NCBI GenBank assembly: GCA_028532765.1
Contig: JAQQAR010000024.1
Coordinates: forward strand, 1 to 32,384
From: Sphaerochaetaceae bacterium
Lineage (GTDB): Bacteria; Spirochaetota; Spirochaetia; Sphaerochaetales; Sphaerochaetaceae
DNA length: 32,384 bases
Direction of reading: 5' to 3'
A program made the position numbers and the translations under genes. Below the pieces are notes generated by a model that saw only the letters and a list, made by a program, of their open reading frames with translations, was not told the origin of the DNA and ran no database searches. Below, one piece after another: positions 1-32,384 of the stretch. The stretch's first letter is position 1. Each line of letters starts with the position of its first letter.

Positions 1-4
1 AATG

Positions 5-60
5 TAATCCTGCTAAGTATACATAAACAGTTGATTTTCGACCACCCTGTCAGCAGGATT
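5..60. repeat. Inverted repeat before the Spx-like gene
   Basis: The arms AATCCTGCT (5-13) and AGCAGGATT (52-60) are perfect 9-base inverted repeats separated by 38 bases. A T-run does not follow, so a terminator is unlikely. It may be the end of an upstream gene's hairpin or a protein-binding site. The rest of positions 1-191 shows no clear gene. Confidence 0.35.
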
Positions 61-191
61 CTTGCAAAAACCTTTTACCCGAAACACATTGTATATAGCA
101 ACTTTTTAGGCTTTGGTCTAGGGGAATGAGCGTATTTATCCTATTGCCAGCATACTACCGGTCTGCTAGCATTCATATAAGGAGCCTGAAA

Positions 192-542
192 ATGACCATA
201 ATCTGCTATCCAGCTTGTTCTACATGCAAAAAAGCCATCACCTTCCTTGATGCCAGGAATAGTGAATATACCTACCGTGATATCAAGAAAGATCGGCCGG
301 ATAAAGAGGAACTGAGAGAATTCCTAAAGCGAAGCAATCTGCCCTTGAAACGCTTTTTCAATACCAGTGGACAGCTGTACCGGTCCCTGAATTTGAAAGA
401 CCGAATCCAAGGGATGGATGAGGAAGAGATGCTCGACCTCCTTTCCAGTGATGGGATGCTGGTAAAGCGACCTCTGTTGGTTTCCGATCAGTTTGTATTG
501 GTCGGATTCAAGGAAAAGGAGTGGGAAACGCACCTCAGCTGA
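192..542 (+). CDS. Spx/YffB/ArsC-family thioredoxin-fold protein
   Basis: This 116-residue protein fits the ArsC/Spx/YffB family, small thioredoxin-fold proteins that act as reductases or, in the Spx branch, as redox-sensitive transcription regulators. The N-terminus reads CYPACSTCKKA, giving a CxxC pair at residues 9 and 12. True ArsC arsenate reductases carry a single catalytic Cys in a different context, so an Spx/YffB-like role is likelier than arsenate reduction. The family's conserved RP pair (VKRPLLV) lies near residue 95. The ATG at 192 follows AAGGAG at good distance; the longer open frame from 126 has no ribosome binding site and adds residues foreign to the family. The stop touches the stop of the convergent GNAT gene. 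The substrate or partner is unknown. Confidence 0.85.
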   Translation: MTIICYPACSTCKKAITFLDARNSEYTYRDIKKDRPDKEELREFLKRSNLPLKRFFNTSGQLYRSLNLKDRIQGMDEEEMLDLLSSDGMLVKRPLLVSDQFVLVGFKEKEWETHLS

Positions 543-998
543 TTATTGCAATTCCCTGACCATGAGAAGCAGATCCTCGTAGTACCCTTCACGATAGTGG
601 AATCCACGGGGTATCCTGCCCATTTCTCGAAAACCAAAGTGGTTGTAGAGATGTACAGCCCTTGTATTGCTGGCAACAACTTCCAATTCCATCTGTTCGT
701 ATCCTGCCAGACGGGCAGCATCGAGCAAGGTTTTCATCAAGAGGGAGCCGATACCGTTTCCTTGTTGGTTCGCTGCAACGGAAATTCCAATCTGGCAGCG
801 GTGTGCCATCTTGTATGCTAAACCCAAAGGGGAGAAGTCACAGAGAGCTACCAACTCGTCATCGATAAAGCCCCCCAGCATCAACTTGTTCTGGGATCTT
901 GCAGCATTCTCCAGGAATGTGGCTTCGTCATCTATGCTGATATTCCATTCATCTCCGTAACGGGCAAGATAGGGGCTGTCAATGTACATAGCTTTCAT
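543..998 (-). CDS. GNAT-family N-acetyltransferase (start uncertain)
   Basis: A GNAT-fold acyltransferase that would move an acetyl group from acetyl-CoA to an amine. The acetyl-CoA loop is visible as NQQGNGIGSLLM, close to the family Q/RxxGxG/A signature, followed by the helix and the ASNTRAVHLYNHFGF segment typical of motif B. From the first ATG the protein has 151 residues, but the reading frame stays open upstream to about 1106 and encodes a stretch including LTIRSLTPTDAP, which looks like the missing first strand and helix of the domain. No ATG, GTG or TTG exists in that extension. The real start may be a rare codon (ATT at 1094), or one base may be missing. Neither start has a good ribosome binding site. 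The substrate cannot be told from sequence. Confidence 0.75.
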   Translation of the reverse strand: MKAMYIDSPYLARYGDEWNISIDDEATFLENAARSQNKLMLGGFIDDELVALCDFSPLGLAYKMAHRCQIGISVAANQQGNGIGSLLMKTLLDAARLAGYEQMELEVVASNTRAVHLYNHFGFREMGRIPRGFHYREGYYEDLLLMVRELQ

Positions 999-1139
999 GT
1001 AGTTGACCGCACGGGGGGCATCAGTGGGCGTGAGTGATCTGATAGTAAGCGTACGAGTATCGGAAAGTTGGAATTTTTCGCTTTCTCTGTTAATGGACCA
1101 AGCATATCAGAGTTAATTTCAGTATGGCAAGGTGGACAG

Positions 1140-3569
1140 TCAGTTTTCTTTGGAGGTATCCAACATTTGTTTGATGCTGGAAACTGGAAGAGGTGTGTAG
1201 AACAAGAATCCCTGGATGAAATCACACCCCTGTTCCTTGAGAAGCTGGAATTGTTCTTCCGTTTCCACTCCTTCAGCGAGTACCTTTAATCCAAGATTCT
1301 TTGCAAGCTGGATAATGCTTCTGATGATTGCCTGATCCTTGTGGAGATTACTGCTGATTGCCCTGACAAACTCGATATCAATCTTGATAAGGTCAATAGG
1401 GAAGGTCCGTAATCGGCTGAAGGAAGAGTACCCGGTTCCAAAATCATCGATTGCAATCGAGATGCCCAGTTCTTTCATCTTTCTTAGCTGTTCCATGATG
1501 AATGGCTCATCTTGGAAAGCAATACTCTCGGTGATTTCTATCTCAACATAATGAGGAGGTGTGTGTGTTTCTTCAAGAATTGCAGCCATATGCTCTACCA
1601 TGGAAGGGTCGCGAAGCTGGATAAGAGAAATATTGATACTGATGGAAAGCTCACGGCCTGCCCATTCATTGAATTGCTGGATCTGCTGGCAGGCCGTTCT
1701 CATGACCCACAGCCCGATGGGTCTGATCATTCCTGTTTGTTCTGCCATGGGGATGAATACTTCCGGATTAACAACCCCATACTCACTGTTGTTCCACCTC
1801 AGCAAGGCTTCAAAACCAATAATCTTGTTGGTTTCTAATGATATCTTTGGCTGATACAGCAAATGTAGCTCGTCTCTATCCAGTGCCCAGTAGAGATTGT
1901 TTACCAAGGTGTGATTCATCGTGGTACTATCCTTGATGTCATCAGTACAGAAAACAGCTTGGTTCTTTCCTCTTCCTTTTGCTTCGTACATCGCAATATC
2001 TGCGTTCTTGATCAGGGTGTCGGGACTTTCTCCATCATCTGGATATACTGCAATGCCGATGCTTGCCGAGACATGGTATTCCTCATCATCTATTACCGCT
2101 GGTTTTTTCAGGGTTTCCATAATGGACTCGATCATTGCATGGATAGGTTCGTCAGTATCCAAGTCCGGTATCTCCACCAAGAATTCATCCCCTCCAAATC
2201 TTGCCAAGGTTCCCTTTTTCCCAATTCGCTTGGTAAGCCGCTGTGAGATCAACTGTAATACCAGATCACCCACCATATGACCTGCAGTATCATTGATAGC
2301 CTTGAAGGAGTCAAAATCGATGAAGATGATGCCAACACGCTTATGGTGTTTATCTGCTTGCTCCAAGGATTGCTGGAGCTTTTCAATAAAATAATCCCTG
2401 CTCGGCAATCCGGTAAGCGAATCATAGTAGGCAAGCTTGTAGAGCTGCCTTTCTGACTCCTTGAGATCCTGCCTCTGGGATTGGATTCTTTCAATATACA
2501 TTGCTGATTGTTTTCTGAATGTTCTGATGATCAACAAAAGAATCAGTACTCCGACATAGGAGATGATCCCGGGAATAGGGACACCAGAATCCATCCTGAT
2601 CCAGAATACGAGAGAGCTCAGTAGATTGGTTGTGTTCATCAATATTGAGATAATGAATCCGGGTTTGGATTCCCTCAGTACAAGGTAGATGGAGATGAAC
2701 ATCTGCACTTGGGTAAGGATGCCCCTGAAGGTGGATTCAGTAAGCTGAAGCTGTCCTATGGCAACGGCTCCTGGTTCGAGACTGATTTGTATGAATGAGA
2801 TACATACATAGAACACCACGCTGATGATGATATGAATATAGCTGAAACCCAATCGCAAGGGGTTCTCTTTTTTCTCTTGGCCCTTTCTGATCGTGTTGTA
2901 GATGATGGTTACAGGCAACAGCATCAGAACAGGAGCCATCTGGGGAATATCGTCAACCATGCTGCTTAGGATGATGTCAGTGAAGGTGGCTGCAAACAAA
3001 AGGGTGAGTATGGTAAAGATAATGAGCCTGGCTTGTTTCTTGATGTCTGCATTCTTGCTCTTCTTGCCCCATAATGCTAGGAGCACCAAGCCTAGGATGG
3101 TATAGCTTCCATAGTATATGTAGAATATGATATCCCAGATATTGTGCTCAGCAATATTGACCCAACCGAACTCAGTGTGCCTGAGCTGGTACGGTTCTGC
3201 GTTCAACCCTAAAGGAATGGAGAAGGCAAGAATGGTCAGGAGAGCAGGGGTATACAACAGGGCATAGAACCACCATGGTCGTCTGCCAATTCTCTTGCTG
3301 GAAATAAGAATGATGAAATGGAGAAAGATTGCATACACAGAACCCCAGCCTAGGGCTGATATTCTTCGCCAGAGTTCAACTGCCTCCCGATTAGGGGCAA
3401 GATTCGCAAAAGCCAATCCTGAAGACCATATGGAAATTGCGGTAACCAGGGCGAAAAAGATTCGGTTGGAGATGGTTGTATGGTTGCTCTGGAGCACAAG
3501 TATCCCACTTGCCAGTGCAAGTATGGACACGGAGATGAACAACATTGAGAAAACGATGGTACTAAGCAC
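1140..3569 (-). CDS. Membrane GGDEF-EAL cyclic-di-GMP enzyme
   Basis: An 809-residue membrane protein that turns over the second messenger cyclic di-GMP. Residues 1 to about 350 hold roughly ten hydrophobic segments; the first half resembles the seven-helix sensor region seen on some histidine kinases. A short coiled linker (about 350-375) leads to a GGDEF domain with the intact motif GGDEF at 459-463 and then an EAL domain with EAL at 587-589, DDFGTGYSS from 708, KID at 729-731 and AEGVE at 765-769, so phosphodiesterase activity is expected. The product-inhibition site RxxD that normally lies five residues before GGDEF is absent. I chose the GTG at 3569 because AAGG precedes it by nine bases and the frame further upstream runs into a tRNA gene. 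The signal sensed is unknown. Confidence 0.9.
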   Translation of the reverse strand: MLSTIVFSMLFISVSILALASGILVLQSNHTTISNRIFFALVTAISIWSSGLAFANLAPNREAVELWRRISALGWGSVYAIFLHFIILISSKRIGRRPWWFYALLYTPALLTILAFSIPLGLNAEPYQLRHTEFGWVNIAEHNIWDIIFYIYYGSYTILGLVLLALWGKKSKNADIKKQARLIIFTILTLLFAATFTDIILSSMVDDIPQMAPVLMLLPVTIIYNTIRKGQEKKENPLRLGFSYIHIIISVVFYVCISFIQISLEPGAVAIGQLQLTESTFRGILTQVQMFISIYLVLRESKPGFIISILMNTTNLLSSLVFWIRMDSGVPIPGIISYVGVLILLLIIRTFRKQSAMYIERIQSQRQDLKESERQLYKLAYYDSLTGLPSRDYFIEKLQQSLEQADKHHKRVGIIFIDFDSFKAINDTAGHMVGDLVLQLISQRLTKRIGKKGTLARFGGDEFLVEIPDLDTDEPIHAMIESIMETLKKPAVIDDEEYHVSASIGIAVYPDDGESPDTLIKNADIAMYEAKGRGKNQAVFCTDDIKDSTTMNHTLVNNLYWALDRDELHLLYQPKISLETNKIIGFEALLRWNNSEYGVVNPEVFIPMAEQTGMIRPIGLWVMRTACQQIQQFNEWAGRELSISINISLIQLRDPSMVEHMAAILEETHTPPHYVEIEITESIAFQDEPFIMEQLRKMKELGISIAIDDFGTGYSSFSRLRTFPIDLIKIDIEFVRAISSNLHKDQAIIRSIIQLAKNLGLKVLAEGVETEEQFQLLKEQGCDFIQGFLFYTPLPVSSIKQMLDTSKEN

Positions 3570-3716
3570 TTGAACGTTACCTTGCCTCTTTGAACCTAGA
3601 GTATTCCTTCTTTTTGGAAAAGAGAATGCGTCTCGATTAAAATATATATTAGCTATATCTTTTGGGTATATTGGAATACAAATTAATCTACCATAATCGC
3701 ATCTTCCCTTTAGAGC

Positions 3717-3749
3717 AAAAAAAGCAGCCAGAAATATTCTGACTGCTTT
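3717..3749 (-). terminator. Intrinsic terminator of the tRNA cluster
   Basis: A 12-pair stem (3721-3732 with 3738-3749) and a five-base loop lie just past the tRNA-Gly gene. Read on the minus strand it ends in seven T. The one non-Watson-Crick pair is a G-U wobble only in minus-strand RNA, which supports this direction. Confidence 0.9.
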
Positions 3750-3752
3750 AAG

Positions 3753-3824
3753 AGCGAAAGACGGGACTTGAACCCGCGACATCCACCTTGGCAAGGTGGA
3801 GCTCTACCACTGAGCTACTTTCGC
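3753..3824 (-). tRNA. tRNA-Gly (GCC)
   Basis: A 72-base cloverleaf with a seven-pair acceptor stem (GCGAAAG with CTTTCGC) and discriminator U, as usual for bacterial tRNA-Gly. The anticodon loop is TTGCCAA on a CCACC/GGTGG stem. The T arm has GGGTTCAAGTCCC. The CCA end is not encoded. It is the last gene of the five-tRNA cluster. Confidence 0.97.
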
Positions 3825-3865
3825 AAAAAACCGTTCTGCCAGACAGTCCAACTTGGATTGTCCTT

Positions 3866-3947
3866 TGCGAGAGAGGGGACTTGAACCCCTACACCGTAAG
3901 GTACCAGATCCTAAGTCTGGCGTGTCTGCCAATTTCACCACTCTCGC
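3866..3947 (-). tRNA. tRNA-Leu (TAG)
   Basis: An 82-base class II tRNA with a short variable arm, a seven-pair acceptor stem (GCGAGAG with CTCTCGC) and discriminator A. The anticodon loop CTTAGGA gives anticodon UAG, reading CUN leucine codons. CCA is not encoded. Confidence 0.95.
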
Positions 3948-3985
3948 GGTGCATGTCTTGCCCCTTAGCGAGGTTCGCCATGTAT

Positions 3986-4058
3986 TGAGCCGCAAAGGGA
4001 TCGAACCTTTGACCCGCAGATTAAGAGTCTGCTGCTCTACCAGCTGAGCTAGCGGCCC
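3986..4058 (-). tRNA. tRNA-Lys (CTT)
   Basis: A 73-base cloverleaf. The acceptor stem GGGCCGC pairs with GCGGCTC including one G-U pair. The anticodon loop CTCTTAA gives CUU, the lysine decoder for AAG. Discriminator A, no encoded CCA. Confidence 0.95.
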
Positions 4059-4089
4059 ATGACAATAAAATTTCAAAAAACCAAACCTC

Positions 4090-4163
<74 letters not shown>

Positions 4164-4180
4164 GCTAACGACCCGGTTAG

Positions 4181-4253
4181 GGTGGAAGACGGGGCTCGAA
4201 CCCGCAACAGCCAGATCCACAATCTGGTGCTCTACCATTGAACTACTTCCACC
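4181..4253 (-). tRNA. tRNA-His (GTG)
   Basis: A 73-base cloverleaf with anticodon loop TTGTGGA (GUG). The acceptor reads GGTGGAAG against CTTCCACC, so the extra G at position -1 opposite C73, the hallmark of histidine tRNA, is encoded. No CCA. It is the first tRNA of the cluster. Confidence 0.96.
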
Positions 4254-4303
4254 ATGGTAGCTGAAGCAGTGGTTTACATCACCAGTGCGTTTCAACGTTG
4301 CAT

Positions 4304-4332
4304 ACTATGACCTAAACGCTTTTCTTTGTCAA
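4304..4332 (-). promoter_or_regulatory. Promoter of the tRNA cluster
   Basis: On the minus strand a perfect -35 TTGACA (4332-4327) is followed after 17 bases by CATAGT (4309-4304); TAGTAT lies two bases further on. A second perfect TTGACA sits at 4346-4341. Transcription would begin near 4297, about 44 bases before tRNA-His. An inverted repeat GCGTTT (4287-4292) / AAACGC (4314-4319) brackets the -10 region and may be a binding site. Confidence 0.75.
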
Positions 4333-4392
4333 CAACCCTCTGTCAAATTTTCTAAAAAAATGAGCTTTCCATAGCAAGTGCTTCTTGGGTAA

Positions 4393-6654
4393 TCAGTTGC
4401 TTCGATGCACTTTCTCTTGTACGTCTTTCCACTGCTTTGCATCAATGCTCTGGGATTCATTGGTAATTGCTCCCTCTCGGTAGGCATGTATGATCGCAAG
4501 ATGGTGTTTCCATTCGAGCGGGCGGTTTGCCAGCTGCTCAATTAATGCGGTTCTCAGCGCATCTTCATCAATCTTTATTCCCAAGGTCTTCCATGCCGGG
4601 AGATAGGACGAGGAGAGATACCGTTCGATGTCCTGTTTCTCCATCATCCTATGCTCAAATAAGTTGAGGGAGCGAATATCAACATCAAGACCTCGCTCGC
4701 TGAAGAGATTTTCCAAGTCACTCTCATCCCAGTTGGTAAGCGGGTTTTCTGGGTCGCCGTAGAGATGGGTCTCAGCCTTCTCAAGCAATAGCCGCTTCTC
4801 CCCCTTGATGAAGTGAGAGAGTCTTGAGCCTGAAACAGGGACGCTTTCAGCAAAGTGCAGTGAACCATTCTTAGCCAAACGGGATACAAGACTACCAAGC
4901 AGTGGTTCTGATAGCTTTGCCCTGCTGAGCAGGTTTCTTCCCAAGATCACCTCAAACTGTAATCCATGTTCAAGGTGGGAAAGCAGTGTTTCCAGCGGTT
5001 CTGCATATACATGGGGACGTTCCACTGAGGAGAGTGACTCAGCGTAGTGATTGATGTGGTCCGCCTGGTCTTTGTTTCGTACCTGGGCCACCACCAAGCC
5101 TTCCGGTGTTGATCGATACGCCTCCCAAAGCAACATTCCATGTCCAGCATTACACACCAACACCCGGTCACTCCGTCTGAGCTGCACACCACGGAAGAGG
5201 CGCTCACGAATCTCCTTGAGCAATGTGCCCCGCTCACTGATGGTACGATTGACCCATCTCTGTCTGCTCTTGTCTCCCGGTGAGTAGGAGAGATTCTCGA
5301 CAAAGGCATCGCTTTGGGCACTCTCGAGCTGCTCTTCCCTATGTCTCTGTACCTTCTCCTTGATGCTCTTTTCATAGCCTTGGTCACTCGGTTCGTAATA
5401 CACCTTTCCTTGCAGGGAAGATGGGAGGTATTGCTGGGCAACCCAGTGATCTTGGTAGGCATGAGGGTAGAGATATCCTTCCCCATGTCCGAAGCCTTTT
5501 GCATCTCGATTTCCATCACGAAGGTGGTTCGGTACCTCATCCTGGGCTTGTTGCTCAACACCCTTGAGTGCATCAAAGAAAGCCAGGGTGGAATTGCTCT
5601 TCTCTGTAGTTGCGAGATAGAGTGCAGCGTGGGTAAGATGGAAACGGCCTTCGGGTAATCCAATACGCTCAAAGGCTTGAGCGTCAGCCTGAACCACAAC
5701 GATTGCCGATGGATCGGCCAATCCAACATCCTCGCAGGCACTGATAAGCATTCTTCTAAAAATGAACTTCGGGTCTTCCCCGGCGCTCACCATTCTGGCA
5801 AGCCAATAGAGTGTGGCATCGGGGTCGCTGCCACGAATGCTCTTGATGAAGGCACTGATGACATCGAAGTGGTAATCACCCTCCTTGTCATACAGCACGG
5901 CCTTCTTCTGGATTGATTGTTCTGCAGAATCCTTGGAAATATAGATCTCTGTTCCTGGAGGAGGGGGGAAAATATCAATTGATGTCTCTACAGCAAGTTG
6001 CAAGGCATTGAGCAGGCTCCTTGCATCTCCGTTTGCAATCTCTACCAAGTGCTCCAAGGCCCCTTCCTCAAACTGCACCGGATACTCCCCATATCCGCGC
6101 TCCTTATCCCCCAGTGCTTGCGCTGCGATGGCAAAAAGATCTTCACTGGTAAGGCTCTTCAACTGGAAAATGCGTGATCTGCTCACCAAAGCAGCATTTA
6201 CCTCGAAATAGGGGTTCTCTGTAGTGGCTCCAATAAGGATAACCGTCCCATTTTCCACCCAGGGCAGTAGTGCATCCTGCTGGCTCTTGTTCCAGCGATG
6301 GACCTCATCGACAAAGAGAATCGTACCCTGGCTGTATAACTCCAAGCGTTGGCGAGCTTCCTCAATCTCATAGCGAAGCTCCTTGACACCACTGAGTACT
6401 GCGTTAAGAGTAGAGAAGTGTCGTTTTGTGGTATTTGCAATGACTCTTGCAAGAGTGGTTTTCCCCGTTCCCGGTGGCCCATAGAAGATGACAGAAGAGA
6501 GCTGGTCTGCCTGTATTGCACGCCTAAGCAGTCGTCCTTTGCCGATGATGGCATCTTGGCCGATATACTCATCCAGGTTTCTTGGCCGCATCCGATAGGC
6601 CAGTGGTTGGTTTTTCCGCTCTTCAGCTTCGTTTGCTGCAGCAAATAGGTTCAT
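4393..6654 (-). CDS. rarA: RarA (MgsA) ATPase fused to a methyltransferase-like domain
   Basis: RarA is a clamp-loader-like AAA+ ATPase that acts at stalled replication forks. Residues 1 to about 430 are a full RarA: Walker A GPPGTGKT at 59-66, Walker B DEVH at 116-119, sensor GATTENP at 142-148, a candidate arginine finger SRSR near 159, then the C-terminal tetramerisation part ending near [13 protein letters not shown]. Unlike ordinary RarA (about 430-450 residues), this protein goes on to 753. Residues 490-620 look like a Rossmann methyltransferase fold, with a motif I-like VLVCNAGHG (498-506) and [10 protein letters not shown] (567-576) resembling motif IV, but the acidic SAM-ribose residue after strand 2 appears to be missing. 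The ATG at 6654 has AGGA upstream, two bases past the stop of the preceding lipoprotein gene. I recall a database family for RarA/unknown-domain fusions, so this is a real architecture. Confidence 0.92.
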
Positions 6655-6656
6655 AG

Positions 6657-7352
6657 CTATGCATCCTGCCAAAATAGTTCCAGGAAGGAACCGCTTCCTC
6701 TGGGAACCGGGGTGGTTCTCAGGATCTCTTCCTGCCTTCCAAGTTCTTCAAAATAGGTCTCCAGGAATTGCGTTGAGAGGTGGTCGAATGGATTACCTTT
6801 GACCTCGACGAGCACCTCTTCTCCCCAAAGGCTGGTTCCTTTCTGCCAAATACCATAACGATCGAGGAGTACGTTCCATGTTTCATTGCTTGAAGCCAAG
6901 GCATCCTTGAGTTGTTCCAGTACTTCTTCCCTGATAACATCTCCCCTCTGCCTGGTCAACTCTCTTGTAGCGCTTTGGTTCCCTTGCACCAGAGCTGCCT
7001 CTGGGTTTTCCCAAACAACTTCGTCGCTGTTATCTGTCACGAGAATCGTGGTCTGCACCAGTACGCTGCGAAATGCCTGCTGTACCTGGGTCTGCCAACG
7101 GTCCAGGTGATCAAGAAAGAGTGGTATTCCTTCCATCTCTGTAAAATGAGCGGCATTCTGGGGAAGAAGGTCTTGCAACCCCATCTCAGTGAAAAGATTG
7201 GCATTCACTGCTTGGCTTGCCAGTTTTGTTACTTCCCTTAGGGCATTCTCAGCCTCGACGGCACTGACACGTTCATCACGACTCGTGGAAGTGCAGCCCA
7301 TTAGCAGAACAATGATGATACAAATGAGGAGTAAAAGAGGCTTGTTTGTCAT
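6657..7352 (-). CDS. Predicted lipoprotein of unknown function
   Basis: A 231-residue protein with a lipoprotein signal peptide: a basic start, a hydrophobic core LLLLICIIIVLL and lipobox LMGC (Cys at 20). The mature part is mainly helical, polar and rich in E/Q, and I do not recognise a family. It ends two bases before the rarA start, so the two are probably co-transcribed, though a functional link is unlikely. No Shine-Dalgarno sequence precedes the ATG; instead TATAGT (7365-7360) lies seven bases upstream, so the mRNA may be leaderless. The -35 region is poor. Confidence 0.8.
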   Translation of the reverse strand: MTNKPLLLLICIIIVLLMGCTSTSRDERVSAVEAENALREVTKLASQAVNANLFTEMGLQDLLPQNAAHFTEMEGIPLFLDHLDRWQTQVQQAFRSVLVQTTILVTDNSDEVVWENPEAALVQGNQSATRELTRQRGDVIREEVLEQLKDALASSNETWNVLLDRYGIWQKGTSLWGEEVLVEVKGNPFDHLSTQFLETYFEELGRQEEILRTTPVPRGSGSFLELFWQDA

Positions 7353-7470
7353 AGACTTTACTATACCATCAGGAAATGGACTTGCATAGCGGGCTGAACG
7401 TAAGCAAATGCTTGACCTTTTCTTCAGGATTGATGAAATTATGGTAAGATAGCTTAGGAGGCTTACAACA

Positions 7471-8178
7471 ATGGCAGAACAAAAGAGTTCAATACTTCAG
7501 AATGTACAAGTTCGTGAACGGACGATATTGAAAAACGTATACCTTTGGATGACCGCAGGGCTTGGCCTGACGGCCTTGATTTCCTATTTTGTAGCAAGTA
7601 ATCCTGCACTTCTCCAGGCACTTGTCGGGAATATGATGGGTTTTCTCCTGCTCGTCATCGGACAGTTTGCATTGGTATTCTACCTCACTGCACGCCTTGA
7701 TAGGATGAGCCAGGCAAGTGCCATTGGTGCATTCCTTGCCTATTCTGCACTCAACGGCATTATGCTGAGCACCATCTTTATCGTGTATACAGGGGCAGTC
7801 ATATATAAGAGCTTCCTCACAGCAGCGCTTATGTTTGCCGGGATGAGTCTCTATGCCATGACAACCAAGCGTGATCTCAACAGGATCGGCTCGTACCTGG
7901 TCATGGGCATGTGGGGTTTGATCGGAACAATGGTGCTTAATATGTTCCTTGGCTCAAGCGGCCTTGATTACTTGATCAGTTTTGCCGGAGTGGCCATCTT
8001 TCTTGGTCTCACTGCATGGGATACCCAGAAAATTGTACGTTGGAACCAGAGCTATGGAACAGATATCGACGAGGAGACCTTCACCAAGTTGAGCATAATA
8101 GGAGCGCTCTCTCTCTATCTCGATTTTCTCAACCTTTTCCTATTCCTCTTGCGGATTTTCGGTCGTTCAGACCGCTAA
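7471..8178 (+). CDS. Bax inhibitor-1 (BI-1/YccA) family membrane protein
   Basis: A 235-residue protein with about seven membrane helices and the BI-1 family pattern: an N-terminal polar stretch, LTARLDRMS between helices, FLGLTAWDTQKI near residue 180 and LSLYLDFLNLFLFLLRIFG at the C-terminus. The aspartates in AWDTQ and YLDFLN correspond to the conserved pair proposed to control calcium leak or pH gating in bacterial BI-1 proteins such as YetJ. In E. coli the relatives YccA and YbhL interact with the membrane protease FtsH, but no partner is visible here. AGGAGG lies eight bases before the ATG. It is a single gene, tail to tail with the PHP gene across 35 bases. Confidence 0.93.
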   Translation: MAEQKSSILQNVQVRERTILKNVYLWMTAGLGLTALISYFVASNPALLQALVGNMMGFLLLVIGQFALVFYLTARLDRMSQASAIGAFLAYSALNGIMLSTIFIVYTGAVIYKSFLTAALMFAGMSLYAMTTKRDLNRIGSYLVMGMWGLIGTMVLNMFLGSSGLDYLISFAGVAIFLGLTAWDTQKIVRWNQSYGTDIDEETFTKLSIIGALSLYLDFLNLFLFLLRIFGRSDR

Positions 8179-8213
8179 CAGCAATAAGCTGGCTTAAGCT
8201 GAAACCAGTGTGC

Positions 8214-8924
8214 CTAGGAACGGTACGCTACCAGGTTTCGCTTGGCCAGCGCTTTCTTGAGTGACTCATAGGAGCAATCTTGCATCTCTAAGGAACAGGT
8301 TCTTCTCCCTACCTGTTCAAGGCTATGTGCATCCGAGCCGGTAAGCACCACCAAACCGTGGGTATCGGCATGCACGGGGGGGTGCATAGCCTCCAATGCG
8401 CTGTAGGGAAGGTCCGGAAGAAAGCCCAGATTGGCCAGGGCACTGTTTGCGAACCGGTCAATATGTGCTGGAATGACCAATGCGTCCCGGCTTAGGGCTT
8501 CCTCCACCACATCGGAGAAGGAAAGTGAGGTGGCAGCAGCAAGCATCGCATCCACCTCCTCCTGCACCTCGCCCTCAAGATTTACCACCAGCTGATTACC
8601 GAACAATCTCCTGTCATTCTTGATTGGTGGTAGGAGAAACTCAATAAATGTTCCAAATTCCAGGGCATCCTCCAACCTCGGGAAAAGCGTAAGTACATGT
8701 ACCTCTTCGCTGGTTGTCACTTCCATGCCAAAGAGGGGGAGAATGCAGCAAAGCTCACATGCCTCAGCAAAAGCTGGAAGATTCCTTGCACTGTTGTGGT
8801 CACTTAGGGCAAGAATCTCGATACCCTGTTCCATGGCCTCTACGGCAAGGAGGGAAGGGGTAAGATCGTCATCCCCGCAAGGGGATAAACAGCTGTGGTT
8901 GTGTAGATCAATCGGTACCAGCAT
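8214..8924 (-). CDS. PHP-domain metal-dependent phosphoesterase
   Basis: A 236-residue PHP protein with all metal-binding motifs: DLHNH (6-10), SDHN (41-44), AHID and the C-terminal GSDAH. PHP enzymes bind two or three metal ions and usually hydrolyse phosphoesters; those closest in form, the TrpH/YciV type, act on short oligonucleotides or nucleotide 3',5'-bisphosphates. The real substrate here is not known. The ATG at 8924 follows GGGGAG and overlaps the end of the DRTGG gene by 17 bases, so translation is coupled. It is the last gene of the three-gene leftward module. Confidence 0.88.
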   Translation of the reverse strand: MLVPIDLHNHSCLSPCGDDDLTPSLLAVEAMEQGIEILALSDHNSARNLPAFAEACELCCILPLFGMEVTTSEEVHVLTLFPRLEDALEFGTFIEFLLPPIKNDRRLFGNQLVVNLEGEVQEEVDAMLAAATSLSFSDVVEEALSRDALVIPAHIDRFANSALANLGFLPDLPYSALEAMHPPVHADTHGLVVLTGSDAHSLEQVGRRTCSLEMQDCSYESLKKALAKRNLVAYRS

Positions 8925-9258
8925 CAAGTCTCCCCAAAGCTTTTGCTATCTTGCAGCTGGCTTCAAACTGGGTATCCTTGGTGGTAAAGATGGAGATATC
9001 CTCTTCCTTCGCTGCTTCCAGCATATCGGAAGGAACACTGCGGTTGTTGCAGATGACCAGCGCGCGAATGCCCGCCAGTGACGCGACAGCTACCGTATTC
9101 TTGTGGGCCTGAATGGTGACAAGGACACTCTCAGAGGGAGCATTCCCCATTACATCACTGAGCAGATCCCCACAATAGGCATCAGTAATTTCCCAGTTCT
9201 CCAATTCGCTATGTTCTGCTTTGAAGCCTTCCAAGGCTGCAAGGTCCTGTACATGCAT
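8908..9258 (-). CDS. DRTGG-domain protein
   Basis: A 116-residue single-domain protein of the DRTGG type, a small alpha/beta domain found between CBS domains and in phosphotransacetylases and often annotated as serine kinase of the HPr type although it lacks kinase motifs. Visible family features are YCGDLLSDVMGNAP (residues 28-41), the central VAVASLAGIRALVICN strand-helix-strand and the DISIFTTKDTQFEASCKIA ending. It starts directly after the stop of the CBS-HATPase gene with GGAGGAAAC as ribosome binding site. A ligand-sensing role is likely, but the ligand is unknown. Confidence 0.8.
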   Translation of the reverse strand: MHVQDLAALEGFKAEHSELENWEITDAYCGDLLSDVMGNAPSESVLVTIQAHKNTVAVASLAGIRALVICNNRSVPSDMLEAAKEEDISIFTTKDTQFEASCKIAKALGRLDAGTD

Positions 9259-10185
9259 TTATGTTTCCTCCTGATTTGGGTGCAATGCAATAACGCAGAC
9301 AACTGTTGTACCATTGAGCGTGCTCTCTATGGTAAAGTCATCCGCCACTGATCTGACATTGGGTAGTCCCATTCCGGCACCAAAGCCGAGGGAGCGTATC
9401 CATTCACTGGCGGTAGTCCAACCAGCGGTCATAGCCGATTCCACGTCGCTGATACCCGGTCCACTGTCACGTGCAGTGATCTGGATTGTTTGTGGGGAGT
9501 ACTCAGCGATCAACTCGCCACCATCGGAGTGTACCACAAGATTCATCTCAAGCTCATAGCTTGCGATTGCAGCGCGACGGATGACATGAGGGGCAATACC
9601 CGCACTCTTGAGTCGTTTCTTTATCTCGGTACTGGCATACCCTGCATTCTCAAAGTCATGCTTGAGAATGGAATAGGTGTGGATTTCCCCACTCATCTCC
9701 TCGCTGAGGCTGGTGGTGCGGGTTCTCTTCTCAAGGTCCTCAATCTCCCTGTTGATCTCCACCAACAAGGTACTGGTGATATCCCGGCTGGTGATCATTC
9801 CCACCAGTTCCTTATGTTTGTTCAAAACCGGGAATCGGTGGTAACTGAAACGGTCAAAGTAGCTGATTGCAAAAGAAATCGGCATATCATCCTCAAGGAC
9901 GATGAGATTGCGTGTCATGTGGTCCTGGGCTTTCTCATCGATATACCCCTTATCGAGTGCCTGGATGATGTCATCCATACTGACGATGCCGATAAGACGC
10001 TTACCGAGTACGATTGGCAGTCCGGTGACCTGCCTTTCCCTCATGATGTACTGTATTTCGCGCAGCGGTGTGTCCTTGGTAGCGGTGACCAGGTCCGTCG
10101 TCATGACATCCTTGATCTTCAGTTTGTAGATCAACTCCAGGATGACGTTTGGCGAATTATAGGTATTGATAGGTATCTCTTGCAT
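9259..10185 (-). CDS. CBS-pair protein with HATPase (anti-sigma kinase-like) domain
   Basis: A 308-residue cytoplasmic regulator. Residues about 15-135 form two CBS motifs (KIKDVMTTDLVTATKDTPL and the MTRNLIVLEDDMPISFAISYF repeat), which normally bind adenine nucleotides. Residues about 190-308 are a GHKL ATPase of the anti-sigma kinase kind with the N box ELEMNLVVH, G1 DSGPGIS and G2 GFGAGMGLPN. No dimerisation/phosphoacceptor His domain is seen, so it is not a classical histidine kinase. The open frame extends to a TTG at 10224, but the CBS similarity begins just after the ATG at 10185. That ATG has no ribosome binding site and a promoter ends six bases before it, so a leaderless mRNA is predicted. 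It heads the module with the DRTGG and PHP genes. Confidence 0.87.
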   Translation of the reverse strand: MQEIPINTYNSPNVILELIYKLKIKDVMTTDLVTATKDTPLREIQYIMRERQVTGLPIVLGKRLIGIVSMDDIIQALDKGYIDEKAQDHMTRNLIVLEDDMPISFAISYFDRFSYHRFPVLNKHKELVGMITSRDITSTLLVEINREIEDLEKRTRTTSLSEEMSGEIHTYSILKHDFENAGYASTEIKKRLKSAGIAPHVIRRAAIASYELEMNLVVHSDGGELIAEYSPQTIQITARDSGPGISDVESAMTAGWTTASEWIRSLGFGAGMGLPNVRSVADDFTIESTLNGTTVVCVIALHPNQEET

Positions 10186-10191
10186 AGGCAG

Positions 10192-10219
10192 AGTATACAA
10201 CAGCTTTCTTCCAGTGCAA
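10192..10219 (-). promoter_or_regulatory. Promoter of the CBS-DRTGG-PHP module
   Basis: TTGCAC (10219-10214), a 16-base spacer and TATACT (10197-10192) read leftward. Only six bases separate the -10 box from the ATG at 10185, which puts the expected transcription start at the start codon itself. Confidence 0.65.
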
Positions 10220-10289
10220 AGCAACTCGTTTTCTCTCTTTTCAGTTTTTCAGGTGCCGAACCTCTGGATATTTGCTATATTGGAGAGGT

Positions 10290-11021
10290 ATGAATGATAC
10301 TATGCGATTGGAACTTGTCTATGAGGACCACGATATTCTGGTGGTGAACAAACAGGCAAACCTGCCCACCGTACCGTTGAAGACAGACCCAAAGGACAAG
10401 CTGACATTGCTTGGCCTGGTGTCATTGTCTTTCCCGGAGGTGTTGGATGTCGGGGGCGTTAATACATGGGAGGGTGGTGTTTTGCACCGCTTGGATACTG
10501 CGACCAGTGGCCTGGTTGTCATTGCACGCACAAAAGAAGCCTATATCTCCCTGCAGGCTATCCAGAAAGCAGATCTCTTCTTCAAGGAGTATCATGCACT
10601 TTCTCATGTATACCAAGACACCACACGAGTTGGTTTTCCCCCCTATCCCTATGAAGATCCCTTTATGTATAAAGGCAGGGAAATCTCCATCGGAAGCCTC
10701 TTCAGGCGGTATGGAGAAAATCGGAAGGAAGTTCGTCCTGTACTCGCTGATAGTCCCCGTCATCTACTCGACAAGACAACCGGTACATGGTATCTCACCA
10801 AGGTATGGTACAGTGGGGCTGAGGGCGATTCCCAGAAGTTTACGTGTCGACTGAGCTCGGGGTTCCGTCACCAGGTTCGGGCTCATCTGGCTTGGTGTGG
10901 GTGGCCTATCGATGGCGATACGGTATACAAAGGGGCGGAGGCAGAGCATTTGGCTCTCAAGGCCGTGGCTGTGGAATTTCCCCACCCGGTAACAGCCCAA
11001 CCAATGGAAATAAGAATCTAA
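10290..11021 (+). CDS. RluA-family RNA pseudouridine synthase
   Basis: A 243-residue enzyme of the RluA/RluD family, which isomerises uridine to pseudouridine in rRNA or tRNA. The active-site motif HRLDTATSG, with the catalytic aspartate, is at about residues 68-76; DILVVNKQ near the start and FRHQVRAHLAWCGWPIDGD near residue 200 are the other family blocks. No S4 domain is present, as in RluA rather than RluC/D. The middle has an insert (about residues 115-160) with no clear counterpart. The ATG at 10290 lies close behind GGAGAGG; a second in-frame ATG at 10302 is possible. The target base cannot be deduced. Confidence 0.88.
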   Translation: MNDTMRLELVYEDHDILVVNKQANLPTVPLKTDPKDKLTLLGLVSLSFPEVLDVGGVNTWEGGVLHRLDTATSGLVVIARTKEAYISLQAIQKADLFFKEYHALSHVYQDTTRVGFPPYPYEDPFMYKGREISIGSLFRRYGENRKEVRPVLADSPRHLLDKTTGTWYLTKVWYSGAEGDSQKFTCRLSSGFRHQVRAHLAWCGWPIDGDTVYKGAEAEHLALKAVAVEFPHPVTAQPMEIRI

Positions 11022-11040
11022 TAGTGTAAGGAGTCATGGA

Positions 11041-12150
11041 ATGGCAGATCCTAGAGAAGAGAAGCTGGCAAAGCTTCTGGTGGAGTATTCAGTAAAACTA
11101 CAGAAGGGAGAATCCTGCTTGATCAATGCAGTGGATGTACCCACGAGCATGACTGAGGCCTTGATCAAGGCAGTCTATGATGCAGGTGGATATCCTGTAG
11201 TCAACATCTGGAACCAGAGAATTGAACGTGCGATGGTGGAAAACGCAAGCAAGGAGTCCTTGGAGGCTTGGGCTGATGTAGATACCTATCGGATGAAGCA
11301 GATGGACGCGTTCATCGGCATCAGGGGTATTGCCAATGTCCGAGAACTTGCAACCATACCTGCCCAGTCCAATCTGGCAAGTACGTACTACAATATCCCT
11401 GTTCATATGAAGACCCGTCTTCCCTACACAAAGTGGGTGGTACTCCGCTATCCGACCGAAATCATGGCAATGCAGGGTGGCATGGGAACAAGGGAGTTCG
11501 AGGATTTCTTCTACAAGGTGTGTACTGAAGTCGATTATGAGGCAATGGCAAGAGCGATGGCTGAAGCGAAAACCTTTTTGGATACTGTGGACCAGGTGCA
11601 TATCAAAGCACCAGGAACCGACTTGCAGTTCTCTGTGAAGGGAATGGGTTGGATACCCTGTGCAGGGGAGATGAATATCCCGGACGGGGAAATCTACTCT
11701 TGCCCAGTCAAGGATTCAGTGAATGGAACGATTGCCTACAACACTGCAAGTACCTATCACGGTCATCAGTTCAAGGATGTGCGATTCACTTTCAAGGATG
11801 GGAAAATTGTTGAGGCTCACAGTGATGACGATGCCTTGATCAATGAAATCCTTGACATCGATGAAGGGGCTCGTTACATCGGGGAGTTTGCACTTGGATG
11901 TAATCCAGGCATCATGAACCCCATGGATAATATCCTCTTTGACGAGAAAATCTATGGATCAATCCACTTTACCCCGGGTAATGCCTATGAAGATTGCGAC
12001 AATGGAAACAAGTCAGCAGTCCACTGGGATTTGGTTCAGATCCAGAGAGGTGAGTATGGTGGCGGAGAGATGTACTTCGATGGTGAGCTGGTCAGGAAGG
12101 ACGGTGTTTTTGTCCACCCGAAACTAACCTGCCTGAATCTTTCCCTCTAG
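11041..12150 (+). CDS. M29-family aminopeptidase (AmpS/PepS/aminopeptidase T)
   Basis: A 369-residue metallo-aminopeptidase of the M29 (thermophilic aminopeptidase) family, which removes N-terminal residues from peptides in the cytoplasm using two metal ions. The metal ligands of the family are visible: the glutamate in CAGEMNIPDGE (about 210-220), the glutamate in IGEFALGCNPG, the histidine in GSIHFTPG, the tyrosine in the following AYEDC and the HWD triad in AVHWDLVQI. The ATG is preceded by AAGGAG at 11028. It starts 19 bases after the pseudouridine synthase and is probably co-transcribed. A terminator hairpin follows at 12199. Confidence 0.93.
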   Translation: MADPREEKLAKLLVEYSVKLQKGESCLINAVDVPTSMTEALIKAVYDAGGYPVVNIWNQRIERAMVENASKESLEAWADVDTYRMKQMDAFIGIRGIANVRELATIPAQSNLASTYYNIPVHMKTRLPYTKWVVLRYPTEIMAMQGGMGTREFEDFFYKVCTEVDYEAMARAMAEAKTFLDTVDQVHIKAPGTDLQFSVKGMGWIPCAGEMNIPDGEIYSCPVKDSVNGTIAYNTASTYHGHQFKDVRFTFKDGKIVEAHSDDDALINEILDIDEGARYIGEFALGCNPGIMNPMDNILFDEKIYGSIHFTPGNAYEDCDNGNKSAVHWDLVQIQRGEYGGGEMYFDGELVRKDGVFVHPKLTCLNLSL

Positions 12151-12156
12151 GAGTGC

Positions 12157-12186
12157 TTGACAGTCTTAGGGATAATTCGCTATAAA
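12157..12186 (+). promoter_or_regulatory. Strong promoter before amt-PII
   Basis: A perfect -35 TTGACA (12157-12162), 18 bases and TATAAA (12181-12186). It begins only six bases past the aminopeptidase stop. Transcription would start near 12193, immediately before the first hairpin, so the amt message would have a leader of about 127 bases. No sigma-54 (GG-N10-GC type) site is seen. Confidence 0.75.
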
Positions 12187-12198
12187 GGGTCAAACGTC

Positions 12199-12230
12199 AA
12201 GGGCGATGTGGAGTAATCCGCATCGCCCTT
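12199..12230 (+). terminator. Terminator/attenuator hairpin 1
   Basis: A 14-pair stem (12199-12212 with 12217-12230, one G-U) closed by the tetraloop GTAA, followed by TTTCTTCGTTCT. It can end aminopeptidase transcripts, but because the promoter at 12157 starts RNA just upstream, it can also act as an attenuator for amt-PII. Confidence 0.75.
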
Positions 12231-12262
12231 TCTTCGTTCTGCTGTCCGTTGGGCAGGCGTAC

Positions 12263-12296
12263 AAGGGTGTACGGTGGATTACCATCGTGCACCCTT
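12263..12296 (+). promoter_or_regulatory. Second leader hairpin before amt-PII
   Basis: A 15-pair stem (12263-12277 with 12282-12296, two G-U wobbles) with loop ATTA. A run of five T follows at 12302, just before the AGGGGG ribosome binding site. It begins with AAGGG and ends in CCCTT like hairpin 1, so the two have the same form. It may terminate transcription or mask the ribosome binding site. Confidence 0.6.
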
Positions 12297-12319
12297 TCGG
12301 CATTTTTAGGGGGTAGCGT

Positions 12320-13993
12320 ATGTTCGTATCGGTAGACACCTTGTGGGTGTTGTTGGGTGCTGTGTTGGTGTTTTTCATGCAGGCTGGATTTGCCATGGTT
12401 GAGACTGGTTTCACCAGGGCAAAGAATGCAGGAAACATCATCATGAAGAACCTGATGGACTTCAGTCTGGGAAGTGCGGTGTTCTGGATTCTGGGATTCT
12501 CGTTGATGTTCGGGGGAAGCAATCCCTTTATAGGGTCCCTTGATCTGTTTGTCCGTGGCTCATACGACTCAACCATCCCCACCTCTGCATTCCTGATATT
12601 CCAGACGGTATTCTGTGCAACGGCGGCCACCATTGTAAGTGGTGCAATGGCAGAGCGGACCAAGTTTTCCTCCTACTGCCTGTATTCAATTGTGATCAGT
12701 GCAGTAATCTACCCGATCAGCGGACACTGGATCTGGGGAGGTGGCTGGCTATCAACCCTGGGATTCCACGATTTTGCAGGTTCTACCGCTGTGCATATGG
12801 TTGGTGGGGTTGCAGCATTCTGGGGAGCAAAGATCATCGGGGCAAGGATTGACAAGTATGATGAGAAGGGTAATGCAAAGGCAATCCCAGGGCATAGCTT
12901 GACCCTTGGAGCACTCGGGGTGTTCATTCTCTGGTTCTGTTGGTTTGGCTTCAATGGTGGTTCCTCCCTCTCTCTCACCGGTGATGAGGCAATTGTCTCC
13001 ACATCTACCATCATGGTAACCACGAACCTCGCTGCAGCTTTTGCAGCTACTGCTACCATGGTTCTGACCTGGGTTCGGTACAAGAAACCGGATGTTTCCA
13101 TGACACTCAATGGAGCCCTCGCAGGTTTGGTTGGCATTACCGCAGGTTGTGATGCAGTCTCCCCTGTAGGTGCTGCGCTTATCGGAATCATCAGCGGAAT
13201 TGTGGTTGTGTTCTCTGTCGAATTCTTTGAGAAAGTGGTACACATTGATGATCCGGTTGGGGCCATCTCTGTACACGGGGTCTGTGGTGCGCTGGGTACT
13301 ATACTCACCGGGTTGTTCGCGCTTGATGGTGGACTTTTCTATGGTGGGGGCCTTGGCTTACTAGGCATCCAGAGTGTTGGTGTTCTCTCTGTGATGCTGT
13401 GGGTATCCCTGACCATGGGATTGGTATTTTTCTTAATCAAGAAGACCGTCGGACTCAGAGTCAGTAGGGAAGAGGAGATTGCAGGCTTGGACCTCGAGGA
13501 ACATGGCCTTGCATCCAGCTATGCTGACTTTATGCCGATTGTAGCTGGATTCAAGCCGGCAGCATCCATCGATGAGGCAATCCCAGTGGTAAACAAAGTC
13601 CCACCTGCTTCTACCCCTTCACGTGATGCAGAGATGTACAAGGTGGTCATTGTCAGTCGCCAGAGCAAGTTCAATACGCTCAAGGAAGCCTTGAATGATA
13701 TCGGGGTCATGGGAATGACGCTTACCCAGGTGATGGGCTGTGGAATGCAGAAAGGTCAGAAGGAGTACTACCGTGGGGTGCCCGTCTCTCCGACCTTGCT
13801 TCCGAAGATGCAGGTTGAGACGGTGGTAAGCAAGGTTCCTGTACGGACGGTGATTGAAACGGCAAAGAAAGCCCTATATACCGGACATGTTGGAGATGGC
13901 AAGATCTTTGTGTACACGGTTGATAATGTCGTCAAGGTACGTACCGGTGAGGAAGGGTACGATGCACTGCAGGATGAAGTGGTTCCCGAATAA
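12320..13993 (+). CDS. Ammonium channel (Amt) fused to a PII signalling domain
   Basis: A 557-residue protein. Residues 1 to about 400 form an Amt/Rh ammonium channel with about eleven membrane helices; the pore twin histidines are H159 (STAVHMVGG) and H319 (ISVHGVCG). After a linker of about 40 residues, residues 439-557 are a complete PII (GlnB/GlnK) domain: a T-loop from GCGMQKGQ to LLPK, a B-loop with GHVGDGKIFVY and a C-loop with VRTGEEG. In stand-alone systems PII binds ATP, ADP and 2-oxoglutarate and plugs the channel through T-loop Arg47. That YRG arginine is kept here, as is the Gln that helps bind 2-oxoglutarate. The uridylylated Tyr51 is replaced by Val, so control by GlnD is not expected. 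The ATG follows AGGGGG. Confidence 0.95.
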   Translation: MFVSVDTLWVLLGAVLVFFMQAGFAMVETGFTRAKNAGNIIMKNLMDFSLGSAVFWILGFSLMFGGSNPFIGSLDLFVRGSYDSTIPTSAFLIFQTVFCATAATIVSGAMAERTKFSSYCLYSIVISAVIYPISGHWIWGGGWLSTLGFHDFAGSTAVHMVGGVAAFWGAKIIGARIDKYDEKGNAKAIPGHSLTLGALGVFILWFCWFGFNGGSSLSLTGDEAIVSTSTIMVTTNLAAAFAATATMVLTWVRYKKPDVSMTLNGALAGLVGITAGCDAVSPVGAALIGIISGIVVVFSVEFFEKVVHIDDPVGAISVHGVCGALGTILTGLFALDGGLFYGGGLGLLGIQSVGVLSVMLWVSLTMGLVFFLIKKTVGLRVSREEEIAGLDLEEHGLASSYADFMPIVAGFKPAASIDEAIPVVNKVPPASTPSRDAEMYKVVIVSRQSKFNTLKEALNDIGVMGMTLTQVMGCGMQKGQKEYYRGVPVSPTLLPKMQVETVVSKVPVRTVIETAKKALYTGHVGDGKIFVYTVDNVVKVRTGEEGYDALQDEVVPE

Positions 13994-14012
13994 CATTCAA
14001 TGCGGTACATGA

Positions 14013-14039
14013 AGAAACGCACCATTTTGGTGCGTTTCT
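14013..14039. terminator. Terminator between amt-PII and purU
   Basis: An 11-pair stem (14013-14023 with 14029-14039) with loop ATTTT lies between the two convergent genes. On the plus strand it runs into CCTTCTCTT, on the minus strand into TCATG, so it serves amt-PII best and may also stop purU transcripts. Confidence 0.75.
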
Positions 14040-14063
14040 CCTTCTCTTAATAGAGTAGTATTT

Positions 14064-14936
14064 CTATTGTTCTGAGCTAAAGACGATTGTACGGTTCTTG
14101 AAGATGATGATTCGGCTTTCCAGATGTGCTTGCACCCCTTTGGCCAGGACTCTTCTTTCCACATCCTTGCCCACATCCCTGAGGCCGGCTGGTCCCTGTT
14201 CGTGGTTTACTCTCACCACATCCTGCTCGATGATCGGACCTTGATCCAGGTCCTCACTGGCATAGTGTGCGGTTGCCCCGATCATTTTCACTCCACGCTC
14301 ATATGCCCTGCGATAGGGATTTGCCCCTTGGAAGGCGGGAAGGAAGCCATGATGGATGTTGATGATCTTTCCCTGCCATTCATCGATAAAGTCAGAAGAG
14401 AGAATCTGCATATAACGGGCAAGTACGACTACATCAACATCAAAACGCTTGAGCAATGTACGTACCTTCATCTCTTGTTCTGCCTTGGTCTCTGGAGTGA
14501 CCGGTAGATAGTAGAAAGGGATCCTGAACTGATTGGCAATGATCTCCAGGTCGGGGTGATTGCTGATGATCAAGGGAATATCACACTGGAGATCCCCTTC
14601 ATCCTTCCTGGCGATAAGATCGTAGAGACAGTGGCTGGTCTTGCTCACCAAGATGGCCATTCTGGAGCGATAGTCGCTGTAGTGACACTCCCAAGAGAGA
14701 TTGTACTCTTCGGCAAAGACTGAGAAATCCTCTTCCAGCTGCTTGCGGGTGGTTTTCAGGTCGGCCATATCCAGTTCGATACGCATGAAATACCGCCCCT
14801 CGGTGTTGTCGGTATGTTGCTGACAATGCAGGATGTTGTAGGAACGCTGGTAGAACCAGGTTGAAGTTGCGCTCAGTATGCCCTTACGATCCTCACACTG
14901 GATGAGGAAGATGATTTTCTTCTGTTTGCTCGCCAT
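14064..14936 (-). CDS. purU: Formyltetrahydrofolate deformylase
   Basis: PurU hydrolyses 10-formyltetrahydrofolate to formate and tetrahydrofolate, balancing one-carbon pools and supplying formate for the PurT route of purine synthesis. At 290 residues it has the family length: an N-terminal ACT domain (IFLIQCEDRKGILSATS, about 9-90) and a C-terminal formyltransferase-fold domain with NIHHGFLPAF (about residue 195) and TAHYASEDLDQGPII (about 222), which hold the catalytic Asn, His and Asp. The ACT domain is the usual site of glycine/methionine control. It is the last gene of the leftward operon, 12 bases after xseB, with AAAGG before its ATG. Pairing with xseA/B has no obvious metabolic reason. 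Confidence 0.95.
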   Translation of the reverse strand: MASKQKKIIFLIQCEDRKGILSATSTWFYQRSYNILHCQQHTDNTEGRYFMRIELDMADLKTTRKQLEEDFSVFAEEYNLSWECHYSDYRSRMAILVSKTSHCLYDLIARKDEGDLQCDIPLIISNHPDLEIIANQFRIPFYYLPVTPETKAEQEMKVRTLLKRFDVDVVVLARYMQILSSDFIDEWQGKIINIHHGFLPAFQGANPYRRAYERGVKMIGATAHYASEDLDQGPIIEQDVVRVNHEQGPAGLRDVGKDVERRVLAKGVQAHLESRIIIFKNRTIVFSSEQ

Positions 14937-14948
14937 GTATGTCTGCCT

Positions 14949-15158
14949 TTATTCGAGTACTGTTGTTTCTGCTTCCGTTAGGTCCTCTGAGAGAATGACC
15001 TCTACTTTGCGTTTGGCCTCAGAGAGTGTGTTCTCCAGTGCCTTGGATAGGCGCATGCCTTCCTCGAACAAGGAAAGACTCTCCTCAAGAGAAGTCTCCA
15101 TCTGGTTGAGTTTCTGAGCTATTTCCTCGATTCTTTTAACATCCGATTCAAAACTCAT
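14949..15158 (-). CDS. xseB: Exodeoxyribonuclease VII small subunit
   Basis: A 69-residue, all-helical protein matching XseB, several copies of which surround one XseA to form exonuclease VII. Family residues are visible in ETSLEESLSLFEEGMRLSKA. Its ATG lies two bases after the xseA stop, and its AAGGAG overlaps the end of xseA, so the two subunits are translated in step. The C-terminus (TEAETTVLE) is acidic and variable, as in the family. Confidence 0.95.
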   Translation of the reverse strand: MSFESDVKRIEEIAQKLNQMETSLEESLSLFEEGMRLSKALENTLSEAKRKVEVILSEDLTEAETTVLE

Positions 15159-15160
15159 CT

Positions 15161-16345
15161 TTACTCCTTTATCTGTGCTGTTCGCTTGCCATCAACGAAT
15201 GTCAGACGCACGACTTCCCCGATTGTTGCCTGTTCCTTGCTCTTGATGAGCGTTCCACTCTCGCTTTGGACCGCTGCATAGCCTCGCGCTAGTATAGCAA
15301 GGGGAGAAAGGGCTTGCAACTCTCTTGCCGCTGATTCATATCGTGCTTGGGTCTCCCGTACTTTTTGCTGGCCGGCATTGATGAGATTCTGGCTGGCGTT
15401 GGCCAGCAGGTACTCTCGATTATCTATGATCGCATGAATCTGCCTTGCATCAAACTTGCCTAGTTGGTGGGTGGCAAGGGTAAGGCGATACTGCATGGCT
15501 TTCTGCATCTCTGCCTGCAGAGATTTCAGGTTCTGTCGCAAATCGAGGTATCCCTGGCTTACCAGCTCAGCTGCAGCAGAAGGGGTAGGGGCTCTCAGGT
15601 CTGCAACATAGTCAGAGAGCGCCCAGTCTATCTCATGTCCTACTGCACTGATGATGGGTATCTCTGATTCATGCATTGCCTCAAGTACTACTTCCTCACT
15701 GAAGGGAAGCAGATCTTCCAGGGAACCACCTCCTCGTCCAACGATCAAGACATCACAGAGAAGGAGGCTGTTTGCCTGCATGATGCGATTGGCAATTGAA
15801 GGAGCACTGCTCTCACCCTGTACAACTGCAGGAAGAACCAGGACATCAAGAGATGGGGAGCGACGGTTCAGTACGTTGAGAATGTCCTGAAGGGCAGCCC
15901 CTGTTGCACTGGTTACCACGCCTACGCGATGGGGCTGGCTGGGAATGGGCTTTTTCAATGATTCATCGAAGTACCCCTTGCTTGCGTACAGTCTCTTGCG
16001 TGCCTCAAGCAGAGCAAGGATCTCTCCCTGTCCTGCCTTCTCCATGCTCTCACACTTGATCTGGTACGTTCCTCTAGCCCCATATACGTCCAGATTGCCG
16101 GTTACCGTGACCTTGTCGCCTTCAGATGGGGTGAAATCGACCTTCCAGGTACTGCCCTTGAACATAACTGCGCTGATCTGGGCGTTTGCATCCTTGAGGG
16201 TGAAGAACCAATGACCGGTTGATGAAGGGCGGAAGTTTGAAATTTCCCCGGTGACCTTCAATCCATAGAAACCTTCCTCGAGTGTCCGCTTGATCAGACT
16301 TGTCAGCTCACTGACCGTCAAATCAGTGTGAAACAGTTCATGCAT
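15161..16345 (-). CDS. xseA: Exodeoxyribonuclease VII large subunit
   Basis: The catalytic subunit of exonuclease VII, which cuts single-stranded DNA from both ends and helps in mismatch and cross-link repair. The 394-residue protein begins with an OB-fold DNA-binding domain (VSELTSLIKRTLEEGFYGLKVTGEISNFR is split here as VSELTSLIK and VTGEISNFR, residues 10-42), followed by the nuclease domain with GVVTSATGAALQDI, VGRGGGSLEDL (about 200) and SAVGHEIDWALSDYVAD, and a long helical C-terminus for XseB binding. I start it at the ATG at 16345, where the OB fold begins and AAGGA lies upstream; longer starts lack family support. It overlaps the membrane protein gene by 8 bases. Confidence 0.95.
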   Translation of the reverse strand: MHELFHTDLTVSELTSLIKRTLEEGFYGLKVTGEISNFRPSSTGHWFFTLKDANAQISAVMFKGSTWKVDFTPSEGDKVTVTGNLDVYGARGTYQIKCESMEKAGQGEILALLEARKRLYASKGYFDESLKKPIPSQPHRVGVVTSATGAALQDILNVLNRRSPSLDVLVLPAVVQGESSAPSIANRIMQANSLLLCDVLIVGRGGGSLEDLLPFSEEVVLEAMHESEIPIISAVGHEIDWALSDYVADLRAPTPSAAAELVSQGYLDLRQNLKSLQAEMQKAMQYRLTLATHQLGKFDARQIHAIIDNREYLLANASQNLINAGQQKVRETQARYESAARELQALSPLAILARGYAAVQSESGTLIKSKEQATIGEVVRLTFVDGKRTAQIKE

Positions 16346-16994
16346 GCTCTGCTTCCTTTTTCTTGGAGAGCATGTGCATTTGGTTGAGAATGCCAAGGAA
16401 GGCAAGGATTGCCCAAAGAGCAAAGAAGAGCCAGAACTGAAGATACCAGAAACGGGAAAGCAACCAGGCTACGATCAGGGAACCTGCGATGGCACTTTCC
16501 AGGGCCATGTAGGATTCAAATCGCGTGATACTGAGTGAGAGGATAACGACCAATGCCACCGCTGTTACGATAAAGCTTGGGGTAAGGGGAAGGAAGCTCA
16601 AGAGCAGGAAGAAGATGATAAGGCTCATCGAAACGGCGGTAAAGAGGGCTACCACCAGCTCGACGATCTTCTGTTTCTTCCTTGCAAGGAGGAACAGGAC
16701 CAGACCGCCAGAGGCAAAGGAGACCAGGTAGAGTAGTACACCACGATAATCAGAAGGATTGAAAAGGACATTCCAGAGCGATCTGAGGGGGGTGGGATCC
16801 TGCAGGACCTGCATGAAGGATTCCCTTCCATAGATCATCAAGGCAATGAAGAGAAAAACAATCGATCCTGAGACGACACTGCGAAGCCTTACAAGCAAGC
16901 TCTTGGACTTATACCCATAGAAACAGAGAAAGAAGCCTACAAGAAGGCCGATGAGCATTACAGGGGCACCGATGGTCGTTATTTCACTTTGCAT
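16338..16994 (-). CDS. Membrane protein of unknown function
   Basis: A 218-residue protein with about seven hydrophobic segments (near residues 10-27, 40-55, 84-103, 110-128, 132-150, 160-180, 185-205) and a basic C-terminus. I do not recognise a family. It resembles small integral membrane proteins of the DUF4203/TMEM198 type in layout only. It overlaps xseA by eight bases and probably heads the operon with xseA, xseB and purU. Its ATG has AAGGA upstream, but only 18 bases separate it from the T-tract of the ferredoxin terminator, so there is no room for its own promoter there. Confidence 0.7.
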   Translation of the reverse strand: MQSEITTIGAPVMLIGLLVGFFLCFYGYKSKSLLVRLRSVVSGSIVFLFIALMIYGRESFMQVLQDPTPLRSLWNVLFNPSDYRGVLLYLVSFASGGLVLFLLARKKQKIVELVVALFTAVSMSLIIFFLLLSFLPLTPSFIVTAVALVVILSLSITRFESYMALESAIAGSLIVAWLLSRFWYLQFWLFFALWAILAFLGILNQMHMLSKKKEAEHA

Positions 16995-17012
16995 GTATGT
17001 TCCTTCTCACGT

Positions 17013-17045
17013 AAAAAAAAAGAGACAGCAACATACGCTGTCTCT
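17013..17045 (-). terminator. Intrinsic terminator of the ferredoxin gene
   Basis: A nine-pair stem (17021-17029 with 17037-17045) and a seven-base loop, followed on the minus strand by eight T. It lies 17 bases past the ferredoxin stop and just before the next gene. Confidence 0.92.
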
Positions 17046-17062
17046 CAGTCTAAGTTGTAATC

Positions 17063-17242
<180 letters not shown>

Positions 17243-17265
17243 TTACTTCGTTTTCGTTGCTTCTG

Positions 17266-17294
17266 ACTATATACCTACTTGGTATTCAAGTCAA
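17266..17294 (-). promoter_or_regulatory. Promoter of the ferredoxin gene
   Basis: TTGACT (17294-17289), a 17-base spacer and TATAGT (17271-17266) read leftward, giving a leader of about 30 bases with AAGGAG. It is one of the best promoter matches in the window. Confidence 0.8.
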
Positions 17295-17348
17295 GGAATA
17301 TGAGAAAACTGTACTGATAGCGATGCTTACAAAACGATATCCTACTAT

Positions 17349-17369
17349 GGGTTATAAGTTATAAAACCC
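17349..17369. promoter_or_regulatory. Candidate Fur/PerR-like palindrome
   Basis: The imperfect palindrome has GGG and CCC arms around TTATAA-G-TTATAA (17352-17364). It resembles the PerR/Fur box (TTATAAT-N-ATTATAA) but has a 6-1-6 layout. It lies about 55 bases upstream of the ferredoxin -35 box and past the end of the membrane Fe-S gene. Function is a guess. Confidence 0.3.
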
Positions 17370-17395
17370 TAACAAATTTTAAGCAAGGATGCATG

Positions 17396-17425
17396 AAAAA
17401 TTACCCCCAACATAATTCTGGAGGT
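17396..17425 (-). terminator. Probable terminator of the Fe-S gene pair
   Basis: A six-pair GC-rich stem (17420-17425 with 17403-17408, one G-U) with an 11-base loop is followed on the minus strand by AATTTTT, eight bases past the stop of the membrane Fe-S gene. Confidence 0.55.
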
Positions 17426-17432
17426 ATGTACA

Positions 17433-18002
17433 TTATTCCTTCATCCAAGACAAGGCCTTGTCCTGGAGCGTCCCGATCGGACAGATGGCACACCACAGTC
17501 GGGGACGATAGATGAGGGCCAGGATGCTGGCGAGAATCGTGGTACTGAGCATCATCGAATAGAATCGATAGGAGAGATGCAAGAGGTATGATGGTACACT
17601 TACCTCCAGCAACTGTGGTAGGGGAAATAGCGGGATGGCAATGAAGAGACGTATGTACGGCATTGCTTCCATATTCCCCATGGCAATCTGGGTTGTAGAA
17701 CCAGCTATGAACATCAGATTCAGTCCAAAGTACCAAATCATGTAGTACTTTGCTTTACCGCTGGTGATGAATCGAGGATTTTTTCTCCAGTTGTGCTTTT
17801 TCCCTACCTGGTTGAGATAGCTTGCCCGTGGACAGTAGCGCTGGCACCATATCTTCTTACTAACCCTTGCAAGCAGGATGAAGGGAAGCGCCATGCAAAG
17901 AAGGGCAAGGTTTGCAAAGAGTATGGAGACAAAACCCAGTGAAAAATAGGCAAGGGTGATGATGAAAAGGCCTGGGAGCAATCCTCTGGAATGCTTGGTC
18001 AT
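17433..18002 (-). CDS. Membrane protein with CxxxCP Fe-S-type motifs (NapH/NosR-like)
   Basis: A 189-residue protein with about four or five membrane helices and two cysteine motifs placed near helix ends: CQRYCP (near residue 53) and CAICP near the C-terminus (about residue 174). Such CxxxCP pairs mark the polyferredoxin-like NapH/NosR/RdxA membrane proteins, thought to pass electrons across or along the membrane. A full 2[4Fe-4S] soluble domain is missing, but the gene directly upstream encodes one. The ATG at 18002 overlaps that gene's stop as ATGA and has a perfect AAGGAGG. The two products very likely form one redox complex; its electron donor and acceptor are unknown. Confidence 0.75.
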   Translation of the reverse strand: MTKHSRGLLPGLFIITLAYFSLGFVSILFANLALLCMALPFILLARVSKKIWCQRYCPRASYLNQVGKKHNWRKNPRFITSGKAKYYMIWYFGLNLMFIAGSTTQIAMGNMEAMPYIRLFIAIPLFPLPQLLEVSVPSYLLHLSYRFYSMMLSTTILASILALIYRPRLWCAICPIGTLQDKALSWMKE

Positions 18003-18253
18003 GCACCCTCCTTCCGTTTCATCTTCAGGGCTCCGGGAAAGCAGTAACGAGTACATTTACCGCAATCAGTACATTTCCTTTTGTCTACTTTCGGTGCTGC
18101 AAACCCTTTCTGGGTCAAGGCACCGGAAGGACAGACACCTACTGCTGGACAGCGGTGGTTCTGTGGACACCTGTGGGTGAGTACGGTCAATACTTTTGGC
18201 TCTTTAGGCCCTGCTGGTTTCAAACCAAAAAAAGATGCGATATCAAATGCCAT
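17999..18253 (-). CDS. Small 4Fe-4S ferredoxin-like protein, partner of the membrane Fe-S protein
   Basis: An 84-residue protein with a normal C-terminal cluster motif CTDCGKCTRYCFPGAL (CxxCxxCxxxC, residues about 60-75) and an N-terminal set with altered spacing, CPQNHRCPAVGVCPSGAL, where the first cysteines lie five apart. The second half is a regular [4Fe-4S] site; the first may hold a cluster with different geometry, as in some membrane-linked redox proteins. It is coupled by a 4-base overlap to the membrane Fe-S gene. AGGAAG precedes the ATG. A TTGACA at 18324-18319 could be its -35 box, but no good -10 follows. Confidence 0.8.
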   Translation of the reverse strand: MAFDIASFFGLKPAGPKEPKVLTVLTHRCPQNHRCPAVGVCPSGALTQKGFAAPKVDKRKCTDCGKCTRYCFPGALKMKRKEGA

Positions 18254-18377
18254 AGTGCTTTCTTCCTTGATAATTCTCTCGTGTATGATCCCAGAACCGT
18301 ATCTGAAAACAGATATTCTGTCAAATGGTTGTTAATAGCAAATATTGTGAACAACAAAAACCAGAATTGGGTTTCCC

Positions 18378-18406
18378 TTGCACAGAGGCTCTCTTGGATA
18401 TATAGT
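18378..18406 (+). promoter_or_regulatory. Promoter of the topoisomerase III gene
   Basis: TTGCAC (18378-18383), a 17-base spacer and TATAGT (18401-18406). Transcription should start near 18413, leaving a short leader with GGAGGAG before the TTG start. Confidence 0.75.
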
Positions 18407-18428
18407 CAGCCTCGTGGAGGAGTGAATC

Positions 18429-20750
18429 TTGAAACAATTGGTATTAGCTGAAAAGCCGAGCGTCGGAAGGGAACTCGGACGTGTCTTGCACTGTTGGAAA
18501 TCGGAGAAAGGATACCGCGAAGGGGATGACTATATCGTAACCTGGGCGCTTGGACACCTGGTTGAGCTTGCTCAACCTGCTGCCTATAGTGACCGCTATA
18601 AAAGATGGTCACTGAGGGATCTTCCGATGTTGCCCCCAGTCTTGAAACAGGAAGTGATCGAACAGAGCAAGGAACAATTTTCCGTGGTCAAGCAACTCAT
18701 CCAAAGAAAGGATGTTGATTCAGTGATCATTGCCACTGATGCAGGAAGGGAAGGCGAGTTGGTTGCACGATGGATCATGAAACTTGCAGACTACCAAGGA
18801 CCAGCCAAACGGCTTTGGATCAGCAGCCAGACCGAAGGGGCAATCAAGGAAGGATTCAGCAACCTCAAGGATGCAGCACTCTATGACGACTTGTATGCGG
18901 CGGCGGAGAGTCGTGCTGCTGCTGACTGGTATATAGGGATGAATGTCACCAGGGCGTTGACGTGTCACTACGATGCAAAGCTCTCAGCAGGGCGAGTGCA
19001 AACCCCAACCCTTGCCCTGATGACCCAGAAAGAGGATGAGATAGAAGCATTCAGTGGTCAGTTCTACTGGACACTCAAGGCCGACTTCACTGATTTTACT
19101 GCCTCCTATTACCCCACTGAGGACTCAATCAGGATCAATGATGAGAAGAGTGCCAAGCAGAAGGAGGCAGAGCTCACGGGAAAGACAGGGCAGGTTTTCT
19201 CCTTGGATACCGTTGAGCGCACTGAACAACCACCTCTTGCTTATGACCTGACAGAACTGCAACGGGATGCAAACAATCTCCTTGATTTCAGTGCGAAGGA
19301 GACACTCGATACCCTGCAGTCACTTTATGAACAGCACAAGATTGTGACCTATCCAAGAACTGACAGCCGCTACATTACCAGTGATATTGTATCCACACTG
19401 GAAAAGCGACTGCAGGCTCTTGATGCAACCCCGTTTGGGAGTCTTGCCAGCTCATACCGGATACAGGGGTATCGTGTCGACCAAGAGCGGTTTGTCCAGG
19501 ATCTGAAGGTAAGCGACCACCATGCAATCATCCCAACCGAGCAACGTGTTGATCTTGGCAGACTGAACGCCAGGGAGCGCGCTCTCTGGGAGTTGATCGT
19601 GCTTCGCTTCCTTGAAGTGCTCAGCAGCGATTACACCTACCGTACCACCACCCTGATCGCTGATGTGGAAGGTTCACGATTCAAGACCCGTCTTACCCTT
19701 CCTGTTGAGCAGGGATGGAGAGATGTTGCCCGTATAATCGGTAAACGCAGTGCCCAGCCTTCGATTACCGATGAGGAAGAGGCCAGTCCCTTCCTGCTCT
19801 CCCTGAAGGAGGGTGACCCACTGACCATCTCCAGTGTGAAGCTTAGAAGGCTTACCACTCCATCCCCTGCCAGGTACACGGAGGCAACACTGCTCTCTGC
19901 CATGGAACACGCAGGACGGTTTGTTGAGGACGCAAAACTGAAGAAACAGCTGGGAGGAGGGCTTGGAACTCCTGCAACCCGTGCAGACATCATCGAGAAG
20001 TTGATACAGAACCACTATGTCGAAAGACAGGGAAAGGAACTGGTTCCCACTCCCAAGGGAAGGGAGTTGGTTCGTCTTGCCCCTGAGGAGCTCCGCTCCC
20101 CTGAGCTGACCGGGCTCTGGGAGCAACGCCTGGGTGCGATTGCTGATGGCAAGGAGGATAGTCGTCGTTTCCTCGAGGATATCAAGACCCATGCAGTGAA
20201 ACTCGTTGATGAGGTCATCAAGAGCAGTGAGCTGTTCTCACCAAAATTCCCCGATGCAAAACAGTGTCCCTTCTGCAAGGGTCCCATGATGAAGGTAGTT
20301 GATGATATCGGCCAGAATCACTTTCTCTGTCAGCGGCTCTCCTGTTCCTATGAGGAAATGGAGATCAAGAAACGGGTCATGGTTCCAGGAAAGGAGAAAC
20401 CGGCAAAGGTAGTGGTGAAGGCCAAGAGTGTTAGTACTCCATCTGATGGGACCAAGAAACGTGTAGTACTGAAGAAATCTGTAACCAAGAAACCGGCAAT
20501 GCAAGCATTCTCCCTGCCTGATGATGACAAGGGGCCCAAGTTCACATGGGAGACTGTCATCGAGGTCGTTCGTCCAAGCAAGTTGGCCTTTCGTGGCCCA
20601 CGCAGGGATGAGCATCAGGACAGGGGAGGGTGGAAACCTCCTGTGCAGAATAAACATATAGTAGAGGATGTGCCTTCCAGTGGTGGGAGCTTTGCTGATT
20701 TCCTGAAGGCCAGTGAAGAACGAAAAAAACGCGATAAGAAAAGAAAATAG
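18429..20750 (+). CDS. topB: DNA topoisomerase III
   Basis: A type IA topoisomerase that passes single strands through a transient break and separates linked DNA at forks and recombination intermediates. The Toprim domain starts at residue 1 (LVLAEKPSVGREL) with ATDAGREGELVARW near 100-113; the active-site tyrosine is Y308 in YPRTDSRYIT; DAKLSAGRVQTPTLALM is another family block. At 773 residues it is longer than E. coli TopB (about 650) because of one C4-type zinc ribbon (CPFC near 612 and CQRLSC about 24 residues on) and a basic, lysine-rich tail that probably binds DNA. The start is TTG: GGAGGAG lies six bases upstream, similarity begins at once, and no ATG fits. It stands alone, divergent from the Fe-S pair. 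Confidence 0.94.
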   Translation: MKQLVLAEKPSVGRELGRVLHCWKSEKGYREGDDYIVTWALGHLVELAQPAAYSDRYKRWSLRDLPMLPPVLKQEVIEQSKEQFSVVKQLIQRKDVDSVIIATDAGREGELVARWIMKLADYQGPAKRLWISSQTEGAIKEGFSNLKDAALYDDLYAAAESRAAADWYIGMNVTRALTCHYDAKLSAGRVQTPTLALMTQKEDEIEAFSGQFYWTLKADFTDFTASYYPTEDSIRINDEKSAKQKEAELTGKTGQVFSLDTVERTEQPPLAYDLTELQRDANNLLDFSAKETLDTLQSLYEQHKIVTYPRTDSRYITSDIVSTLEKRLQALDATPFGSLASSYRIQGYRVDQERFVQDLKVSDHHAIIPTEQRVDLGRLNARERALWELIVLRFLEVLSSDYTYRTTTLIADVEGSRFKTRLTLPVEQGWRDVARIIGKRSAQPSITDEEEASPFLLSLKEGDPLTISSVKLRRLTTPSPARYTEATLLSAMEHAGRFVEDAKLKKQLGGGLGTPATRADIIEKLIQNHYVERQGKELVPTPKGRELVRLAPEELRSPELTGLWEQRLGAIADGKEDSRRFLEDIKTHAVKLVDEVIKSSELFSPKFPDAKQCPFCKGPMMKVVDDIGQNHFLCQRLSCSYEEMEIKKRVMVPGKEKPAKVVVKAKSVSTPSDGTKKRVVLKKSVTKKPAMQAFSLPDDDKGPKFTWETVIEVVRPSKLAFRGPRRDEHQDRGGWKPPVQNKHIVEDVPSSGGSFADFLKASEERKKRDKKRK

Positions 20751-20839
20751 GGCAATATTTGTTATAATAAAAACATTTTGTTAAACTATAGACATATTTG
20801 TAACTTTCTGCTACTCTTCCTGCATCACAGGAGGAGTGT

Positions 20840-21613
20840 ATGCGCGTAGGTATTGTTGGATTTGGGAAGATGGGGAAACTCATCCGCTCTGAAGCCTTGA
20901 AGCGGGGGCATACGATTGCCGCTGTTATTGACCCGATCTGTCAGGAGAGCGAAGTCACGGCAAATCAGGTCAGTAGCGAGCACTTGAGCGAGTGCGAAGT
21001 AGTCATCGATTTCACCCACCCCTCAGTGGTTGTGGATCATATCATCCTCTATGCAAAGCTCGGTATTCCTGCAGTCATCGGGACAACAGGCTGGTATGAC
21101 AGGATACCTGAACTGCAGGAGATCACAGCACAGTCTGATGGTGCCATCATCTATAGCGGAAACTACTCACTGGGAGTGGCGCTCTTCATGCAGGTGGTGA
21201 AGGAAGCCTCCAGACTCTTCGCCAAAAGCGGTCTCTATGATCCATTCCTGACAGAAATCCATCATGCTCAGAAGGCGGACAGTCCTTCAGGTACTGCAGA
21301 GATGCTGGGCTCCTTGGTGTTGGAAAACTATTCCAGCAAACGTTCAGTGGAGAAGGAGACCCTGCACCACAAGAGGGAGGACGAATCCATTCATCTTGCC
21401 TCAGTAAGGGGCGGCTGGGTTCCTGGAACACACACCGTGTATTTTGACAGCCCGCAAGATACGATCGAATTGACACATAGAGCCCGATCACGGGAAGGTT
21501 TTGCCGTAGGTGCTGTACAGGCAGCTGCCTGGATCGCATCAGGTCGCAAGGGATTCTTTAGCCTTGATGACATGCTCGAAGATGTATATCTATCAGTGGA
21601 GAAGACACAATGA
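20840..21613 (+). CDS. dapB: 4-hydroxy-tetrahydrodipicolinate reductase
   Basis: DapB reduces the DapA product with NAD(P)H to tetrahydrodipicolinate, the branch point of lysine and meso-diaminopimelate synthesis. The 257-residue protein starts with the nucleotide-binding GFGKMGKL (7-14) and contains the catalytic EIHHAQKADSPSGTA with its His pair and Lys. AGGAGG precedes the ATG at 20840. It is the first gene of a tightly packed operon; its stop overlaps the dapA start as ATGA. The 89 bases between topB and dapB are A/T-rich; they hold a TATAAT at 20764 but no matching -35, and no lysine riboswitch fits there. Confidence 0.96.
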   Translation: MRVGIVGFGKMGKLIRSEALKRGHTIAAVIDPICQESEVTANQVSSEHLSECEVVIDFTHPSVVVDHIILYAKLGIPAVIGTTGWYDRIPELQEITAQSDGAIIYSGNYSLGVALFMQVVKEASRLFAKSGLYDPFLTEIHHAQKADSPSGTAEMLGSLVLENYSSKRSVEKETLHHKREDESIHLASVRGGWVPGTHTVYFDSPQDTIELTHRARSREGFAVGAVQAAAWIASGRKGFFSLDDMLEDVYLSVEKTQ

Positions 21614-22521
21614 GAGACATTAATTTCAAAGGGGTACATACTGCCCTGATCACCCCATTCACCAAGAAGGACAATCTGGACGAAGAACGTCTGGAAGAAC
21701 TCATCGAAGCACAGATCACCAATGGCGTGAATGGTCTGGTTCCCTGTGGAACTACCGGGGAAAGCCCAACACTCAGTCACGATGAACATGACCAGATGAT
21801 CGCAATGACCGTCAAGTTTGCAAATGGCAGGGTTCCTGTCATTGCCGGTACAGGCTCAAATGCGACCAGTGAGGCAGTGAGGCTTTCCAGGCATGCACAG
21901 CAGGTTGGGGCAGACGCAGTACTCTTGGTCAATCCGTACTACAACAAGCCAACCCAGAAGGGGTTGTACTACCACTTCAAGGCAATTGCTGACAGTGTCG
22001 ATATCCCTTGTATCCTCTACAATATCAAGGGGAGAACCGGTGTAAACATTGAGACAGAGACCGTAAAGGCTCTCAGTGATGCGTGCTCCAACATCGTTGG
22101 AGTGAAGGAAGCCAGTGGAAGCCTGGAGCAGATGCGCTCTGTCATTGATGCAACCCATGGTAAGTTCCATGTACTCAGCGGAGATGACAATCTCTCCATT
22201 CCCTTGGTGGAAAGTGGTGGGGATGGTGTTGTGTCAGTTGCCTCAAACATTGCTCCCGGGTATATTTCAAAGATGATCCACTTGGCCCTCGAGGGGAAGT
22301 GGGAGCAGGCAAGGGAGATGGAAGCGAATCTCAGTGGTTTCTTCAAGGCATGTTTCCTGGAAACCAATCCGATTCCCATCAAGACGGCAATGGCCCGCTA
22401 TGGTTGGTGCGAGGAGTCCTTCAGGCTTCCCATCTGCACCTTTGAACGTGAAGAGAATAGAAATGCCCTCTACGAAGAGCTGGACAAGCTTGAAGCATTG
22501 GGTGCAATTATAAGGAGATAA
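21610..22521 (+). CDS. dapA: 4-hydroxy-tetrahydrodipicolinate synthase
   Basis: DapA condenses pyruvate with aspartate semialdehyde, the first committed step to lysine and DAP. At 303 residues it has family length, with PCGTTGESPTL near 39-49, the tyrosine of NPYYNKPTQKG near 117 and the Schiff-base lysine in VGVKEASG near 163. It overlaps dapB by four bases and its final codons hold the AAGGAG for dapL. Whether lysine feedback inhibition operates cannot be read safely from sequence. Confidence 0.96.
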   Translation: MRDINFKGVHTALITPFTKKDNLDEERLEELIEAQITNGVNGLVPCGTTGESPTLSHDEHDQMIAMTVKFANGRVPVIAGTGSNATSEAVRLSRHAQQVGADAVLLVNPYYNKPTQKGLYYHFKAIADSVDIPCILYNIKGRTGVNIETETVKALSDACSNIVGVKEASGSLEQMRSVIDATHGKFHVLSGDDNLSIPLVESGGDGVVSVASNIAPGYISKMIHLALEGKWEQAREMEANLSGFFKACFLETNPIPIKTAMARYGWCEESFRLPICTFEREENRNALYEELDKLEALGAIIRR

Positions 22522-22527
22522 GTGTAC

Positions 22528-23757
22528 ATGGCGACAATCAATACGAACTTCCAAAAGCTGGCGAGCGGATACCTCTTCCCTGAGATAGCCCGCAGGACCA
22601 AGGTATGGCAGGAATCGAACCCGGGAGTCGAGGTACTTCGCCTCGGCATCGGGAACACCACCGAAGCCCTTCCTCCTGCGGTCTGCGATGCAATGAAAGA
22701 GAAAATTGAGAAGCTCTCTGACCGTGAAACCTACTCAGGATATGGGGATGAGCAAGGTGATACAGCTCTTCGGGAAGCCTTGGTCCGTTACTATGGACGC
22801 TATGGTGTGGAACTCAAGAGCACGGAGTTTTTTGTAAGCGACGGAGCCAAGAGTGATGCTGCAAATATCCAGGATCTCTTTTCCTCTGAGAATGTCGTTG
22901 CTATTCAGGACCCAGCCTATCCAGTATATGTTGACAGTAATGTCGTCGGGGGAAGGACCGGCCTATTCAACAAGGAAATGGGTCTCTACGATGGATTTGT
23001 CTATCTCTCAAGTACAGAAGAGAATGGGTTCATACCCAGCCCTCCCCAGCAGAAAGTCGATCTTATCTATCTCTGCAGCCCGAACAATCCTACCGGTGCA
23101 GTAGCCACCCATGCACAGCTTAAGGCGTTTGTGGACTATGCAATCGAGCATAAGAGCATCATCATCTTCGACAGTGCCTATAGTGAGTATGTTACCGAGG
23201 AAGGCTACCCGAGAAGCATCTATGAGGTGGAAGGGGCAAAGCGTTGTGCTATTGAAATCAACAGTTTCTCCAAGTTCTCCGGTTTTACCGGTGTTCGTTT
23301 GGGGTGGACGATTGTTCCCGAGGAATTGGAGTGTGAGGATGCTCCCTCCGGTCTCTTGAACTCCATGTGGAACCGCAGGCAGTGCACCTTCTTCAATGGT
23401 GCTAGTAATATAGCTCAAAGTGGTGGGCTTGCGGCCTTGGAGGGTGATGGATACGACCAGAGCCGTGCCTTGGTCGAGTACTACCTCGAGAACGCCAGAA
23501 TCATACGGGAAGGACTGGAGAAAGTAGGCCTGAGAGTGTATGGTGGTGTAAATAGCCCGTACATCTGGGCAAAAACCCCGAATGGTATGGATAGCTGGGA
23601 GTTCTTCGATATCCTGCTCAACAAATGCCATGTAGTGGTAACTCCAGGTGGGGGATTCGGGCCATCAGGTGCAGCATTCGTCCGTGTTTCCTCCTATGGA
23701 CACCGTGAGAATGTAATCAAAGCCATGGCCCAGATAGAGGAGAACTTACAGGTATGA
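22528..23757 (+). CDS. dapL: LL-diaminopimelate aminotransferase
   Basis: DapL converts tetrahydrodipicolinate to LL-DAP in one PLP-dependent step using glutamate, bypassing the succinylase or acetylase enzymes DapC/D/E. The 409-residue fold type I aminotransferase has the expected blocks LRLGIGNTTEALP (about 34), YSGYGDEQGDTALREAL (about 71), YLCSPNNPTGAV (about 182) and the PLP lysine in NSFSKFSGFTGVRLGW (about 248). DapL is known in Chlamydia, Leptospira and other anaerobes. An in-frame GTG lies at 22522, but ATG 22528 matches the family start and keeps a better distance to AAGGAG. The stop overlaps lysA as ATGA. Confidence 0.95.
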   Translation: MATINTNFQKLASGYLFPEIARRTKVWQESNPGVEVLRLGIGNTTEALPPAVCDAMKEKIEKLSDRETYSGYGDEQGDTALREALVRYYGRYGVELKSTEFFVSDGAKSDAANIQDLFSSENVVAIQDPAYPVYVDSNVVGGRTGLFNKEMGLYDGFVYLSSTEENGFIPSPPQQKVDLIYLCSPNNPTGAVATHAQLKAFVDYAIEHKSIIIFDSAYSEYVTEEGYPRSIYEVEGAKRCAIEINSFSKFSGFTGVRLGWTIVPEELECEDAPSGLLNSMWNRRQCTFFNGASNIAQSGGLAALEGDGYDQSRALVEYYLENARIIREGLEKVGLRVYGGVNSPYIWAKTPNGMDSWEFFDILLNKCHVVVTPGGGFGPSGAAFVRVSSYGHRENVIKAMAQIEENLQV

Positions 23758-25019
23758 GTGAAAAAACACTTCCCATGGGGCATGGCGATTTGCTGGAACT
23801 CGCGTATCAGCTTCCCACTCCCTTCTATCTCTATGATGAGAGGGCCATCGTGGATAATGCCAGACGATTCAACCAGCTCTTTTCATGGGCTCCAGGATTT
23901 CGTAACTACTTCGCGGTAAAGGCCTGTCCTAATCCTACCATTCTCAAGCTTCTCGCCAAGGAAGGGTTTGGGGCTGACTGTTCCTCCCTTCCTGAGCTAT
24001 TGCTCAGCAAGGCAAGTGGGATCAGCGCTGAGAGGATCATGTTCACCAGCAATGATACCCCTGAAGAGGAGTTCCTTGCTGCCTATGAGCTTGGATCCAT
24101 CATCAATCTTGATGACATTACCCATATTGAGACACTTGAGAAAGCTATCGGAAAGGTGCCTGAGACCATCTGTTTCCGTTACAACCCGGGAAAGAACCGA
24201 ACAGGAAATGCAATCATCGGCAACCCAGTGGAAGCAAAGTATGGCTTGACGGATGAGCAGATAGTGGAGAGCTACCGAATCATGCAAGAGAAGGGTGTAA
24301 AGCACTTTGGCTTGCATACCATGGTTGCTTCAAACGAGCTTGATGGTTCCTACATTGTTGAGACGGCCAGGATGCTCTTTGACCTGGCGGTGAAAATCAA
24401 GAAGGAAACAGGAATTACCATCGAATTCATCGATATGGGTGGAGGCATTGGTATTCCCTACCGTCCTGATCAGGATGCAATGGATTTGCAGATGGTCAGC
24501 GATGGAATGAAGGCTCTCTACGATGAGATCATCGTACCTGCTGGTCTTGATCCTTTGCAGATTGTCTTTGAGTGCGGAAGGGTGATCACCGGTCCGTATG
24601 GATACCTGGTGAGCAAGGTCTTGCATGTCACCAAGAAGTACAAGGACTACATCGGACTCGATGCCTCCATGGCTGACTTGATGAGGCCTGCACTCTATGG
24701 TGCATACCACCACATCACCGTTGTAGGCAAGGGAAAAAAGAACCATGACCACCTCTATGATGTAACAGGCAGTCTCTGTGAGAACAACGACAAGTTTGCC
24801 ATCGACAGGCAGCTGCCCAAGGTTGAGCCTGGGGATGTCCTGGTACTGCATGATGCAGGAGCTCATGGCCATAGCATGGGATTCAACTATAATGCCAAGC
24901 TGCGCAGCGCTGAGTACCTGCTCAAGAGAGATGGATCGGTGAAGATGATCAGGCGGGCACAAACCTATGATGACTATGTGTCGACCCTTCGCTTCGATGG
25001 TGCTTCTGTGGAGGTTTGA
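23754..25019 (+). CDS. lysA: Diaminopimelate decarboxylase, divergent LysA branch
   Basis: A fold type III PLP decarboxylase that should turn meso-DAP into lysine. The PLP lysine is K56 in YFAVKACPNP, the phosphate-binding DMGGGIGIPYRP is near residue 229, and the second-subunit cysteine is C342 in SLCENND, where ordinary LysA has CESxD. The usual HxHIGSQ is replaced by LHTMVASNE near residue 188, and EPGR by ECGR. This marks a separate LysA-like branch that I recognise from other anaerobes. Position in the dap operon, with a 4-base overlap to dapL, makes DAP the likeliest substrate; D-ornithine or another diamino acid is the alternative. A meso-forming epimerase (DapF) is not in this window. 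Confidence 0.88.
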   Translation: MSEKTLPMGHGDLLELAYQLPTPFYLYDERAIVDNARRFNQLFSWAPGFRNYFAVKACPNPTILKLLAKEGFGADCSSLPELLLSKASGISAERIMFTSNDTPEEEFLAAYELGSIINLDDITHIETLEKAIGKVPETICFRYNPGKNRTGNAIIGNPVEAKYGLTDEQIVESYRIMQEKGVKHFGLHTMVASNELDGSYIVETARMLFDLAVKIKKETGITIEFIDMGGGIGIPYRPDQDAMDLQMVSDGMKALYDEIIVPAGLDPLQIVFECGRVITGPYGYLVSKVLHVTKKYKDYIGLDASMADLMRPALYGAYHHITVVGKGKKNHDHLYDVTGSLCENNDKFAIDRQLPKVEPGDVLVLHDAGAHGHSMGFNYNAKLRSAEYLLKRDGSVKMIRRAQTYDDYVSTLRFDGASVEV

Positions 25020-25432
25020 TGCATTCATTCACGATACGAGTGTATTACAGCGATACCGATTGTGGTGGCATTGTCTACCACGCTCGGTATCTTGATTTTG
25101 CGGAGCATGCCCGTACTGAATTGCTGAGGGAAGTAGCCCAGAGGCAGGGCATTGATGGTTCCCAAAGCAGTATGATTGAACTGGGAAAGATGGCCTTTGT
25201 GGTGAAATCAATCACGGTCGACTACCAGAGGCCAGGGCGTCTGGATGATCTCTTGGAAGTATGTACGGAAATCGAGAGTGAGAAGCGCTTTTCCATTACC
25301 TTCATCCAGACGGTGAAGCGGGGTGAGGAGGTACTTTGTGTGCTCAAGGTGCGGGTTGCCTCGATCAACACCGAGACACTCCGTCCCACACCACTGCCTA
25401 CCTGGTTTACCCAGGCAGTACAGGCACTCTGA
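25019..25432 (+). CDS. YbgC/FadM-like acyl-CoA thioesterase
   Basis: A 137-residue hotdog-fold thioesterase of the 4-hydroxybenzoyl-CoA thioesterase/YbgC kind. The signature YYSDTDCGGIVYHARYLDFAEHAR lies at about 9-32 and is quoted here as its parts YYSDTD and GIVYHARYLDFAEHAR; the aspartate of the former is catalytic in the family. YbgC proteins hydrolyse short acyl-CoA or acyl-ACP. Neighbouring tol-pal genes, the usual context, are absent. Instead the ATG overlaps the lysA stop (TGATG) with GGAGG before it, making it the fifth gene of the dap operon. A role in lysine metabolism is not implied. Confidence 0.9.
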   Translation: MHSFTIRVYYSDTDCGGIVYHARYLDFAEHARTELLREVAQRQGIDGSQSSMIELGKMAFVVKSITVDYQRPGRLDDLLEVCTEIESEKRFSITFIQTVKRGEEVLCVLKVRVASINTETLRPTPLPTWFTQAVQAL

Positions 25433-25434
25433 TC

Positions 25435-26430
25435 TTAATAGGGCATCGTCACCAACAAGGTGGTGTTGCCCAGACTTCCCAGTTTCTCATGGCAGACCAC
25501 CACATCGTAGCGATGGGTACCTGCATCTGGTATTGAGGTGAAGGTCTCACTCTGTTCCTGTGCAATGGTGCCTTCGCAATACCAGTCAATCTCCAGATCA
25601 CTCATCAAGACACCTTCCGGTAGGTTGGTTGGGGTATACCTGAGCGTGACTTCTTCTCCTGCTGCAGGACTTGCAGGGTTTGCCGTGATGGTGCCTTCAA
25701 TGGGAAGCATGGTGTCATTGATGACGGTGATCTCGAAATTGGTGGAAAGATCTCCGATGATCATATTCACCGTTCCATCACTGGTGGTATCACAAAGGAT
25801 CCGTATAGCCTCTGTAGCACCACTTACCAACATCCCCTGACTGAAGAGTCTCAGCTGTAGCAGGTAGGAGCCACTTTCCAGTGAGGATTGCAGGAGTACT
25901 TCGCCCACTTCCTTGTTCAATGCCGGTATATCCAGACTGAGGGGGTTGCCCTGTTGGTCCAACAGCACCACTTGCAAGGATACATCATCAGCTACTTGGT
26001 CTGGATCCCAGGTAACCAATGTTTCAAGCAATCCAGATCCCACTAGATCGGTGAGCTGTAGGGTGGCAGTACTGGTGACCTTGCTGAGCATGGTAGTGAT
26101 GGTCCCTGATACAAGTGGGACTCCCTCTGCATTGTATCCTATAGCCTCTATCGTCCAACGGCCGACCATGAGATTCCCGATTGCTACAGCTCTTTCCACG
26201 GAATCTACTGAGAAGGTCTGTCCACTGGGCCCTGTACCACTGAGGTGGTAGTCCGTGATAACCATTTTCTGGGATTCGGGTATCAGGCTTCTTTCAGATG
26301 AAAACTGCTCGGTGGTAAGCAGTAATCTTAAATCAGTTGTTTCTGCGTGCGCTTCCTCTTTACATCCAGTTGCCAAGAGTACCATGGCAAGCAAGAGTAT
26401 CAGTACATGTGTGAGTCTTTTCTGTTTCAT
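25435..26430 (-). CDS. Predicted surface lipoprotein with Ig/PKD-like C-terminus
   Basis: A 331-residue lipoprotein: basic start, hydrophobic core and lipobox LATGC (Cys at 23). The mature part is beta-rich. Residues about 235-331 look like an Ig/PKD-type module: ANPASPAAGEEVTLRY, then a DWYCEG strand and a closing strand TLLVTMP. There are no enzymatic motifs and I do not recognise a defined family. An anchored adhesin or binding protein is possible. GAGGAGA precedes the ATG. The stop is two bases from the stop of the convergent thioesterase gene. Confidence 0.8.
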   Translation of the reverse strand: MKQKRLTHVLILLLAMVLLATGCKEEAHAETTDLRLLLTTEQFSSERSLIPESQKMVITDYHLSGTGPSGQTFSVDSVERAVAIGNLMVGRWTIEAIGYNAEGVPLVSGTITTMLSKVTSTATLQLTDLVGSGLLETLVTWDPDQVADDVSLQVVLLDQQGNPLSLDIPALNKEVGEVLLQSSLESGSYLLQLRLFSQGMLVSGATEAIRILCDTTSDGTVNMIIGDLSTNFEITVINDTMLPIEGTITANPASPAAGEEVTLRYTPTNLPEGVLMSDLEIDWYCEGTIAQEQSETFTSIPDAGTHRYDVVVCHEKLGSLGNTTLLVTMPY

Positions 26431-26513
26431 GTCATTCTCCTCTCTTATTGATATAAAAGAAGAAGAAAACCTTTCACTCTTGCTTCAACTCCCTCTAGGA
26501 GAGGAAGCCCAAC

Positions 26514-27113
26514 TTGTTTATACTGACACCCATGGAAACACAACCCACACTTATCGTTGGTAATGCACTTGAAAGAAGTCTCCCCGTTGCATTGGTTCCC
26601 TGTTGGGGATCCTATGACAAAACTGAAGGATCGGTGCGTCTTGCCAGAGAGGGAAATACCCTCTCCCTGCGCTACATGGTACGTACACCTCTTCTCAGAA
26701 GGATGGTGCAGCAACACAACCAGGAGGTAAGCGACGACTCCTGTGTTGGCCTACTGATCAAGGCAGAAAATGCTGAGCAGTATCTGCATCTTCAGTGCAG
26801 TGCCTCAGGTGCCCTTCGTTCTTGGTGGATCAACAGGGAAGGGGAGAGAACCCTGCTTCCAGTCCCTCTTTTGGAGACGATACCGGTCACGGTGACTCTT
26901 TTGGAGAATTCCAATGCTCAAAGCCGTTGGAGTGTTGAGATACATCTGGACCTGAAGGAACTCAACATCTCAGCTGAGAGCCAGCTCCTGGGAAATTTCT
27001 ACAGTTGCTGTGAGCTACCTGAGCAGAAGTATTTCTTGCTTGCGCAGGAGACAGGAACCCTTGAACCTGATATGGAAGTTCCTTCCGCCTTCATGGCCTT
27101 GGAGTTCCTCTAG
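26514..27113 (+). CDS. Carbohydrate-binding family 9-like (CBM9/DOMON-type) protein
   Basis: A 199-residue protein without signal peptide, resembling stand-alone CBM9-like beta-sandwich proteins: SYDKTEGSVRLAREGNTLSLRYMV strands (given as SYDKTEG and LSLRYMV), DDSCVGLLI near residue 78 where relatives have DSCVEFF, and GNFYSCCELPEQKYFLLAQE near 162-181, matching the GNFYKCGD block. Family members often lie among sugar-use genes of Bacteroidetes and spirochaetes, but the ligand is unknown. Two starts compete: TTG 26514 with GAGGA eight bases upstream, and ATG 26532, which has no ribosome binding site but TATACT seven bases before it. I give the longer form. Its TAG stop shares the CTAG palindrome with tcdA. 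Confidence 0.7.
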   Translation: MFILTPMETQPTLIVGNALERSLPVALVPCWGSYDKTEGSVRLAREGNTLSLRYMVRTPLLRRMVQQHNQEVSDDSCVGLLIKAENAEQYLHLQCSASGALRSWWINREGERTLLPVPLLETIPVTVTLLENSNAQSRWSVEIHLDLKELNISAESQLLGNFYSCCELPEQKYFLLAQETGTLEPDMEVPSAFMALEFL

Positions 27114-27910
27114 GATTGCTTTTTCTGGGGATTCCATGCTTCCTCCCCACTGAGTATCTCCTCATCCAGAAGCTTGGTTAGGGCAAGATGGGCAAGATTC
27201 TGCCCAAATATTCCAGTTATGGTAGGCAAGCTCCCCAGAACATTGCGTCTTCTTCCTCTGCTGCTGATCTGTTCATTGAAGTCAGCATGTTCCTCTTCCT
27301 CTGGAGCTTTGTAGGTAAAACGTACCAGCTCAGGGGAGAAGATGACCTCTATTCCTCGTCCAACCCTCCGTTTGCGGAGATTTCCCCTCACCTGACGGGC
27401 AAGAGGGCAACCATAGGTATCCATCAGGTCGGCTTTGCGGACAAGGGAGGGATCTCTCCTCAGTGCTGCCCCCATGCTGCTCACTACCGGGATGCCTCGC
27501 TTGTAAGCTGCTTCCAATAATGCACATTTGGGATTGAGTGAATCGATGGCATCGACCACCAAGTCTACAGGCCCACAGAAAATGGTATCCAATGTCTCAT
27601 GTTGTACAAAGAGAGGAAGCACCTCAACGTTGCACTCCGGGTTGATGGCGAGGATACGTTGTTTCGCAACTTCAGTCTTCGGCTTCCCCAGGGTTTCATA
27701 GGTGGCAAGGATCTGCCGATTCAAGTTGGTGATCCCCACTGTGTCAAAGTCAACGATTCTCAGGTTGCCGACACCGCTTCTGACCAGGGACTCCAATGCC
27801 ATTCCCCCGACCGCCCCAAGGCCGACTACCACCACGTGTTTCTTATGAAGGCGTTCTACCGGTTCTTCACCGAGTAGACGTGTTATGCGTAAGAATTGTT
27901 CTGATCTCAT
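27110..27910 (-). CDS. tcdA: tRNA threonylcarbamoyladenosine dehydratase (TcdA/CsdL)
   Basis: A 266-residue ThiF/E1-like enzyme that uses ATP to cyclise t6A37 of ANN-reading tRNAs to ct6A. The nucleotide-binding VVVVGLGAVGG is near 28-38, followed by the RxxxDFDTVGITNLNRQ-type segment (DFDTVGITNLNRQ) and VVDAIDSLNPK, both diagnostic. SSMGAALRRDPS is the family block after the crossover. No CxxC zinc site is present, as in TcdA and unlike MoeB/ThiF. Of two adjacent ATG codons (27913, 27910) the second is better spaced from AAGGA. The start lies 44 bases inside the 3' end of the TatD-like gene. It is the last gene of the azlC operon. Confidence 0.92.
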   Translation of the reverse strand: MRSEQFLRITRLLGEEPVERLHKKHVVVVGLGAVGGMALESLVRSGVGNLRIVDFDTVGITNLNRQILATYETLGKPKTEVAKQRILAINPECNVEVLPLFVQHETLDTIFCGPVDLVVDAIDSLNPKCALLEAAYKRGIPVVSSMGAALRRDPSLVRKADLMDTYGCPLARQVRGNLRKRRVGRGIEVIFSPELVRFTYKAPEEEEHADFNEQISSRGRRRNVLGSLPTITGIFGQNLAHLALTKLLDEEILSGEEAWNPQKKQS

Positions 27911-28529
27911 CATTGTTCCTTATCAGTTCATCATGGGTGCATCCACTGAGTTTGCTGAAGTTCTCAATCTGTGTCCAGAGTATCTGGGAGTAATCCCCCA
28001 TCTGGAAATCAGTTTCCAAGGCAAAGGGAAGGGTGACCAGTCGCTTCCCCTCTCTTGCCAGTTTGCTCCCAAAGAGCCTGCTCCCATAGCTAAGTATGAC
28101 GCCAAGCTTGGCGGCCTCCTGTGCAGTCTCCCAGCTTCCAGTATAGCCGTGCCAGAGAAGTACCGGGAGGTTTGGCTGGAGTGAGTGGAGAAGGGAGAGC
28201 ATCCTTCCGTCTTCCTTTACACAGTGCAAGCTTACACTGCGTCCCAGTTCATAGGCCAAGGCGAGGGTATCTTTCAGGAATGCTTCTTGATGTTCAATTT
28301 CCGGAAACCTTCTATCCAGTCCAACCTCGGCTATCTGGAAATCAGGAAAAGTCTTCAGTAATTGCTCGAACGCTTCAATTTCAGGCAAAGGGTTGTCTGC
28401 AAGTGCCCCAAGCCCCCCCAGCGCCGGAGGCGTGAGTGAGGAGAGCAATTCCCACTCATCTCTGCTGCTGGTGGCATAGAGTGCATTCTCGCTCATGCTG
28501 GAGCCATAGTGGCGATGTGCGTCAAACAT
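27867..28529 (-). CDS. TatD-family metal-dependent hydrolase
   Basis: A 220-residue TIM-barrel hydrolase of the TatD type. Visible metal sites are DAHRH at 3-7 (normally DxHxH), EVGLDRRF near 68, LHCV near 100, WHGYTGS near 124 and ALETDFQ near 175, in the right order. TatD proteins are DNA exonucleases or D-aminoacyl-tRNA-type hydrolases. It is shorter than typical TatD (about 260) and the lid around residues 20-60 is unusual, so it is a divergent member. AGGA precedes the ATG by seven bases. Its 3' end contains the ribosome binding site and start of tcdA. Confidence 0.82.
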   Translation of the reverse strand: MFDAHRHYGSSMSENALYATSSRDEWELLSSLTPPALGGLGALADNPLPEIEAFEQLLKTFPDFQIAEVGLDRRFPEIEHQEAFLKDTLALAYELGRSVSLHCVKEDGRMLSLLHSLQPNLPVLLWHGYTGSWETAQEAAKLGVILSYGSRLFGSKLAREGKRLVTLPFALETDFQMGDYSQILWTQIENFSKLSGCTHDELIRNNDEIRTILTHNTSTR

Positions 28530-28566
28530 GGTTCAATCCTAAGGATGAAGAGCCTGTTCAGTCAAG

Positions 28567-28875
28567 CTAGAGCAACAGGAGATAGGTAACCAATATACTC
28601 AGGAGTATCGGGAAGATCATACTGTTCTTGCGGTAGGCTATGAATGCTGCACAGAGGATGCCGACAAGCCCTGCATACCAGTGTTCTTGGAAGTCAAGGA
28701 TGACACCGGGAAAGATGAGGGGGCCAAGCGCAGCAATGGGGAGAAGGCGAAGACTTCTGGAGAGAAACCTCGGAAGCTTGTCAAGGAAGGAGGCATAATA
28801 GGGAAGAGCCCTCACCAGAAAGGTGGCTAGTGCACTGACAAGAATAGGGATAAGGAATGGAAATGCTTTCATCAT
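28567..28875 (-). CDS. azlD: AzlD-family branched-chain amino acid exporter small subunit
   Basis: A 102-residue membrane protein with four hydrophobic segments and the AzlD pattern (ATFLVRALPYYAS near 17-29, LRLLPIAALGPLIFP near 42-56). AzlC and AzlD together export branched-chain amino acids and analogues; the small subunit corresponds to YgaH of E. coli. It starts with two ATG codons, the first overlapping the azlC stop by four bases. A 37-base gap with no terminator separates it from the TatD-like gene. Confidence 0.9.
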   Translation of the reverse strand: MMKAFPFLIPILVSALATFLVRALPYYASFLDKLPRFLSRSLRLLPIAALGPLIFPGVILDFQEHWYAGLVGILCAAFIAYRKNSMIFPILLSILVTYLLLL

Positions 28876-29585
28876 ACCTCATCCTCACTGTCGCCAATGA
28901 TTATGGCCCCAAGGAAGCTTGCTGAGAGCATGCTGATGACGAAGGACCAGCCAATCGCCAATGACCACTGCACGATCAGGTAGGAGTTCAGTGCTGCAGA
29001 GAATCCTGCAATTGCAAGAACCCTGAACCCCTTTTGGTGGAACTCCTGTGCCAGGAGAGAGCTGAACATTGCATAGAGGGTTACACCAACTGCGAGCTGG
29101 AGTGCAGAAGGAAGAACCATACCGACAAGGAATCCCACAGCAGTACCGCTGACCCATCCACTGTATGCAGTCAATTCCAACCCTGCCAGATACTCTTTGC
29201 TGATGGGTTGCCTATGGAGGACAGCGACGCTGAATACTTCATCAGTGGTACCATGGGCAAGCAATGCCCTCCTCCAGCCTCTGACCTCCTTCTCAAGATT
29301 TCTGTTCAGCTCAGCGCCCATGAAGGAGTAGCGTAGGTTTACCAACAAGACACTGACGAACAACTCTGCCAGCAGTGCTCCCCCTCCGATGAGATTCGCT
29401 GCCAGAAACTGTCCGCTGCCAGCAAAGTTGGTCAGGGAAAAAAGTACCGCTTCCCAGATTCGCATCCCAAGATCCCTGCAAACAAGACCGAAGGCCATGG
29501 CAGTAGGAAAATACCCAACAAAAATGGGGAATCCTTCCTGGCAACCCTGGCTAAAGGTGAGTTTGTCGAGTTTTTCTGATTCCAT
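28872..29585 (-). CDS. azlC: AzlC-family branched-chain amino acid exporter large subunit
   Basis: A 237-residue inner-membrane protein of the AzlC/YgaZ family with about seven helices. Family blocks are GFPIFVGYFPTAMAFG (about 16-31), FAGSGQFLAANLIGGG (about 53-68) and LLVNLRYSFMGAEL (about 80-93). The open frame extends 36 codons further upstream, but similarity begins after the ATG at 29585. That ATG has no ribosome binding site and lies seven bases from a -10 box, so the message is predicted to be leaderless. It heads the operon with azlD, the TatD-like gene and tcdA and is divergent from the unknown gene at 29661. Confidence 0.9.
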   Translation of the reverse strand: MESEKLDKLTFSQGCQEGFPIFVGYFPTAMAFGLVCRDLGMRIWEAVLFSLTNFAGSGQFLAANLIGGGALLAELFVSVLLVNLRYSFMGAELNRNLEKEVRGWRRALLAHGTTDEVFSVAVLHRQPISKEYLAGLELTAYSGWVSGTAVGFLVGMVLPSALQLAVGVTLYAMFSSLLAQEFHQKGFRVLAIAGFSAALNSYLIVQWSLAIGWSFVISMLSASFLGAIIIGDSEDEV

Positions 29586-29592
29586 GGTTTGC

Positions 29593-29621
29593 AGATTAGT
29601 GATTCTGCCGGTTTCCTGCAA
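29593..29621 (-). promoter_or_regulatory. Promoter of azlC
   Basis: TTGCAG (29621-29616), a 17-base spacer and TAATCT (29598-29593) read leftward; seven bases then separate the -10 box from the ATG at 29585. Expected transcription begins at the ATG. Confidence 0.5.
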
Positions 29622-29660
29622 GTGGCATTCATGATAGACTACACCCCCCAGGAGGTGTAT

Positions 29661-30425
29661 ATGGCTGTCTATCTCGCAAATACTGGATTGCAATTACTCA
29701 GCAAGGATGGGACACTCGACCAAAAACCCTTGATGCAATGGTTTCACGAAGCAAAGCGAATTCCAGCCCAACAAGGATCTTATTATACGAAGATGCTGGA
29801 CAGTGGTCTGACCATCATCTTCCGCACGGTGGCAGACAAGGAAGACCTGCAAATTGTAGGTTTGGACATGCATATGAGTGGAAGATGTCTCTGGTCAGGG
29901 AAACCACTGGTACAGATCGGCAAGGGAGAACCTCTCTCGCTCACGCTCCTGATGACCAATGACTCAGAAAAGAGTGCTTTCATTGCCACACTTGTCCATG
30001 CAGCGACCGTTGAGCAAATTGATGAGGACACACTGTTGGATTTGCAAGTCTGTGCATTTCCCCAGGCTCTTGATGTTTTTGATAGCAGGGAAGCCTATGA
30101 GACGGTTACTGAAGAGGGCGCCCGGCTTGAGGACAAGAAATTGCTTCCATTCAACTACATCATGGCACGTGATGAGAGCCTCAGTGAGAAGGACAGGGAG
30201 CGTTTTGCTGCAGAGGAGCAGATGATGTTGCTCTGTGGTCCTGTGCTTGGGGTGGAGAACCGTAAGCATGGGTTTCAGGATACCGGATGTACGGTAGCCA
30301 CCATCTCCACAGAAATGGGACATCTAGATCTTGTCTTTGCCCCAGAACAACTACAGCAGCCCCTGAAAAAGGGCTCCTATGTAGTTGCCAGCTGTGCAAT
30401 CAGTGCAGATGTCCTGACCGATTAA
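29661..30425 (+). CDS. Hypothetical cytoplasmic protein
   Basis: A 254-residue soluble protein that I do not recognise. There is no signal peptide or membrane segment. The first 150 residues contain alternating strands (MAVYLANTGLQLL, GLTIIFRTVADKED, LVQIGKGEPLSLTLLMT); the C-terminal half is acidic and ends in a short strand-rich block (GCTVATISTEMGHLDLVFAPEQL split as GCTVATIS and HLDLVFAPEQL). I chose the ATG at 29661 because AGGAGG lies five bases upstream; the ATG codons at 29589 and 29631 lack one. Its TAA stop lies in a TTAA shared with the msrBA stop on the other strand. It may be specific to spirochaetes. Confidence 0.75.
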   Translation: MAVYLANTGLQLLSKDGTLDQKPLMQWFHEAKRIPAQQGSYYTKMLDSGLTIIFRTVADKEDLQIVGLDMHMSGRCLWSGKPLVQIGKGEPLSLTLLMTNDSEKSAFIATLVHAATVEQIDEDTLLDLQVCAFPQALDVFDSREAYETVTEEGARLEDKKLLPFNYIMARDESLSEKDRERFAAEEQMMLLCGPVLGVENRKHGFQDTGCTVATISTEMGHLDLVFAPEQLQQPLKKGSYVVASCAISADVLTD

Positions 30426-31414
30426 AACCGTTTGGTATATGCGTGGCAGTAGGGAAGGGTTCCCTTCTTCTCGTAGTAATCCTGATGATACTCTTCCGCT
30501 GGATAGAACACAGCTGCCGGGCGGAGGGTGGTAGCAATCTTCAATCCCTTTGCTTCAAGGATTTCAATAAGGCGTACTCCCACATCAAACTCATGCCTTG
30601 ATCGGTAAAAAATTGCAGAGAGATACTGGTTCCCGATATCCGGACCCTGCCCATTGGCCTGGGTGGGGTCGTGGATCTCAAGGAAATACTTGGTGAGTTC
30701 CTCGTAGGATATTTCTAAGGGATTATACAGCACCTTGACGGCTTCCAGATGTCCAGTGGTATGGGTCAACACATCCTGGTAGCTTGGGTTCTCGACAGTT
30801 CCACCCGTATATCCGGATACTGCTGAGTATACGCCTTCCTTCTGGGCGAACAGGTGCTCGACACCCCAGAAACATCCTCCGGCAAACACCGCCTCAGATA
30901 CCGGCGTGCCATCCCTGAAGACCAGGGAGAGGGAATTGACGCAGTGCCTTGTATTGGTATCGGTGAAGCGTTCCCCTTCAAAGACGTGTCCCAAGTGTCC
31001 ACCGCAGGTGGCACAAAGTATTTCAGTCCTCATTCCGTCGGAGTCGATCTTACGTTTTACTGCATGGGGAATCTCCTCATCGAAGGAGGGCCACCCACAG
31101 CCGGAGTGGAATTTGCTCTCAGAGCTGTACAAGGGGGAGTCACACCACTTGCAGTAGTAGGTTCCCCAATCTGTTGTATCGGTATACTCACCGGTAAAGG
31201 CTCGTTCAGTGGCCTTTTCCACAATGATGGATCGCTCCTCACTGGTAAGGGAGTTCTTCAATGCCTCATCAAGAGGTTGGTATGTAAATCGGTCTGTATC
31301 AGCCATGGGTGCTTTTTCCTCACTTATTGTCGGTGTTTCTCGTTTATACAAAGCAAATGAGAGCAGCAGGAACACAACCAAGAGCAATGCAATGATCATA
31401 AAGACTGTTTTCAT
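30422..31414 (-). CDS. msrBA: Membrane-anchored MsrB-MsrA methionine sulfoxide reductase fusion
   Basis: A bifunctional enzyme that reduces both R- and S-methionine sulfoxide in oxidised proteins. Residues 1-23 are a signal anchor (MKTVFMIIALLLVVF onward) without lipobox, placing the enzyme outside the cytoplasm. MsrB comes first: zinc cysteines C88, C91, C134 and C137, SGCGWPSF at 104-111 and the catalytic C158 in RHCVNS. MsrA follows with GGCFWG (C181) and NPSYQDVLTHTTGHLEAV; a C-terminal Cys near 323 may resolve the disulfide. The order B-A is the reverse of the well-known PilB/MsrAB type. A thioredoxin-like electron donor on that side is not encoded here. AAGGAG precedes the ATG. Confidence 0.94.
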   Translation of the reverse strand: MKTVFMIIALLLVVFLLLSFALYKRETPTISEEKAPMADTDRFTYQPLDEALKNSLTSEERSIIVEKATERAFTGEYTDTTDWGTYYCKWCDSPLYSSESKFHSGCGWPSFDEEIPHAVKRKIDSDGMRTEILCATCGGHLGHVFEGERFTDTNTRHCVNSLSLVFRDGTPVSEAVFAGGCFWGVEHLFAQKEGVYSAVSGYTGGTVENPSYQDVLTHTTGHLEAVKVLYNPLEISYEELTKYFLEIHDPTQANGQGPDIGNQYLSAIFYRSRHEFDVGVRLIEILEAKGLKIATTLRPAAVFYPAEEYHQDYYEKKGTLPYCHAYTKRF

Positions 31415-31450
31415 CTGCAGATTCTCCTTGACTTCACTGTAGCACGCTTG

Positions 31451-32341
31451 CTACCAGAATCGGAAGATAATTGCACCCGCCTTCTCTTTGTATGTAGCAT
31501 ACTCAGGATACTTGGAGGAGGTGATGCTCTCCGTGAAGATGGTGGATCCAATGAACAAGAGCGTCAGCAAGATCGGACCAGCGATGGTATAGTGCAACAG
31601 CGATCCATGGAAGGAGACCGAGTAGAGGTAGATGGACCACCACACCCCCAGCTCCCCGAAGTAGTTGGGATGGCGACTATATCTGAAAAGTCCAGAACTA
31701 CGGAACCCTTGGGTATACTCATCCTCAAGTTCATCCTTTCTGGGAAGCAATTGGTACTTGGCTTGCTGGAATGTATACTGCTGTTGGTCTGCTATGGTCT
31801 CAATACCAAGAAAACAGACAAACAAGAAGATTGCAATGAAGGAGAGTGGGGTGAATGGCTCATTCGTCGATGGGAGCAACCCTAGTGGGCTGGTGAATGC
31901 GATAAAGAGGAACTGCTGGTAGAGAGCGATAAAGAGCAGGTTGAATAAGAACCACTTTACAGGGTTCCCGATTTTCTCATGCAGTATTTTCCAACGATAG
32001 TCTTCTTCTCCGCTGTACCCTCCGCGTCGGGCAAAATTGAATGTAAGCCTGGCCCCCCAGATGGTGGCAAGCAGGGCAGCAACGATTACCGGGGAGGAAT
32101 AACCTGCCTTGTAGGCATAGATCCAGGCAAATGCTACAGGCAGCGTGCTCCACAGCCGGTCGGTCCACGAGTAATCTTCCGTGAGCAGTGAAAAACAAAG
32201 ACTAATAATTACAGTGCCCAACGTGATACTGCCCACTTGGTACAGCACTGTTTCATCAGCGAACGGCCCCAGGACTACAAAGCCAGATAAGAGGGCCACC
32301 ATGATAAAAAAAATCACTATAGTTGTTGGGTTTGCTTTCAT
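31451..32341 (-). CDS. DUF1295 (steroid 5-alpha-reductase-like) membrane protein
   Basis: A 296-residue protein with about eight membrane helices and the C-terminal signature of DUF1295: GLFRYSRHPNYFGELGVWW near 225-243, with the conserved arginine, histidine, proline and asparagine, then ITSSKYPEYATYKEKAGAI close to the end. The family is related to steroid 5-alpha-reductases and isoprenylcysteine methyltransferases; most bacterial members have no known substrate. The gene lies 36 bases upstream of msrBA on the same strand and is probably co-transcribed. The ATG has no ribosome binding site but TATACT seven bases upstream. Confidence 0.87.
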   Translation of the reverse strand: MKANPTTIVIFFIMVALLSGFVVLGPFADETVLYQVGSITLGTVIISLCFSLLTEDYSWTDRLWSTLPVAFAWIYAYKAGYSSPVIVAALLATIWGARLTFNFARRGGYSGEEDYRWKILHEKIGNPVKWFLFNLLFIALYQQFLFIAFTSPLGLLPSTNEPFTPLSFIAIFLFVCFLGIETIADQQQYTFQQAKYQLLPRKDELEDEYTQGFRSSGLFRYSRHPNYFGELGVWWSIYLYSVSFHGSLLHYTIAGPILLTLLFIGSTIFTESITSSKYPEYATYKEKAGAIIFRFW

Positions 32342-32348
32342 GATAAGC

Positions 32349-32378
32349 AGTATACCAAACCAAGGATTGGGTAAACAA
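32349..32378 (-). promoter_or_regulatory. Promoter of the DUF1295-msrBA pair
   Basis: TTGTTT (32378-32373), 18 bases and TATACT (32354-32349) read leftward. The -10 box is strong, the -35 weak. Only seven bases lie before the ATG at 32341. Confidence 0.5.
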
Positions 32379-32384
32379 GCAATA

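Follow-up and report, generated by a model that had tools for sequence, protein, structure and literature searches.

Closest described systems

A1/G4 hexaloops overlapping a terminator are an established substrate of ANTAR antiterminators, which need the residues A1 and G4, and ANTAR targets ahead of ammonium transporter and P-II genes were predicted in 2012 (PMC3369931). EutV needs two hexaloops separated by a short linker and no longer works once 20 nt are added to that linker (PMC8934654); canonical linkers measure 2-25 nt in curated actinobacterial sites and 5-12 nt in eut. From the EutV structures, in which the dimer binds a single hexaloop at any one time, the minimal ANTAR site was redefined as one hexaloop, and the authors asked how broadly single-hexaloop sites occur (PMC8934654). 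In Clostridium saccharobutylicum NCP262, nitrogen limitation is said to bring about antitermination of GS/GOGAT genes by the ANTAR protein NitR (Stutz et al. 2007, as cited in PMC6316151).

The amt leader analyzed here resembled the canonical targets [eutP/eutG of Enterococcus faecalis with EutV, nasF with NasR, and amiE with AmiR (PMC3369931, PMC8934654)] in its A1/G4 hexaloop stems with the 3' side overlapping a terminator, in the presence of an ANTAR protein encoded in the same genome, and in its nitrogen theme; unlike them, it displayed one hexaloop per terminator, the first being located at the predicted transcript start. It is read here as a nitrogen-controlled attenuation leader of amt worked by a NitR-like ANTAR antiterminator, with a probability of roughly 0.84. 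A search of the accessible literature found no publication on ANTAR control in Spirochaetes.

Organization of the amt leader

The window (the whole stretch of DNA analyzed, 32,384 nt) belonged to a Sphaerochaeta genome, with S. halotolerans as the nearest named relative by Amt (94% identity). Here and below, amt, PII, and glnA were named by Pfam, and glnN, gltB-like, asnB, and pyrG by eye from the translations. The leader and its surroundings were composed of the following features:

11041-12150: M29 peptidase gene, ending 7 nt upstream of the promoter
12157-12186, + strand: sigma-70-type promoter, TTGACA-18 nt-TATAAA, read from the sequence
12192-12194, + strand: predicted transcription start, placed by consensus distance from the -10 box
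12194-12209, + strand: P1, putative antiterminator stem acguc[AAGGGC]gaugu, hexaloop A1/G4, 5 bp
12199-12240, + strand: T1, intrinsic terminator (stem 12199-12230, then T-rich tail)
12242-12256, + strand: hairpin X, 6 bp, GUU loop, between T1 and P2
12258-12273, + strand: P2, putative antiterminator stem cguac[AAGGGU]guacg, hexaloop A1/G4, 5 bp
12263-12308, + strand: T2, intrinsic terminator (stem 12263-12296, then T-rich tail)
12308-12314, + strand: ribosome binding site AGGGGGT, read from the sequence
12320-13993, + strand: amt-PII fusion gene, the gene proposed to be controlled (PF00909, 4e-125; PF00543, 3.7e-23)

The near-consensus promoter of the original prediction was confirmed, with TTGACA at 12157-12162, TATAAA at 12181-12186, and a spacer of 18 nt; a generic promoter scan leaves it unlisted, because such a scan demands a final T in the -10 box. 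First units across the order (a unit being a small stem plus its terminator) had a similarly placed promoter, 5-13 nt before the small stem. The two long hairpins were also borne out: (i) hairpin 1, the T1 stem at 12199-12230, had 14 pairs, the GNRA tetraloop GUAA, and a T-rich tail, and it possessed the most pairs among the terminator-like sites of the surrounding 7-kb region; and (ii) hairpin 2, the T2 stem at 12263-12296 before the ribosome binding site, had 15-nt arms, all paired when G-U is counted, and the loop AUUA. The leader gave a fold energy of -69.2 kcal/mol versus -40.1 +/- 3.8 for shuffles (z = -7.7), and an Rfam search of the window plus the regulon loci matched no family at the leaders. 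The prediction had held that it would fall if hairpin 1 were absent from the same locus in relatives; the promoter and both hairpins were present again in the Sphaerochaeta amt leaders retrieved, and also in L006, a spirochaete further removed (Amt identity, 72%).

Hairpin X (CUGUCC GUU GGGCAG) was not an ANTAR hexaloop; in 11 Sphaerochaeta leaders, its core pairs were retained in 9-11; the loop was GUU, and some pairs had changed. This hairpin bears on the extremely unlikely alternative that amt is controlled by leader-peptide attenuation or by sequestration of the ribosome binding site. A 36-codon open reading frame started from an ATG in the 3' arm of P1, but there was no space for a ribosome binding site upstream of it, its frame, length, and sequence varied in relatives, and it was absent where the arm read GCTG; leader-peptide attenuation was thus rejected, the short frame being unconserved. 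The full-length minimum-free-energy fold paired the ribosome binding site region with the segment after T1, but relatives kept hairpin X in the very segment needed for this pairing, and sequestration, which came from the fold of a single sequence, was likewise rejected.

Elsewhere in the window, five tRNA genes were clustered at 3753-4252 on the - strand.

Two mutually exclusive folds

An alternative small fold overlapping each terminator, missed in the original prediction, was found at both hairpins: the loop plus 3' arm of P1 formed the start of the T1 5' arm, and the loop plus 3' arm of P2 formed the start of the T2 5' arm. Small stem and terminator are mutually exclusive, because the hexaloop and the 3' arm belong to both folds. 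The matching AAGGG...CCCTT ends that had been pointed out in the two hairpins were real, and they are alike because both hairpins carry the same recognition loop; hairpin 2 is a second switch like hairpin 1 rather than an unrelated structure. Stepwise folding of the growing RNA ranked P1 first at lengths of 20-25 nt and T1 first from ~35 nt onward.

The sequence comparison was applied to 15 non-redundant Sphaerochaeta amt leaders, in which 27 of the 29 terminators had an A1/G4 hexaloop stem, 4 bp or longer, that overlapped the 5' arm, and the remaining two had a hexaloop stem of 3 bp. The first terminator control included true units at other clostridial nitrogen genes, and it was redone on Sphaerochaeta sequence only (191 kb): 15 of the 51 terminator-like hairpins bore the hexaloop stem, all of them standing before amt, glnN, the gltB-like operon, or asnB.

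The original prediction had proposed aligning the leaders of relatives in search of covariation, and both the small stem and the terminator arms did covary. Across 30 aligned units, mostly chosen by a scan requiring the small stem, this stem was 99.2% paired, with a covariation of 0.977 versus 0.211 when shuffled (0/500). The retest used R1, a covariance model pairing only the terminator: outside the genus, R1 gave 52 hits at 40 loci, and their small stems were 98.5% paired, with a covariation of 0.737 versus 0.221 (0/500). The four 3' bases of the small stem covaried with the terminator 3' arm as well. Since the sequences share ancestry, the counts are strong without being exact probabilities. 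A1 and G4 were found in 52/52 hits outside the genus, the R1 model itself favoring these bases; one hexaloop exception was seen, G1 in unit 2 of L098. On this comparative evidence, the leader contains two exclusive folds that are conserved and covarying.

The same data bear on the reading of T1 and T2 as plain terminators, with T1 ending the M29 peptidase transcript, T2 as its back-up, and the promoter lying in between by chance. Both hairpins are good intrinsic terminators, and the peptidase gene stops just 7 nt short of the promoter, T1 quite possibly serving this gene as well. However, the 5' arm of the small stem, which lies outside the terminator, covaried, the 36 other Sphaerochaeta terminator-like hairpins lacked the stem, and the unit was also found just after the promoters of several nitrogen genes in other contexts (see below). 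A plain double terminator was rejected on the covariation outside the terminator and on the regulon, and this reading is regarded as very unlikely.

One genome in which the searches found neither amt nor an ANTAR gene (G016) carried a terminator with the same core beside a peptidase gene (L172:2200-2247), its hexaloop stem being broken on both strands; this single case is possibly a natural loss of the switch.

Target genes and co-occurrence with the ANTAR gene

In 26 genomes of the genus, R1 recovered both amt units and placed further ones ahead of glnN (glutamine synthetase III), ahead of a gltB-like/glnA operon and, in some Sphaerochaeta species, ahead of asnB. The first gene of the gltB-like operon was a glutamine-amidotransferase-like gltB piece, and the operon seems to extend through glnA. 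Across the order, the genes downstream of the units were mostly amt, glnN, glnA, gltB-like, and asnB. These targets would fit a NitR-type induction of GS/GOGAT on nitrogen limitation, judging from the genes that follow the units.

In the glnN leaders of L167, L168, and L169, a further GC-rich stretch of ~120 nt was located between terminator and start codon; this stretch (ggcggccgaaaggugacaaggcc...), ~50-150 nt past the terminator, had no Rfam match and looked structured.

The source genome encoded an ANTAR-domain protein (G000:C86; PF03861, E 1.4e-15). Exactly one ANTAR gene was present per Sphaerochaeta genome where any was detected, placed directly behind glnA and ahead of a gene read as pyrG. 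This glnA-ANTAR adjacency, the feature expected of a NitR-like regulator, was observed at 17/17 Sphaerochaeta loci and at 17/20 ANTAR loci of mostly clostridial genomes. As far as NitR is described in the citing paper, the Sphaerochaeta gene resembles it in its association with glnA and with nitrogen-assimilation targets, and differs in belonging to another phylum and in having amt, glnN, and asnB among its targets.

Unit and ANTAR gene were compared across 139 genomes of the order: 71 had both, 44 had neither, and 24 were discordant, namely (i) 16 with an ANTAR gene and no unit at threshold and (ii) 8 with unit matches and no ANTAR gene detected, these being drafts, several of them incomplete. 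The Fisher test gave p = 7e-15 for the 139 genomes and p = 5e-12 outside the genus, values that overstate the evidence, since the genomes are related; some of the genomes are incomplete drafts. Among 20 other amt-bearing genomes, the unit was found at E <= 3e-4 in 16/17 with an ANTAR gene and in 0/3 without.

It is very unlikely that the refolding switch is real and its hexaloop is read by something else, be it a small RNA, a ligand, or an RNA-binding protein of a different kind. Such a reader would accommodate the 8 genomes with unit matches and no ANTAR gene, as well as the single hexaloops, which fall outside the published dual-hexaloop definition; but several of those 8 genomes are incomplete drafts, the unit co-occurs with the ANTAR gene across genomes, the ANTAR gene is linked to glnA, which itself lies within a target operon, and A1/G4 was invariant in the 52 hits, albeit under a model favoring these bases.

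Proposed antitermination mechanism

Under ANTAR antitermination, RNA polymerase would start at ~12193, and P1, with its 5 bp and A1/G4 hexaloop, would form from the first ~16 nt. If P1 were unheld, its loop and 3' arm would be pulled into T1, and transcription would stop after about 45 nt. An active ANTAR protein would grip the P1 hexaloop on its emergence, so that T1 would be blocked; the choice would then repeat at P2/T2, and amt-PII would be read only after two successive bypasses. In the default state, T1 and T2 would both terminate. Binding of the ANTAR protein to the hexaloops is a putative step of this model. Nitrogen shortage would presumably turn amt on, a direction taken by analogy from NitR of C. 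saccharobutylicum as cited in PMC6316151, and nitrogen status is the putative input signal.

The original prediction had offered attenuation, a short RNA of about 45 bases, or an RNA-binding regulator of nitrogen uptake. Attenuation combined with an RNA-binding regulator is favored, given that the hexaloop stem excludes each terminator and that the unit tracks the ANTAR gene, and the ~45-base RNA would in this case be merely the product terminated at T1.

The spacing of the hexaloops set the leader apart from canonical dual-hexaloop targets: 48 nt lay between the end of P1 and the start of P2, with T1 in this gap, the hexaloop-to-hexaloop spacing in amt leaders of relatives was 61-112 nt, and most other targets had one hexaloop only, placed where the transcript is predicted to begin. 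A second A1/G4 loop within 40 nt was present upstream in 4/74 units and downstream in 7/74, at inconsistent positions. A canonical dual-hexaloop site was rejected, most units having no nearby partner hexaloop. Compared to the definition of an ANTAR-target RNA, the leader had an A1/G4 stem of at least 3 bp, exclusion of the terminator, and an ANTAR gene in the genome, but not tandem hexaloops with a short linker. Judged by sequence features, the leader most likely works like ANTAR antitermination without being filed as a canonical dual-hexaloop member. The mechanism is known; single, separate hexaloops in place of close pairs are a new variation of it, and the 2007 NitR work may already describe single hexaloops. 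The units look like a natural answer to the single-hexaloop question raised for EutV, with one hexaloop and one terminator forming independent, repeated modules.

The glnA-linked ANTAR protein

The regulator had 190 aa and matched only ANTAR in Pfam, a search that gave no receiver domain match. Its predicted structure (pLDDT 94.9) displayed a receiver-like domain, a long helix, and a three-helix ANTAR domain; the best PDB matches of this model were 6wsh and 6ww6 (EutV free and RNA-bound; TM 0.69-0.77), and further structural neighbors were Rv1626 and AmiR (1qo0). The predicted fold was thus that of EutV-type ANTAR regulators, but the phospho-acceptor Asp was absent: Asn54 in L116 occupied the site of the Asp of Rv1626 DLVIMD. 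Most glnA-linked relatives had the motif NAPL in their receivers, with Asp in L189. The alignment gave no clear counterpart of EutV Arg142, an RNA contact, and read His in place of EutV Tyr164.

Asp-less receivers are enriched among ANTAR proteins (PMC4395418). The regulator resembled AmiR of Pseudomonas aeruginosa, an ANTAR-output protein whose receiver has no phosphorylation residues and whose activity is controlled by a partner protein (PMC8934654); unlike AmiR, it had no amide receptor among the loci examined, its neighbors being glnA and the gene read as pyrG. Because its receiver lacks the phospho-acceptor Asp, the regulator probably responds to a partner or ligand reporting nitrogen status, rather than to a histidine kinase; as a guess, the partner could be feedback-inhibited glutamine synthetase, the product of the neighbor gene, or PII.

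Taken more broadly, we lean slightly toward a single-hexaloop ANTAR regulon in Spirochaetes and apparently in Clostridia, in which a hexaloop at about +1 would exclude one terminator (two such modules at amt) and would be read by a glnA-linked, Asp-less ANTAR protein sensing nitrogen via a partner such as glutamine synthetase or PII. If this is true, a dual hexaloop would be unnecessary for ANTAR antitermination. The leader and its relatives provide natural single-hexaloop candidates by the dozen, all on terminators, a setting in which two hexaloops were thought to be required because the moving polymerase leaves little time. As read here, spirochaetes also gain a concrete nitrogen-control circuit (amt, glnN, gltB-like, glnA, and asnB) with one regulator gene.

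Two ANTAR genes per genome were found in some Clostridia: L201 plus L194 in G033 and L184 plus L200 in G036. L184, as well as L183 of G038, was not located beside glnA, and both of these unlinked genes kept the phospho-acceptor Asp, which suggests that the phosphorylated and the aspartate-less ANTAR classes are separate.
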